Source of the DNA: Peterkaempfera bronchialis
Lineage (GTDB): Bacteria > Actinomycetota > Actinomycetes > Streptomycetales > Streptomycetaceae
Direction of reading: 5' to 3'
Length of the DNA stretch: 64,000 nucleotides
Assembly: GCF_003258605.2 (NCBI RefSeq)
Contig: NZ_CP031264.1
Location: 6,626,232-6,690,231 of the forward strand
Shown: positions 1 to 64,000 of the stretch, one piece after another
Numbering within the stretch: the first letter of the stretch is position 1
Layout of the letters: each line of letters opens with the position of its first letter
The notes under the pieces: generated by a model
Database searches by the model: none
Seen by the model: only the letters and a program-made list of their open reading frames with translations
Told to the model about the DNA's origin: nothing
Position numbers and translations under genes: made by a program

Positions 1-1
1 C

Positions 2-1087
2 CACCAGGTCTCGGTGCTGGCCCCCGCCGACGAGGACACCCCGCTGCCGCCGTATGTGGTCTCCGCCGGCCGCGCCGTGCCGGTCCCCTACAACGGCTCG
101 GTGGCCCGGCTGAACTTCGGCTTCCTGTCGGCCGCCCGGGTGCGGCGCTGGCTGCACGAGGGCCGCTTCGACGTGCTGCACATCCATGAACCGGCCTCGC
201 CCAGCCTCTCGCTGCTGGCCTGCTGGTCCGCCAACGGGCCGATCGTGGCCACCTTCCACACCTCCAACCCGCGCTCCCGCGCCATGATCGCCGCCTACCC
301 GATCCTGCAACCCGCGCTGGAGAAGATCCGCGCCCGGATCGCGGTCAGCGAGTACGCCCGGCGCACCCTGGTGGAGCACCTGGGCGGCGACGCGGTGGTG
401 ATCCCCAACGGCGTGGACGTCCGCTACTTCGCCGACGCCGAGCCCGACCCCCGCTGGACCGGCGGCGCCCGCGACGGCGAGCCCGGCACCATCGGCTTCA
501 TCGGCCGGATCAACGAGCCCCGCAAGGGCCTGCCGACGCTGCTCGCCGCCATGCCGGAGATCCTGGCCGCCCGCCCGGGGGTGCGGCTGCTGGTCGCCGG
601 CCGCGGCGACGAGGAGGAGGCCCTGGAGGGGGCGCCCGAGGAGGTCCGGCGGGCGGTCGAGTTCCTGGGCATGGTCAGCGACGAGGAGAAGGCCCGGCTG
701 CTGCGCAGCGTGGACCTGTACATCGCGCCCAACACCGGCGGCGAGTCCTTCGGCATCATCCTGGTGGAGGCCATGTCCGCAGGCGCTCCGGTGCTGGCCA
801 GCGACCTGGACGCGTTCCGCCAGGTGCTGGACGGCGGCACGGCCGGGGAGCTCTTCCCGGTCGGGGACGCGGGCGCGCTGGCCGCTGCGGCGGTGCGGCT
901 GCTGGGCGACCCGGCGCGGCTGGCGAAGCTGGGCGCGACGGCCGCGCGGCATGTGCGGCGGTTCGACTGGGAGACCGTCGGCGCCGACATCCTCGCCGTG
1001 TACGAGACGGTGGCATCCGGCGCCGCGGCCGTGGAGGAGGACGAGCGGACCGGCTGGCTCGGCCGCCTCGGGCTGGCCCGGGACTGA
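2..1087 (+). CDS. PimA-like phosphatidylinositol mannosyltransferase (GT4), 5' end missing
   Basis: GT-B glycosyltransferase of family GT4, most like the GDP-mannose dependent enzymes that add the first mannose to phosphatidyl-myo-inositol on the inner membrane face. The frame is open at the left edge: HQVSVLAP is read before the first internal GTG at 14, so the true start and the N-terminal donor loop lie outside. Visible are the inter-domain stretch GFIGRINEPRKGL and the donor-site signature ESFGIILVEAMSAGAP with its paired Glu residues. The 3' end is intact and the next gene starts 46 nt later. The GT4 call is firm; the exact acceptor is inferred from overall resemblance. Confidence 0.8.
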   Translation, partial: HQVSVLAPADEDTPLPPYVVSAGRAVPVPYNGSVARLNFGFLSAARVRRWLHEGRFDVLHIHEPASPSLSLLACWSANGPIVATFHTSNPRSRAMIAAYPILQPALEKIRARIAVSEYARRTLVEHLGGDAVVIPNGVDVRYFADAEPDPRWTGGARDGEPGTIGFIGRINEPRKGLPTLLAAMPEILAARPGVRLLVAGRGDEEEALEGAPEEVRRAVEFLGMVSDEEKARLLRSVDLYIAPNTGGESFGIILVEAMSAGAPVLASDLDAFRQVLDGGTAGELFPVGDAGALAAAAVRLLGDPARLAKLGATAARHVRRFDWETVGADILAVYETVASGAAAVEEDERTGWLGRLGLARD

Positions 1088-1133
1088 GCCCGCAGCCGAT
1101 CCCACGGCCGGGCGGCGGGTAGCCTGATCGGCC

Positions 1134-1679
1134 GTGAGTACTTGGATCTGGGCCGCCGTCGCCGTCGTCGCCATCGGGCTCTACCTCAGCTGGACGGCCG
1201 GCCGGCTGGACCGGCTGCACGCCCGGATCGACGCCGCCCGGGCGGCCCTGGACGCGCAGCTGCTGCGGCGGGCCTCGGTCTCCCAGGAGCTGGCCACCTC
1301 GACCCTGCTGGACCCGGCCGCCTCGATCGTGCTCTACCAGGCGTCGCACGCCGCCCGGCAGGCGGACGAGGACCACCGCGAGATGGCGGAGAGCGAGCTG
1401 AGCCAGGCGCTGCGGGCGGTCTTCGCCGAGCCGGAGCAGGCGACCGCGCTGCGTGCGGCCCCGGGCGGCGAGGAGGCGCTGCGCGACCTCACCGCCGCCG
1501 CCCGGCGGGTGCCGATGGCCCGGCGCTTCCACAATGACGCGGTGCGGGCGGCGCGGGCGGTGCGCACCCACCGGATCGTGCGCTATCTGCGGCTGGCGGG
1601 GCATGCGCCGTTCCCGATGGCCTTCGAGATGGACGACGAGCCGCCGGCGGTGCTCACCCCCGAGGGGGCGCGGCACTAG
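1134..1679 (+). CDS. Small single-pass membrane protein of unknown function
   Basis: 181 residues. One hydrophobic helix (about residues 4-20, WIWAAVAVVAIGLYLSW) is followed by an Ala/Arg/Glu-rich helical region, vaguely LemA-like in layout (N-terminal anchor, cytoplasmic helices), but I cannot name a family with certainty. It sits between a PimA-like gene and pdxS. The start is GTG at 1134. A TAGCCT -10-like hexamer (1120-1125) ends 8 nt before it and no Shine-Dalgarno is seen, so the mRNA may be leaderless. Function unknown. Confidence 0.65.
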   Translation: MSTWIWAAVAVVAIGLYLSWTAGRLDRLHARIDAARAALDAQLLRRASVSQELATSTLLDPAASIVLYQASHAARQADEDHREMAESELSQALRAVFAEPEQATALRAAPGGEEALRDLTAAARRVPMARRFHNDAVRAARAVRTHRIVRYLRLAGHAPFPMAFEMDDEPPAVLTPEGARH

Positions 1680-1830
1680 GCGGTCGTCCGAGGGCGGCTG
1701 AGGGTGGTGGCTCCACTCCGCAGTGTCGCAACGGAGGCCGAAAGCTGGCCCTGGTGGCACATCGGTTAGGGTCACGCCGGGCCTACGATGGGCCCTGTCG
1801 CACCGATTCGTCTCCCAGTGAGGTCTTTCC

Positions 1831-2760
1831 GTGTCCACCAGCACTCCCGCCACCCTCTCCCACGGCGAAGGCGACCAGCCCCAGGTCGGCACGGCCCGCG
1901 TCAAGCGCGGCATGGCCGAGCAGCTCAAGGGCGGCGTGATCATGGATGTCGTCACGCCCGAGCAGGCGAAGATCGCCGAGGACGCCGGTGCCGTGGCCGT
2001 CATGGCCCTGGAGCGCGTCCCCGCCGACATCCGCAAGGACGGCGGCGTCGCCCGGATGTCCGACCCCGACATGATCGACGGCATCATCAACGCTGTCTCC
2101 ATCCCGGTGATGGCCAAGTCCCGCATCGGCCACTTCGTGGAGGCCCAGGTCCTCCAGGCGCTCGGCGTCGACTACATCGACGAGTCCGAGGTGCTCACCC
2201 CTGCCGACGAGCTGAACCACAGCGACAAGTGGGCGTTCACCACCCCCTTCGTCTGCGGCGCCACCAACCTGGGCGAGGCCCTGCGCCGGATCGCCGAGGG
2301 CGCGGCCATGATCCGCTCCAAGGGCGAGGCCGGCACCGGCAATGTCGTGGAGGCCGTCCGCCACATGCGGCAGATCCGTGGCGACATCCGCCGCCTCTCC
2401 ACCCTGGACGACACCGAGCTCTTCGTCGCCGCCAAGAACCTCCAGGCCCCGTACGAGCTGGTCAAGGAGGTCGCCCAGCTGGGCAAGCTGCCCGTGGTGC
2501 TCTTCAGCGCCGGCGGTGTGGCCACCCCCGCCGACGCCGCGCTGATGATGCAGCTCGGCGCCGAGGGCGTCTTCGTCGGCTCCGGCATCTTCAAGTCCGG
2601 CGACCCGGCCAAGCGCGCCGCCGCCGTGGTCAAGGCCACCACCTTCTATGACGACCCGGATGTCATCGCCAAGGTCTCCCGTGGCCTGGGCGAGGCCATG
2701 GTCGGCATCAACTGCGACACCCTGCCCGAGTCCGAGCGCTACGCCAACCGCGGCTGGTAG
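1831..2760 (+). CDS. pdxS: Pyridoxal 5'-phosphate synthase lyase subunit PdxS
   Basis: 309 residues, the usual length. PdxS builds PLP from ribose 5-phosphate, glyceraldehyde 3-phosphate and the ammonia delivered by PdxT, as a dodecameric cytoplasmic TIM barrel. Hallmarks are the [19 protein letters not shown] entry strand, the imine-forming lysine in MAKSRIGH, the second lysine in [10 protein letters not shown] and the phosphate-binding [11 protein letters not shown]. The start is GTG at 1831 after GAGG. pdxT follows 112 nt downstream and its first 19 coding bases are identical to those of pdxS. Confidence 0.97.
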
Positions 2761-2872
2761 TCCCCGACCCAAGGCTCGCTCCCGCAGCGGTCCGCCGCAC
2801 CGGGTCCGCCCGGCGCGGTGGACCGTCCGCGTTCCGACGCCTCTCCCGTCCCCTGTCCCGAAGAGGAAGCCC

Positions 2873-3502
2873 GTGTCCACCAGCACTCCCGTCATCGGTG
2901 TCCTCGCCCTCCAGGGCGATGTCCGCGAGCACGCCGTGGCGCTCGCCGAGGCCGATGCGCTCGCCCGCCCGGTCCGCCGCCCCGAGGAGCTGGCCGAGGT
3001 CGACGGCCTGGTGATCCCCGGCGGCGAGTCCACCACCATGTCCAATCTGGCGCTCGCCTTCGGGCTGATGGAGCCGCTGCGGGCCAGGGTCGCCGAGGGG
3101 ATGCCGGTGTACGGGTCCTGCGCGGGCATGATCATGCTGGCCGACAAGGTCCTGGACGGCCGTGACGACCAGCAGTCGGTCGGCGGCATCGACATGACCG
3201 TGCGCCGCAACGCCTTCGGCCGGCAGAACGAGTCCTTCGAGTCCACGGTCGCCCTGCACGGCGGCTGGGCCACCGGTCTGGAGGGCGGCCCGCTGCACGG
3301 CGTCTTCATCCGCGCCCCCTGGGTGGAGTCGGTCGGCGCCGGTGTCGAGGTGCTCGCCGAGCTTGCCTCCGGCCCCGCCGCCGGGCGCATAGTCGCCGTC
3401 CGGCAGGGGAACCTGCTGGCCACCTCCTTCCACCCGGAGCTCACCGGAGACCACCGGGTGCACGCCTCATTCGTCGACCTGGTGCGAGCCGCCGCGCGCT
3501 GA
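2873..3502 (+). CDS. pdxT: Pyridoxal 5'-phosphate synthase glutaminase subunit PdxT
   Basis: 209 residues, a class I glutamine amidotransferase that hydrolyses glutamine and channels ammonia to PdxS. The nucleophile cysteine is in [10 protein letters not shown] and the His/Glu partners are in [13 protein letters not shown]; the oxyanion segment [10 protein letters not shown] is present. I place the start at GTG 2873 because AAGAGGAAG lies just upstream and the protein then opens [17 protein letters not shown], as expected for the family. An upstream in-frame extension overlaps pdxS and is not credible. A small G+C-rich inverted repeat (3506-3521) follows the stop. Confidence 0.96.
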
Positions 3503-3588
3503 AGTCCGCCGGTTCCGGCGGGGGCGCCGGGTCTCGGTAGGATCTCCCCTGTTCATTTCCGTTGGATGACGTTGTAAGGAGCCAGGCG

Positions 3589-4344
3589 ATGTCCGGCCAC
3601 TCCAAATGGGCCACCACCAAGCACAAGAAGGCCGTGATCGACGCCAAGCGGGGCAAACTCTTCGCGAAGCTGATCAAGAACATCGAGGTGGCGGCCCGCA
3701 CCGGCGGTGGCGACCCGGACGGCAACCCCACCCTCTACGACGCCATCCAGAAGGCGAAGAAGAGCTCGGTACCGAACGACAACATCGACCGCGCCGTCAA
3801 GCGCGGCTCCGGTGCCGAGGCCGGCGGTGCCGACTACATGACCATCATGTACGAGGGCTATGGGCCCAACGGCGTCGCGGTGCTCATCGAGTGCCTTACC
3901 GACAACCGCAACCGCGCCGCCTCCGATGTGCGGGTCGCCATGACCCGCAACGGCGGCTCGATGGCCGACCCCGGCTCGGTGTCGTACATGTTCGCCCGCA
4001 AGGGCGTGATCATCGTCCCCAAGGTGGGCGAGCTCGCCGAGGACGATGTGCTCGACGCGGTCCTGGAGGCCGGCGCCGAGGAGGTCAATGACCTCGGCGA
4101 GGCATTCGAGGTGGTCAGCGAGGCGTCCGACCTGGTCGCCGTCCGTACCGCCCTCCAGCAGGCCGGCGTCGACTACGACTCGGCCGACGCCAACTTCGTG
4201 CCCAGCGTCCAGGTGCCGCTGGACGCCGAGGGCGCCAGGAAGATCTTCAAGCTGATCGACGCGCTGGAGGACAGCGACGACGTGCAGAACGTCTTCGCCA
4301 ACTTCGACGTCACCGACGAGGTCATGGCCGAGATCGACGCCTGA
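3589..4344 (+). CDS. YebC/PmpR family regulatory protein
   Basis: 251 residues, the usual length. It opens with [14 protein letters not shown], the signature of the YebC/PmpR family, and contains [20 protein letters not shown] and the GSVSYMF segment. Family members have been described as DNA-binding regulators and, more recently, as ribosome-associated factors that help translate difficult sequences. The position just before ruvCAB is widespread in bacteria. ATG 3589 is preceded by AAGGA (3576-3580), which excludes the in-frame TTG at 3562. A TAGGAT hexamer at 3538-3543 is a possible -10. Confidence 0.95.
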
Positions 4345-4483
4345 TCCGGTACCGCCCCCGGCCCGGCAGCCCTCCATGGGCCGCCGGGCCGGCGCGTTCC
4401 CGGCGGGGCGCGGCGCCGCGCTGTCCGACCCTCCCGATAGCCTCGGACCTCGGACGGATCATCGAACGAGAGGCGGCAACCGC

Positions 4484-5174
4484 GTGCGGGTACTGGGTGT
4501 GGACCCCGGACTGACCAGGTGCGGCGTCGGCGTGGTCGACGGCGAACCGGGCCGTCCGCTGCGGATGGCCGGTGTCGGCGTGGTCCGCACCCCGGCCGAT
4601 GCGGAGATCGGCCATCGGCTGCTCCAGATCGAGCAGGGCCTGGAGGAGTGGCTGGACGCCCACCGGCCCGACCTGGTCGCCATCGAGCGGGTCTTCTCCC
4701 AGCACAACGTCCGTACCGTGATGGGCACCGCGCAGGCCAGTGCGGTCGCCATGCTCTGCGCCACCCGGCGCGGACTGCCGGTCGCCCTGCACACCCCCAG
4801 CGAGGTCAAGGCGGCGGTCACCGGCAGTGGCCGCGCCGACAAGGCCCAGGTCGGCGCCATGGTCACCCGCCTGCTGCGGCTGGACGCACCGCCGAAGCCC
4901 GCCGACGCCGCCGACGCCCTGGCCCTCGCCATCTGCCACATCTGGCGGGGCTCCGCCAGCGACCGGATCGCCACCGCCCTGGCCCGGGCCGCCCGCCCGG
5001 CCCGCATCCCACCCCGCGCCGCCGCCCCCGCACGCCCGCACCCGCCGCCCCCGCGCTGCCGAGCCCCCCGCCGACACCCTCCGCACATCCGCACCCGGCA
5101 CATCCGCACCCGGCACCGCCGAGACCCGCACCGCCGAGGCCCGGTCTGCCACGCCCGAGGAGAACCGTCTGTGA
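4484..5174 (+). CDS. ruvC: Holliday junction resolvase RuvC, with a frame break in its C-terminal tail
   Basis: RuvC cuts Holliday junctions bound to RuvAB. The catalytic core is intact: [13 protein letters not shown] (first Asp), AIERVF (Glu) and the C-terminal [13 protein letters not shown] acidic pair. GTG 4484 follows GAGAGG. After about residue 165 the frame enters a Pro/Arg-rich stretch with poor codon choice and runs without a stop into ruvA. In another frame the same DNA reads as a well-coded tail ([16 protein letters not shown] ... SATPEENRL) and stops at TGA 5172-5174, overlapping the ruvA GTG as GTGA. I therefore take 5174 as the natural end. The frame change needs one surplus or two missing bases between about 4990 and 5055. 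Confidence 0.85.
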
Positions 5175-5779
5175 TCGCCTTCGTCAGCGGCCCGGTCGCC
5201 GCCGTCGCTCCGGGCACCGCCGTCATCGAGGTCGGCGGGGTGGGCCTCGCCCTCCAGTGCACGCCGAACACCATCGCCGGGCTGCGCGTCGGCGAGCAGT
5301 CCCGGCTCGCCACCTCCCTGGTCGTCCGCGAGGACTCCCTCACCCTCTACGGCTTCGCCGACGACGACGAGCGGCAGACCTTCGAACTCCTCCAGACCGC
5401 CAGCGGCGTCGGCCCCCGCCTCGCCCAGGCCATGCTCGCCGTGCACAGCCCCGATGCGCTGCGCCTCGCCATCGCCCAGGGCGACGAGAAGGCGCTCACC
5501 GCCGTCCCCGGCATCGGCAAGCGGGGTGCCCAGAAGCTGCTGCTGGAGCTCAAGGACCGGCTCGGCGCCCCGGTCGGCGCCGTACCGGCGCAGGGCCCCG
5601 CCACCGGCCCCGCCCCCTGGCGCGACCAGCTGCACTCCGCGCTGGTCGGCCTCGGCTACGCCCCACGCGAGGCCGAGGACGCCGTCACCGCGGTCACCCC
5701 CGAGGCCGAGGCCCAGCAGAAGCCCGACATCGCCCTGCTGCTCCGCGCCGCCCTGCGCACTCTCAACCGCACCCGCTGA
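5171..5779 (+). CDS. ruvA: Holliday junction DNA helicase subunit RuvA
   Basis: 202 residues, the usual length. RuvA tetramers hold the four-way junction and load RuvB rings. The N-terminal OB fold starts [12 protein letters not shown]; two helix-hairpin-helix motifs are visible ([17 protein letters not shown] and [20 protein letters not shown]), followed by a linker and the C-terminal RuvB-binding helices. The start is GTG 5171 with GAGGAGAA at 5157-5164. It is in the same frame as the ruvC core, so on paper the two form one long frame, but the ribosome binding site and the expected RuvA N-terminus argue for separate initiation. Confidence 0.95.
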
Positions 5780-5817
5780 ACCAAACCGCCCGCCCCCCTC
5801 TCCCGGAGAGCGCCCCC

Positions 5818-6939
5818 ATGACCCCGTACGACCCCGACCCCTCCGCCCCCGGCCTCGGCCCCGGCGGCGACCGCCTGGTCACCGCGGCCGCCGACGGTGA
5901 GGACCGGGCCGTGGAGGCGGCGCTGCGGCCGAAGGACCTGGCCGAGTTCATCGGCCAGGAGCGGGTCCGCGAGCAGCTCTCCCTGGTCCTCCAGGCCGCC
6001 CGGCAGCGCGGCGCCACCCCCGACCATGTGCTGCTCAGCGGCCCTCCCGGGCTGGGCAAGACCACCCTCTCCATGATCATCGCGGCGGAGATGAACGCCC
6101 CCATCCGGATCACCTCCGGCCCCGCGATCCAGCACGCCGGCGACCTGGCCGCCATCCTCTCCTCGCTCACCGAGGGCGAGGTGCTCTTCCTGGACGAGAT
6201 CCACCGGATGTCGCGCCCCGCCGAGGAGATGCTCTACATGGCGATGGAGGACTTCCGGGTCGACGTGATCGTCGGCAAGGGCCCCGGCGCCACCGCGATC
6301 CCGCTGGAGCTGCCGCCGTTCACCCTGGTCGGCGCCACCACCCGGGCCGGTCTGCTGCCGCCCCCGCTGCGCGACCGCTTCGGCTTCACCGGCCATATGG
6401 AGTTCTACGCCCCCGCCGAGCTGGAGCGCGTCCTGCACCGCTCCGCCCGGCTGCTCGACCTGGACATCGACCCCGCCGGCGCCGCCGAGATCGCCGGCCG
6501 GTCCCGGGGCACCCCGCGCATCGCCAACCGGCTGCTGCGCCGGGTCCGCGACTACGCCCAGGTCAAGCATGACGGCCGGATCACCCCGGAGATCGCCGCC
6601 CAGGCGCTGGACGTCTACGAGGTGGACGGCCGTGGCCTGGACCGCCTCGACCGGGCGGTGCTCGACGTGCTGCTCCGGCTCTTCGGCGGCGGTCCGGTGG
6701 GCCTGTCCACGCTGGCCGTCGCGGTGGGGGAGGAGAGCGAGACGGTGGAGGAGGTCGCCGAGCCGTTCCTGGTGCGCGAAGGGCTGCTGGCCCGTACGCC
6801 CCGGGGCCGGATCGCCACCGCCGCCGCCTGGCAGCATCTGGGGCTGACACCGCCGGCCGCGCCACCCGGCCCACGGCCGCCGCTCCCGGCCCAGCAGGAC
6901 CTTTTCGGGTTGCCCGGGGGTCCCCCGGCAGAGGGGTGA
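5818..6939 (+). CDS. ruvB: Holliday junction branch migration ATPase RuvB
   Basis: 373 residues. This AAA+ ring motor drives branch migration together with RuvA. Walker A is GPPGLGKTT, Walker [10 protein letters not shown] and sensor 1 GATTRAGLL; a winged-helix DNA-binding domain follows and the tail ends [13 protein letters not shown] 5818 is preceded by CGGAGAG. It lies 38 nt after ruvA in the same unit. The N-terminal 30 residues are a variable Pro/Gly-rich extension. Confidence 0.97.
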
Positions 6940-6997
6940 GACCACTGCACACGGCCAGGGACTCGCCACTTCCGGAACCCGGATGCAATGCTTGACG

Positions 6998-7027
6998 TTG
7001 TCCGACCAAGGCGGGTCGCCCTAGACT
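6998..7027 (+). promoter_or_regulatory. Candidate vegetative promoter of yajC-secDF
   Basis: TTGTCC (6998-7003), an 18 nt spacer and TAGACT (7022-7027) resemble the HrdB-type consensus. This is the only promoter-like pair in the gap before yajC. Confidence 0.45.
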
Positions 7028-7109
7028 CCGCCGAGCCGCCCCACCCAAGGGCGGCCAGACCTCCTACCACACCGGTCGCCCCGCGGCCCCGCAAAGGACC
7101 TGTCAAGCC

Positions 7110-7592
7110 GTGCTTACCACCCTTCTCCCCCTGCTTCTCCTGGTCGGCGTCATGTTCATCATGACCCGCAACGCCAAGAAGAAGCAGCAGCAGGCCCTCG
7201 AGATGCGCAACAACATGGGGCCCGGCTCCGGCGTGCGCACCATCGGAGGCATGTACGCCCTGGTGAAGTCCGTCAACGACGACACCGTCGAACTCGAAGC
7301 TGCCCCCGGCATCTTCCTTCACTTCACCAAGAGCGCCATCGCTGCCGTGCTGGAGCCGGAGGAGTACGAGGCGATCGTCAACGGCGTCCCGGCGTCCGAC
7401 GACGAGGTCCCGCCCTTCGTCGAGGAGGACGGTGTGGTGGAGGCCGAGGCCGAGGCCGCACCCAAGTCCCTGGACCTCAGCAAGCCCGAGGCCGAGACCT
7501 CCGAGGCCGCCGCGTCCGAGGTCGACACCTCCACGACTGCGGGCGAGAAGGTCTCCGAAGGTGTGAAGGACGAGGGTCCGGCGGCCAAGTAA
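7110..7592 (+). CDS. yajC: Preprotein translocase accessory subunit YajC
   Basis: 160 residues. A short N-terminal transmembrane helix (LTTLLPLLLLVGVMFIMT) is followed by the basic NAKKKQQQ and the conserved small domain (GSGVRTIGGMYALV). The C-terminal half is a long acidic Glu/Ala-rich tail, common in actinobacteria. YajC associates with SecD-SecF at the Sec channel in the cytoplasmic membrane. The start is GTG 7110. secD follows 148 nt later behind a hairpin at 7617-7640. Confidence 0.93.
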   Translation: MLTTLLPLLLLVGVMFIMTRNAKKKQQQALEMRNNMGPGSGVRTIGGMYALVKSVNDDTVELEAAPGIFLHFTKSAIAAVLEPEEYEAIVNGVPASDDEVPPFVEEDGVVEAEAEAAPKSLDLSKPEAETSEAAASEVDTSTTAGEKVSEGVKDEGPAAK

Positions 7593-7616
7593 GGCCCGCC
7601 AGGCGTGCTTCGCCGG

Positions 7617-7640
7617 CCGGACGGCACCTCCGCCGTCCGG
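7617..7640 (+). other. Hairpin between yajC and secD
   Basis: A 9 bp perfect stem (CCGGACGGC / GCCGTCCGG) with a 6 nt loop. There is no U-tract, so it could be a processing or attenuation site rather than a terminator. Confidence 0.45.
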
Positions 7641-7740
7641 TCGTCAGGACTAGTGGGCCGCCGTGCCCGCCGCCCCGCAGGCCGCACGGCGGCCCGAGGC
7701 GGCCCGGCGCAGGGCCGCATGGACAGGGAGAAACGAGAAG

Positions 7741-9564
7741 GTGGCAACACCCAAGTCGCGTCCTCGCGACGGACAACCAGGACGCGCACTGGCGTTCATC
7801 CTGGTCGTCACGGTCGCGCTGATCGGTCTCATGTTTGCGACGGGGCACCGCACCCCTCGGCTGGGCATCGATCTCGCCGGCGGTACCAGCGTCACGCTGA
7901 CCGCCTCGTCGAAGGACCCGAAGGCCATCAACCAGGCCAATATGACCACCGCCGAGGCAATCATGCTGAAGCGGGTCAACGGCATGGGTGTGTCCGAGGC
8001 CGAGACGCAGATCCAGGGCAGCAAGAACATCATCGTCAACATCCCCCGGGGTGACGGCAAGGGAGACACCCAGGACGCGGTCGCGCAGATCGGCACCACG
8101 GCCAAGCTGTACTTCCGCCCCGTCCTGGCCACCGGCGTCTCCATCCCGGCCGGATTGGTGAAGCCCAGCGCGTCCCCCACGCCGTCGGGCAGCGGCTCGC
8201 CCTCCGCCGGGGCCTCCGCCAAGCCGTCCGCCGGGTCCTCGGCCAAAGCGTCGGGCACCGGCGATTCCTCGGCCACCCCCTCCCCGAGCGGCTCCACCGC
8301 CGGGCGCGCGGTGAGCCAGGCCCTCCAGGCCGGTTCCACCGCGTCGCCGTCCGCCTCGGCGCAGGGCAGCGCCTCCCCGCAGCCCTCCGCCTCGCAGCCG
8401 GCCGCCGCCCCCGCCAAGTCGCCCACCTCGGTGACCACCGGCGGCACCGTGCCGGCCGACATGGAGAAGCAGTTCGCCGCGCTGGACTGCACCAACCAGG
8501 AGCAGCGCAGCCGCAACTACCAGACCTCCGACTCCGCCAACGCCGTCGCCTGCGACGAGAAGGCACAGCCGGACGGCACCTACGAGAAGTACGTGCTCGG
8601 CCCGGTCGCGGTCAACGGCCAGAACGTCAAGGACGCCAGCGCGGTCTTCGACACCCAGCGCTCCATGTGGATCGTCCAGCTGAAGTTCGACGGCACCGGT
8701 GCCAAGGCGTTCACCGCCACCACCACCACGCTCTCCGCCAAGCAGCAGCCGGAGAACCAGTTCGCGATCGTCCTCGACGGTCAGAACGTGTCCGCCCCCC
8801 GGGTGGAGAGCCCCATCCCCGGCAACACCGCCGAGATCACCGGCAGCTTCACCCAGAAGGAGGCCGAGGACCTCGCCAACGTCCTCAGCTACGGCGCCCT
8901 CCCGCTGGACTTCACCACCCAGTCCGTCAGCACCGTCTCCCCGCAGCTCGGCGGTGAGCAGCTGCACGCCGGCCTGGTCGCGGGCGCCATCGGCCTCGCC
9001 CTGGTGGTCCTCTACTCGCTGATCTACTACCGGGGCCTCGGCCTGGTCAGCATCGCCGGTCTGCTCGTCTCCGCCGGCCTGACCTACTCGATCATGTGCC
9101 TGCTGGGCGCGGGCATCGGCTTCGCCCTCAACCTGCCCGCCGTCTGCGGCGCCATCGTCGCCATCGGCATCACAGCGGACTCCTTCATCGTGTACTTCGA
9201 GCGCATCCGCGACGAGGTCCGCGAGGGCAGCCAGCTGCGCACCGCCGTGCAGCGTGCCTGGCCGCGTGCCCGGCGCACCATCCTGGTGTCGGACTTCGTC
9301 TCCTTCCTGGCCGCCGCCGTGCTGTATGTGGTCTCGGTCGGCAAGGTGCAGGGCTTCGCCTTCACGCTGGGCCTGACCACGCTGCTCGACATCGTGGTGA
9401 TCTTCCTCTTCACCAAGCCGCTGATCACCCTGCTGGCCCGCACCAAGTTCTTCGGCGGCGGCCACCCGTGGTCCGGTCTCGACCCCAAGCGGCTCGGTGC
9501 CCGCCCGCCCATCCGTGGTGGACGCCGCCGTCCCGCCCGCGCCAGCGTCGCCAAGGAGGCCTGA
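7741..9564 (+). CDS. secD: Protein translocase subunit SecD
   Basis: 607 residues. SecD and SecF use the proton gradient to pull exported proteins through SecYEG. The first transmembrane helix is ALAFILVVTVALIGLMF, followed by LGIDLAGGTSVTL, a large periplasmic domain and five C-terminal helices containing the ITADSFIVYFERIRDE motif (the conserved Asp of the proton path). Within the periplasmic domain is a Ser/Ala/Pro-rich insertion (about 8158-8440) that looks like a flexible linker. GTG 7741 is preceded by GAGAAACGAGAAG. The stop TGA shares one base with the secF ATG. Confidence 0.96.
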   Translation: MATPKSRPRDGQPGRALAFILVVTVALIGLMFATGHRTPRLGIDLAGGTSVTLTASSKDPKAINQANMTTAEAIMLKRVNGMGVSEAETQIQGSKNIIVNIPRGDGKGDTQDAVAQIGTTAKLYFRPVLATGVSIPAGLVKPSASPTPSGSGSPSAGASAKPSAGSSAKASGTGDSSATPSPSGSTAGRAVSQALQAGSTASPSASAQGSASPQPSASQPAAAPAKSPTSVTTGGTVPADMEKQFAALDCTNQEQRSRNYQTSDSANAVACDEKAQPDGTYEKYVLGPVAVNGQNVKDASAVFDTQRSMWIVQLKFDGTGAKAFTATTTTLSAKQQPENQFAIVLDGQNVSAPRVESPIPGNTAEITGSFTQKEAEDLANVLSYGALPLDFTTQSVSTVSPQLGGEQLHAGLVAGAIGLALVVLYSLIYYRGLGLVSIAGLLVSAGLTYSIMCLLGAGIGFALNLPAVCGAIVAIGITADSFIVYFERIRDEVREGSQLRTAVQRAWPRARRTILVSDFVSFLAAAVLYVVSVGKVQGFAFTLGLTTLLDIVVIFLFTKPLITLLARTKFFGGGHPWSGLDPKRLGARPPIRGGRRRPARASVAKEA

Positions 9565-10703
9565 TGTCCAAGCTCGGCAGTATCGGCCATCGCCTCTACC
9601 AGGGCGAGATCAGCTTTGACTTCGTGGGCCGCCGCAAGCTGTGGTGGGGCATCTCCGCGCTGATCGTGATCGCGGCCGTCCTGGGCCTCAGCGTCAACGG
9701 GCTCAAGCTGGGCATCGAGTTCACCGGTGGCTCGGTGTACACCGTGACCAAGCCCGGCCTGACCATCTCCCAGGTGCAGACGGCCGCCGACAAGGTGGCG
9801 GAGCACTCCACCCCCATCGTGCAGTCGGTGGGCAACGGCAAGATCACGGTCCAGGTCAGCAAGGACGAGACCAAGAGCACCACCGAGGTCACCAAGGAAC
9901 TCTCCAAGGACCTGGGCGTCGCCGCCGACACCATCAACGCCGACCAGATCGGCCCCAGCTGGGGCAAGGAGATCTCCAAGCAGGCCCTCACCGGCCTGGT
10001 GATCTTCATGATCCTGGTGACCGCCTATCTGGCGGTCGCCTTCGAGTGGCGGATGGCCATCGCGGCGCTGGTCGCGCTGATCCACGACCTGCTGATCACC
10101 ATCGGCGTGTACGCCCTGGTCGGCTTCGAGGTCACCCCCGGTACCGTGATCGGCTTCCTGACCATCCTCGGCTACTCGCTCTACGACACGGTCGTCGTCT
10201 TCGACACCGTGAAGGAGAACACCCGGGGCCTGGCCAAGCAGAACCGGCGCACCTACAGCGAGGCCGCCAACCACGGCCTCAACCAGACCCTGGTCCGCTC
10301 CATCAACACCACGGTCCTGGCGCTGCTCCCGGTCGCCGCGCTGCTCTTCATCGGCGGCGGCATCCTGGGCGCCGGCACGCTCAACGACATCTCGCTGGCG
10401 CTCTTCGTCGGCCTCGCGGCCGGTGCCTACTCCTCGATCTGCCTCGCCACCCCGCTGCTGGCGCAGCTCAAGGAGGAGCAGCCGGAGATGAAGGCCCTGG
10501 CCAAGCGGGTGGCGCAGCGCCGCGCAGCCGAGGCCCGGGCCGCCGCCGAGAACCCGTCGTCGGCGTCGGCTGACGCCGCGGAGCAGGACGACGACCAGGA
10601 GGGGGCGGACGAGGACGCCGTACCGGCGGGTATCGTCGGTCAGCGGAACCAGCCGGTCGGACGGGGCCGAGGCAAGGGCCGCCCGTCCGGCAAGCGCCAC
10701 TGA
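9564..10703 (+). CDS. secF: Protein translocase subunit SecF
   Basis: 379 residues and six predicted transmembrane helices. It carries the SecF signature GIEFTGGSVYTV after helix 1 and YDTVVVFDTVKENTRG in the membrane domain. Translation is coupled to secD: AAGGAGG (9552-9558) lies inside secD and the start overlaps its stop (TGATG). The C-terminus is a long charged tail rich in Ala, Glu and Asp ending in GRGKGRPSGKRH, typical for streptomycetes. Confidence 0.96.
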   Translation: MSKLGSIGHRLYQGEISFDFVGRRKLWWGISALIVIAAVLGLSVNGLKLGIEFTGGSVYTVTKPGLTISQVQTAADKVAEHSTPIVQSVGNGKITVQVSKDETKSTTEVTKELSKDLGVAADTINADQIGPSWGKEISKQALTGLVIFMILVTAYLAVAFEWRMAIAALVALIHDLLITIGVYALVGFEVTPGTVIGFLTILGYSLYDTVVVFDTVKENTRGLAKQNRRTYSEAANHGLNQTLVRSINTTVLALLPVAALLFIGGGILGAGTLNDISLALFVGLAAGAYSSICLATPLLAQLKEEQPEMKALAKRVAQRRAAEARAAAENPSSASADAAEQDDDQEGADEDAVPAGIVGQRNQPVGRGRGKGRPSGKRH

Positions 10704-10758
10704 CCCCAGGGCCTTCCTGGCCGCCCGGAGCTTCCGGACCTTCGAGAAGAGGACCACG

Positions 10759-11325
10759 TTGACCGCCGCCTACACGGCCATCCCCGACGCCGCCCTGGCC
10801 GAGCTGCTGCTCTCCAGGATCCGGGACGTCCCGGACTACCCCCAGCCGGGCGTGGTGTTCAAGGACATCGCGCCGCTGCTCGCCGACGCCGCCGCCTTCG
10901 CGGCGCTGGTGGAGGCGCTCGCGGCCCGGGTCGCGGCGCTGGGCGCGGTCAAGGTGGTGGGACTGGAGGCTCGCGGCTTCGTCCTGGCCGCCCCCGCCGC
11001 CCATGCGGCCGGGGTCGGCTTCGTCCCGATCCGCAAGGCGGGCAAGCTGCCCGGCCCGGTCCACAGCCGGGCCTACGACCTGGAGTACGGCTCCGCCGTG
11101 GTCGAGGTCCAGCAGGACGCCTTCACCCCGGGCGAGCGGGTGCTGGTGGTCGACGATGTGCTGGCCACCGGCGGCACCGTCTCCGCCGCCCTGGACCTGC
11201 TGCGCCAGGCCGGTGCCGAACCGGCCGGCGTGGTGGTCCTGATGGAGCTGGCCTTCCTGGCTGGCCGCAGCCGCCTCGCCGAGCATCTCGGTGACGCCCC
11301 GCTGGAGGCCCTGATCGAGGTCTGA
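10759..11325 (+). CDS. apt: Adenine phosphoribosyltransferase
   Basis: 188 residues. Converts adenine and PRPP to AMP (purine salvage). Visible are the N-terminal DYPQPGVVFKDI adenine-binding region, the flexible-loop region and the PRPP-binding motif VLVVDDVLATGGT. The start codon is TTG at 10759, with AGAAGAGGA just upstream; no better-placed ATG or GTG exists. It lies between secF and the RSH gene, a common actinobacterial order. The last 15 bases, including the stop, are repeated twice immediately downstream. Confidence 0.95.
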   Translation: MTAAYTAIPDAALAELLLSRIRDVPDYPQPGVVFKDIAPLLADAAAFAALVEALAARVAALGAVKVVGLEARGFVLAAPAAHAAGVGFVPIRKAGKLPGPVHSRAYDLEYGSAVVEVQQDAFTPGERVLVVDDVLATGGTVSAALDLLRQAGAEPAGVVVLMELAFLAGRSRLAEHLGDAPLEALIEV

Positions 11326-11364
11326 AGACCGATCGAGGTCTGAGCGCCGGTCGAGGTCTGAGAG
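11311..11364 (+). repeat. 18-bp tandem repeat copying the 3' end of apt
   Basis: Three units beginning at 11311, 11329 and 11347 share the core TCGAGGTCTGA. The first carries the apt stop codon, so each copy repeats the Glu-Val-stop end of the gene. Confidence 0.85.
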
Positions 11365-11376
11365 CCGGTCGTACGA

Positions 11377-11404
11377 GGGCGGGTCCGGAATGCCGGGCCC
11401 GTCC
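11377..11404 (+). terminator. Hairpin terminator downstream of apt
   Basis: A 12 bp stem (11377-11388 with 11393-11404) including two G-U pairs and an AATG loop. It lacks a U-tract, as is usual in streptomycetes. Confidence 0.6.
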
Positions 11405-11520
11405 TCCGGCGTTCTCCGGGGCATGCGGCGGAACGGATCTTCCACCGCATCGGTACCATGAAGTTCCACCTTCTGCTCCGGTTACCGGGGAGAAGGAATC
11501 CGCTCGCCCGAGGAGCGCCC

Positions 11521-14010
11521 TTGCCCGAAGAGGTTGTGCCCAAGGCCGCGGCTGTCCAGGACAGCGCCCCCACCGCCGGGGACGCCCCCGCTCCGGCCGC
11601 CCGGCCCGCCGCGCGCCCGGCCGGGGAGAACCGGCCCGAGGCCGCCACGTCGGCGGGCTCCGGTACCTCGCGCGCCGTCGCGCCCACCGGCAGCCCGGCC
11701 CGGCAGCCCGCCTCCTCCTCCAGCGGTCGCGTACGGGCCCGCCTCGCCCGCCTCGGCGGACAGCGCACCAGCACCTTCAACCCGGTGCTGGAGCCGCTCT
11801 TCCGGATAGTCCGCGGCAATGACCCCAAGGCCGACCTCCGGGAGATCGAGCGCGCCTACACGGTCGCCGACCGCTGGCACCGAGGCCAGAAGCGCAAGAG
11901 CGGCGACCCGTACATCACCCACCCGCTCGCCGTGACCACCATCCTGGCCGAGCTGGGCATGGACGCCCCGACCCTGATGGCCGGGCTGCTGCACGACACG
12001 GTGGAGGACACCGAGTACGGCCTGGAGACCCTGCGCCGCGACTTCGGTGACACCGTGGCGATGCTGGTGGACGGCGTCACCAAGCTGGACAAGGTGAAGT
12101 TCGGCGAGGCCGCGCAGGCCGAGACGGTCCGCAAGATGGTCGTCGCCATGGCCAAGGACCCCCGGGTCCTGGTGATCAAGCTCGCCGACCGCCTGCACAA
12201 CATGCGCACCATGCGCTACCTCAAGCGGGAGAAGCAGGAGAAGAAGGCCCGCGAGACCCTGGAGATCTACGCCCCGCTGGCCCACCGGCTGGGCATGAAC
12301 ACCATCAAGTGGGAGCTGGAGGACCTCGCCTTCGCGATCCTCTACCCCAAGATGTACGACGAGATCGTCCGGCTGGTCGCCGAGCGCGCCCCCAAGCGCG
12401 ACGAGTACCTGGCCACCGTGATCGACCAGGTCCAGGGCGACCTGCGGGCCGCCCGGATCAAGGCGACCGTCACCGGCCGACCCAAGCACTACTACTCCGT
12501 CTACCAGAAGATGATCGTGCGGGGCCGCGACTTCGCCGAGATCTACGACCTGGTGGGGATCCGGGTGCTGGTCGACACCGTCCGTGACTGCTACGCGGCA
12601 CTCGGGACCATCCATGCGCGGTGGAACCCGGTGCCGGGGCGGTTCAAGGACTACATCGCCATGCCCAAGTTCAACATGTACCAGTCGCTGCACACGACGG
12701 TCATCGGGCCCGGCGGCAAGCCGGTCGAGTTGCAGATCCGCACCTTCGACATGCACCGCCGCGCCGAGTACGGCATCGCGGCGCACTGGAAGTACAAGCA
12801 GCGCGCGGTCGCCGGAGCGTCCAAGGTGCGCACCGACGCGCCCGCCGCCCCCCGCCGGGCCGACAAGGCCGACCTCAATGAGATGGCCTGGCTGCGGCAG
12901 CTGGTCGACTGGCAGAAGGAGACCGAGGACCCGGGCGAGTTCCTGGAGTCGCTGCGGTTCGACCTCTCCAGCAACGAGGTCTTCGTCTTCACGCCCAAGG
13001 GCGATGTGATCGCGCTGCCCGCCGGGTCCACCCCGGTCGACTTCGCCTTCGCCGTCCACACCGAGGTCGGCTACCGCTGTATCGGCGCCCGGGTCAACGG
13101 CCGCCTGGTACCGCTGGAGTCCACCCTGGACAACGGCGACCTGGTGGAGGTCTTCACCTCCAAGGCGGCCGGCGCCGGGCCGTCCCGCGACTGGCTGGGG
13201 TTCGTCAAGTCACCGCGCGCCCGCAACAAGATCCGGGCCTGGTTCTCCAAGGAGCGCCGCGAGGAGGCCATCGAGCAGGGCAAGGACGCCATCGCCCGCG
13301 CGATGCGCAAGCAGGGCCTGCCCATCCAGCGCATCCTCACCGGCGACTCGCTGGTCACCCTGGCCCATGAGATGCGCTACCCCGACATCTCCTCCCTCTA
13401 CGCCGCCATCGGCGAGGGCCATGTCACGGCGCAGTCCATCGTGCAGAAGCTGGTCCAGGCGCTCGGCGGCGAGGAGGGCGCCACCGAGGACATCGCCGAG
13501 ATCACCACCCCGTCGCCCGAGCACGCCCGGCGCCGCCGCCCCAAGGGCGACCCCGGAGTGATCGTCAAGGGCGTCGAGGACGTCTGGGTGAAGCTCTCCC
13601 GCTGCTGCACCCCGGTGCCCGGCGACCCCATCGTCGGCTTTGTCACCCGGGGCAACGGCGTCTCGGTGCACCGCGCCGACTGCGTCAATGTGGAGTCCCT
13701 CGCCCAGCAGCCCGAGCGCATGATCGACGTCGAGTGGGCGCCCACCCAGTCCTCGGTCTTCCTGGTCGCCATCCAGGTCGAGGCGCTGGACCGGTCCCGG
13801 CTGCTCTCCGACGTCACCCGGGTCCTCTCCGACCAGCACGTCAACATCCTGTCGGCGGCGGTGCAGACCTCCCGCGACCGGGTGGCGATGAGCCGCTTCA
13901 CCTTCGAGATGGGCGACCCCAAGCACCTGGGCCACGTCCTGAAGGCGGTCCGGGGCGTGGAGGGCGTCTATGACGTCTACCGGGTCACCTCCGCCCGCCA
14001 GCAGCGCTGA
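11521..14010 (+). CDS. relA: Bifunctional (p)ppGpp synthetase/hydrolase, RelA/SpoT homologue
   Basis: 829 residues from TTG 11521, which has AGGAG at 11511-11515; an ATG at 11458 has no ribosome binding site. Order: disordered Ala/Pro tail (about 1-85), HD hydrolase domain with [12 protein letters not shown], synthetase domain with [19 protein letters not shown] and [11 protein letters not shown] domain ([18 protein letters not shown]), a zinc-finger/conserved-cysteine segment ([12 protein letters not shown]) and a C-terminal ACT domain. The HD residues and the RFKD (RXKD-type) synthetase motif both point to a bifunctional enzyme making and degrading the stringent-response alarmone. The gene ends at a tandem repeat and a bidirectional terminator. 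Confidence 0.96.
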
Positions 14011-14015
14011 CCGCA

Positions 14016-14100
14016 GCGCAGACAGACCGGCGCAGACAGGCCGGCGCAGACAGGCCGGCGCAGACAAGCCGGCGGAGACAAGACCGGTGGAGACAGACCG
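14016..14100. repeat. 14-bp tandem repeat, six units, downstream of relA
   Basis: Units GCGCAGACAGGCCG and close variants start at 14016, 14030, 14044, 14058, 14072 (15 bp) and 14087. The array fills the space between the relA stop and the terminator stem. Confidence 0.9.
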
Positions 14101-14133
14101 GCGGCCCGGGATCCGTGAGGATCCCGGGCCGCC
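14100..14133. terminator. Bidirectional terminator between relA and the DUF349 gene
   Basis: A 15 bp perfect stem (14100-14114 with 14119-14133) and a GTGA tetraloop lie between two convergent genes. Confidence 0.85.
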
Positions 14134-14148
14134 CTGGTCAGTCCCGCC

Positions 14149-15378
14149 TCAGCCGCTGAACTCCTCCAGCGACTTCTGCGCCTGCTCCAGCAGCTCCCGG
14201 CGCCCGGCGAGCTCGGCCTCCAGCTTGGCGGCCTTGGCGCTGTTCCCGGCCGCACGGGCCCGGTCGACCTCGCCCTGGAGCTTGTCCACCGCCGCCTGGA
14301 GCAGTCCGGTCATGCCCTGGGCACGCGCCCGGGCCTCCGGGTTGGTGCGCTGCCACTCGGCCTCCTCGGCCTCCCGGATCGCCCGCTCCACGGTGTGCAG
14401 CCGCGCCTCCAGCCGGGGCCGGGCGTCGCGCGGCACATGGCCGATGGCCTCCCAGCGCTCGCCGATCGACCGGTACGCCGCCTTGGCGGTCTTGAGGTCG
14501 GCGATCGGCAGCAGCGCCTCGGCCTCGACCAGCAGCGCCTCCTTGTGCGTCTGGTTCTCCCGCTGCTCGGCGTCGCGCTCCGAGAAGACCTCCGAACGGG
14601 CCTGGAAGAAGACGTCCTGGGCCCCCCGGAAGCGGGTCCACAGCTCGTCCTCCGCCTCCCGCTGAGCGCGGCCGGCGGCCTTCCACTCCGTCATCAGCTG
14701 GCGGTAGCGGGCCGCAGTCTCGCCCCAGTCGGTGGAGCCGGAGAGCGCCTCCGCCTCCTGCACCAGCTTCTCCTTGCGCGTCCGCGCCTCGTCCCGCTGC
14801 TGGTCCAGCGTGGCGAAGTGGGCCTTGCGCCGCTTGGAGAACGCCGAGCGGGCGTGCGAGAAGCGATGCCACAACTCGTCGTCGCTCTTGCGGTCCAGCC
14901 GGGGCAGGCCCTTCCAGATGTCCACCAGGGCCCGCAGCCGGTCCCCGGCCTCCCGCCACTGGGTGGAATCCGCCAGCTGCTCCGCCTCGGCGACCAGCTG
15001 GTCCTTGGCCGTACGGGCCTCCTCCTGGGCCTTGGCCCGGGCCACCTTGCGCTCCTCGCGGCGGGACTCGATCTCCGCCGTCAGAGCGTCCAGCCGGGTC
15101 CCGAGCGCTTCAAGGTCGCCCACCGCATGGGCCTCGACGACCTGCGAGCGCAGATGCTCCACCGCCGTCAGCGCATCCTTCGGCGCCAGGTCGGTGGTGC
15201 GTACCCGGCGCTCCAGGAGGCCGATCTCCACGGCAAGACCCTCGTACTTGCGCTCGAAGTACGCAAGCGCCTCCTCGGGGGAGCCTGCCTGCCAGGAGCC
15301 GACGACGCGCTCTCCTTCGGCCGTCCGTACATAGACGGTCCCCTGCTCGTCGACACGGCCCCACGGGTCGCTGGTCAC
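14149..15378 (-). CDS. DUF349 repeat protein
   Basis: 409 residues, mostly long charged helices. Several DUF349 repeats can be read by their spacing of Trp and Arg-Phe pairs (for example DELWHRFSHARSAF and EDELWTRFRGAQDVFF), and the C-terminus is a coiled coil. The cellular role is not established to my knowledge. I chose GTG 15378 because GGAGGAGG lies immediately upstream on this strand; a longer frame to 15444 would be antisense noise. It is convergent with relA and follows the cyclophilin gene in the same direction. Confidence 0.85.
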   Translation of the reverse strand: MTSDPWGRVDEQGTVYVRTAEGERVVGSWQAGSPEEALAYFERKYEGLAVEIGLLERRVRTTDLAPKDALTAVEHLRSQVVEAHAVGDLEALGTRLDALTAEIESRREERKVARAKAQEEARTAKDQLVAEAEQLADSTQWREAGDRLRALVDIWKGLPRLDRKSDDELWHRFSHARSAFSKRRKAHFATLDQQRDEARTRKEKLVQEAEALSGSTDWGETAARYRQLMTEWKAAGRAQREAEDELWTRFRGAQDVFFQARSEVFSERDAEQRENQTHKEALLVEAEALLPIADLKTAKAAYRSIGERWEAIGHVPRDARPRLEARLHTVERAIREAEEAEWQRTNPEARARAQGMTGLLQAAVDKLQGEVDRARAAGNSAKAAKLEAELAGRRELLEQAQKSLEEFSG

Positions 15379-15402
15379 AGCGCCTCCTCCACATGACACC
15401 CG

Positions 15403-15429
15403 GTCCCGGCGGCGCACCGCCGCCGGGAC
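15403..15429 (-). terminator. Hairpin between the cyclophilin and DUF349 genes
   Basis: A 12 bp perfect stem (GTCCCGGCGGCG with its complement) and a 3 nt loop. It lies 190 nt past the cyclophilin stop and 25 nt before the DUF349 start, so it could end the first transcript or sit in the leader of the second. The rest of the 240 nt gap holds only a TAGGGT -10-like hexamer on the minus strand (15538-15533). Confidence 0.55.
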
Positions 15430-15618
15430 GCGGACGTCGTCCACAGTTGATGTACGGCCGTCCTGGCTGCTGGACGGGCCGTCCGACGTGCCGCTTTTGC
15501 GAAGCTGAGGGTGACGGCCGTCGGGTCAGGGCACCCTACACAACAGCAACATAGGCGACAGGCACCGGTGCTGTCCGCATCCGGGCCAGGCCATTTCACG
15601 CGGCGGACCGGACCGGGG

Positions 15619-16464
15619 TCACTCCTTGGCGGCCGTCACCTTCGCCATCTGCACACCGGCCACCGGGGCGCCGTCGCTGCCGCCGCCCACCACACCGCCG
15701 GCCGCGATGTTCTTCAGCACGTCCATCCCGCCGGTGACCTTGCCGAACGGGGTGTAGCTGGGGGGCAGCTGGGTGTCCTTGTAGACCAGGAAGAACTGGC
15801 TGCCGTTGGTGTTGGGACCGGCGTTGGCCATCGCCAGGGTGCCCGCCGGATACGTCGCCCCCTCCAGGTTCTCGTCCTTGATCTCGTACCCCGGGCCGCC
15901 CGAACCCTGGCCCGTGGGGTCGCCGCACTGGAGGACGAAGATGCCGTCGGTGGTCAGCCGGTGGCACGGCACATGGTCGAAGTACTGCTGCCCGGCCAGG
16001 AAGACGAACGAGTTCACCGTGTGCGGCGCCTTGGCGGCGTCCAGCTCCAGCGTCACCTTGCCGCAGTTGGTCTCCAGCACGGCCTGGTACGTCGCCTTGG
16101 TGTCGACGGTGAGCTCCGGCTCCTTCGTCCAGGTCTTGCCGTTCGGCTTGCCCGCCGCGGGGGCCTTGCAGCCCTTGACCGAGGCCGGGTCGGCCTTGGC
16201 GGGGGAAGGCTCCGCCGACGGCGGGGCCGAGGCGGCCGGGTCCGCCGACGGCGTGGAGGCCGCCGCCGCGTCGACCTTCTTGTCGCCGTCCCCGGCGAGC
16301 GCCACCCCGGCCCAGGCCGCACCGCCCGCGAGCAGCACCACCGCCAGAGCGGCGCCAATGACCGTGTTCCGCCGCCGGGCGCGCTGCTGCGCCTCGACCC
16401 GGCGCTGCTGCTGCCGCTCGAACTTCTCGCGGGCGAGCTGCCGCCGCCGCTTCTCGCTGTCCAC
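15619..16464 (-). CDS. Membrane-anchored cyclophilin-type peptidyl-prolyl isomerase
   Basis: 281 residues. A basic cytoplasmic N-terminus (KRRRQLAREKFERQQQRR) precedes one transmembrane helix (NTVIGAALAVVLLAGGAAWAG), then an Ala/Ser/Pro linker and an extracytoplasmic cyclophilin domain with PCHRLTTDGIFVLQCGDPTG and NGSQFFLVYKDTQL. It should catalyse proline isomerisation outside the membrane. GTG 16464 is preceded by GAGGAG. It is divergent from the metallo-hydrolase gene; in the 263 nt gap a TACACT hexamer (16557-16552, minus) and TAGGCT (16675-16680, plus) may be -10 elements. Confidence 0.92.
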   Translation of the reverse strand: MDSEKRRRQLAREKFERQQQRRVEAQQRARRRNTVIGAALAVVLLAGGAAWAGVALAGDGDKKVDAAAASTPSADPAASAPPSAEPSPAKADPASVKGCKAPAAGKPNGKTWTKEPELTVDTKATYQAVLETNCGKVTLELDAAKAPHTVNSFVFLAGQQYFDHVPCHRLTTDGIFVLQCGDPTGQGSGGPGYEIKDENLEGATYPAGTLAMANAGPNTNGSQFFLVYKDTQLPPSYTPFGKVTGGMDVLKNIAAGGVVGGGSDGAPVAGVQMAKVTAAKE

Positions 16465-16727
16465 CGGTGGAGTCTCCTCGTTCGCTTGCAGGGGGGTCGT
16501 TGCGGGAAAGCCCAGGTACGTGCTGGTGCGACACGCACCTGCCGGCGGCCCAGTGTAGAGACGCGGTACGTAAGCCCGGTATCAGCAGGCGGTGACGGTC
16601 CCGGCGGTCGCCGGAACGGACGCGGCGGGGCGGCCGCGCCGCTATCTGGTTCGCAAAGCGCGCCTCACCGCCGGTAGGCTGCCCGGAGACCTCAAAAGCC
16701 GCCACTCACCCATCGCCGAGGACGCAC

Positions 16728-17438
16728 GTGTTCATCGCCGGATTCCCCGCCGGAGCCTGGGGCACCAACTGCTACCTGGTCGCACCGGCCGCCGGTGAGG
16801 AATGCGTGATCGTCGACCCCGGGCACGAGGCGGCCGACGGCGTCGAGGAACTGGTGCGCGAGCACCGGCTCAAGCCGGTCGCGGTGGTCCTCACCCATGG
16901 GCACATCGACCACATCGCCTCGGTGGTCCCGGTCTGCGGTGCCCGTGGCGTCCCCGCCTGGATACACCCCGACGACCGCTACATGATGACCGATCCCGAG
17001 CGGGCCCTCGGCCGCTCGCTGGGGCAGCAGATCATGGGCTCCCTCACCGTCGGTGAGCCCGACGACGTCCGGGAGCTCTCCGACGGCAGCGTGCTCGACC
17101 TCGCCGGACTGGCCTTCACGGTCGACCATGCGCCCGGCCATACCAAGGGGTCGGTGACCTTCAGGACGCCCGCCGCCGGGGACGTACCCCCGGTGCTCTT
17201 CTCGGGCGACCTGCTCTTCGCCGGCTCCATCGGACGCACGGATCTGCCCGGAGGGGACCACACCGAGATCCTGAAGTCGCTGGCACGCGTCTGCCTGCCG
17301 CTTCCGGACGACACGGTCGTCCTCTCCGGCCACGGCCCCCAGACCAGCATCGGCCGCGAGCGCGCCGCCAATCCCTACCTCCAGCAGGTGGCAGGCGCCG
17401 CCGCCGGGGCACCCGCTGCCCCGCGACGAGGAATGTGA
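16728..17438 (+). CDS. Metallo-beta-lactamase fold hydrolase (glyoxalase II-like)
   Basis: 236 residues. The dinuclear metal site is complete: [10 protein letters not shown] (HxHxDH), a further His in [10 protein letters not shown], the bridging Asp in [15 protein letters not shown] and the final His in LSGHGPQT. Small stand-alone proteins of this type hydrolyse thioesters such as S-lactoylglutathione or related persulfides; the substrate here is unknown and actinobacteria use mycothiol rather than glutathione. The start is GTG 16728. The stop overlaps an upstream in-frame start of hisS, so the two are probably cotranscribed. Confidence 0.85.
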
Positions 17439-17449
17439 CGGAAGCGAAG

Positions 17450-18712
17450 TTGAGCACCTTCAACGCCCCCAAGGGCACCTACGACCTGATCCCGCCGGAC
17501 TCCGAGGTCTTCCTCGCCGTCCGCGAGGCCATCGCCGCGCCGCTGCGCGACGCCGGCTACGGCTACATCGAGACCCCGGTCTTCGAGGATGTGCAGCTCT
17601 TCTCCCGAGGTGTCGGCGAGTCCACCGACATCGTCTCCAAGGAGATGTACTCCTTCACCACCAAGGGCGGCGACGACCTCGCGCTGCGCCCCGAGGGCAC
17701 CGCGCCGGTGCTGCGTGCCGTCCTCCAGCACAATCTGCACCGCGCCGGCGGGCTGCCGGTCAAGGTCTGGTACTCCGGCTCCCAGTACCGCTACGAGCGC
17801 CCCCAGGCGGGCCGCTACCGCCAGTTCTCCCAGGTCGGCGCCGAGGCGATCGGCGCCGAGGACCCGGCGCTGGACGCCGAACTGATCATCCTCGCCGTCG
17901 ACGCCTACCGCTCGCTGGGCCTGCGCTCCTTCCGGCTGCTGCTCAACAGCCTCGGCGACCGCGAGTGCCGCCCCGTCTACCGGGCCGCCCTCCAGGACTT
18001 CCTGCGCGGCCTCGACCTGGACGAGGACACCCGGCGCCGCGCCGAGCTCAACCCGCTGCGGGTGCTGGACGACAAGCGCGAGTCGGTGCAGCAGCAGCTG
18101 GCCGACGCCCCGCTGATGCGCGACCACCTCTGCCAGGCGTGCAAGGCGTACCACGAGCAGGTGCGCGAGCTGCTGACGGCGGCCGGCGTCGACTATGTGG
18201 ACGACCCCCGGCTGGTGCGCGGCCTGGACTACTACACCCGCACCACCTTCGAGTTCGTCCACGACGGCCTCGGCTCGCAGTCGGCCGTCGGCGGCGGCGG
18301 GCGCTACGACGGCCTCTCCGAGATGATCGGCGGCCCCGCGCTGCCCTCGGTCGGCTGGGCGCTCGGCGTGGACCGCACCGTACTCGCCCTCAAGGCCGAG
18401 GGCGTGCAGATCGACCTCCCCGCCCGCACCCAGGTCTTCGCGGTGCCGCTCGGCGACCAGGCCCGCCAGGTGCTCTTCGGCCTGGTCACCGCATTGCGCC
18501 GGGCCGGTGTCCCCGCCGACATCGCCTTCGGCGGCAAGGGCCTCAAGGGCGCCATGAAGGCCGCCGACCGCTCCGGCGCCCGCTGGGCCGTGGTCGCCGG
18601 TGAGCGCGACCTCGCCGACGGCGTCGTCCAGCTCAAGGACCTGACCAGCGGCGACCAGATCCCGGTCGCCGCAGACGCTCTCGTCACCACCCTGAAGGAG
18701 AAGCTTTCGTGA
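17450..18712 (+). CDS. hisS: Histidine-tRNA ligase
   Basis: 420 residues. Class II synthetase charging tRNA-His. Visible are motif 2 (near [17 protein letters not shown]), the histidine-specific [15 protein letters not shown] and motif 3 GWALGVDR, then the anticodon-binding domain. I prefer TTG 17450 ([16 protein letters not shown]) because GGAAG lies 5 nt before it and the family starts there; a GTG at 17435 would add MTEAK and overlap the preceding stop as GTGA. The stop overlaps aspS by 4 nt. Confidence 0.95.
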
Positions 18713-20493
18713 TCCGCACGCACGACGCGGGCACGCTCCGATCGGAGCACGCCGGTACCACCGTGACCCTCGCCGGGTGGGTCGCCCGTCGCCGCGACCA
18801 CGGAGGCGTCGCCTTCATCGATCTGCGCGACGCCTCCGGCACCGTCCAGATCGTCGTCCGCGACCTCGACTCCGTGCACGGGCTCCGCGCCGAGTACTGC
18901 GTCAAGGTCGTCGGCGATGTCCGCGTGCGCCCCGAGGGCAACGAGAACCCGGACATCCCCACCGGTGCCGTGGAGGTCGTCGTCAGCGACCTGGAGGTGC
19001 TCTCCGAGGCCGCCCCGCTGCCCTTCCCGGTCGCCGAGTACGAGCCGGGCACGGTCAACGAGGAGGTCCGGCTCAAGTACCGCTACCTCGACCTGCGCCG
19101 CGAGGGCCCGGCCCGCGCGCTGCGGCTGCGCTCCCGGGTCAGCCATGTGATCCGCACGGTGATGGAGGAGAACGGCTTCCTCGACATCGAGACGCCCAAC
19201 CTCACCCGCTCCACCCCCGAGGGCGCCCGCGACTTCCTGGTCCCGGTCCGCCTCCAGCCCGGCCACTGGTACGCCCTGCCGCAGTCGCCGCAGCTCTTCA
19301 AGCAGCTGCTGATGGTGGCCGGCATGGAGCGCTACTACCAGATCGCCCGCTGCTTCCGCGACGAGGACTTCCGCGCCGACCGGCAGCCGGAGTTCACCCA
19401 GCTCGACGTGGAGATGTCCTTCGCCGACCAGGAGGACGTGCTGGACATCGGCGAGCAGGTCGTCGCCCGGGTCTGGAAGGAGGTGCACGGCTACGACGTC
19501 CCGCGCCCGCTGCCGCGCATCTCCTACGCCGACGCCATGAGCCGCTACGGCTCGGACAAGCCGGACGTCCGCTTCGGGCAGCAGCTGGTCGACCTCACCG
19601 GGTACTTCGCGGGTACGGCGTTCCGGGTCTTCCAGGCCCCGTACGTCGGCGCCGTGGTGATGCCCGGCGGCGCCGCGCAGACCCGCAAGCAGCTGGACGC
19701 CTGGCAGGACTGGGCCAAGGCCCGGGGTGCCCGGGGTCTGGCCTATGTGGTCGTCGACGCCGAGACCGGCGAGCTGCGCGGCCCGGTGGCCAAGAACCTC
19801 TCCGAGGAGCACCTGGCCGGCCTGGTGGAGGCCGCCGGCGCGGCCAAGGGCGACGCCATCTTCTTCGCCGCGGGCAAGAAGACCGCCTCCCAGGAGCTGC
19901 TGGGCGCCGCCCGCCTGGAGATCGGCCGCCGCTGCGGGCTGATCGACGAATCCCGGTGGGAGTTCCTCTGGGTGGTCGACTTCCCGATGTTCGAGCCGGT
20001 GGAGGACGACAAGGGCGAGCAGATCGGGTGGACCGCCATCCACCACCCCTTCACCGCGCCCACCGCCGAGTCCCTGGACACCTTCGACAAGGACCCGGCG
20101 AGCGCCCTCTCCAACGCCTACGACCTGGTGCTCAACGGCTCCGAGATCGGCGGCGGCTCGATCCGTATCCACCAGCGCGACGTCCAGCAGCGCGCCTTCG
20201 AGGCCATCGGCCTCTCCCAGGAGGAGGCCGCCTCGCAGTTCGGCTTCCTGCTGGAGGCGTTCAACTACGGCCCGCCGCCGCACGGTGGCATCGCGCTGGG
20301 CCTGGACCGGCTGGTCACCCTGCTCGGCGGCTACGAGACGATCAGGGATGTCATCGCCTTCCCGAAGACGTCGACCGGCGGCGACCCGCTGACCGGTGCG
20401 CCCACCCCGATCACCCCCCAGCAGCGCCGCGAGGCGGGGATCGACGCCAAGCCGAAGTCCCTGGCGGAGGCGGAGCAGAAGTCCGAGGTCTGA
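18709..20493 (+). CDS. aspS: Aspartate-tRNA ligase, probably non-discriminating (Asp/Asn)
   Basis: 594 residues. Class II synthetase with N-terminal OB anticodon domain ([20 protein letters not shown]), motif 2 [14 protein letters not shown], bacterial GAD insertion domain and motif 3 [14 protein letters not shown]. Residue 31 is His; in this position His is associated with enzymes that also mischarge tRNA-Asn for later amidation by GatCAB, whereas discriminating enzymes usually carry Leu. That would fit an organism without AsnRS, but this is inference. GTG 18709 overlaps the hisS stop (GTGA) with GAAGGAG at 18694-18700. Confidence 0.95.
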
Positions 20494-20515
20494 GCCCGGA
20501 CGGCAGGACCTTCCG

Positions 20516-20550
20516 GCCCCGGCGGCTGCGTATCCCGCAGCCGCCGGGGC
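20516..20550 (+). terminator. Terminator of the hisS-aspS unit
   Basis: A 15 bp perfect stem (20516-20530 with 20536-20550) with loop TATCC, just after the aspS stop. Confidence 0.8.
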
Positions 20551-20587
20551 TCGTTCACAGGTGTGTGGCAGACGAAGGGAAGAGGCG

Positions 20588-21109
20588 ATGATCGAGCGCA
20601 CCGGAGTGGTCAGGGCAAGACCCGAGGAGCCCGAGGACGCCCCGGCGGTGCGCCGGGTGCATATGGCGGCCTTCCCCGGCCCGGCCGAGGCCGACCTGGT
20701 GGACACCCTGCGCAAGGACCCGGCCTGGCTGCCCGGCCTCTCCTGGGTGGCGGCCGACCACCGGGGCCTGGTGATCGCCCATGCCCTGCTCACCCGGCTG
20801 GCGGTGGGCGACGGCAAGGCGCTGGCCCTCGCCCCGGTCGCGGTCGCCCCGGAGTGGCAGCGCAGAGGGGTGGGCACCCTGCTGGTCCGGGCCGCCCTGG
20901 AGGCCGCCGGGGCCGCCGGGGAGCGGCTGGTGGTGGTGCTGGGCGATCCGCGCTACTACGGCCGGTTCGGCTTCACCCCCGCCTCCCGACACGGCGTCAG
21001 CGGCCCATATGAGGTGCCCGACGCCCTCTTCCAGGCGCTTCCGCTCGCCGACCAGGACGGCACCCCGCGCGGAACGGCCGTCTATCCGCCGCCTTTTGAC
21101 GAGCTGTGA
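20588..21109 (+). CDS. GNAT family N-acetyltransferase
   Basis: 173 residues. The acetyl-CoA binding motif A is clear: LAPVAVAPEWQRRGVGTLLV (V/I-x-x-x-x-Q-x-x-G-x-G/A pattern), followed by RLVVVLGDPRYYGRFGF, which places it with the YhbS-like acetyltransferases. Substrate unknown. ATG 20588 is preceded by GAAGGGAAGAGG. It stands alone between a strong terminator and a lipoprotein gene. No sign of transfer. Confidence 0.85.
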   Translation: MIERTGVVRARPEEPEDAPAVRRVHMAAFPGPAEADLVDTLRKDPAWLPGLSWVAADHRGLVIAHALLTRLAVGDGKALALAPVAVAPEWQRRGVGTLLVRAALEAAGAAGERLVVVLGDPRYYGRFGFTPASRHGVSGPYEVPDALFQALPLADQDGTPRGTAVYPPPFDEL

Positions 21110-21160
21110 GCTGCGGCGAAACCCCTCCGCCCGGCTGCGGCGCATTTTTCTCGCCCGGCG

Positions 21161-21189
21161 TTGAACCGTAGCCCGCCCGGGCCCGTAAT
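21161..21189 (+). promoter_or_regulatory. Possible ECF-sigma promoter of the lipoprotein gene
   Basis: TTGAACC (21161-21167), 16 nt, then CGTAAT (21184-21189) fits the general AACC-N16-CGT pattern of ECF sigma factors better than the HrdB consensus. A 7 bp hairpin (GCGGCGC-AAAC-GCGCCGC, 21201-21218) lies in the predicted leader. Confidence 0.35.
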
Positions 21190-21244
21190 CCTCCTCGACG
21201 GCGGCGCAAACGCGCCGCAGCGGACCGGATCGAGGAGTGCGCAG

Positions 21245-22267
21245 ATGAAGAAGGCGACAAGGGCGGGAGCCGCTGTGGGGGCTGCGGCTGTGGTCCTGCT
21301 TGCAGGCGCCTGCGGATCTTCGCAGCAGTCTGCCGGAACCACCACGGTGCAGCCCGCGGCCGCCGCAGGCGACGCCTACGGCGGCGGCGCCTACGGCGAC
21401 GCGGCCGGGTCCCCCTCGCAGGCCGCCCAGGCCGCGTCCGACTCGTCGGCCGGAGTCGGCACCACCGATGACGCCAAGCTCGGTGAGATCCTGGTCGACG
21501 ACCAGGGCCGCACCATGTACCGGTTCGACAAGGACACCGCCAAGCCGGCCAAGTCCAACTGCAACGACGCCTGCGCCCAGGCGTGGCCGCCGGTGCCCGC
21601 CTCCGCCAAGGACGCCGCCCAGGTCCCCGACCCCAGCCTGCTGGGCGAGGTCACCCGGGACGACGGCTCCAAGCAGCTCACCGTGGCGGGCTGGCCGATG
21701 TACCTGTACGCGGCCGACTCGGCGCCCGGCCAGACCAACGGCCAGGGCGTCAACCAGGTCTGGTGGGCCGTCCAGCCCAACGGCAAGAAGGCCGGCCAGG
21801 CCGCAGCGGCCCCGGAGGCCCCCGCAGCCGGCGGCAGCGGCAGCGGCAGTGGCAGCAGCAGCGGCGAGGACAGCGGCAGCAGCACCGGCAAGGAGTCGCT
21901 CGCGCTCTCCAGCGTCGACGACCCGCAGCTCGGCAAGATCCTTGTGGACGGCAAGGGCATGGTGCTCTACCGCTTCACCAAGGACGTCGCCTGGCCCATG
22001 AAGATCTCCTGCGTCGGCCAGTGCACCGAGGTCTGGCCGCCGGCCAAGCCGCTCAACCTCCAGCAGCAGGAGCAGGCCGCCAAGGCGCTGGGCGTCGACA
22101 AGAAGCTGATCACCAACATCAAGCGGCCCGACGGCACCTACCAGCTCGCCATCAACTGCTGGCCGCTCTACAACTACAGCAAGGACACCAAGCCCGGCCA
22201 GGCATCCGGCCAGGGCGTGGGCGGCACCTGGTTCGCCGTCACACCGGGCGGCAAGCTCGCCAAGTAG
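21245..22267 (+). CDS. Lipoprotein with two secreted repeats of unknown function
   Basis: 340 residues. A type II signal peptide with lipobox LAGAC (Cys about residue 22) predicts attachment to the outer face of the membrane. After a Gly/Ala/Tyr spacer come two copies of the secreted-repeat domain (Lipoprotein_15/COG4315-like): each has YRF-x-KD, a pair of Cys flanking a short loop ([24 protein letters not shown]), WPMYLY or WPLYNY and GQGV...W(W/F)AV. A Gly/Ser linker joins them. The function of these repeats is not known to me. ATG 21245 follows GAGGAG. Confidence 0.88.
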
Positions 22268-22339
22268 CCCGGAGGGCGACAGAGACCCGCAGGGGTACCG
22301 GCAGCGCGTGGCAGCGGCCCGCCGGCGCGGGGAAGGGGA

Positions 22340-22374
22340 GGGCGGCGCACGGACACCGAGTCCGTGCGCCGCCC
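22340..22374 (+). terminator. Terminator of the lipoprotein gene
   Basis: A 15 bp perfect stem (22340-22354 with 22360-22374) and loop ACCGA. Confidence 0.8.
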
Positions 22375-22434
22375 CATGTCCGAGGGCTTGCCACCCGAAG
22401 GGCCGCCGACGTCCGTGACGTAGGCTGGCGAGCC

Positions 22435-23781
22435 GTGGAGCCCGATCTGTTTACCGCAGCAGCCGAGGAACGCCAGGCCAGAGAGCCCGGTCGGGCACCG
22501 CTGGCCGTACGGATGCGGCCGCGCACCCTGGACGAGGTCGCCGGGCAGCGGCATCTGCTGGGCGAGGGGTCGCCGCTGCGGCGGCTGGTGGCCACCGCCC
22601 GGGGCCCGGCCGCCACCTCCTCGGTGATCCTCTGGGGGCCGCCCGGCACCGGCAAGACCACCCTGGCGTATGTGATCAGCAGGGCCACCGACCGCCGCTT
22701 CGTGGAGCTCTCCGCCATCACCGCCGGGGTGAAGGAGGTCCGCGCCGTCATCGAGAGCGCCCGCCGCGAGGTCGGCGCCTCCGGCCGCGAGACGGTGCTC
22801 TTCCTGGACGAGATCCACCGCTTCTCCAAGGCCCAGCAGGACTCCCTGCTGCCGGCCGTGGAGAACCGCTGGGTCACCCTGATCGCGGCCACCACCGAGA
22901 ACCCCTACTTCTCGGTGATCTCGCCGCTGCTCTCCCGCTCGCTGCTGCTCACCCTGGAGTCGCTGACCGACGACGACATCCGGGGGCTGCTGCACCGGGC
23001 GGTCGCCGACGAGCGGGGGCTCGGCGGCGCGCTGACCCTGGCGGAGGACGCGGAGCAGCATCTGGTGCGGCTGGCCGGGGGCGACGCCCGCCGGGCGCTG
23101 ACCACCCTGGAGGCGGCGGCCGGCGCGGCCCTCGCCAAGGGCGAGTCCGAGATCGGCCTGGCCACCACCGAGACGGCGGTGGACCGGGCGGCCGTCCGCT
23201 ACGACCGGGACGGCGACCAGCACTACGACGTGGCGAGCGCCCTGATCAAGTCCATCCGGGGCAGCGACGTGGACGCGGCTCTGCACTACCTGGCCCGGAT
23301 GGTGGAGGCGGGGGAGGACCCGAGGTTCATCGCCCGGCGGTTGATGATCTCCGCCAGCGAGGACATCGGCCTGGCCGATCCGACCGCATTGCAGACGGCG
23401 GTCGCGGCTGCGCAGGCGGTGCAGCTGATCGGCTTCCCCGAGGCCCGGATCACCCTCTCCCAGGCGGTGATCGCCCTGGCCCTGGCGCCCAAGTCCAACG
23501 CGGCCTATCTGGCCATCGACGCCGCTCTGGCCGATGTCCGCAAGGGGCTCGCCGGACCGGTCCCCGCCCATCTGCGCGACGCCCACTACGGGGGCGCCCA
23601 GAAGCTCGGCCACGGCCAGGGCTACCAGTACCCGCACGACCTTCCCGGCGGCATCGCGGCCCAGCAGTACGCCCCCGACGCGATCCATGGGCGGCGCTAC
23701 TACCGGCCCACCCGGTACGGGACCGAGGCCCGCTATGCGGAGGTCGCGGAGCGGGTGCGGGGCAAGCTCGACGGGGAGTGA
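22435..23781 (+). CDS. rarA: Replication-associated recombination AAA ATPase RarA/MgsA
   Basis: 448 residues. AAA+ clamp-loader-like ATPase that acts at stalled replication forks. Walker [10 protein letters not shown], Walker [16 protein letters not shown], sensor 1 AATTENPYF and the C-terminal tetramerisation region ([17 protein letters not shown]) are typical of the family. The start is GTG 22435. A TAGGCT hexamer (22421-22426) ends 8 nt upstream and there is no Shine-Dalgarno, so it may be translated from a leaderless mRNA. A 16-bp tandem repeat follows the stop. Confidence 0.93.
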
Positions 23782-23785
23782 CGAC

Positions 23786-23833
23786 CGACGGGACCGACCG
23801 CCGACGGGACCGACCGCCGACGGGACCGGCGGC
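23786..23833. repeat. 16-bp tandem repeat after rarA
   Basis: Two exact units CGACGGGACCGACCGC (23786, 23802) and a third with three changes (23818) lie between the convergent rarA and MFS genes. Confidence 0.85.
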
Positions 23834-23847
23834 CGGGGCCGGGGTGG

Positions 23848-25152
23848 TCAGTGGACGGCCGCCGGGGACGGCAGCGAGGTGGGCAGGTCCCGCTGGGTGC
23901 GGATGGGCCCGAGCAGCCGGAGGGACTTGGCCAGCACCCCGACGACCAGGGTCAGCCAGAGCGAGTGGCGGACGCCCAGCACGGTGCCGAGGGTGCCGCC
24001 GAGCACCGCCGCCACCGGGATGATCCCGAACTGGAGGACCCGGGTGCTGGCGAAGACCCGGCCGAGGATGTACTGCGGCACATACGCCTGCCGGAAGCCG
24101 CTGGAGAGGACGTTGCAGACGGCCATGCCGGCGCCCGCCACCATCAGCCCCAGGGCGAAGAGGCAGAGTCGCGGGCCGGGGCCGGCCATCGGGATCAGCA
24201 GGGTGAAGGGCGCGGTTCCGAGGGCGGCCAGCAGCATGCCGTGGGCGGTGCCGAAGCGGCAGGCGACCCGGGTGACCAGCAGCGCCCCGAGGATGCCGCC
24301 GAGGCTGTCGGCGGCGGTCAGCACGCCCACCAGGCCCGGCGCGACATGCAGGTCACGGACCAGGTAGACGACATACAGGGTCATCGAGGAGGTCCAGGTG
24401 AGGTTGTCCACCGCACCGGCGACGGTGAGGACCCGCAGATAGGGGTCGCGCACCACGAAGTGGACGCCCTCGGCGATCTCGGCCCGCAGGTTGCGGCGCG
24501 GGCGCTCCCCGGTGGGCCGGACCTCGGGGGTGCGGATCCGCATCAGGCAGACGGCGGAGACCGCGAAGGAGGCCGCGTCGGCGAGCATGCCGCCCGCGGC
24601 GCCGATCGACTGGGAGATCAGACCGCCGGCGCCCGGCCCGGCGACACCGGCCACCTGGTTGCTGCTCTGGAGCTTCGCATTGGCCGCAGAGAGGCCCTCC
24701 TTGGGGACCAGGGTCGGCAGATACGCCTGGTAGGCGGCGGTGAAGAAGACGGAGGAGGCGCCGACGCCCAGCGCCACCGCCACCACCTGCGCGATGCCCA
24801 GCACCCCGGCCGCAGCCGCGACGGGCACGCTGAGCAGCAGCAGCAGGGCGACGACATCGCAGGTCAGCATGGTCCGCCGCCGGGACAGCCGGTCGATCCA
24901 CACCCCGGCAGGCAGGCCGATCAGCAGCCAGGGCAGCCAGGTGGCGGCCCTGACCAGCCCCACCATGAAGGTGGACGCCTGGAGTGTGCTGACCGCGATG
25001 AGGGAGATCGCCACCCCGCTGATGCCGGTGCCCAGCGCGCTGACGGTCTCCCCGGTCCACAGCAGCCGGAAGTCGCTCCGGCGGACGGCTGCGTCGTCCT
25101 GATCGCCGGGCGGGCGGCTCTGGACAGTGGTCTGAGCGACCTCTTCGGACAT
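23848..25152 (-). CDS. MFS exporter of the EntS-like (MFS_3) type
   Basis: 434 residues, about twelve hydrophobic helices. The cytoplasmic loop after helix 2 reads GVWIDRLSRRRTML, the D-R-x-x-R-R form of the MFS signature, and the family resemblance is to EntS-type multidrug or siderophore exporters. ATG 25152 is the best start. It probably has its own promoter (25190-25219). It lies 145 nt downstream of an iron-box-controlled gene on the same strand, so export of a siderophore or haem-related compound is possible but unproven. Confidence 0.8.
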   Translation of the reverse strand: MSEEVAQTTVQSRPPGDQDDAAVRRSDFRLLWTGETVSALGTGISGVAISLIAVSTLQASTFMVGLVRAATWLPWLLIGLPAGVWIDRLSRRRTMLTCDVVALLLLLSVPVAAAAGVLGIAQVVAVALGVGASSVFFTAAYQAYLPTLVPKEGLSAANAKLQSSNQVAGVAGPGAGGLISQSIGAAGGMLADAASFAVSAVCLMRIRTPEVRPTGERPRRNLRAEIAEGVHFVVRDPYLRVLTVAGAVDNLTWTSSMTLYVVYLVRDLHVAPGLVGVLTAADSLGGILGALLVTRVACRFGTAHGMLLAALGTAPFTLLIPMAGPGPRLCLFALGLMVAGAGMAVCNVLSSGFRQAYVPQYILGRVFASTRVLQFGIIPVAAVLGGTLGTVLGVRHSLWLTLVVGVLAKSLRLLGPIRTQRDLPTSLPSPAAVH

Positions 25153-25189
25153 GCCTGTGTACCCCCGTAGTGCCCCGGAAGAGACTTGG

Positions 25190-25219
25190 AGTGTACATGG
25201 CAAATCTGGAAGATCGTCA
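25190..25219 (-). promoter_or_regulatory. Candidate promoter of the MFS gene
   Basis: On the minus strand TGACGA (25219-25214), an 18 nt spacer and TACACT (25195-25190), followed by about 40 nt of leader. Confidence 0.45.
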
Positions 25220-25297
25220 GTGGACGAATTTCATCGTGTGCGGGGCTGGATGTCCAGGGGTTGGGCGCCTGGAGTTGGACGTCCGGAGGGTGGATGC

Positions 25298-26101
25298 CTA
25301 GAGGGTGGCGCGGTGCAGAATCCGGTGCATCGCGGTGCGCAACTGCTCGGGTGCCTCCACCGCCCGGTCGAAGTCGAAGCGCACATCGATGAACCGCTCC
25401 TCGTCCAGGAAGCGCACCCGCAGCCCGTAGCGGTCGAGCGCGATGGGCACCACCTCCGGGTGCGAGCCGGGCAGCCGGTCGGCCACCAGGGCTCCCAGCA
25501 GTCGCAGCTGGTCGGGGTGCGAGGCGGCGAGGTGCTGGAGCAGGTCCGCCTCGTACTCGGCCAGCGGGTCGGGGGTGGCCGCCGCGAAGTCCTCGCCGCC
25601 TGCCTGGGCGGTGCCCCAGAGGTCGTCGACCAGCACCCGCTCGACCTCCAGCAGAAGCAGCCGCCATGCCACCCGCCCGCTGTACGACGCGGCGGCCTCC
25701 TCCAGGCCGAGCGTGCCGACGGAGGGGTGCCGCCGGGCCAGCAGCCGCGCATGGCCGGCGAGCCGGTCGGCGGGTACCGGGCGGAGCAGTCCGCCGGCCC
25801 AGGCCCGGCCGCGGATGCGGTGGCGCACCGCCACCGGGGCGACGTCCACCGCCTCCAGTAGCGCCCGCAGGCCGCCGTCGCGGTCGTGTGCCGCATGCCG
25901 GGCGGCGGGGGAGTCGGCGGGTGCCAGCAGCAGCACATCGCCGTCCGGCAGCACCGTGCGGACGAGCGGGAACGGCGGGCAGGGGCGGGCGAGCAGGTCG
26001 AGCCCGGGGATCTCGACGGCCGCCGACGAGGCGTGCTCGACCAGGGTGCGGGCACGTTCGGCGGGGCAGGGGGACGGGCTCGGCTCTCCGGGGTGCGGCA
26101 T
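25298..26101 (-). CDS. DUF2470 domain protein, iron-regulated
   Basis: 267 residues. The C-terminal third (from about residue 175: DPLAEYEADLLQHLAASHPD ... VVPIALDRYGLRVRFLDE) is a DUF2470 domain, found alone or behind pyridoxamine-oxidase-like split barrels in haem-utilisation (HugZ-like) proteins. The N-terminal part is compatible with such a barrel but I see no assigned haem ligand. ATG 26101 has GAGGAGGAG just upstream. An almost perfect iron box overlaps its promoter region, so expression should rise when iron is scarce. A role in haem or iron metabolism is inferred from domain and regulation. Confidence 0.78.
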   Translation of the reverse strand: MPHPGEPSPSPCPAERARTLVEHASSAAVEIPGLDLLARPCPPFPLVRTVLPDGDVLLLAPADSPAARHAAHDRDGGLRALLEAVDVAPVAVRHRIRGRAWAGGLLRPVPADRLAGHARLLARRHPSVGTLGLEEAAASYSGRVAWRLLLLEVERVLVDDLWGTAQAGGEDFAAATPDPLAEYEADLLQHLAASHPDQLRLLGALVADRLPGSHPEVVPIALDRYGLRVRFLDEERFIDVRFDFDRAVEAPEQLRTAMHRILHRATL

Positions 26102-26120
26102 CGCTCCTCCTCGGGTCGAC

Positions 26121-26139
26121 TTAGGTGAGGCTAACCTAA
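26121..26139 (-). promoter_or_regulatory. Iron box (DmdR/IdeR/DtxR-type operator)
   Basis: On the minus strand the 19 bases read TTAGGTTAGCCTCACCTAA, one base from the consensus I recall for Streptomyces DmdR1 sites. It is 20 nt before the DUF2470 start and about 60 bp upstream of the rpsD -10 hexamer on the other strand. Confidence 0.88.
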
Positions 26140-26197
26140 ATCAAAGGGGCCGTCACGGAAACCCCGCCCCTGGTCGGAAGCGGCCGTCCGGGACCCG

Positions 26198-26203
26198 TAC
26201 AAT
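26198..26203 (+). promoter_or_regulatory. Candidate -10 element of rpsD
   Basis: TACAAT is the only good -10 hexamer in the gap before rpsD. No convincing -35 is visible. It would give a leader of about 305 nt. Confidence 0.4.
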
Positions 26204-26209
26204 GGCGTG

Positions 26210-26514
26210 AAGTGCCACGTCCCGTGCACGGAGGACTCCCGGGAGACCGGGCCGTCCACCGGCGTCACCAGCGGGACCGTCGGCCGGAGCGCCGCCCCCT
26301 CGGGTGCGGTGCCTCCAGGAGCGTCGCGCACGTCCCTGTGTCGCGGGCAGCCCACCACCATCAGGCGGTGGGCATCTCGTGCGCACCGGTGCGGGCTCCG
26401 GACCGGGAAGCGGCTGACCCCCTCCGCCACGGCGGGGACGGGTTTTTCCGGACCGCGGCAGGCGACCTCCTCAACACCGGTGAGCCAGTCACAACAGAGA
26501 GGTTCGGTTCAACA
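26210..26514 (+). other. Long structured 5' leader of rpsD
   Basis: No gene is seen here. The leader contains the hairpin GCCCACC...GGTGGGC (around 26349-26371) and a G+C-rich hairpin followed by five T residues (26418-26447). Ribosomal protein S4 controls its own synthesis through leader RNA in several bacteria. A similar arrangement is plausible here but no known S4-binding fold was recognised. Confidence 0.4.
26418..26447 (+). terminator. Attenuator-like hairpin with T-tract in the rpsD leader
   Basis: A CTCCGC-CACG-GCGGGG core, extendable by a CCC/GGG pairing across an AC bulge, is followed by TTTTT (26443-26447). T-tracts are rare in this window, which makes this one stand out. Confidence 0.4.
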
Positions 26515-27126
26515 GTGAACCAGGCACGTCCCAAGGTCCGGATCGCCCGCGCGCTGGGTATCCCGCTGACCCCGAAGTCCGTCAAGTACTTCGAGGCCCG
26601 CCCCTACCCGCCGGGCCAGCACGGCCGTGGACGCAAGCAGAGCAGCGACTACAAGGTCCGTCTGCTCGAGAAGCAGCGCCTGCGCGCCCAGTACGACCTC
26701 AGCGAGACCCAGCTCTCCCGTGCCTTCGACCGCGCCCGCAAGGTCGAGGGCAAGACCGGTGAGGCGCTGATCGTCGAGCTGGAGCGCCGGCTGGACGCCC
26801 TGGTGCTGCGTTCCGGGATCGCCCGGACGATCTACCAGGCCCGCCAGATGGTCGTGCACGGCCACATCGAGGTCAACGGCCGCAAGGTCAACAAGCCCTC
26901 GTTCCAGGTGAAGCCCGGCTACGTCGTCACCGTGCGTGACCGCAGCAAGGAGAAGCACCCCTTCCAGGTGGCCCGTGAGGGTGGCTACGCCGGCGAGGGC
27001 CAGACCCCGAAGTACCTCGAGGTCAACCTCAAGGCCCTGGCCTTCCGCCTGGACCGCGACCCGCAGCGTCGTGAGGTCCCCGTGATCTGCGACGAGCAGC
27101 TGGTCGTCGAGTACTACTCGCGCTGA
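26515..27126 (+). CDS. rpsD: 30S ribosomal protein S4
   Basis: 203 residues. S4 nucleates 30S assembly on 16S rRNA. Visible: [31 protein letters not shown], split here as [15 protein letters not shown] and [20 protein letters not shown], then the S4 RNA-binding domain [20 protein letters not shown] and the C-terminal [12 protein letters not shown]. The N-terminus has no zinc-binding cysteines, so it is the zinc-free form. The start is GTG 26515 with AGAGAGG about 12 nt upstream. It stands alone behind a long leader and before a strong terminator. Confidence 0.97.
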
Positions 27127-27156
27127 CGCGCGGGACGTCACTCGTCGTACGCGGAA

Positions 27157-27193
27157 CCGAGCCCCCGCAGCACCCCGTGCTGCGGGGGCTCGG
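27157..27193 (+). terminator. Terminator of rpsD
   Basis: A 17 bp perfect stem (27157-27173 with 27177-27193) and a CCC loop, then GCCGTTTCC. Confidence 0.85.
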
Positions 27194-27415
27194 CCGTTTC
27201 CCGGCCCCGGACCCTTCCGGCCGGGCGCCACGGGTGCGCGGCGGGGCCCGTACCGGCGATAACGCGTCGGGAATGCGGGCAGCGGCGCGATAGGGTTCTG
27301 CCCTGCGGCCCAAGGTGTGCGCCCGACCGTTCCGCGCACCGCCGGTCCCCGCCGCGACGGGGCCCCGGCCAGGGCGGCCCCAGCAGCCGACGCAGCATAC
27401 GAGGGAGCACGCAAG

Positions 27416-27907
27416 GTGTCCGTGGGAGAGATGGCCGGCCTGATCGTGGCCGTCTTCTGGGCCGTCCTCGTGACCCTGCTCGCCGTGGTGCTGGTGCGGC
27501 TCTCCCGGGTCCTCAAGGAAACCACTACGCTCGTCAGAGGGGTCTCCGAGCAGGCCGTACCGCTGCTGGAGGACGCCTCGGCCGCGCTGGCCGACGCCCA
27601 GCAGCAGCTGGACCGGGTCGACGAGATCACCGCCAACGTCCAGGATGCCGCGGCCAACGCCCAGGCACTCTCCTCCACCGTCGCGGCCACCCTCGGCGGC
27701 CCGCTGGTGAAGGTCGCCGCCTTCAGCTACGGCGTACGGCGGGCCGTGGCGCGGCAGCAGGGCGTGGCGGGCACGGCAGCCCTGAGAACGGCCCCGCAGG
27801 GCGACCGCGAGGCCATCGCCGCCATCGTCCGGGCCGAGGTCCGGGCGGCCACCGCCCCCCGGCGGGGCGGGCTGGCCTCCCGCATCCGGCGAGCCGTGAG
27901 GGGCTGA
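27416..27907 (+). CDS. DUF948 membrane protein
   Basis: 163 residues. One N-terminal transmembrane helix ([20 protein letters not shown]) is followed by a long amphipathic, coiled-coil-like region ([20 protein letters not shown] ... [18 protein letters not shown]), as in DUF948 proteins, which resemble methyl-accepting coiled coils. Function unknown. GTG 27416 follows GAGGGAGC, which sets the start; an upstream in-frame extension lacks a ribosome binding site. A TAGGGT hexamer at 27291-27296 may be the promoter -10. It lies 8 nt before the next gene. Confidence 0.8.
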
Positions 27908-27915
27908 CAGAGACC

Positions 27916-28380
27916 GTGCGACGCATCTTCTGGATGGCGGTCGGCGCCGGCGCCACCGTCTGGGCCATGAGCAAGGCCAACGACGCCGCCCGCCGCCTCA
28001 CCCCGACCGGCCTGGCCGGCACCGCCGCCCGCGGCGCCCTCGACCTCGGCGACGCGGTCCGGCAGTTCACCGGCGAGGTACGGGCCGGCATGGCCGAGCG
28101 CGAACGGGAACTCCGCACCGACCTGGGCCTGGACGGCAGCGCCGTACTCCCGGCCCCGCCGCCCCGGCGGGCACCGGCCGCACCGCGCGAGCCGGCGGTC
28201 GAGTACCGAGCTATCGCGCCGGCCCCGGGCCTGCCCGGAGCCGGCCCGGTACGCCGCCTCGCCCCCCAGCAGAACCGACAGACACCCGCCGCCCTCGAAA
28301 CGACATCCGATCCCCGCGAGGCAGGACTGCGCGGCCGACGCCCGCGCAGGGGCAGCACCCACAACCGGAAGGACCACTGA
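27916..28380 (+). CDS. Conserved hypothetical protein (DUF6167-like)
   Basis: 154 residues. A weakly hydrophobic N-terminus ([21 protein letters not shown]) may sit at the membrane; the middle is helical and the C-terminus is Pro/Arg-rich and probably disordered. I recognise it only as the small protein that accompanies DUF948 upstream of alaS in streptomycetes. The start is GTG 27916. Its stop overlaps the alaS ATG (TGATG), so it is translationally coupled to alaS. Confidence 0.75.
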
Positions 28381-31049
28381 TGGAGTCGGCAGAGATCCGC
28401 CGCCGCTGGCTGCGCTTCTTCGAGGAGCGCGGCCACACCGTCGTTCCGTCGGCATCCCTGGTCGCCGACGACCCGACGCTGCTGCTGGTGCCCGCAGGCA
28501 TGGTGCCGTTCAAGCCCTACTTCCTCGGGGAGGTCAAGCCGCCCTTCAGCCGCGCCACCAGCGTGCAGAAGTGCGTCCGCACCCCCGACATCGAAGAGGT
28601 CGGCAAGACCACCCGCCACGGCACCTTCTTCCAGATGTGCGGGAACTTCGCCTTCGGCGACTACTTCAAGGAAGGCGCCATCACCTACGCGTGGGAGCTG
28701 CTCACCACTCCCGTCGCGGACGGCGGCTTCGGCCTGGAGCCGGAGAAGCTCTGGATCACCGTCTACCAGGACGACGACGAGGCCGAGAAGATCTGGCGCG
28801 ACGTCGTCGGCGTCCCGGCCGAGCGCATCCAGCGCCTCGGCATGAAGGACAACTTCTGGTCGATGGGCGTCCCCGGCCCCTGCGGCCCCTGCTCCGAGAT
28901 CAACTACGACCGGGGCCCGGCCTACGGCGTGGAGGGCGGCCCGGCCGTCAACGACGAGCGCTACCTGGAGATCTGGAACCTGGTCTTCATGCAGTACGAG
29001 CGGGGCGCCGGCGACGGCAAGGACGGCTTCGAGATCCTTGGCGACCTGCCGAGCAAGAACATCGACACCGGCCTCGGCCTGGAGCGGCTCGCCGCCGTCC
29101 TCCAGGGCGTCGACAACATCTACGAGATCGACACCACCCGGATGATCCTCGGCCGGGCCGGTGAGCTCACCGGCCACCGCTACGGCGCCGGTCAGAAGTC
29201 CGACATCTCGCTGCGCGTCATCGCCGACCACATCCGCACCGCCGTGATGCTGATCAGCGACGGCGTCACCCCCGGCAACGAGGGCCGGGGCTATGTGCTG
29301 CGCCGCATCTTCCGCCGTGCCATCCGCAATATGCGGCTGCTCGGCGCCACCCAGCCGGTCGCCCTCCAGCTGGTCGACGTCACCATCGAGGCGATGGGCC
29401 CGCAGTACCCGGAGCTCCACGAGGACCGCAAGCGGATCGAGACGGTGGCCGCCGCCGAGGAGGCGTCCTTCCTCCAGACCCTGCGGACCGGCACCACCAT
29501 CCTGGACACCGCCGTCTCCGAGGCGCGCGGCGCCGGCAGCACGGTGCTGGCCGGTGACAAGGCGTTCCAGCTCCACGACACCTACGGCTTCCCCATCGAC
29601 CTCACCCTGGAGATGGCCGCCGAGCAGGGCCTCACCGTGGACGAGGCGGGCTTCCGCCGCCTGATGAAGGAGCAGCGCGACCGCGCCAAGGCCGACGCCA
29701 GGGCCAAGAAGCACGGCCACGCCGATGTCTCCGCCTACCGCGAGGTCGCCGACCGCGCCGGGGCCACCGCCTTCACCGGCTACACCGACACCAGCGGCGA
29801 GGCCGCCGTGGTCGGCCTGCTGGTCGACGGCGCCTCCGCCCCCGCCGCCCACGAGGGCGACGAGGTCGAGGTCGTACTGGACCGCACCCCCTTCTACGCC
29901 GAGGGCGGCGGCCAGCTCGCCGACCACGGCCGCATCCGCTTCGACTCCGGCGCCGTGGTCGAGGTCCGCGACGTCCAGCAGCCGGTGCCCGGCGTCACCG
30001 TGCACAAGGGCTCGGTGCTGGTCGGCGAGGTGGTGCTCGGCTCGGCCGCGTACGCGCAGATCGACGTGGACCGCCGCCGCTCCGTCTCCCGCGCCCACTC
30101 CGCCACCCACCTCACCCACCAGGCGCTGCGCGACGCGCTCGGCCCCACCGCCGCCCAGGCCGGGTCCGAGAACGCCCCGGGGCGCTTCCGCTTCGACTTC
30201 GGCTCGCCGGCCGCCGTACCCGGCTCGGTGCTCACCGACGTCGAGCAGAAGATCAACGAGGTGCTGGCCCGCGAACTGGACGTCACCGCCGAGGTGATGA
30301 CCATGGACGAGGCCCGCAAGCAGGGCGCCATCGCCATGTTCGGCGAGAAGTACGGCGACGCGGTCCGGGTGGTCACCATCGGTGACTTCTCCAAGGAGCT
30401 GTGCGGCGGCACCCATGTCGCCAACACCGCCCAGTTGGGCCTGGTGAAGCTGCTCGGCGAGTCCTCCATCGGCGCCGGGGTGCGCCGCGTCGAGGCGCTG
30501 GTCGGGGTGGACGCCTACCGGTTCCTGGCCCGCGAGCACACCGTGGTCTCCCAGCTCACCGAGCTGGTCAAGGGCCGCCCGGAGGAGCTGCCGGAGAAGA
30601 TCTCCGGCATGCTCGCCAAGCTCAAGGACGCCGAGAAGGAGATCGAGCGGTACCGCGCCGAGAAGGTGCTCGCCGCCGCCGCCGGACTCGCCGAATCCGC
30701 CGAGTCCATCCACGGCACCGCCCTGGTCGCCGCCCGCGTCCCGGACGGCACCGGCGCCGACGACCTGCGCAAGCTGGTCCTGGATGTGCGCGGCCGACTG
30801 GGCTCCCGGCCCGCCGTGGTCGCCGCCTTCACCGTGGCGAACGGCCGCCCGCTCACCGTGATCGCCACCAGCGAGGCCGCCCGCGAGCGCGGCATCAAGG
30901 CCGGTGAACTGGTCCGCACCGCCGCCAAGACCCTCGGCGGCGGCGGTGGCGGCAAGGACGATGTCGCCCAGGGCGGCGGCACCGACCCGGCCGCCGTGGA
31001 CGAGGCGATCGAGGCGGTCCGCCGCCTGGTCGCCGAGCGCGCCTCCTGA
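28380..31049 (+). CDS. alaS: Alanine-tRNA ligase
   Basis: 889 residues, full length. Class II synthetase charging tRNA-Ala and correcting Ser and Gly mistakes. Catalytic domain with [19 protein letters not shown] and [12 protein letters not shown], a tRNA-recognition region, and an editing domain with zinc ligands in [11 protein letters not shown] and [11 protein letters not shown], then the C-terminal oligomerisation/C-Ala domain. ATG 28380 overlaps the preceding stop; the alaS stop in turn overlaps the ruvX start, so these form one operon. Confidence 0.97.
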
Positions 31050-31504
31050 TGCGCCGGGGCCGGCGGATCTCCGTGGACGTCGGGGACGCCCGGATCGGGG
31101 TCGCCTCCTGCGACCCCGACGGGCTCCTCGCCACCCCCGTGGAGACCGTTCCCGCAGGCGGCAAGGCCCGCGCCCGGATCGCCGCGATCGTCGCCGAGTA
31201 CGAGGCGATCGAGGTGGTCGTCGGGCTGCCCCGCTCGCTCAGCGGCAAGGAGGGGCCCGCCGCCGCCAAGGTGCGCACCTTCGCCGGCGGGCTCGCCGCG
31301 CTGGTCGCCCCCGTACCGGTGCGGCTGGTCGACGAGCGGATGTCCACCGTCACCGCCACCCACGGCCTGCGCGCCTCCGGCGTGAAGTCCAAGAAGGGCC
31401 GCTCGGTGATCGACCAGGCCGCCGCCGTGGTGATCCTGCAGAGCGCCCTGGAGGCCGAACGGGTGAGCGGCAACCCGCCCGGTGAGAGTGTCGAGCCGAG
31501 CTGA
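31049..31504 (+). CDS. ruvX: Putative pre-16S rRNA nuclease / Holliday junction resolvase-like RuvX (YqgF)
   Basis: 151 residues, RNase H-like fold. Opens RRISVDVGDARIGVASCD with the first acidic residue and contains VVGLPRSLSGKEGPAA and LVDERMSTVTA (second acidic residue). YqgF trims the 5' end of 16S rRNA in E. coli; older annotation calls it a Holliday resolvase. ATG 31049 overlaps the alaS stop by one base. A 10 bp stem with a 30 nt loop (31532-31581) lies between it and mltG. Confidence 0.93.
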   Translation: MRRGRRISVDVGDARIGVASCDPDGLLATPVETVPAGGKARARIAAIVAEYEAIEVVVGLPRSLSGKEGPAAAKVRTFAGGLAALVAPVPVRLVDERMSTVTATHGLRASGVKSKKGRSVIDQAAAVVILQSALEAERVSGNPPGESVEPS

Positions 31505-31531
31505 CCACCACCCCTGCCTAGCCTCACCGCA

Positions 31532-31581
31532 AGGGGCCTGCTGAGCCGTCCGGGCATCCGTCCGGCGACCGGCAGGCCCCT
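31532..31581 (+). other. Long-loop inverted repeat between ruvX and the first mltG
   Basis: AGGGGCCTGC (31532-31541) pairs with GCAGGCCCCT (31572-31581) across a 30 nt loop. It could be a weak terminator or a leader structure of mltG. Confidence 0.35.
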
Positions 31582-31631
31582 CGCACATTCCGCCCCGGGC
31601 CCCGCGCCCGGGCCCGCCGGTGAGGGGCCCC

Positions 31632-32780
31632 ATGACCGACCAGGACTCGACCGGGGAGCCGTACCCCGGCCCCATCGACGCACTGGCGGAGCGCGCCATC
31701 CCGGACCAGGGACCCGACCCCTACCACCGCCGCCGCACCGGACTGGCCTGCGCCATCACCACTGTGCTGCTGGCCGTCATGCTCACCATCGGCGGCCTGC
31801 TGCTGCGCGGCTGGTGGACCGGACGGCAGGTCCCCGCCCCCGCCGACTACGCCGGGAGCGGCACCGGGGCCGTCCGGGTCGACGTCCCCCAGGGGGCCAA
31901 CCTCACCCAGATCGGCCGCCTGCTGCTGGACGGGGGCGTGGTGGCCAGCGTCCAGGCGTTCACCCGGGCCGCGATGAGCGACCCCAAAGCCGTCTCCATC
32001 CAGCCCGGCGACTACGCCATGCACCGCCGGATGTCCGCCCGGTCGGCGCTGTCCATCCTCACCGACCCGGCCAACGCCGGCGGGCTGGTGATCCCCGAGG
32101 GGCTGCGGGCCGCCCAGATCTTCGCGGCGATCGACACCCGGCTCGGCCTCCGCCCCGGCTCCGCCGCCGCCGAGGCCCGCCGCGACCCCGCCTCGCTCGG
32201 CCTGCCCCCGTACGCCGGCGGCCGGCTGGAGGGGTTCCTCTTCCCCGCCCGGTACAGCGTCGCCAAGGTCACCTCCGCCGAGGCGCTGCTGCGCACGATG
32301 GTCGCCCAGGCGAGGACCGAGTACGCCGCGGACGCCATCGGCACCGGCACCGCCGCGTACCAGGTGGTCGTCATGGCCAGCCTGGTGCAGGCCGAGGCCC
32401 AGGCGCCGGCCGACTTCGGCAAGGTGGCCCGGGTGATCCGCAACCGGCTGGACCGGGGCATGCCGCTCCAGCTGGACTCCGCGCTCAACTACGCGCTGGG
32501 CCGCACCACCCTGGACACCACCCACGAGGACACCAGGATCGAGACCCCGTACAACACCTATCTGCACCCCGGCCTCCCGCCGACCCCCGTCGGCAACCCC
32601 GGCCATGCCGCGATCCGGGCCGCGCTGCACCCCACCCCGGGGAAGTGGCTCTACTTTGTGACCGTCAAGCCGGGCGATACGCGTTTCACGGACAGTTACC
32701 GCGAGCAGCAGCGCAACGTTGCGGAATTCAACCGCTACCAGCAGCAACACAGCAGCTCACCGGGGTCGGGGGCGCACTGA
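31632..32780 (+). CDS. MltG/YceG-family endolytic transglycosylase, short paralogue
   Basis: 382 residues. A short cytoplasmic tail precedes one transmembrane helix (GLACAITTVLLAVMLTIGGLLL), then a LysM-like segment (VRVDVPQGANLTQIGRLLLD) and the YceG catalytic domain with LEGFLFPARYSV, the active-site region MASLVQAEAQ (conserved Glu) and TPYNTYLHPGLPPTPVGNPG. MltG cuts nascent peptidoglycan strands and is thought to set glycan length. ATG 31632 follows GTGAGGGG. A second, longer paralogue follows 161 nt downstream. Confidence 0.9.
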   Translation: MTDQDSTGEPYPGPIDALAERAIPDQGPDPYHRRRTGLACAITTVLLAVMLTIGGLLLRGWWTGRQVPAPADYAGSGTGAVRVDVPQGANLTQIGRLLLDGGVVASVQAFTRAAMSDPKAVSIQPGDYAMHRRMSARSALSILTDPANAGGLVIPEGLRAAQIFAAIDTRLGLRPGSAAAEARRDPASLGLPPYAGGRLEGFLFPARYSVAKVTSAEALLRTMVAQARTEYAADAIGTGTAAYQVVVMASLVQAEAQAPADFGKVARVIRNRLDRGMPLQLDSALNYALGRTTLDTTHEDTRIETPYNTYLHPGLPPTPVGNPGHAAIRAALHPTPGKWLYFVTVKPGDTRFTDSYREQQRNVAEFNRYQQQHSSSPGSGAH

Positions 32781-32941
32781 GCCGGTTCCGTACCGCCGTA
32801 CCCTGCGTTCACCCGGTTGCGGTACGGTAACGTCTCCCAGCAGTCTGGTTTGGCTAGTACGCCGGTTCGAGCTGGAGCACGGGACGTCGTCCCGGACGGT
32901 CGGCGGGGATGCCGACCGTGTCCGTCGGTATAAGGGGATCG

Positions 32942-34594
32942 ATGACTGACCTGGGGCGGGGGTACGGCTCCCAGCCGTGGAACGCGGGAGACCCGCTGTA
33001 CGGTGATGTGCCCGCGCAGGGTGGCGTCCCGGGCGGCTACGGTCAGCAGTCCTCGTACGGGGGCTACGGTCAGGGCCAGGGCCAGGGCCAGGGGCACGGT
33101 CAGCAGCAGGGGTGGCAGCCCGACCCGTACGGTCAGCAGCCGCCGCAGCAGTATCCGGGCAACTGGCAGCAGCCGCAGGACCCCTACACCACCGGGCAGC
33201 AGCCGCAGTATCCGCAGCAGCAGTACCCCGGCCAGCAGCCGCCGCCGCAGCAGTATCCGCAGCAGCAGCCCCCGCCGCAGCGCACCCCACCGCCGCCGCA
33301 GCAGCCCCAGCAGCCCCAGCCCCAGCAGCAGCCGCCGCAGAACGACGGCTTCGACTGGGAGGCCGAGGCCGCCGCCCTGGACGCCCCGCCCGCCGAGCCG
33401 GCCCAGGAGGAGCCCTGGGAGGAGGAGCGGCCCGAGGACGGGGAGCTCGAAGGCGCGTTCTTCGGCGACCAGGACGACAGCCGGGGCGCCGAGCGCCGCC
33501 GCAAGCAGCAGGGCAAGAAGTCCGGCATCCGCAACAGCGGCGCCTGCCTGGTGGTCTCCCTCGTCCTGGTCGGCATCCTCGGCGGTGGCGGCTACTACGG
33601 CTACACCTTCTACCAGGGCCACTTCGGCCCGCCGCCGGACTTCACAGGCAAGGGCACCGGCTCGGTCCAGGTCGAGATCCCGGACGGCGCCAGTGGCACC
33701 CAGATGGGCGTCGAGCTGAAGAAGGCCGGCGTGGTCAAGAGCGTCGACGCCTTTGTGAAGGCGTACACCGCCGAAAAGAAGGCCGTGAACATCCAGGCCG
33801 GCTTCTTCACCATGCCGTTGCAGATGTCGGCGGCCGAAGCGGTGAAGTACCTGGTGGAGTCGGCCGGCGGCAATGTGCTGCTGATCCCGGAGGGCCGCCG
33901 CGCGACCGAGATCTACGCGATGATCGACGCCAAGCTCAAGCTGAACAAGGGCACCACCGCCAAGGCGGCCAAGGCCAACGTCAAGGCGCTCGGGCTGCCT
34001 TCCTGGGCGGAGGGCAATCCCGAGGGGTTCCTCTTCCCGGCGCGCTACCCGGTGGGCAAGGACACCAAGCCGCTGGCCCTGCTCAAGCAGATGGTCGGCC
34101 GGGCCAATGACGAGTTCACCAAGCTGGGCTTCGCCGACGGGTACAAGAAGGACGGTCTGAAGTCGCCCTACGAGCTGCTGACCGTCGCCAGCCTGGTCCA
34201 GGCGGAGGGCCTCAACTCCGAGGACTTCGGCAAGATCTCCCGGGTCGTCTACAACCGGCTGAAGCCCGGCCAGACCGAGACCAACGGCTTCCTCCAGTTC
34301 GACTCCACCTACAACTACGCACGCGGCAACCGGACGCTGCATGTCAGTGCCGCGGAGATGCACGCATACAAGAGCGACATCAACACGTACTACCGCCCGG
34401 GGCTCCCCGCCCAGCCGATCAGCAACCCCGGCGAGGAAGCGCTGCAGGCGGCGCTCAACCCGACCCCGGGCCCCTGGTACTACTTCGTCTCCATCACGCC
34501 GACCGACACCCGGTTCGCAGCCACCAGCGCGGAACACGACAAGAACGTGGAACTGTTCAAGCAGGAGCTGTCAAAGAACGGGGCCAGTGGATGA
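32942..34594 (+). CDS. mltG: Endolytic transglycosylase MltG, long paralogue with Gln/Pro-rich N-terminus
   Basis: 550 residues. About 190 N-terminal residues are cytoplasmic low complexity, first Gly/Gln/Tyr (QGQGQGQGHGQQQ), then Pro/Gln, then acidic. A transmembrane helix (NSGACLVVSLVLVGILGGGGYYGY) precedes the LysM-like segment and catalytic domain (PEGFLFPARYPV, VASLVQAEGLN with the conserved Glu, INTYYRPGLPAQPISNPG). ATG 32942 is preceded by AAGGGGA. It should act as a membrane-bound lytic transglycosylase in cell-wall growth. Its stop overlaps the aroE start (ATGA). Confidence 0.92.
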   Translation: MTDLGRGYGSQPWNAGDPLYGDVPAQGGVPGGYGQQSSYGGYGQGQGQGQGHGQQQGWQPDPYGQQPPQQYPGNWQQPQDPYTTGQQPQYPQQQYPGQQPPPQQYPQQQPPPQRTPPPPQQPQQPQPQQQPPQNDGFDWEAEAAALDAPPAEPAQEEPWEEERPEDGELEGAFFGDQDDSRGAERRRKQQGKKSGIRNSGACLVVSLVLVGILGGGGYYGYTFYQGHFGPPPDFTGKGTGSVQVEIPDGASGTQMGVELKKAGVVKSVDAFVKAYTAEKKAVNIQAGFFTMPLQMSAAEAVKYLVESAGGNVLLIPEGRRATEIYAMIDAKLKLNKGTTAKAAKANVKALGLPSWAEGNPEGFLFPARYPVGKDTKPLALLKQMVGRANDEFTKLGFADGYKKDGLKSPYELLTVASLVQAEGLNSEDFGKISRVVYNRLKPGQTETNGFLQFDSTYNYARGNRTLHVSAAEMHAYKSDINTYYRPGLPAQPISNPGEEALQAALNPTPGPWYYFVSITPTDTRFAATSAEHDKNVELFKQELSKNGASG

Positions 34595-35430
34595 CCGCCT
34601 CCCGTCGCGCGGCCGTCCTCGGCTCGCCCATTGCGCACTCGCTCTCGCCGGTGCTGCACAACGCCGCCTATGCCGCGCTCGGCCTGGACGGCTGGAGCTA
34701 CGGCCGCCATGAGGTGGACGAGGCCGCGCTGCCCGGCTTCCTGGCCTCGCTGGACGTCGAGGGCGACGGCTGGGCCGGGCTCTCGCTCACCATGCCGCTG
34801 AAGCGGGCGGTGATCCCGCTGCTGGACGAGGTCAGCGAGACCGCCCTGGCCGTGGACGCCGTCAACACCGTGGTCTTCACCGCCGACGGCCGCCGTACCG
34901 GGGACAACACCGACATCCCCGGACTGGTCGCCGCCCTCGCCGAGCGCGGCATCACCCGGGTCGAGCAGGCCGCCGTACTGGGCGCCGGGGCCACCGCCTC
35001 CTCCGCGCTGGCCGCGCTGGCCCGGATCTGCACCGGTGAGGTCACCGCCTATGTCCGCAGCCCCGAGCGGGCCGCCCAGATGCGGGATCTCGGCGACCGC
35101 CTCGGGGTGGCCGTCCGCACCGCCCCCTGGGAGCGGGCCGCCGATGCGCTCGCCGCGCCGCTGACCATCTCCACCACCCCGGCCGGCGCCAATGACGCCC
35201 TCGCCCACGCCGTCCCCGCCGAGCCCGGCGCGCTCTTCGACGTGCTCTACCACCCCTGGCCCACCAAGCTCGCCGCCGCCTGCGCCGAGCGCGGCGGCAC
35301 CGTGCTGGGCGGCCTGGACCTGCTGGTCCACCAGGCGGTCCTCCAGTGCGAGCGGTTCACCGGCATCCGCCCGGCCCCCCTCGCCGCCATGCGCGCCGCC
35401 GGGGAGGCGGCCCTCGCCGGCGGCTCCTGA
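34591..35430 (+). CDS. aroE: Shikimate dehydrogenase
   Basis: 279 residues. NADPH-dependent reduction of 3-dehydroshikimate to shikimate. Substrate site [20 protein letters not shown] with the paired Ser, catalytic Lys in [11 protein letters not shown], Asp in [10 protein letters not shown], and the nucleotide loop [15 protein letters not shown] (GAGxTA form). ATG 34591 overlaps the mltG stop by 4 nt (ATGA), so it is coupled to mltG. Confidence 0.94.
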
Positions 35431-35499
35431 CGTGTCCGTACAGCGGACCGTGCCCCGCAGCGCCTGCCCGACGTGAAAGGATCGGAGGGAGGACGCGCT

Positions 35500-35537
35500 G
35501 TGACGGCCCCGGCCGGGCCGATGACAAAGGAGCACCG

Positions 35538-35541
<4 letters not shown>
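35500..35541 (+). CDS. Possible 13-residue leader ORF coupled to aroC
   Basis: GTG 35500, preceded by GGAGGGAGG, opens a 13-codon frame ([13 protein letters not shown]) whose TGA (35539-35541) overlaps the aroC TTG start at 35538. The position suggests translational coupling. It has no aromatic residues, so classical aromatic attenuation is unlikely, and it may be chance. Confidence 0.3.
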
Positions 35542-38786
<3,245 letters not shown>

Positions 38787-38805
38787 CCTGTCGTCAGTAC
38801 CCGGG

Positions 38806-38846
38806 CGCGGGCCCGGTGGCGGACTGTGCCCGCCACCGGGCCCGCG
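38806..38846 (+). terminator. Terminator of the aro operon
   Basis: A 17 bp perfect stem (38806-38822 with 38830-38846) and a 7 nt loop. Confidence 0.85.
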
Positions 38847-38871
38847 TGTATTGTCCGCGCCGGAGGTGTCC

Positions 38872-39781
38872 GTGACGCAGCATGCCGGGGGAGCACCACC
38901 GCCCCCCCATCCGCCCACCCCGTACGGCACGGGAGCACAGGGCCGACCGCCCTTGCCGCCCGCCGGACCGGGTGCGGGCTGGCCTGCTCCGCACCACCCC
39001 CAGCAGCAGCCCCACCCCCACCCCCAGCAGCCGCAGCAGCAGCCGCACCCCAGCAGCCGCCCCGTCCGCCGCAGTACCCGCAGACCGGCCACCACCCGGC
39101 GGTGCAGCCCCCCGTGCCCACCCGCCCCCGGTACCGGCCGGGGCCACCGGGCACTTCCCGCTGCCGCCGGGCACCGCCGCCCAGCTCCCCGCCCCCGCCG
39201 CCCGGCCGCACCCGCATGCCCCGGCCGGGCCGATCGCGGTGCTGCTGATCGGACCGGCCGGGGCGGGCAAGACCACCGTCGCCCGCCACTGGGCCGAGCT
39301 GCGCACCACCCCGACCGCCCACATCAGCCTGGACGACGTCCGCGAGTGGGTGCGGGCGGGCTTCGCCAACCCCCAGTCGGGCTGGAACGACCACTCCGAG
39401 GCCCAGTACCGGCTGGCCCGCCGCACCTGCGGCTTCGCCTGCCGCAACTACCTGGCCAACGGCATCTCCTGCATCGTCGACGACGCCGTCTTCCCCGACC
39501 GCCCCGCCATCGGCCTCGGCGGCTGGAAGCGCCACCTCGGCCCCGGCGTGATCCCGGTGGTGCTGCTGCCCGGCCTGGAGTCGGTGCTGGCCCGCAACGC
39601 CCGCCGCAGCGGCACCCGCCGGCTCGGCGACGAGGAGGTCGCCCGCATCCACGGCCGGATGGCCGGCTGGTACAACTCCGGGCTGCCGATCATCGACAAC
39701 AGCCGGCTGGACGTCCAGGCCACCGCCGCCGCCCTCGACCAGGTGATCGCCGCCCGGCTGGCGGGCCTCCCTCCCCGGTAG
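38872..39781 (+). CDS. P-loop ATP-binding (zeta-toxin/kinase-like) protein, N-terminal linker with two frame breaks
   Basis: The C-terminal 180 residues form a P-loop domain: VLLIGPAGAGKTTVARHWAE, HISLDDVREWVRAGF and SCIVDDAVFPDR, a layout seen in zeta-toxin-like and polynucleotide-kinase-like ATPases; substrate unknown. GTG 38872 has GGAGG at 38862-38866 and opens a Pro/His/Gln-rich linker in one frame (TQHAGGAPPPP...). The well-coded linker then continues in a second frame (PQQPPRPPQYPQTGHHPAVQ) and finally in the P-loop frame. One missing C near 39048-39051 and another near 39125-39129 would join all three into one protein. Confidence 0.7.
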
Positions 39782-39811
39782 CCGCCCGCAGCACCCGGCA
39801 GCCGCCCGCAG
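39780..39811. repeat. Direct repeat after the P-loop gene
   Basis: AGCCGCCCGCAG occurs at 39780-39791 and 39800-39811 (20 bp period), starting in the stop codon. Confidence 0.6.
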
Positions 39812-39869
39812 TCGCCGGTACGGCGCAGCACGGCGGGCCGCCCGGAGCCCGCGCACGTACGCTGCCTGC

Positions 39870-40979
39870 ATGGCCGATGTGCACGCAGCCCGTCGTGAAC
39901 GCCTCCGGGACAGGTGCGGGGCCCTGGCCGCCGACGCCGCGCTGGTGACCCGCCCGGCGAACGTGTGGTACCTGACGGGCGCCGAGCCGGACGGGGCGGC
40001 GCTGCTGCTCACCCGGGACCGGGCGGTGCTCGCCGTACCGGAGGAGGTGCCGCAGGACGCCGAGGGCCTGCTGCTCCAGCAGCCCGAGGACGTCCAGCGG
40101 CTGGAGGTGCCGCCGGGCGCCGACCCGGCGGTGTCGGCGGCCACCGCCGCCGCCCGCTACCGGGTCGCGGTGCTGGCGGTGGAGGAGCACGACCTGACGG
40201 TCGCCCGCCACCGGGCGGTCGCCGAGGCCGCCGCCCCGGCACGCCCCACCGACCTGGACCGGGCGGTGGAGCAGCTGCGCCTGGTCAAGGACGAGGAGGA
40301 GATCACCGCCCTGCGGATCTCCGCCGAGATCGCCGACCAGGCGCTGGGCGAGCTGCTGGAGTCCATCCTGGTGGGCCGGACCGAGCGGCATCTGGCTATG
40401 GAGCTGGAGCGCCGGATGGTGGACCACGGCGCGGACTGCGCCGCCTTCCCGGTCTCCATCGGCACCGGGACCCACGCGGGCCTGGCCGGGCATCTGCCCA
40501 CCGACCGCAGGGTGGAGGAGGGCGACTTCCTCACCGTCGCCCTGGGCGCCCGCTACCGGGGCTACGGCGCGTCGGCCGCCCGGACCTTTGTGATCGGCAC
40601 CGCGCCGGCGCAGTGGCAGATCGATCTGCACGCGGTGGTCTTCGCCGCCCAGCGGGCCGGTCGGGAGGCCCTGCAACCAGGCACTCCCTGCCATGAGGCG
40701 GACCGTGCGGTGCGGGAGGTGCTACAGGCGGCAGGCCATACGGAGGCCCCGCCGAGGCCGGTCGGACACGGCGTGGGACTGGAGATCGCCGAGGAGCCGC
40801 GACTCGGACCCGGGGACATGGGTAAACTGGACGCTCGTGTGCCGGTCACCATCGGCCCGGGGGTCCACCTTCCGGGTCGGGGCGGTGTCCGGATCGAGGA
40901 CACACTCGTGGTCCGCCCCCTCGGAGAGGGCGGTCCCGAGCTGCTCACCATCACCACCAAGGAGCTCCTCGCCCTGTGA
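39870..40979 (+). CDS. M24-family peptidase homologue lacking most metal ligands (pseudo-Xaa-Pro peptidase)
   Basis: 369 residues with the creatinase/aminopeptidase P layout: N-terminal domain (RPANVWYLTGAEPDGAALLL) and pita-bread domain. Of the five canonical metal ligands only two remain: His300 (VGHGVGLEI) and Glu343 (GGVRIEDT). The first two Asp are Ala224 and Ser235 (LTVALGARYRGYGASAARTF), and the first Glu is Gly329 (VTIGPGVHLP). The second His (usually before Glu-Glu-Pro) is Ala307. It is unlikely to be an active metallopeptidase. ATG 39870 lies 6 nt after a TACGCT -10-like hexamer, suggesting a leaderless mRNA. efp follows. Confidence 0.88.
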   Translation: MADVHAARRERLRDRCGALAADAALVTRPANVWYLTGAEPDGAALLLTRDRAVLAVPEEVPQDAEGLLLQQPEDVQRLEVPPGADPAVSAATAAARYRVAVLAVEEHDLTVARHRAVAEAAAPARPTDLDRAVEQLRLVKDEEEITALRISAEIADQALGELLESILVGRTERHLAMELERRMVDHGADCAAFPVSIGTGTHAGLAGHLPTDRRVEEGDFLTVALGARYRGYGASAARTFVIGTAPAQWQIDLHAVVFAAQRAGREALQPGTPCHEADRAVREVLQAAGHTEAPPRPVGHGVGLEIAEEPRLGPGDMGKLDARVPVTIGPGVHLPGRGGVRIEDTLVVRPLGEGGPELLTITTKELLAL

Positions 40980-41048
40980 TCCCGCAGGGGGCCGACAGGC
41001 CACACACCCTTGGTTCCTTGACAGCTATATGCAGGAGTTAGTGCGACC

Positions 41049-41615
41049 GTGGCGACCACGAACGACCTCAAGAACGGCATGGTGCTCAAGCTCGACAATG
41101 GCCAGCTCTGGTCTGTCGTCGAGTTCCAGCACGTCAAGCCCGGCAAGGGCGGCGCCTTCGTCCGCACCAAGCTCAAGCACGTGCTCTCCGGCAAGGTGGT
41201 CGACAAGACCTTCAACGCCGGTACCAAGGTCGAGACGGCCACCGTGGACAAGCGCGGTATGCAGTTCTCGTACAAGGACGGCAGCGACTTCGTGTTCATG
41301 GACACGGACACCTTCGAGCAGATGCCGATCAGCCCGGAGGTCGTGGGCGACGCCGCGAACTACCTCCTGGAGGGCTTCGAGGCCGTCGTGGCGATCTACG
41401 AGGGCCAGGCGCTCTATGTGGAGCTGCCGGCCTCCGTCGAGCTGGTGATCGAGTACACCGAGCCCGGTGTGCAGGGCGACCGCTCCACCGGCGGCACCAA
41501 GCCGGCCCGCCTGGAGACCGGCTACGAGATCGCCGTGCCGCTCTTCATCACCACCGGCGAGAAGGTCAAGGTCGACACCCGCGACGGCGGCTACCTCGGC
41601 CGGGTGAACAGCTAA
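41049..41615 (+). CDS. efp: Elongation factor P
   Basis: 188 residues, three-domain EF-P that relieves ribosome stalling at polyproline. The tip loop is [13 protein letters not shown], with the Lys at the usual modification site; the C-terminal signature is [23 protein letters not shown] 41049 is preceded by CAGGAG at 41032-41037. This genome region encodes many Pro-rich proteins, which would need EF-P. nusB follows 2 nt later. Confidence 0.97.
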
Positions 41616-41617
41616 CC

Positions 41618-42055
41618 GTGTCCGCAGCACGCAGCAAGGCCCGCCAGCGCGCCTTCCAGATCCTCTTCGAGGCCGACCACCGGGGCGTCGACCCGCAGGG
41701 CGTCCTCGCCGACTGGGTGCGCCGTGCGCGGGAGCCCAAGCCGGACGAAGGCGTCCCGCAGGTGGGTGAGTACACGATGCGGCTGGTCGAGGGGTATGCG
41801 CAGCACGCCGCTCGGATCGACGAGCTCATCTCGGGTTACTCGGTCGGCTGGACCCTGGACCGCATGCCCATCGCCGACCGCAACATCCTTCGGCTCGGCG
41901 CCTATGAGCTGATCTGGGAGGACGACGTCCCGGACGCGGTCGTCCTGGACGAGGCGGTCGAGATCGCCAAGGAGTTCTCCACCGACGAGTCCCCGGCGTT
42001 CGTCAACGGCCTGCTCGGCCGGCTCAAGGAACTCAAGCCCTCCCTGCGCCGCTGA
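41618..42055 (+). CDS. nusB: Transcription antitermination factor NusB
   Basis: 145 residues, all-helical RNA-binding protein acting with NusE in rRNA antitermination. Opens SKARQRAFQILFEADHRG and has the conserved DRMPIADRNILRLGAYEL and PAFVNGLLGRL. GTG 41618 lies 2 nt after the efp stop, so efp-nusB is an operon. It ends at a 22 bp terminator. Confidence 0.95.
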   Translation: MSAARSKARQRAFQILFEADHRGVDPQGVLADWVRRAREPKPDEGVPQVGEYTMRLVEGYAQHAARIDELISGYSVGWTLDRMPIADRNILRLGAYELIWEDDVPDAVVLDEAVEIAKEFSTDESPAFVNGLLGRLKELKPSLRR

Positions 42056-42068
42056 CCGCCGCAGCCTC

Positions 42069-42117
42069 CCGAAGGCCCGCTGCGGAACCCTCCCGGGGTT
42101 CCGCAGCGGGCCTTCGG
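42069..42117 (+). terminator. Very strong terminator of nusB
   Basis: A 22 bp perfect stem (42069-42090 with 42096-42117) and a TCCCG loop. Confidence 0.9.
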
Positions 42118-42153
42118 CCGTGTCCGCCCCCAGCTGCCCCGGGAGCCGACGCC

Positions 42154-42202
42154 AGACGGCCGGGGCGGCCCGCAGATCGCCTGCGGGCCGCCCCGGCCGT
42201 CT
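42154..42202 (-). terminator. Very strong terminator of bldD
   Basis: A 22 bp perfect stem (42154-42175 with 42181-42202) and a 5 nt loop, 15 nt past the bldD stop and 36 nt from the nusB hairpin. Confidence 0.9.
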
Positions 42203-42216
42203 CGGTGCCGGGAGCG

Positions 42217-42720
42217 TCAGACGGAGTCGTCCTCGCGCACGGCGCGGCGCGCGTCAGGGTTGAGCACGCCCCAGCTGATCAGTTGCTCGGTCAGGATCGA
42301 CGGCGACTGGTCGTAGATCACGGCCAGGGTGCGCAGGTCGTCCTGCCGGATGGAGAGGACCTTGCCGTTGTAGTCGCCGCGCTGGCTCTGGATGGTCGCC
42401 GCGTAGCGCTGCAAGGGACCGGCCTTCTCCGACGGGACCTGCGCCAGGCGCTCCAGGTCGAGCACCAGGCGCGGCGGAGGCTCGGCGGCACCGCCAGGGG
42501 TGCTGCCGGGGAGCAGCTCCTGTACGGGCACGCCGTAGAACTCGGCGAGCTCGGCCAGGCGCTGCACGGTCACGGCGCGGTCGCCGCGCTCGTACGACCC
42601 GACCACCACAGCCTTCCAGCGCCCCTGGGACTTCTCCTCGACGCCGTGCAGGGAGAGGCCCTGCTGGGTGCGGATCGCGCGGAGCTTGCCCCCGAGCTGT
42701 TTCGCGTAGTCGCTGGACAT
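42217..42720 (-). CDS. bldD: Developmental master regulator BldD
   Basis: 167 residues. The N-terminal helix-turn-helix domain (KLRAIRTQQGLSLHGVEEKS ... VVVGSYERGDRAVTVQRLA) represses sporulation genes during vegetative growth. The C-terminal domain carries the complete c-di-GMP signature RGD-x8-RQDD (Arg114, Asp116, Arg125, Asp128); binding of tetrameric c-di-GMP joins two subunits and switches DNA binding on. ATG 42720 is preceded by GGGGAGA. It is convergent with nusB and divergent from pyrR, with a BldD site in its own promoter. Confidence 0.97.
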   Translation of the reverse strand: MSSDYAKQLGGKLRAIRTQQGLSLHGVEEKSQGRWKAVVVGSYERGDRAVTVQRLAELAEFYGVPVQELLPGSTPGGAAEPPPRLVLDLERLAQVPSEKAGPLQRYAATIQSQRGDYNGKVLSIRQDDLRTLAVIYDQSPSILTEQLISWGVLNPDARRAVREDDSV

Positions 42721-42799
42721 TGGTCTCCCCGGACAAGATAGAGATGGTGACTGACCGGTACGGCTGGCCCGTTCGATGCCCGGTCCGTAACTCACTGTG

Positions 42800-42829
42800 A
42801 GGTTACGCAGAGTAATATGCGTTCGTCAA
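42800..42829 (-). promoter_or_regulatory. bldD promoter
   Basis: On the minus strand TTGACG (42829-42824), an 18 nt spacer and TAACCT (42805-42800). Transcription would start about 75 nt before the bldD ATG. Confidence 0.6.
42802..42816 (+). promoter_or_regulatory. BldD box overlapping the bldD -10 region
   Basis: GTTACGCAGAGTAAT matches 10 of the 12 specified positions of the BldD consensus TTNACNCWGAGTNAA. It overlaps the -10 and spacer of the bldD promoter, as expected for autorepression. An inverted repeat GTAACTCAC...GTGAGGTTAC (about 42787-42806) adjoins it and may hold a second half-site. Confidence 0.7.
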
Positions 42830-42999
42830 GCCGAATGGGGCAGCCGTGCGAATATGCGGGGGCGAGACCGTGGATTCCGCCGCTCCGCCCCTCTGAGCTG
42901 CGGCTTCACCGAGCGGGCCGGTCCCCTCCGCCGACCTCGGAGCCGCCCTGGTACGGTTGACAACGGCCTGCCCGGGGATCCCGGAGGCCACTCCAGACA

Positions 43000-43035
43000 T
43001 CCTTTAAGGCCCGTCCTGTGAGGCGGGGAAGGAGG
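43000..43035 (+). promoter_or_regulatory. PyrR-binding RNA element masking the pyrR ribosome binding site
   Basis: The leader contains GTCCTGTGAGG in the loop of a CCCG/CGGG stem, close to the PyrR recognition sequence (ARUCCNGNGAGGYU), and TCCTT can pair with AAGGA of the AAGGAGG Shine-Dalgarno (43029-43035). This suits translational repression by UMP-bound PyrR, the mechanism described in mycobacteria. The remaining 250 nt of the bldD-pyrR gap hold TTGACA (42957-42962) without a clear -10. Confidence 0.7.
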
Positions 43036-43046
43036 TCCGCTTCGGC

Positions 43047-43700
43047 ATGACCGCATCCCATGACGAGGGCGCCGCGCTGCGCGCCCCCCACCAGGTCCTC
43101 GACGAGTCCGACATCGCCCGGGTGATCACCCGCATCGCGCATGAGATCGTCGAACGCGCCAAGGGCGCGGAGGACGTCGTCCTGCTCGGCATCCACACCC
43201 GCGGCGTCCATCTGGCCCGCCGGCTCCGCGCCAAGCTCGCCGCCATCACCGGCCGGGACATCCCGCTGGGCGCGCTCGACATCACCATGTACCGGGACGA
43301 CCTGCGCCTGAAGCCCGCGCGGGCCCTGGAGCACACCGAGATCCCGCCCGGCGGCATCGACGGCCGCCTCGTCGTCCTCGTCGACGACGTGCTCTTCTCC
43401 GGCCGGACCATCCGCGCCGCCCTGGACGCGCTGAACGACATCGGACGGCCCCGCGCCGTGCAACTCGCCGTACTGGTCGACCGAGGCCACCGCGAGCTGC
43501 CGATCCGCGCCGACTATGTGGGCAAGAACCTGCCCACCTCGCTGCGCGAGGCCGTGAAGGTCCAGCTCGCCGAGACCGACGGCGGCGACGCCGTCCTGGT
43601 CGGCGACCGCGACTACGCCGCCCGCTCCTCCCAGGCTCTCGCCGCCGAGGAGCCCGCCGCCGATGCCCAGCAGCCGTCCGCACCGCACCTCCCGGAGTAA
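43047..43700 (+). CDS. pyrR: Bifunctional pyr regulator / uracil phosphoribosyltransferase PyrR
   Basis: 217 residues. RNA-binding repressor of the pyr operon with a PRTase fold. The PRPP loop is [31 protein letters not shown] and [11 protein letters not shown] are typical. The C-terminus has an extra Ala/Pro-rich tail of about 25 residues. ATG 43047 has AAGGAGG at 43029-43035, inside a hairpin that PyrR itself should stabilise. It heads the pyrimidine cluster. Confidence 0.95.
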
Positions 43701-43706
43701 TACCGC

Positions 43707-44690
43707 GTGAAGCGCCACCTCGTCTCCGCCGCCGACCTCACCCACGACGACGCGCTGCTGATCCTCGACACCGCCGAGGAGATGGCCCAGGTCTCGGCCC
43801 GCGCCGTCAAGAAGCTGCCGACCCTGCGCGGCCGCACCGTCGTCAACCTCTTCTTCGAGGACTCCACCCGCACCCGCACCTCCTTCGAGGTCGCCGAGAA
43901 GCGGCTCTCCGCCGACGTCATCAACTTCTCCGCCAAGGGCTCCTCGGTCTCCAAGGGCGAGTCCCTCAAGGACACCGCCCTCACCCTCCAGGCCATGGGC
44001 GCCGACGCCGTCGTCATCCGGCACAGCGCCTCCGGCGCCCCGCTGCGGCTCGCCCGCTCCGACTGGCTGCACGGCAGCGTCATCAACGCCGGCGACGGCA
44101 CCCATGAGCACCCCACCCAGGCCCTGCTCGACGCCTTCACCATGCGCCGCCACCTCGCGCCCGGCCTCGGCCACGACCTCGCCGGCCGCCGCATCACCAT
44201 CGTCGGCGACATCCTGCACAGCCGGGTCGCCCGCTCCAATGTGCTGCTGCTCGCCACCCTCGGCGCCCAGGTCACCCTGGTCGCCCCGCCGACCCTGGTC
44301 CCCATCGGCATCGAGAGCTGGCCCTGCGAGGTCTCCTACGACCTCGACGCGGTGCTGGCCAAGACCGACGCCCTGATGATGCTCCGCGTCCAGCGCGAGC
44401 GGATGAACGCGGCCTTCTTCCCCACCGAGCGCGAGTACTCCCGCCGCTACGGCCTGGACGGGCTCCGGATGGCGGCGCTGCCCGAGCACGCCATCGTGAT
44501 GCACCCCGGCCCGATGGTCCGCGGCATGGAGATCACCGCCGAGGTGGCGGACTCACCGCGCTGCACCGTGGTCGAGCAGGTCGCCAACGGCGTCTCCGTC
44601 CGGATGGCCGTCCTCTACCTGCTGCTCGGCGGCGCCACCCTCGCAGACACCCAGCCCCGCACCAACGACGCCGAGGAGAGCACCAAGTGA
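43707..44690 (+). CDS. pyrB: Aspartate carbamoyltransferase catalytic subunit
   Basis: 327 residues. Joins carbamoyl phosphate and aspartate. Carbamoyl-phosphate motif [19 protein letters not shown], the second site [19 protein letters not shown] and aspartate loop [10 protein letters not shown] are intact. The start is GTG 43707, 6 nt after pyrR. No regulatory pyrI follows; instead pyrC overlaps by 4 nt. Confidence 0.96.
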
Positions 44691-46015
44691 CCAGCCACCT
44701 CATCAGGAACGCCTCCCTCCTCGGCGGCGCCCCGCAGGACGTCCTGATCGCCGACGGCGTCATCCAGGACGTCGGCACCGGCCTCACCGGCGCCGACACC
44801 GAGACCGACGCCACCGGGCTGGTCCTGCTGCCCGGCCTGGTCGACCTCCACACCCACCTGCGCGAGCCCGGCCGCGAGGACGCCGAGACCGTCTACACCG
44901 GCACCCGCGCCGCCGCCCGCGGCGGCTTCACCGCCGTCCACGCCATGGCCAACACCTTCCCCGTCGCGGACACCGCCGGCGTGGTGGAGCAGGTCTGGCG
45001 GCTCGGCCGCTCCTCCGGCTACTGCGATGTGCAGCCGGTCGGCGCCGTCACCATCGGCCTGGAGGGCAAGCAGCTCGCCGAACTCGGCGCCATGCACGAC
45101 TCCGCCGCCGGTGTCCGGGTCTTCTCCGACGACGGCAAGTGCGTGGACGACGCCGTGATCATGCGCCGCGCCCTGGAGTATGTGAAGGCGTTCGACGGCG
45201 TCATCGCCCAGCACGCCCAGGAGCCCCGCCTCACCCAGGGCGCCCAGATGAACGAGGGCGCCGTCTCCGGCGAACTCGGCCTGGCCGGCTGGCCCGCCGT
45301 CGCCGAGGAGGCGATCATCGCCCGCGATGTGCTGCTCGCCGCACACGTCGGCTCCCGGCTGCACATCTGCCATGTCTCCACCGCAGGCTCGGTCGAGATC
45401 ATCCGCTGGGCCAAGGCCAAGGGCTGGAACGTCACCGCCGAGGTCACCCCGCACCACCTGCTGCTCACCGACGAGCTGGTCCGCTCCTACGACCCGGTCT
45501 ACAAGGTCAACCCGCCGCTGCGCACCGAGACCGATGTGCTGGCGCTGCGCGAGGCCCTGGCGGACGGCACCATCGACGCCGTCGCCACCGACCACGCCCC
45601 GCACCCGGCCGAGGACAAGGACTGCGAGTGGGCGGTCGCGGCGATGGGCATGGTCGGCCTGGAGACCGCGCTCTCCGTCGTCCAGCACACCATGGTCGAC
45701 ACCGGCCTGATGGACTGGGCCGGGGTCGCCGACCGGATGTCCTTCCGCCCGGCCCGGATCGGCCGCCTGACCGGCCACGGCCGCCCCGTCTCGCCCGGTG
45801 AGCCGGGCAACCTGGTGCTGGTCGATCCCGCGTACCGTGGAACCGTGATCCCCGAGAGCTTCGCCACCCGCAGCCGCAACACCCCCTACCGGGGCCTGGA
45901 CCTGCCCGGACGCGTCCGCGCCACCTATCTGCGCGGCGTACCGACCGTCGTCGACGGCGAGCCGGCCGCCCCCGAGACGGTCGCTCCCCGGACGGCCGAC
46001 GGGGCCATCGCGTGA
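44687..46015 (+). CDS. pyrC: Dihydroorotase
   Basis: 442 residues, class I type. Zinc ligands in [11 protein letters not shown], the His in CHVSTAGS, further ligand region [11 protein letters not shown], and catalytic Asp in [13 protein letters not shown] are present. The usual carboxylated-Lys position of the longer type is not obvious to me. GTG 44687 overlaps the pyrB stop (GTGA). It cyclises carbamoyl aspartate to dihydroorotate. Confidence 0.95.
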
Positions 46016-46596
46016 CCGGCGCCCTCCGGCTGCTCGCCGAGCAGCCGCACTCCGCACCGGTCCAGCACTGGGGCGACTACCTCGGCTGGAGCGCCGGGCT
46101 GGTCCTCCTCGTCATCCTGGTCTACTGGCTGATGCGCCAGGGCTGGAAGTGGCGCTCCACCCTCCAGTCCGACCTCCCGCCGCTGCCCGAGGCGCCCGAG
46201 GACCCCGGCCCGGTACTGCTCACCGCCACCGGCCGGTACCACGGCACCACCACCGCCGGGAACTGGCTCGACCGGGTCGTCGCCCATGGCCTGGGCGCCC
46301 GCAGCCTGGCCGACCTCACCCTCACCGAGCGGGGCCTGCTGGTCCGCCGCACCGGCGAGGGCGACCTCTGGATCCCGGCCGGTGCCCTGGCCGGCGCCCG
46401 TACCGACTCCGGCATCGCCGGCAAGGTCATCCCCTCCGGGCTGCTGGTGGTCACCTGGCACCACGGCGACGGACAGCTGGACTCCGGCTTCCGCGCCGAC
46501 CACCCCGACCAGCACCCCGCGTGGGTCGCCGCGATCGAGAAGATCGCCGCCACCCCCGCCGCAGCACGCACCAACCCGACGGAAGGCACGTCATGA
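46012..46596 (+). CDS. PH-like domain membrane protein inside the pyr operon
   Basis: 194 residues. One transmembrane helix ([20 protein letters not shown]) precedes a domain of beta-strand character ([19 protein letters not shown] ... [20 protein letters not shown]) of the PH-like type annotated in streptomycetes. Its start overlaps pyrC (GTGA) and its stop overlaps carA (ATGA), so it is strictly coupled to pyrimidine synthesis. Function unknown; a membrane tether or transport-related role for the pathway is only a guess. Confidence 0.75.
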
Positions 46597-47748
46597 CCGC
46601 ACCCGCCCCCACCACGACCACACGGGCCCGGACCCAGCGCCGGGAACGCGTACCCGCGGTCCTGGTCCTTGAGGACGGGCGCACCTTCCGAGGCCAGGCG
46701 TACGGCGCGGTCGGCGAGACCTTCGGCGAGGCGGTCTTCAACACCGGCATGACCGGCTACCAGGAGACGCTGACCGACCCCTCGTACCACCGCCAGGTGG
46801 TGGTGATGACCGCTCCGCAGATCGGCAACACCGGCGTCAACGACGAGGACCCGGAGTCGGCCCGGATCTGGGTCGCCGGCTATGTGGTGCGCGACCCCGC
46901 CCGGGTCCCGTCCAACTGGCGCTCGGTGCGGTCGCTGGACCAGGAGCTGGTCGACCAGGGTGTCGTCGGCATCAGCGGCATCGACACCCGGGCGCTCACC
47001 CGCCATCTGCGGGAGCGCGGCGCCATGCGGGTCGGCATCTTCTCCGGCGCCGCGCTGGCCGACGAGGCCGTGCTGCTGGAGCGGGTCCGGCAGGCCCCCG
47101 AGATGACCGGCGCCGACCTCTCCGCCGAGGTCGCCACCACCGAGCCCTATGTCGTCCCCGCCGTGGGGGAGAAGCGGTTCACCGTGGCCGCGATCGACCT
47201 CGGGATCAAGGCGATGACCCCGCAGCGGATGGCCGAGCGCGGCATCGAGGTGCATGTGCTGCCCGCCACCGCCACCCTGGACGACGTCTACGCCGTACGG
47301 CCCGACGGGGTCTTCCTGTCCAACGGCCCCGGCGACCCGGCCACCGCCGACCTCACCGTGATCCAGGGCGTACTGGAGCGCAGGACCCCGCTCTTCGGCA
47401 TCTGCTTCGGCAACCAGCTGCTGGGCCGCGCCGTCGGCTTCGGCACCTACAAGCTCAAGTACGGCCACCGGGGCATCAACCAGCCGGTGCAGGACCGCGC
47501 CACCGGCAAGGTCGAGGTCACCGCGCACAACCACGGCTTCGCCGTGGACGCGCCCCTGGAAGGGACCACCGACACCCCGTACGGCCGGGTCGAGGTCTCC
47601 CATGTCTGCCTGAACGACGACGTGGTGGAGGGGCTGCGGCTGCTCGACACGCCCGCCTTCAGCGTCCAGTACCACCCCGAAGCGGCAGCCGGCCCGCACG
47701 ACGCCGCCTACCTGTTCGACCGCTTCGTTGAGCTCATGGAGGGCCAGC

Positions 47749-47756
<8 letters not shown>
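46593..47756 (+). CDS. carA: Carbamoyl-phosphate synthase small subunit
   Basis: 387 residues. Glutaminase subunit supplying ammonia to CarB for both arginine and pyrimidine synthesis. N-terminal domain [22 protein letters not shown], then the amidotransferase domain with nucleophile Cys in [11 protein letters not shown] and His/Glu in [20 protein letters not shown] is typical. GICFGNQ replaces the more common GICLGHQ. ATG 46593 overlaps the preceding gene; the stop overlaps carB by 8 nt. Confidence 0.96.
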
Positions 47757-51063
<3,307 letters not shown>

Positions 51064-51070
51064 CCGCACC

Positions 51071-51104
51071 TGTGGGGGCACCGTAGGCAACGGGTGCCCC
51101 CACA
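51071..51104 (+). terminator. Hairpin between carB and pyrD
   Basis: A 12 bp perfect stem (TGTGGGGGCACC with its complement) and a 10 nt loop. As pyrD follows in the same direction, it may be a partial terminator that lowers pyrD-pyrF expression. Confidence 0.6.
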
Positions 51105-51203
51105 GCCATGCCCGGCCCCGCTGCGTACCGCCCCTCCCGCCCAGCCCCGCCCCCACGCAGCCCGCCCGCCGCCCGCCCTCGCCGCCCCGGAAGGCCCCGC
51201 CAC

Positions 51204-52346
<1,143 letters not shown>

Positions 52347-52355
52347 GGAGCCCCT

Positions 52356-53051
52356 GTGACCGCCACCCCCGCCCCCATCGCCGTCGCCCTCGACGCCCCC
52401 GACCTGGCCACCGCCGTGGGCTGGGCCGAGGCCGTCGGCCCGTATGTCTCGACCGTCAAGGTCGGCCTGGAGCTCTACCTCGCGCACGGCCATGACGCGG
52501 TCCGCCGGGTGCGCGGCGCCAGCGGCGGCCGGGACCTCTTCCTCGACCTCAAGCTGCACGACATCCCCAACACCGTCGCCGGGGCCGCCCGCTCGGTGGC
52601 CGACCTGGCCCCCGCCTATCTGACCGTGCACGCCTCCGGCGGCACCGCGATGATCCGCGCCGCCGCCGAGGCGCTGCCGCAGACCAGGATCACCGCCGTC
52701 ACCGTGCTCACCTCGCTCTCCGAGGCGGACCTGGACGCCGTGGGGCTGGCCGGTCCGGCGCTGGACGCGGTGCGCCGCCTCGCGGTGCTCTCGGTGGAGG
52801 CCGGTGCCCGGGCGCTGGTCTGCTCGCCGCGCGAGGTCGCCGCCGTACGGGCCGCCGTGGGCCCCGACATCCACCTGGTCACCCCGGGTGTGCGCCCGGC
52901 GGGCGCCGCGCTGGGCGACCAGACCCGGGTGGCCACCCCCGAGCAGGCCCTGGCGGACGGCGCCGACCTTCTGGTCATCGGCCGCCCGGTGACCGCCGCC
53001 GCGGACCCGGGTGCGGCGGCGGCTGCCATCGCCGCAGCGCTGGCCGGTTGA
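52356..53051 (+). CDS. pyrF: Orotidine 5'-phosphate decarboxylase
   Basis: 231 residues. Decarboxylates OMP to UMP. The catalytic Lys-Asp network is in [13 protein letters not shown]; substrate phosphate binding is near LLVIGRPVT. This is the short bacterial form. GTG 52356 lies 9 nt after pyrD. It ends the pyr cluster; the following 250 nt include the sIHF promoter. Confidence 0.95.
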
Positions 53052-53157
53052 GGGGTACGGAGAGTGAGGGCCGTCACACTCGGGGTCCCCGGAGGGTGGA
53101 TATGCCCGGAAATATGCCGGTCAGCATTCTCTGACCAGGACTTTTCGTACTCTTCTC

Positions 53158-53186
53158 CTGACGTGGGCCCCCGGGACGGGTAGTCT
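53158..53186 (+). promoter_or_regulatory. sIHF promoter
   Basis: CTGACG (53158-53163), 17 nt, TAGTCT (53181-53186): the best HrdB-type pair in the window. The leader of about 110 nt is visibly less G+C-rich than its surroundings. A hairpin GGTCAG-CATTCT-CTGACC (53119-53136) lies just upstream. Confidence 0.65.
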
Positions 53187-53303
53187 CCGGCGGTAGGTCG
53201 TAAGAGGAGCGCGTTTCTCGTTGCTCCCGCAGGTCAGAGCAGCTAGGTTCCTCTGCGGTCGGTATCACAACATCCCATTCGTTCGAACCCTGAGGTGAAC
53301 GGC

Positions 53304-53630
53304 GTGGCACTTCCGCCCCTTACCCCTGAACAGCGCGCTGCTGCGCTCGCCAAGGCCGCTGAGGCTCGCCGGGAGCGCGCCGAGGTGAAGAACCGGCTGA
53401 AGCACAGTGGTGCTTCGCTGAGCGAGGTCATCAAGCAGGGCCAGGAGAACGACGTCATCGGCAAGATGAAGGTCTCCGCCCTCCTTGAGTCCCTCCCGGG
53501 CGTCGGCAAGGTCCGCGCCAAGCAGATCATGGAGCGCCTCGGTATCTCCGAGTCGCGCCGTGTCCGCGGCCTCGGCTCCAACCAGATCGCCTCCCTGGAG
53601 CGCGAGTTCGGTGGTGCGGCCGCCTCCTGA
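53304..53630 (+). CDS. sihF: Actinobacterial integration host factor sIHF
   Basis: 108 residues. Nucleoid-associated protein, unrelated to HU-type IHF, that bends DNA and affects topology, antibiotic production and sporulation. The N-terminal helix is followed by [18 protein letters not shown] and a helix-two-turn-helix ([32 protein letters not shown]). GTG 53304 gives the expected [10 protein letters not shown] start with GAGGTGAA upstream. gmk and rpoZ follow, an order common in streptomycetes. Confidence 0.96.
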
Positions 53631-53685
53631 GGCACCGCAGCCGTACCGGTGTCCGGCAGTGGCCGGCGTCCGGGATAATCGGTGC

Positions 53686-54243
53686 ATGAGTGAACGTCCG
53701 CGGCTGACCGTGCTCTCCGGCCCCTCCGGGGTCGGCAAGAGCACGGTCGTCGCTCATATGCGCAAGGCACACCCCGAGGTCTGGCTCTCCGTCTCGGCGA
53801 CGACCCGCAAGCCTCGGCCGGGGGAGCGGCACGGCGTCCAGTACTGGTTCACCGGGGACGACGAGTTCGACAAGCTGGTCGCCAACGGCGAACTGCTGGA
53901 GTGGGCCGTCTTCGCGGGCAACCGCTACGGCACCCCGCGCGGACCGGTCCTGGAACGGCTGGAGCGCGGCGAACCGGTGCTGCTGGAGATCGACCTCCAG
54001 GGCGCCCGGCAGGTCCGCCAGTCCATGCCCGAAGCCCAGCTGGTCTTCCTGGCCCCGCCCTCCTGGGAGGAGCTGGTGCGGCGGCTGACCGGTCGCGGCA
54101 CCGAGCCGCAGGAGGTCATCGAGCAGCGGCTCGCCGCAGCCAGGGTGGAGCTGGCGGCGGAGTCGGAGTTCGACGTCACGCTGGTCAACACCTCTGTCGA
54201 GCAGGTCGCAGCCGAACTGCTAGCCTTGATGAACGTAGTCTGA
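53686..54243 (+). CDS. gmk: Guanylate kinase
   Basis: 185 residues. Phosphorylates GMP to GDP. P-loop [16 protein letters not shown]-binding [19 protein letters not shown] with the paired Tyr/Ser contacts, [13 protein letters not shown] and [12 protein letters not shown] are complete. ATG 53686 is just 6 nt after a GATAAT -10-like hexamer (53674-53679) with TGTCCG 18 nt further up, so the message may be leaderless from its own promoter. rpoZ follows in the same unit. Confidence 0.96.
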
Positions 54244-54272
54244 TCTTTTCCACCCTTTCGGAAGGTTTTCGC

Positions 54273-54542
54273 GTGTCCTCTTCCATGACCGCGCCCGAGG
54301 GCATCATCAACCCGCCGATCGACGAGCTGCTTGAGGCCACCGACTCCAAGTACAGCCTGGTGATCTACGCGGCCAAGCGTGCGCGGCAGATCAACGCCTA
54401 CTACTCCCAGCTGGGCGAGGGCCTGCTGGAGTACGTGGGACCGCTGGTCGACACCCATGTGCACGAGAAGCCGCTGTCGATCGCGCTGCGCGAGATCAAC
54501 GCCGGCATGCTGACCGCCGAGGCGATCGAGACCGCCCCGTAA
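54273..54542 (+). CDS. rpoZ: RNA polymerase omega subunit
   Basis: 89 residues. Stabilises beta-prime folding in RNA polymerase. Contains [20 protein letters not shown] and [19 protein letters not shown] 54273 has GGAAGG at 54260-54265; an ATG four codons later (54285) is possible but has no better signal. It follows gmk by 29 nt and ends at a terminator. Omega is linked to normal development and ppGpp response in related organisms. Confidence 0.96.
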
Positions 54543-54563
54543 GCAGCGCCTTTCGCGGACATT

Positions 54564-54599
54564 CGCCGCAGGCCGCCGGAGAATCGGCGGCCTGCGGCG
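54564..54599 (+). terminator. Terminator of gmk-rpoZ
   Basis: A 15 bp perfect stem (54564-54578 with 54585-54599), loop GAGAAT, then TTT. Confidence 0.85.
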
Positions 54600-54697
54600 T
54601 TTCGCTGTGCGGCGACCGGTGTAGCCCCGGTCCACTGCGGGCCCGTACAGTGTGGGCGATCCATCAGGAGCCCCTAGCAGAGCCGGAGCTGAGCAGT

Positions 54698-55951
54698 ATG
54701 GACGGCCGCCCCGAGCCGGAGCAGCGCGAAGCCGCACACCCGTCGTCGCCCCCGCGTGTCGTCCTCGGGGTGAGCGGTGGCATCGCCGCCTACAAGGCGT
54801 GCGAGCTGCTGCGCCGCCTCACCGAGTCCGGCCACCGAGTGACCGTGGTCCCCACCGCCGCCGCGCTGCACTTCGTGGGCGAGGCCACCTGGGCCGCGCT
54901 CTCCGGGAACCGGGTGGCCACCGAGACCTGGGAGAGCGTCCACGAGGTCCCGCATGTGCGGATCGGCCAGCAGGCCGACCTGGTGGTCGTCGCCCCCGCC
55001 ACCGCCGACCTGCTCGCCAAGGCCGCCCACGGCCTGGCCGACGACCTGCTGACCAACACCCTGCTCACGGCCCGCTGCCCGGTGGTCTTCGCCCCCGCGA
55101 TGCACACCGAGATGTGGGAGCACCCGGCCACCCAGGAGAATGTCGCCACCCTGCGCCGCCGGGGCGCGCTGGTGATCGAGCCAGCCGTGGGCCGGCTGAC
55201 CGGGGTGGACACCGGCAAGGGCCGGCTGCCGGACCCGGCCGCGATCTTCGACAGCTGCCGCCGGATCCTGGCCCGGGGCGACCGCGCCACCGTCACCGAC
55301 CTGGCCGACCGCCATGTGGTGGTCTCCGCAGGCGGCACCCGGGAACCGCTGGACCCGGTCCGCTTCCTCGGCAACCGCTCCTCCGGCAAGCAGGGCTACG
55401 CGCTGGCCGCCACCGCCGCCGCCCGGGGAGCCCGGGTCACCCTGCTGGCCGCCAACACCGAGCTGCCCGACCCCGCCGGGGTGGACGTCGTCCGGGTGGC
55501 CACCGCCGTGCAGCTGCGGGAGGCGGCCCTGAAGGCCGCGGCCGACGCCGACGCGGTGGTGATGGCGGCGGCGGTGGCCGACTTCCGCCCGGCGGAGTAC
55601 GCCACCGGCAAGATCAAGAAGGTGGAGGGCCAGGAGCCCGCCCCGGTCGCCCTGGTGCGCAACCCGGACATCCTCGCCGAGCTGGCCGCCCACCGGGGCC
55701 ACCCCGGCCAGATCGTGGTCGGCTTCGCCGCCGAGACGGACCAGGTGCTGGCCAACGGCCGCGCCAAGCTGGCCCGCAAGGGGTGCGACCTGCTGGTGGT
55801 CAATGAGGTGGGGGAGCGCAAGGTCTTCGGCGGCGACACCAACGAGGCGGTGATCCTGGGCGCCGACGGAACCGACACTCCTGTCCCATACGGCCCAAAG
55901 GACGCCCTGGCGGACGCGGTCTGGGATCTGGTCGCCGCACGGCTGCCCTGA
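54698..55951 (+). CDS. coaBC: Bifunctional phosphopantothenoylcysteine decarboxylase/phosphopantothenate-cysteine ligase
   Basis: 417 residues. Two steps of coenzyme A synthesis. CoaC half: FMN-binding GVSGGIAAYKACELLRRL, VVVAPATADLLAKAAHGLADD and APAMHTEMWEHPATQ. CoaB half from about residue 205: VVSAGGTREPLDPVRFLGNRSSGK, MAAAVADF and KIKKVEGQ. PAMH replaces the textbook PAMN, which I believe is common in actinobacteria. ATG 54698 is the likely start; upstream in-frame codons up to 54650 precede no ribosome binding site. Confidence 0.94.
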   Translation: MDGRPEPEQREAAHPSSPPRVVLGVSGGIAAYKACELLRRLTESGHRVTVVPTAAALHFVGEATWAALSGNRVATETWESVHEVPHVRIGQQADLVVVAPATADLLAKAAHGLADDLLTNTLLTARCPVVFAPAMHTEMWEHPATQENVATLRRRGALVIEPAVGRLTGVDTGKGRLPDPAAIFDSCRRILARGDRATVTDLADRHVVVSAGGTREPLDPVRFLGNRSSGKQGYALAATAAARGARVTLLAANTELPDPAGVDVVRVATAVQLREAALKAAADADAVVMAAAVADFRPAEYATGKIKKVEGQEPAPVALVRNPDILAELAAHRGHPGQIVVGFAAETDQVLANGRAKLARKGCDLLVVNEVGERKVFGGDTNEAVILGADGTDTPVPYGPKDALADAVWDLVAARLP

Positions 55952-56040
55952 CCTGCGCGGGGGGGCTTGGCCAGGGCGCTCGGAACGAGCACTTCCGGTA
56001 ACCGATGCGTCCGATTGTGCCATCCACCACCCGAGACTCC

Positions 56041-56071
56041 ATGACATTCCCCAGTTCACGACCGTTAGACT
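56041..56071 (+). promoter_or_regulatory. Candidate metK promoter
   Basis: TGACAT (56042-56047), 18 nt, TAGACT (56066-56071). The leader then contains a hairpin ACGCCCCC/GGGGGCGT (56093-56115). I looked for a SAM riboswitch core and did not recognise one. Confidence 0.45.
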
Positions 56072-56149
56072 CGCTCCCAGAAGTCTTTCCGGACGCCCCC
56101 GCCCGCCGGGGGCGTTCAGTCAGCAGCCGCTGCAACCCCAGGGAGCGCT

Positions 56150-57358
56150 GTGTCTCGCCGCCTGTTCACCTCGGAGTCCGTGACCGAGGGACACCCCGAC
56201 AAGATCGCTGACCAGATCAGCGACACCATCCTCGACGCACTCCTCAAGGACGACCCCACCTCGCGGGTCGCCGTGGAGACGCTGATCACCACCGGCCAGG
56301 TGCATGTCGCCGGCGAGGTGACCACCAAGGCGTACGCGCCGATCGCGACGCTGGTCCGGGACAAGATCCTGGAGATCGGGTACGACTCGTCCAAGAAGGG
56401 GTTCGACGGCGCCTCCTGCGGCGTGTCGGTCTCCATCGGCGCCCAGTCGCCGGACATCGCCCAGGGCGTGGACGCGGCCTATGAGAACCGGGTCGAGGGC
56501 GACGACGACGAGCTGGACCGGCAGGGCGCGGGCGACCAGGGCCTGATGTTCGGCTACGCCTGCGACGACACGCCCGAGCTGATGCCGCTGCCGATCACCC
56601 TGGCGCACCGGCTGGCCCGCCGGCTCTCCGAGGTGCGCAAGAACGGCACCATCCCCTACCTGCGCCCGGACGGCAAGACCCAGGTCACCATCGAGTACGA
56701 CGGCGACCGGCCGGTCCGCCTGGACACCGTCGTGGTCTCCTCGCAGCACGCCTCCGACATCGACCTGGACTCGCTGCTCGCCCCCGACATCCGCGAGTTC
56801 GTGGTGGAGCCGGAGCTGGCGAGGCTGGCCGAGGACGGCATCACCCTCTCCTTCGAGGGCTACCGGCTGCTGGTCAACCCCACCGGACGGTTCGAGATCG
56901 GCGGCCCGATGGGCGACGCCGGACTGACCGGCCGCAAGATCATCATCGACACCTACGGCGGCATGGCCCGCCACGGCGGCGGCGCCTTCTCCGGCAAGGA
57001 CCCGTCCAAGGTCGACCGCTCCGCCGCCTACGCCATGCGCTGGGTCGCCAAGAACATCGTCGCCGCCGGGCTGGCCCGCCGCGCCGAGGTCCAGGTCGCC
57101 TACGCCATCGGCAAGGCCGAGCCGGTCGGCCTCTTCGTGGAGACCTTCGGCACCGAGACCGCCCCGGTCGCCAGGATCCAGGCCGCCGTCACCCAGGTCT
57201 TCGACCTCCGCCCGGCCGCCATCATCCGCGACCTGGACCTGCTGCGCCCGATCTACTCCCAGACCGCCGCGTACGGCCACTTCGGCCGCGACCTGCCGGA
57301 CTTCACCTGGGAGCGCACCGACCGCGCCGAGGAGCTGAAGAAGGCCGTCGAAGCCTGA
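56150..57358 (+). CDS. metK: S-adenosylmethionine synthetase
   Basis: 402 residues. Makes SAM from methionine and ATP. Opens [20 protein letters not shown], has [12 protein letters not shown] and the P-loop-like [22 protein letters not shown] 56150 follows AGGGAG. In streptomycetes SAM supply affects sporulation and antibiotic synthesis. It stands alone with its own promoter, leader hairpin and terminator; the accessory scar begins right after. Confidence 0.97.
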
Positions 57359-57378
57359 CCCACGCACCCCGAACGCCC

Positions 57379-57412
57379 CGGCGGGCCCCGCTCTCAGGAG
57401 CGGGGCCCGCCG
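57379..57412 (+). terminator. Terminator of metK
   Basis: A 15 bp perfect stem (57379-57393 with 57398-57412) and a TCAG tetraloop. Confidence 0.9.
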
Positions 57413-57490
57413 AAGTGTTCTCTTGACCTACTGAAGGTGTTCTGTGTCCATCATCCGCCCGGCAGCATTCCCCGGACGGTGAGTCGAACG

Positions 57491-57706
57491 CTATCGGGTC
57501 GCCCCCAGACGGCGGAGGGCTGCCACGACGATCAGTCCGACGGCGGCCCCGGCGCAGGATTCCAACGCCGTCATCATTGCCGAGTCGCCTTGGCTGACTG
57601 CGAACGCCGCGTACAGGACGACGCCGAAAAGAGCGGCTGAAATGTACTGCCACCTGGGAGGGAGCAGAGAATCGGTCCTCTGTCGCAGCGTTATGAAGAA
57701 ATTCAT
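57491..57706 (-). CDS. Small two-helix membrane protein, candidate immunity protein
   Basis: 71 residues from ATG 57706, with AAGGTG 5 nt upstream (a GTG at 57712 would add two residues). Two hydrophobic segments are seen: YISAALFGVVLYAAFAV and ESCAGAAVGLIVVAAL, joined by a short loop, with a basic end (RRLGATR). The gene starts 7 nt after the stop of an RHS toxin tail on the same strand, and its ribosome binding site overlaps that stop. Position, size and topology suit an immunity protein against a membrane-acting toxin. Codon choice is visibly less G+C-biased than in the neighbours. No family recognised. Confidence 0.55.
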   Translation of the reverse strand: MNFFITLRQRTDSLLPPRWQYISAALFGVVLYAAFAVSQGDSAMMTALESCAGAAVGLIVVAALRRLGATR

Positions 57707-57713
57707 TCGCACC

Positions 57714-58091
57714 TTAGAACCATGTATTCGATCCTCGGAATACTCCGTAGAATCCGCCGCCGACAGCGGCGCCGGGTGCGCAACCGATACCGCCGCTCAT
57801 GGTACCAGCGATCACGTATCCGCCGATAACCCCGATTCCTCCGCCGATGGTACCGCCCCGACCGCCATAGAAAAAGACGCCCTTCGCCCGGCGGGCACCC
57901 CAGTGCCAGAATGAGCGCTTGCCTCGGCAGCGCTTCTGCTATGCCTGCCAGCACTTTCCATCGATATCGGTGTCGTAGTGGTTGAGCTTGGCGGTGGTCT
58001 GGGTCCAGGTGGTGCCGGTGTTGGTCTCGGTGGTGAAGCCGCGGAAGCGCAGGTTGGAGTCGAGGGTCCAGGTCTGGCGCTGGGTGCGGGT
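57714..58091 (-). pseudogene. Remnant of an RHS/YD-repeat polymorphic toxin
   Basis: On the minus strand one frame reads an RHS core fragment, RTQRQTWTLDSNLRFRGF ... TGTTWTQTTAKLNHYD, running straight into DIDGKCWQA, which resembles the end of an RHS core (normally hundreds of residues later). A TAG (57941-57939) interrupts the frame. It then continues for 74 codons as a basic segment (QKRCRGKRSFWHWGARRAKG) and a glycine-zipper hydrophobic tail (IGGGIGVIGGYVIAG, GAAVGGGFYGVF), stopping at TAA 57716-57714. So the gene lacks its 5' part, has an apparent internal deletion and a nonsense codon. Its 5' break abuts the truncated CGNR gene. Confidence 0.65.
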
Positions 58092-58634
58092 TGGCTCTGC
58101 CTGGACTTCATCCGCACCCTGCGCCACCGGGGCACCGACGCCGTCTCGGAGGAGTTGGCCGACCCGGCCGACCTCGCCGCCTGGGTGCGCCAGTGCGTAC
58201 CCTCCGCCGTCGGCAGCGCGGTGCCGTCGGCGGACGCCGCCCGGGTCGGCGAGGCGCGGCGGCTCCGGGAGGCGGTCCACCAGCTGGTCCAGGCAGCTCG
58301 GGGGCCCGGTGGCGCCGGAGCCTGCGGACGAGAGGCCCTGGAGTGCGTCAACCGCGCGGCGGCGCGGCCGGTGCCCACGCCGAGCCTCGATCCGTCGGGG
58401 GGCATCCGCTGGCGCGCGGACGATCCGGTGGACGCGGCCCTCTCGCTGGTCGCCCGCGACGCCCTGGACCTCGCCACCTCGGCGTCCGCGACCCGCGTCC
58501 GGCAGTGCGCCGGGCCGCTCTGCGGCGCGCTCTTCCTGGACGGCTCGCGCCCGGGGACCCGCCGCTGGTGCGCGATGGGCGTCTGCGGCAACGCCGCCAA
58601 GAAGCAGGCCCTCCGCACCCGATCCGCCCGCTGA
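57978..58634 (+). CDS. CGNR zinc-finger (ABATE domain) regulator, 5'-truncated
   Basis: From 58089 the frame reads GWLCLDFIRTLRHRGTDAVSEEL, the start of an ABATE domain, and ends with the CGNR zinc finger (CAGPLCGALFLDGSRPGTRRWC, split as CAGPLCGALF and RRWCAMGVCGN). Proteins of this type are described as putative stress-related transcription regulators. The family N-terminus and a proper start are absent: upstream of 58089 the DNA is the antisense of the RHS remnant, and the only in-frame starts (for example GTG 57978) would add a Gly-rich noise segment. The coding part is intact to the stop, but expression is doubtful. Confidence 0.6.
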   Translation: MVELGGGLGPGGAGVGLGGEAAEAQVGVEGPGLALGAGWLCLDFIRTLRHRGTDAVSEELADPADLAAWVRQCVPSAVGSAVPSADAARVGEARRLREAVHQLVQAARGPGGAGACGREALECVNRAAARPVPTPSLDPSGGIRWRADDPVDAALSLVARDALDLATSASATRVRQCAGPLCGALFLDGSRPGTRRWCAMGVCGNAAKKQALRTRSAR

Positions 58635-58660
58635 CCGGGGCCGCAGGCCGGACCGGTCGG

Positions 58661-58690
58661 AGCAGCTTGGAGCAGCTTGGAGCAGCCTGG
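58661..58690. repeat. 10-bp tandem repeat between the CGNR and MOSC genes
   Basis: AGCAGCTTGG twice, then AGCAGCCTGG, just past the CGNR stop. Confidence 0.8.
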
Positions 58691-58700
58691 TCGGCTCGGA

Positions 58701-59243
58701 TCAGACCCGGTCGAGCGGCCGATGCGGCTCGTCCGGGAGCTCGACCCTGATCGCGTCGCCGGGCCGGACCGTGCCGCCGCTCACCACGACGCTCATGATC
58801 CCGGCCTTGCGTACGACATTGCCGGCCTCGTCGCGGCCGACCACCCGCTTCAGCAGCCCGCTCTGGAAGTGGTCGATCTGGAGGCAGGGGTTGCGCAGCC
58901 CGGTGACCTCCACGACCGCCTCGTCGCCGAGGTGCAGCAGCGTGCCGACGGGCAGGTCGAGCAGCCGGATGCCGCTGGTGGTGATGTTCTCGCCGAGGTC
59001 ACCGGGCAGGACCCTGAACCCCTCCCGGCCGAGCTCGGCGAAGAGCTCCTCATGGATGAGGTGGACCTGGCGCAGGTTCGGCTGCGTGGGGTCCTGCGCG
59101 ACCCGCGAGCGGTGCCTGACCGTCACCCCGGCGTGGACATCCCCCTCCACGCCGAGCCCGGCGATCAGGGTGATGCTGCTCCGGTTCGGCTTGGTGAACG
59201 TGTACTCGCCATTGCTGCTGACCGCCGTCACCGTCCCGGTCAT
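58701..59243 (-). CDS. MOSC domain protein
   Basis: 180 residues, a stand-alone MOSC domain as found in molybdenum-cofactor sulfurases and the YiiM/YuaD group. Visible are GLGVEGDVHAG, RQVHLIHEELF, LPGDLGENITTSG and the conserved Cys in VTGLRNPCLQI, which is thought to carry sulfur or contact the cofactor. The substrate is unknown; detoxification of N-hydroxylated compounds is known for YiiM-like members. The start at 59243 is ATG on the minus strand. It is followed in the opposite direction by CGNR. Confidence 0.88.
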   Translation of the reverse strand: MTGTVTAVSSNGEYTFTKPNRSSITLIAGLGVEGDVHAGVTVRHRSRVAQDPTQPNLRQVHLIHEELFAELGREGFRVLPGDLGENITTSGIRLLDLPVGTLLHLGDEAVVEVTGLRNPCLQIDHFQSGLLKRVVGRDEAGNVVRKAGIMSVVVSGGTVRPGDAIRVELPDEPHRPLDRV

Positions 59244-59291
59244 CCCGGAGCCCCCTTCTCGGTAGCGATGTCCACCCCCGAGCCTACGCGG

Positions 59292-60119
59292 CTACCGCCC
59301 CGCCTCGGGCCAGCCGTGCAGCCGTACCGCCCGGCGGATCAGCGTCAGCATGACCACCGCCCCGGCGAAGACCACCGCGCACACCAGCCCGGCGAACGCC
59401 GCCGCCGGGGCGGTGGCCGGCAGCAGATTGGCCCCGGCGACCAGCAGCACCACCGTGGTGAGACCCCCGGCCACGGCCGCCCACGCCCGTCCGCGCGGAG
59501 CCTGGGCGTGGATGCGGAGCGGACGGGCCGCCCCGGCGGCCAGCAGCACGCCCCCGACCGGCACCGCCACCGCTCCCCACACCCCGCCGAAGTGCTCCGC
59601 CAGCGCCGCCAGCGCGACCACCGCCGCCGAGCAGGGAGCCATCGCCAGCGCCAGCAACCCGGCCTCCGCACCGACCGCAGGCCCCGGGCTGCCCTTGACC
59701 CGGACCAGGGGCAGCCGTATCCGCGAGGCGGCGGTGAAGACCGGTACCGCGCACAGCAGCGCGCCCGCCGCCGCCACCAGTTCGGCCGTCGACCGGTCGG
59801 CCATCCGGTCCCGCAACACGTCCACGGTGAGGAAGAAGACCGCCGAGCCGAGGAACCCCGCCAGGAGCGCAGGCCACACCCGGCTGCGGTGCTGGGCGAA
59901 GACCCACCAGACCAGACACCCGCCGGCCGGCCCCAAGGCCGGAGTCCCCCCGCCGCCGATCAGCCGGTGCACCCCCCACGCCAGCGCGCACAACAGCCAC
60001 GCGAGGAGCAGCATCCCGGCGGCCTCGCCCCACTCCACGGGCCGCACCTCCACGGGCCGCGTCCGCACCGGCGGAGCAGGGGCGTTCGGCTGGGTCGGCT
60101 CAGGATCAGGCGCAGGCAC
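59292..60119 (-). CDS. Multi-pass membrane protein of unknown function
   Basis: 275 residues with about seven hydrophobic helices (for example MLLLAWLLCALAWGV, VWPALLAGFLGSAVFFLTV, GLTTVVLLVAGANLLPA) and a Pro-rich N-terminus. No family recognised. The GTG at 60119 has no Shine-Dalgarno; a GTG near 60040 (GTG GAG TGG), preceded by GGAGG, is an alternative that would drop the Pro-rich segment. It is divergent from priA. Confidence 0.65.
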   Translation of the reverse strand: MPAPDPEPTQPNAPAPPVRTRPVEVRPVEWGEAAGMLLLAWLLCALAWGVHRLIGGGGTPALGPAGGCLVWWVFAQHRSRVWPALLAGFLGSAVFFLTVDVLRDRMADRSTAELVAAAGALLCAVPVFTAASRIRLPLVRVKGSPGPAVGAEAGLLALAMAPCSAAVVALAALAEHFGGVWGAVAVPVGGVLLAAGAARPLRIHAQAPRGRAWAAVAGGLTTVVLLVAGANLLPATAPAAAFAGLVCAVVFAGAVVMLTLIRRAVRLHGWPEAGR

Positions 60120-60210
60120 GGGAGGATCCTAGGGGCACGCGCAGCGAGGCCGCGAAGCGCCCATCCGGCCAGGTCGGCCGTGTCGGTCCCGTCTGGTACG
60201 ACTAAGGGTG

Positions 60211-62348
60211 ATGAGCAGCACCGATCCGCAGCGGCCCGCCGACGCCGCCGCACCCGAGACCCCGGGAGCCGCCCGCGACGAGAGCGCGCCCCCCGAGCAG
60301 CTCGCGCTGCTCCGGGAGACCGTGCGCAAGGCCCGGCCCCGGGCGCGCGGGCCGCAGCCGCTGGCCGACGACCTGCCGGTGGCCCGGGTGCTGGTCGACA
60401 AGGGCCTCGCCCACCTTGACCAGTACTACGACTACGCGGTGCCCGCCAAGATGGCCGAGACCGCCCGGCCCGGGGTGCGGGTGCGGGTGCGGTTCGGCGC
60501 CCGGGTGGTGGAGGGGAAGCGGTCCGGCGGCGGTCTGCTCGACGGGTATGTGGTGGAGCGCCGCGCCGCCTCCGACTACCCCGGCCCGCTGGCCCCGCTC
60601 TCCCTGGTGCTCTCCCCGGAGCCCGTCCTCACCCCGCCGCTGCTGCGGCTCTGCCGGGCGGTCGCCGACCGCTACGCCGGGACCCTCGCCGATGTGCTCA
60701 GCCTCGCCGTGCCGCCCCGCCATGCCCGCGCCGAGGCCGACCCCTCCCCGGAGCCGCTGCCCGCCCCGCCCGCCCCCGATCCCGGCCCCTGGGCCCGCTA
60801 CCCCACGGGCGCGGGCTTCCTGGCGGCCCTGGCGTCCGGGCAGTCCCCGCGCGCGGTGTGGACCGCCCTGCCCGGCCCGCACTGGCCCGAGGAGGTCGCC
60901 CGCGCCGTCGCCGCCACCCTCGCCTCCGGCCGGGGCGCCCTGGTGGTGGTGCCCGACGGCCGCGCCACCGCCCGGGTCGACGCGGCGCTCACCGCGGTCC
61001 TCGGCCCCGGCCGCCACACCGCGCTCACCGCCGAACTGGGCCAGGAGGAGCGCTACCGCCGCTGGCTCGCCGTCAGCCGAGGCTCCGTACAGGCCGTCGC
61101 GGGCACCCGGGCCGCCATGTTCGCCCCCGTGCGCGACCTCGGCCTGCTGGTCGTCTGGGACGACGGCGACGGCAGCCACAGCGACCTGCACGCCCCCCAC
61201 CCGCACGCCCGCGACGTCGCCCTGCTGCGCGCCACCGAGGAGGGCGCCGGCGTACTGATCGGCGGTTTCGCCATGACCGTCGAGGCCGCCCAACTGGTCG
61301 CCACCGGCTGGGCCCGGCCGCTCGCCCCCGACCGCGAGGGCCTACGCCGCACCGCCCCCCTGGTACGGACCGTCGGCGACCGGGACCTCGCCCGCGACGA
61401 GGCCGCCCGCGCCGCCCGGCTGCCGACGCTCGCCTGGCAGACCGTGCGCGACGCGCTCACCCGTGGCCCGGTCCTGGTCCAGGTGCCGCGCCGGGGCTAT
61501 GTGCCGCGCCTGGCCTGCGCCCGCTGCCGGGAGCAGGCCCGCTGCGCGCACTGCGCCGGACCGCTGGAGGCCCGGGGCGGCGACGGGCTGCTGCACTGCG
61601 TCTGGTGCGGCCGTCCGGAGGGCGACTGGCACTGCCCGGAGTGCGGCTCCTTCCGGCTGCGCGCCCAGGTGGTGGGCGCCCGGCGGACCGCCGACGAACT
61701 GGGCCGGGCCTTCCCCAAGGTGCCGGTGCGCACCTCCGGGCGGGACGCGGTGCTGCCCACCGTCCCCGCCGCTCCGGCGCTGGTGGTGGCCACGCCCGGC
61801 GCCGAACCGGTCGCCGAGGGCGGCTATGCCGCCGCGCTGCTGCTGGACGGCTGGGCGCTGCTGAACCGGCCCGACCTGCGGGCGGCGGAGGAGGCGCTGC
61901 GCCGCTGGCTGGGCGCCGCGGCCCTGGTACGGCCGCAGAGCGAGGGCGGCACGGTGGTGGTGGTCGCCGAGCCGACCCTGCGGCCGGTCCAGGCGCTGGT
62001 GCGATGGGACCCGGCCGGGCATGCCGCCACCGAACTGCGGGAGCGGGCGGAGCTGGGCTTCCCGCCGATCTCCCGGATGGCCGCGGTCACCGGCTCGGCG
62101 GCGGCCGTCGCCGACCTGCTGGCCCTCACCCGGCTCCCCGAAGGCGCCGACGTACTCGGCCCGGTGCCCGTACCGGGCCCGCCGGGCCCGGGGCCGGGCG
62201 CCGAGCCGCAGCAACGGGCCCTGGTCCGCGTTCCGTCCGGGCAGGGCGCATCCCTCGCCGCCGCCCTCAAGGCCGCCCAGGCCGTCCGCCTCGCCCGCAA
62301 GCAGGCCGACCCGGTCCGCGTCCGCATTGACCCCCCGACATCGGCTGA
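60211..62348 (+). CDS. priA: Primosomal protein N' PriA (actinobacterial, no visible helicase motifs), frame break at its 3' end
   Basis: Replication restart protein. The N-terminal 3'-DNA-binding domain (VARVLVDKGLAHLDQYYDY), degenerate helicase lobes without a Walker A motif, and a zinc module with four CxxC pairs (CARC, CAHC, CVWC, CPEC) are typical of actinobacterial PriA, which is thought to lack helicase activity. It ends ALKAAQAVRLARKQADPVRV in frame, but then misses the stop: GACATCGGCTGA at 62337-62348 would end the gene if the C-run at 62331-62336 had one more C. As sequenced, the frame stays open for 1.5 kb through unrelated DNA. The start is ATG 60211 or GTG 60208, close to a TACGAC -10 (60197-60202). 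Confidence 0.85.
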
Positions 62349-62722
62349 CCGGCCCCCGGCCGCCCAGGCCGCCTCGCCCGCAAGCGGGTTGGCCCAGCCC
62401 GCGTCCGCATCGACCCCCGCATCGACCCCCCGACATCGGCTGAGCGGCCCCCGGCCCCCGGCCCCCGTCCGCCTCGCCCGCAAGTGGGCCGACCCGATCC
62501 GCATCCGCGTCGACTTCTGCCTCCCCGCCTGGTGCCGGGGCAACGGCCCAGCCCCGGCTGGCCGCCTCGCCCGTAAGCGGCCCAGCCCCGCGTCCGCGTC
62601 GACTTCTGCCCCCGCCCGGTGCCGGGCCAACTGCCCAGCCCAGGCCGTCCGTCTCGCCCGCAAGCAGGCCGACCCGGTCCGCATCCGCATCGCCCCCCGG
62701 CATCGGCTGACCGCCCCGCGCC
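62278..62722. repeat. Degenerate five-copy repeat array built from the priA 3' end
   Basis: Copies begin near 62278, 62365, 62463, 62559 and 62641 (period about 82-98 bp). The shared core is CCGCCTCGCCCGCAAG followed by variants of GGCCGACCCGGTCCGCATCC. The first and last copies are most alike and both end CATCGGCTGACC. The array fills the 400 nt between priA and the convergent HTH gene; no other gene is seen there. Confidence 0.8.
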
Positions 62723-62745
62723 CCCGCCCGCTGCCGGGGCGACGC

Positions 62746-63282
62746 TCAGAGCGTCGGCCGCTGCAATGGCCGGGCTGTGCCGCCCTGCCGGGCCACCGGG
62801 ATCGCGCCGGGCCGGGCGGGCGCGGCTGCCGTGGGCGGCGGAGGCGGCGGTGCGGCGGCGGGTGCGGCTGCGGGCTGCTGGTCGTCGGCGGGCTGCGTCG
62901 GGGCGGGGACCGGCCCCGGAGCCGCGCCCGCCGCCGGTCGCCGCATCCCGTAACGGCGGTGCACCGCCTGCTTGGTGACGCCCAGCGCCGAACCCACCGA
63001 GTCCCAGGAGAACCCCAGCGAGCGGTCGAACTCCACCGCCGCCGCCACCAGGGACTCCACGCTGTCCCGCAGCTCCTGCGCCAGCCGCACCGTCGGCGCC
63101 GGAGCCCTGCCGTACACGACGAACCCCGCCGAGGTACTGGGCCGGCGCGGCCGGTAGACATTCCCCAACTGGGCGGTGAGCGTGCGCAGTGCGTCCACCT
63201 GCCGGCGCACTTTCTCGATGTCGCGGACGAGCAGGTGCAGGCTGGCCCGAGCCCGGGCGTCGTGCGTCGTATGGTCGGCCAT
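62746..63282 (-). CDS. Small helix-turn-helix protein with Pro/Ala-rich tail
   Basis: 178 residues. N-terminal helical region ([20 protein letters not shown]), then a helix-turn-helix of the type [23 protein letters not shown], followed by a disordered tail of Pro, Ala and Gln. Probably DNA binding, target unknown. ATG 63282 is preceded by GGAGAGG. It is divergent from def; a palindrome in the gap (63352-63370) could be its operator. Its end faces the priA repeat array. Confidence 0.75.
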
Positions 63283-63351
63283 AGAACCGGAGCCTCTCCA
63301 GGACGGGCAGGGGTGGGCGGGGCGCTGCTGCCCCGGTCGATCTCCATGCAC

Positions 63352-63370
63352 GGTCAATCTCGCCTTGACC
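63352..63370. promoter_or_regulatory. Inverted repeat between the HTH and def genes
   Basis: GGTCAA-N7-TTGACC, a perfect 6+6 palindrome about 70 nt upstream of the HTH start and 130 nt upstream of def. Each arm also reads as a TTGACC -35 box. TAGACT at 63453-63458 may be the def -10. Confidence 0.4.
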
Positions 63371-63499
63371 AACGCCCGAGCGGCACCCCGGGTCACGCTT
63401 CCGGACGAACCGGCCAGGCGCCGGCCTGCGCGGGAGCCCCGCCGGGGCCCCGTAGACTGGGAGGCCGTCCCAGCCTCGACCCGACGGGAGCCCGTTCCG

Positions 63500-64000
63500 G
63501 TGGCGATACAGCCGATCCGCATCTTCGGCGACCCGGTGCTGCGCACCCCGGCCCAGCCGGTGACCACCTTCGACAAGGAGCTCCGCACCCTGGTCAAGGA
63601 CCTCACCGACACCATGCTGCACGCCCCCGGCGCCGGGCTCGCCGCCCCTCAGCTCGGTGTCTCGCTGCGGGTCTTCACCTACTGCGTCGACGGCGAGGTC
63701 GGCCACCTGGTCAACCCCGACCTGTCGCTCACCGAGGAGGAGCAGGAGGGCCCCGAGGGCTGCCTCTCGCTGCCCGGCCTCTCCTTCGACACCCGCCGTG
63801 CGTACGGCGTGGTCGCGCGGGGCTTCACCATGCACGGCGACCCGGTGACCATCGAGGGGACGCAGCTGCTGGCCCGCTGCATCCAGCATGAGACCGACCA
63901 CCTGGACGGCATCATCTTCATCGACCGCCTGGACCGCGAGCAGCGCAAGGCCGCCCTGCGGGCCATCCGCGAGGCCGAGTGGGCCGGCGCCCCCGCGCCC
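63500..64000 (+). CDS. def: Peptide deformylase, 3' end outside window
   Basis: 167 codons are visible and the frame is open at the right edge. Removes the formyl group from nascent proteins. All three motifs are present: [18 protein letters not shown] with the metal Cys, and [11 protein letters not shown] with the metal His pair and catalytic Glu. GTG 63500 has GGGAG at 63486-63490. In streptomycetes fmt often lies nearby. Confidence 0.96.

What the first reader, a model, noticed from the sequence alone, without database searches (positions are those of the whole stretch)
57491..58091. Broken RHS toxin with a glycine-zipper tail, followed 7 nt later by a small two-helix membrane protein
Seen: on the minus strand an RHS core fragment, a TAG, then a basic linker and a 45-residue Gly-rich hydrophobic tail; directly behind it, with the ribosome binding site overlapping the stop, a 71-residue protein with two hydrophobic segments. 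Known: RHS toxins carry variable C-terminal toxin domains followed immediately by an immunity gene. Inference: the tail is a membrane-disrupting (pore-like) toxin module and the small protein its immunity partner, kept after the toxin decayed. I do not recognise either module, so the pair may be a poorly described toxin-immunity type.
Basis: partly seen in the sequence, partly recalled or inferred. Interest (0 to 1): 0.72.

Follow-up and report, generated by a model that had tools for sequence, protein, structure and literature searches.

The report
Relic RHS membrane-toxin and immunity cassette
A dead leftover of a bacterial rivalry toxin that probably punched holes in membranes, still followed by the open gene for a small membrane protein that most likely protects against it; a complete version of the pair exists in another Streptomyces, so the idea can be tested.

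Summary
On the minus strand a 149-nt RHS-core fragment, a TAG, a 74-codon glycine-rich tail and, 7 nt after its stop, a 71-codon two-helix membrane protein lie in order. The tail has no usable start codon and the core is cut at both ends, so the toxin half is a relic.

The main support is an intact locus. A pattern scan found a 2075-codon RHS frame with a signal-like N-terminus in Streptomyces prunicolor; it ends in a homologous tail, and a homologous 69-aa membrane protein overlaps its stop. Kitasatospora sp. CB01950 has the tail end and a truncated small protein as an orphan pair behind another RHS gene. The similarities are specific: nine of ten other RHS-linked small membrane proteins do not match. 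Across 86 RHS loci, short tips (≤130 aa) are followed by small membrane ORFs in 11 of 15 cases, longer tips in 4 of 71.

I read it as a displaced, decayed RHS tip–immunity cassette: a glycine-zipper membrane toxin and its two-helix immunity protein, working like Tse5–Tsi5 or CDI ionophores but matching no Pfam or NCBIfam family. Pore activity and protection are inferred, not shown.

The parts
57942..58090 (-). RHS-core fragment; NHYD probably fused to the core-end motif (D)IDGKCW by an internal deletion of about 140 codons; 5' part of the gene lost
   Evidence: about 90% DNA identity over 124 nt to the intact RHS gene at 157 kb of the same genome
57939..57941 (-). in-frame TAG between the core end and the tip
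   Evidence: sequence
57717..57938 (-). 74-codon glycine-zipper tip (P0003): basic aromatic linker, then a GxxxG-rich hydrophobic segment; no start codon except inside the zipper
   Evidence: homologous to the C-terminal tip of the intact S. prunicolor RHS protein (BLASTP 1e-6; shuffle z 10.7); in-frame starts listed
57714..57716 (-). TAA stop of the tip; with the next GG it forms the likely ribosome binding site of the next ORF
   Evidence: sequence
57491..57706 (-). 71-aa two-helix membrane protein (P0002), probable orphan immunity protein
   Evidence: homologous to the ORF overlapping the S. prunicolor RHS stop (BLASTP 1e-5; z 8.9) and to the Kitasatospora ORF (z 14.4); AlphaFold2 hairpin H17-39 and H43-69, mean pLDDT 76

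Best explanation
The segment is a displaced and decayed tip-immunity cassette of a secreted, WapA-like RHS polymorphic toxin. In its intact form (S. prunicolor) the toxin gene is a 2075-codon RHS frame with a signal-like N-terminus. Its variable C-terminal tip is about 100 aa: a basic, aromatic linker followed by a glycine-zipper segment with repeated GxxxG. [quoted passage not shown] The overlapping next gene makes a helical-hairpin protein that sits in the producer's membrane and blocks insertion or assembly of the cognate tip. In the window the core is truncated and internally deleted and a TAG separates it from the tip, so no toxin can be made; the small protein's ORF is open and may act as an orphan immunity protein against neighbours that carry the toxin. 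Shown: gene order, homology, the intact locus, decay of the toxin. Inferred: secretion and delivery, pore formation, protection, expression of the small gene.
For: Intact RHS gene with the homologous tip, and the homologous small ORF overlapping its stop, in S. prunicolor (RHS_repeat and Rhs_assc_core). Orphan copy of the same pair in an array behind a different RHS gene in Kitasatospora. Specific similarity of both parts against local-shuffle controls and against unrelated RHS tips and small membrane proteins. The zipper glycines G32/G36/G40 and G52/G56/G60 of the tail are all conserved in S. prunicolor. Short RHS tips are followed by small membrane ORFs in 11 of 15 loci, longer tips in 4 of 71. 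Helical hairpin model of P0002. Lower G+C of tail and small gene (0.64, 0.625) than of the window (0.727). metK and priA are neighbours in congener G002, so the stretch is an indel. Precedents: Tse5 with two-TM Tsi5, CDI ionophores with a glycine zipper, displaced RHS tips without start signals, protective orphan RHS immunity proteins.
Against: No toxicity, pore or protection data. The tip model is of too low confidence to show a membrane fold, and its hydropathy is moderate (best 19-residue mean 1.42). Only one intact locus was found. The Kitasatospora small protein is truncated after its first helix. A zipper relative in G293 has no such membrane ORF behind it. No promoter-like site was seen, though the scan does not suit actinomycetes.
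Confidence: 0.72

Rival explanations
1. The glycine-zipper tail is a translocation or membrane-entry segment rather than the lethal part; the lethal domain that followed it has been lost, and the small protein counters entry or has another role.
For: In the DNase effector Tde1 a glycine zipper is needed for entry into target cells (PMC10240207). Many longer RHS tips in the family have hydrophobic stretches ahead of other domains (e.g. L111, L112).
Against: In the intact S. prunicolor protein the zipper is the very C-terminus and the next gene overlaps the stop, leaving no room for a further domain. Small membrane partners go with short tips, not with long ones.
Confidence: 0.12
2. Both halves are neutral debris: a decayed RHS tip followed by an ORF that is no longer expressed or selected, without present function.
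For: The toxin is clearly dead; the Kitasatospora copy of the small gene is truncated; no promoter-like site was seen; a 71-codon ORF can stay open by chance in G+C-rich DNA (many such ORFs).
Against: The small ORF is full length against its intact homologue, keeps its ribosome binding site and a coding-like G+C pattern by codon position (0.62/0.52/0.75). This reading does not contradict the ancestry, only the present use.
Confidence: 0.3
3. The small protein is a membrane chaperone, anchor or export partner of the RHS tip rather than an immunity protein.
For: Tight overlap and co-inheritance with the tip would look the same; the membrane location would suit export or anchoring.
Against: The partner differs completely in sequence from tip to tip (nine of ten unrelated to P0002), as expected of cognate immunity and not of a shared export step. 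It is kept without a toxin in the window and in an orphan array in Kitasatospora.
Confidence: 0.08
4. The similarity of tail and small protein to the S. prunicolor and Kitasatospora loci is only shared composition (glycine-rich, hydrophobic).
For: The glycine-rich tail gave weak hits in 91 other family genomes in the single-sequence search.
Against: Local shuffles that keep the hydropathy profile never reach the scores of either protein against S. prunicolor; other Gly-rich tips score z -1.2 to 2.7 and nine of ten other small membrane proteins about 0. Both parts match in the same order in three genomes.
Confidence: 0.04

Closest known systems
Tse5-Tsi5 of Pseudomonas aeruginosa (RHS pore-forming effector and immunity protein; PMC9637101, PMC10684867)
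   Same: RHS protein whose C-terminal tip acts on the cytoplasmic membrane; immunity protein with two predicted transmembrane regions.
   Different: Delivered by a type VI system of a Gram-negative; no sequence match found here. The tip described here is shorter and glycine-zipper-rich, on a protein with a signal-like N-terminus in actinomycetes.
CDI ionophore toxins and their CdiI proteins (PMC11630599)
   Same: Polymorphic membrane-depolarising C-terminal toxins with a GxxxGxxxG zipper and highly variable cognate immunity proteins.
   Different: On CdiA of E. coli; five-helix ionophore domain plus entry domain; the tip here has no room for both and the carrier is RHS.
Orphan rhs-CT/rhsI modules (Salmonella, PMC3967940) and orphan RHS immunity proteins (Serratia, PMC10539506)
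   Same: Displaced tip with some core sequence, no translation start, linked immunity gene.
   Different: In the window no main RHS gene lies beside it and a TAG separates core from tip, so it looks decayed rather than stored.
EsxX with ExiCD (Staphylococcus aureus T7SS, PMC12744356)
   Same: Gram-positive membrane-depolarising toxin with a glycine zipper, polytopic membrane immunity proteins that also occur as orphans.
   Different: LXG protein of a type VII system; two membrane proteins plus a soluble pair; no sequence comparison was made.
W-TIP toxin domain, Imm17 and Imm-CdiI of Zhang et al. 2012 (PMC3482391)
   Same: Predicted pore-forming polymorphic tip with two membrane helices; two-TM immunity proteins.
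   Different: No W-TIP motif in the tip, no WxW in the small protein, and no profile hit.

Membership tests
RHS polymorphic toxin with C-terminal tip | RHS/YD repeats and the RHS-associated core domain ahead of a variable tip | tested here: met
   Met by the intact relative: RHS_repeat 5e-14 and Rhs_assc_core 2.6e-8, tip after the core end. In the window only a core fragment remains.
RHS polymorphic toxin with C-terminal tip | small immunity gene directly behind the tip | tested here: met
   Gene order in the window, S. prunicolor and Kitasatospora; protection itself not tested.
Orphan rhs-CT/rhsI module | tip with partial core sequence, no translation start, linked immunity gene | tested here: met
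   definition from PMC3967940
Orphan rhs-CT/rhsI module | located downstream of a main rhs gene | tested here: not met
   Neighbours are metK and an ABATE/CGNR gene; met for the Kitasatospora copy.
Tse5-Tsi5 (works like) | two-TM immunity protein | tested here: met
   Two hydropathy peaks and a modelled helical hairpin.
Tse5-Tsi5 (membership) | sequence homology of tip or immunity protein | tested here: inconclusive
   No PDB or Pfam match for P0002; no direct pairwise comparison with Tse5 or Tsi5 was made.
Pore-forming or ionophoric toxin | membrane depolarisation by the tip, relieved by the immunity protein | not testable with these tools
   needs an experiment
CDI ionophore | GxxxGxxxG zipper | tested here: met
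   G32/G36/G40 and G52/G56/G60 of P0003, conserved in S. prunicolor.
CDI ionophore | five-helix ionophore domain with separate entry domain on CdiA | tested here: not met
   The carrier is RHS; the tip is about 80-100 aa and not confidently modelled.
W-TIP / Imm17 | W-TIP motif in the toxin; WxW and an Arg between the TM helices of the immunity protein | tested here: not met
   Motifs absent on reading; no profile hit.

The most novel reading that the evidence does not exclude
Streptomycetaceae carry a large, undescribed class of very short (about 60-125 aa), glycine-rich membrane tips on secreted RHS proteins, each with its own unrelated two-helix membrane immunity protein. This pair is one family of that class, and orphan immunity genes such as the window's protect against toxin-bearing neighbours.
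Probability: 0.5. Interest if true: 0.62.

Novelty: new member of a known kind. Interest (0 to 1): 0.45.

Why it matters
Membrane-depolarising polymorphic tips are best known from type VI RHS and CDI proteins of Gram-negative bacteria. Here the same logic appears in mycelial Gram-positives, on RHS proteins with a signal-like N-terminus and with very short tips. An intact natural pair (S. prunicolor) is named, and the family-wide link between short hydrophobic tips and small membrane ORFs gives a simple rule for finding more membrane toxin-immunity pairs.

Tried and rejected
1. Pfam, NCBIfam and PHROGs profiles for tail and small protein: nothing credible (TraT E 0.16, a phage tail family E 0.037).
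2. The search for related loci with P0003 in genome contigs: 378 candidate stretches, none confirmed. It was replaced by a DNA pattern of the tail end with its stop, which worked; five of its seven hits are chance.
3. tblastn of both proteins against plasmids: no match.
4. Single-sequence searches of 395 family genomes gave many weak hits; those inspected lie in unrelated or non-coding-looking frames, except G015 for the small protein and G293 for the zipper.
5. Profile searches in 393 genomes of the genus of G011 (the largest genus, presumably Streptomyces) and 70 of the genus of G015: only the known Kitasatospora copy and the zipper-only G293. In one search only 12 candidates per genome were scored, so tails may have been missed.
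6. AlphaFold2 of the tip: mean pLDDT 48, so no fold search was run.
7. Rfam in 57000-60500: nothing. Sigma-70-type promoter scan: nothing.
8. Considered and rejected: the overlapping Arg-rich 83-aa minus-strand ORF 57703-57954, an out-of-frame reading of the tail.

Full report
What is there. Reading the minus strand, an open frame carries RHS-core sequence from 58090 to 57942, meets a TAG at 57941-57939, continues for 74 codons to a TAA at 57716-57714, and seven bases later the ATG at 57706 opens a 71-codon ORF ending at 57491. The tail begins with a basic, aromatic linker (QKRCRGKRSFWHWGARRAKG), followed by a glycine-rich hydrophobic segment ending in YGVFRGSNTWF. The only in-frame start codons of the tail lie inside the zipper, so a complete tail cannot be translated by itself.

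State of the RHS part. The core fragment is 90% identical over 124 nt to an intact RHS gene at 157 kb of the same 7.09-Mb genome. In that gene NHYD and the core-end motif YDLDGKRCW are 141 codons apart; in the window NHYD runs almost directly into DIDGKCW. The simplest reading is an internal deletion that fused the core to its own end. This is an inference, because an alignment to NHYDAESDNPRW cannot be excluded over so few residues. At 58090 RHS homology stops and the coding region of an ABATE/CGNR regulator begins on the other strand, a second junction. In the congeneric genome G002 metK and priA are neighbours, so the stretch from about 57.4 to 60.2 kb (RHS remnant, ABATE/CGNR, MOSC and a membrane protein) is an indel between the two genomes.

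Relatives. A protein-based scan of species genomes confirmed nothing, but a DNA pattern for GGxYGxFxGxxxW, one T-initial codon and a stop gave seven loci, two of them real. In Streptomyces prunicolor NBRC 13075 (L076) the match is the C-terminus of an RHS frame of 2075 codons with a signal-like N-terminus and RHS_repeat and Rhs_assc_core matches. Overlapping its stop (TAGTG) is a 69-aa ORF that aligns without gaps to P0002 (BLASTP 1e-5; tip against tail 1e-6). In Kitasatospora sp. CB01950 (L069/L073) the tail end and a truncated small protein lie at the end of an array of small genes behind another RHS gene whose own tip is different.

Specificity. Against shuffles that keep local composition, no replicate reached the score of P0002 with either partner, or of the tail with S. 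prunicolor. Nine of ten other RHS-linked small membrane proteins score near zero against P0002 (the tenth, L103, reaches z 3.8), and other Gly-rich tips score z -1.2 to 2.7 against the tail. A relative of the zipper alone sits at the C-terminus of an RHS protein in G293, without such a neighbour. The pair is rare: of 395 family genomes searched with P0002 and 463 with the profile (partly overlapping sets, about 700 genomes in all), only the window genome and G015 have a credible small-protein match.

A rule in the family. From a core-end search of 61 family genomes and 80 further fetched stretches I extracted tips and the next ORF. Of 86 usable loci, tips of at most 130 aa were followed by a small ORF with a hydrophobic segment in 11 of 15, longer tips in 4 of 71 (Fisher p 6e-8; 2.6e-7 without S. 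prunicolor). Loci are not phylogenetically independent, the next ORF was chosen by codon-position G+C, and membrane calls are plain hydropathy windows, so the p-value is indicative only.

Structure. P0002 is modelled as a short N-terminal helix plus a helical hairpin (H17-39, H43-69; mean pLDDT 76 on a two-sequence alignment). Arg residues at both ends and an Asp in the loop suggest both termini in the cytoplasm (inference). The tip is not modelled with confidence.

How it most likely works. By analogy with Tse5-Tsi5 (PMC9637101), CDI ionophores (PMC11630599) and EsxX (PMC12744356), the intact tip is delivered by the RHS carrier, inserts in the target membrane, assembles through GxxxG contacts and collapses the membrane potential; the hairpin protein in the producer's membrane blocks the cognate tip. 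In the window only the hairpin protein can still be made. Orphan immunity proteins do protect in Serratia RHS loci (PMC10539506), and displaced tips without start signals are typical of enterobacterial rhs loci (PMC3967940). The main rivals are that the zipper serves entry, as in Tde1 (PMC10240207), disfavoured because the zipper is the very C-terminus of the intact protein; and that the small ORF is by now neutral debris, which cannot be excluded and is compatible with the same ancestry.

Verdict. The concept (membrane-active tip plus two-TM immunity protein) is known; this sequence family was not found in the libraries searched. New member of a known kind.

Noticed in passing
window 57359-60207: About 2.85 kb between metK and priA (small protein, RHS remnant, ABATE/CGNR, MOSC protein, 275-aa membrane protein) is absent from congener G002, where metK and priA are about 200 nt apart; MOSC homologues lie elsewhere in G001 and G002.
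   Followed up: partly
window 57978-58634: The ABATE/CGNR gene's 5' end runs into antisense RHS sequence: Pfam ABATE starts only at residue 40 of the ORF, so its native start was probably replaced at the junction near 58090.
   Followed up: partly
L070/L083 (own genome, about 156.4-157 kb): The intact RHS gene of the same genome ends in another Gly-rich tip (VGAGVGCGLV...FGYGGGGVIIGG) and has an unrelated 62-66-aa two-helix ORF 165-177 nt behind it, possibly another pair of the same kind.
   Followed up: partly
L069 8800-11263: Behind the Kitasatospora RHS gene lies an array of small genes on one strand, including two paralogous bacterial PH-domain (bPH_6) proteins with hydrophobic segments; it looks like a polyimmunity or orphan-cassette array.
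   Followed up: partly
L079 (G293): An RHS protein with a different core ends in a zipper very like the window's (GGGAGAVGGCVIAGVFTDGIGCPAGAIAGAGYG) but another extreme C-terminus and no small membrane ORF recognised behind it.
   Followed up: partly
L149: Two short hydrophobic RHS tips (59 and 79 aa) lie in tandem, each followed by a small membrane ORF.
   Followed up: no
window about 62250-62720: The end of the priA frame runs into repeated units reading like VRLARKQADPVRIRI...HRLTGPRPPAP; it looks like a tandem repeat extending the frame.
   Followed up: no
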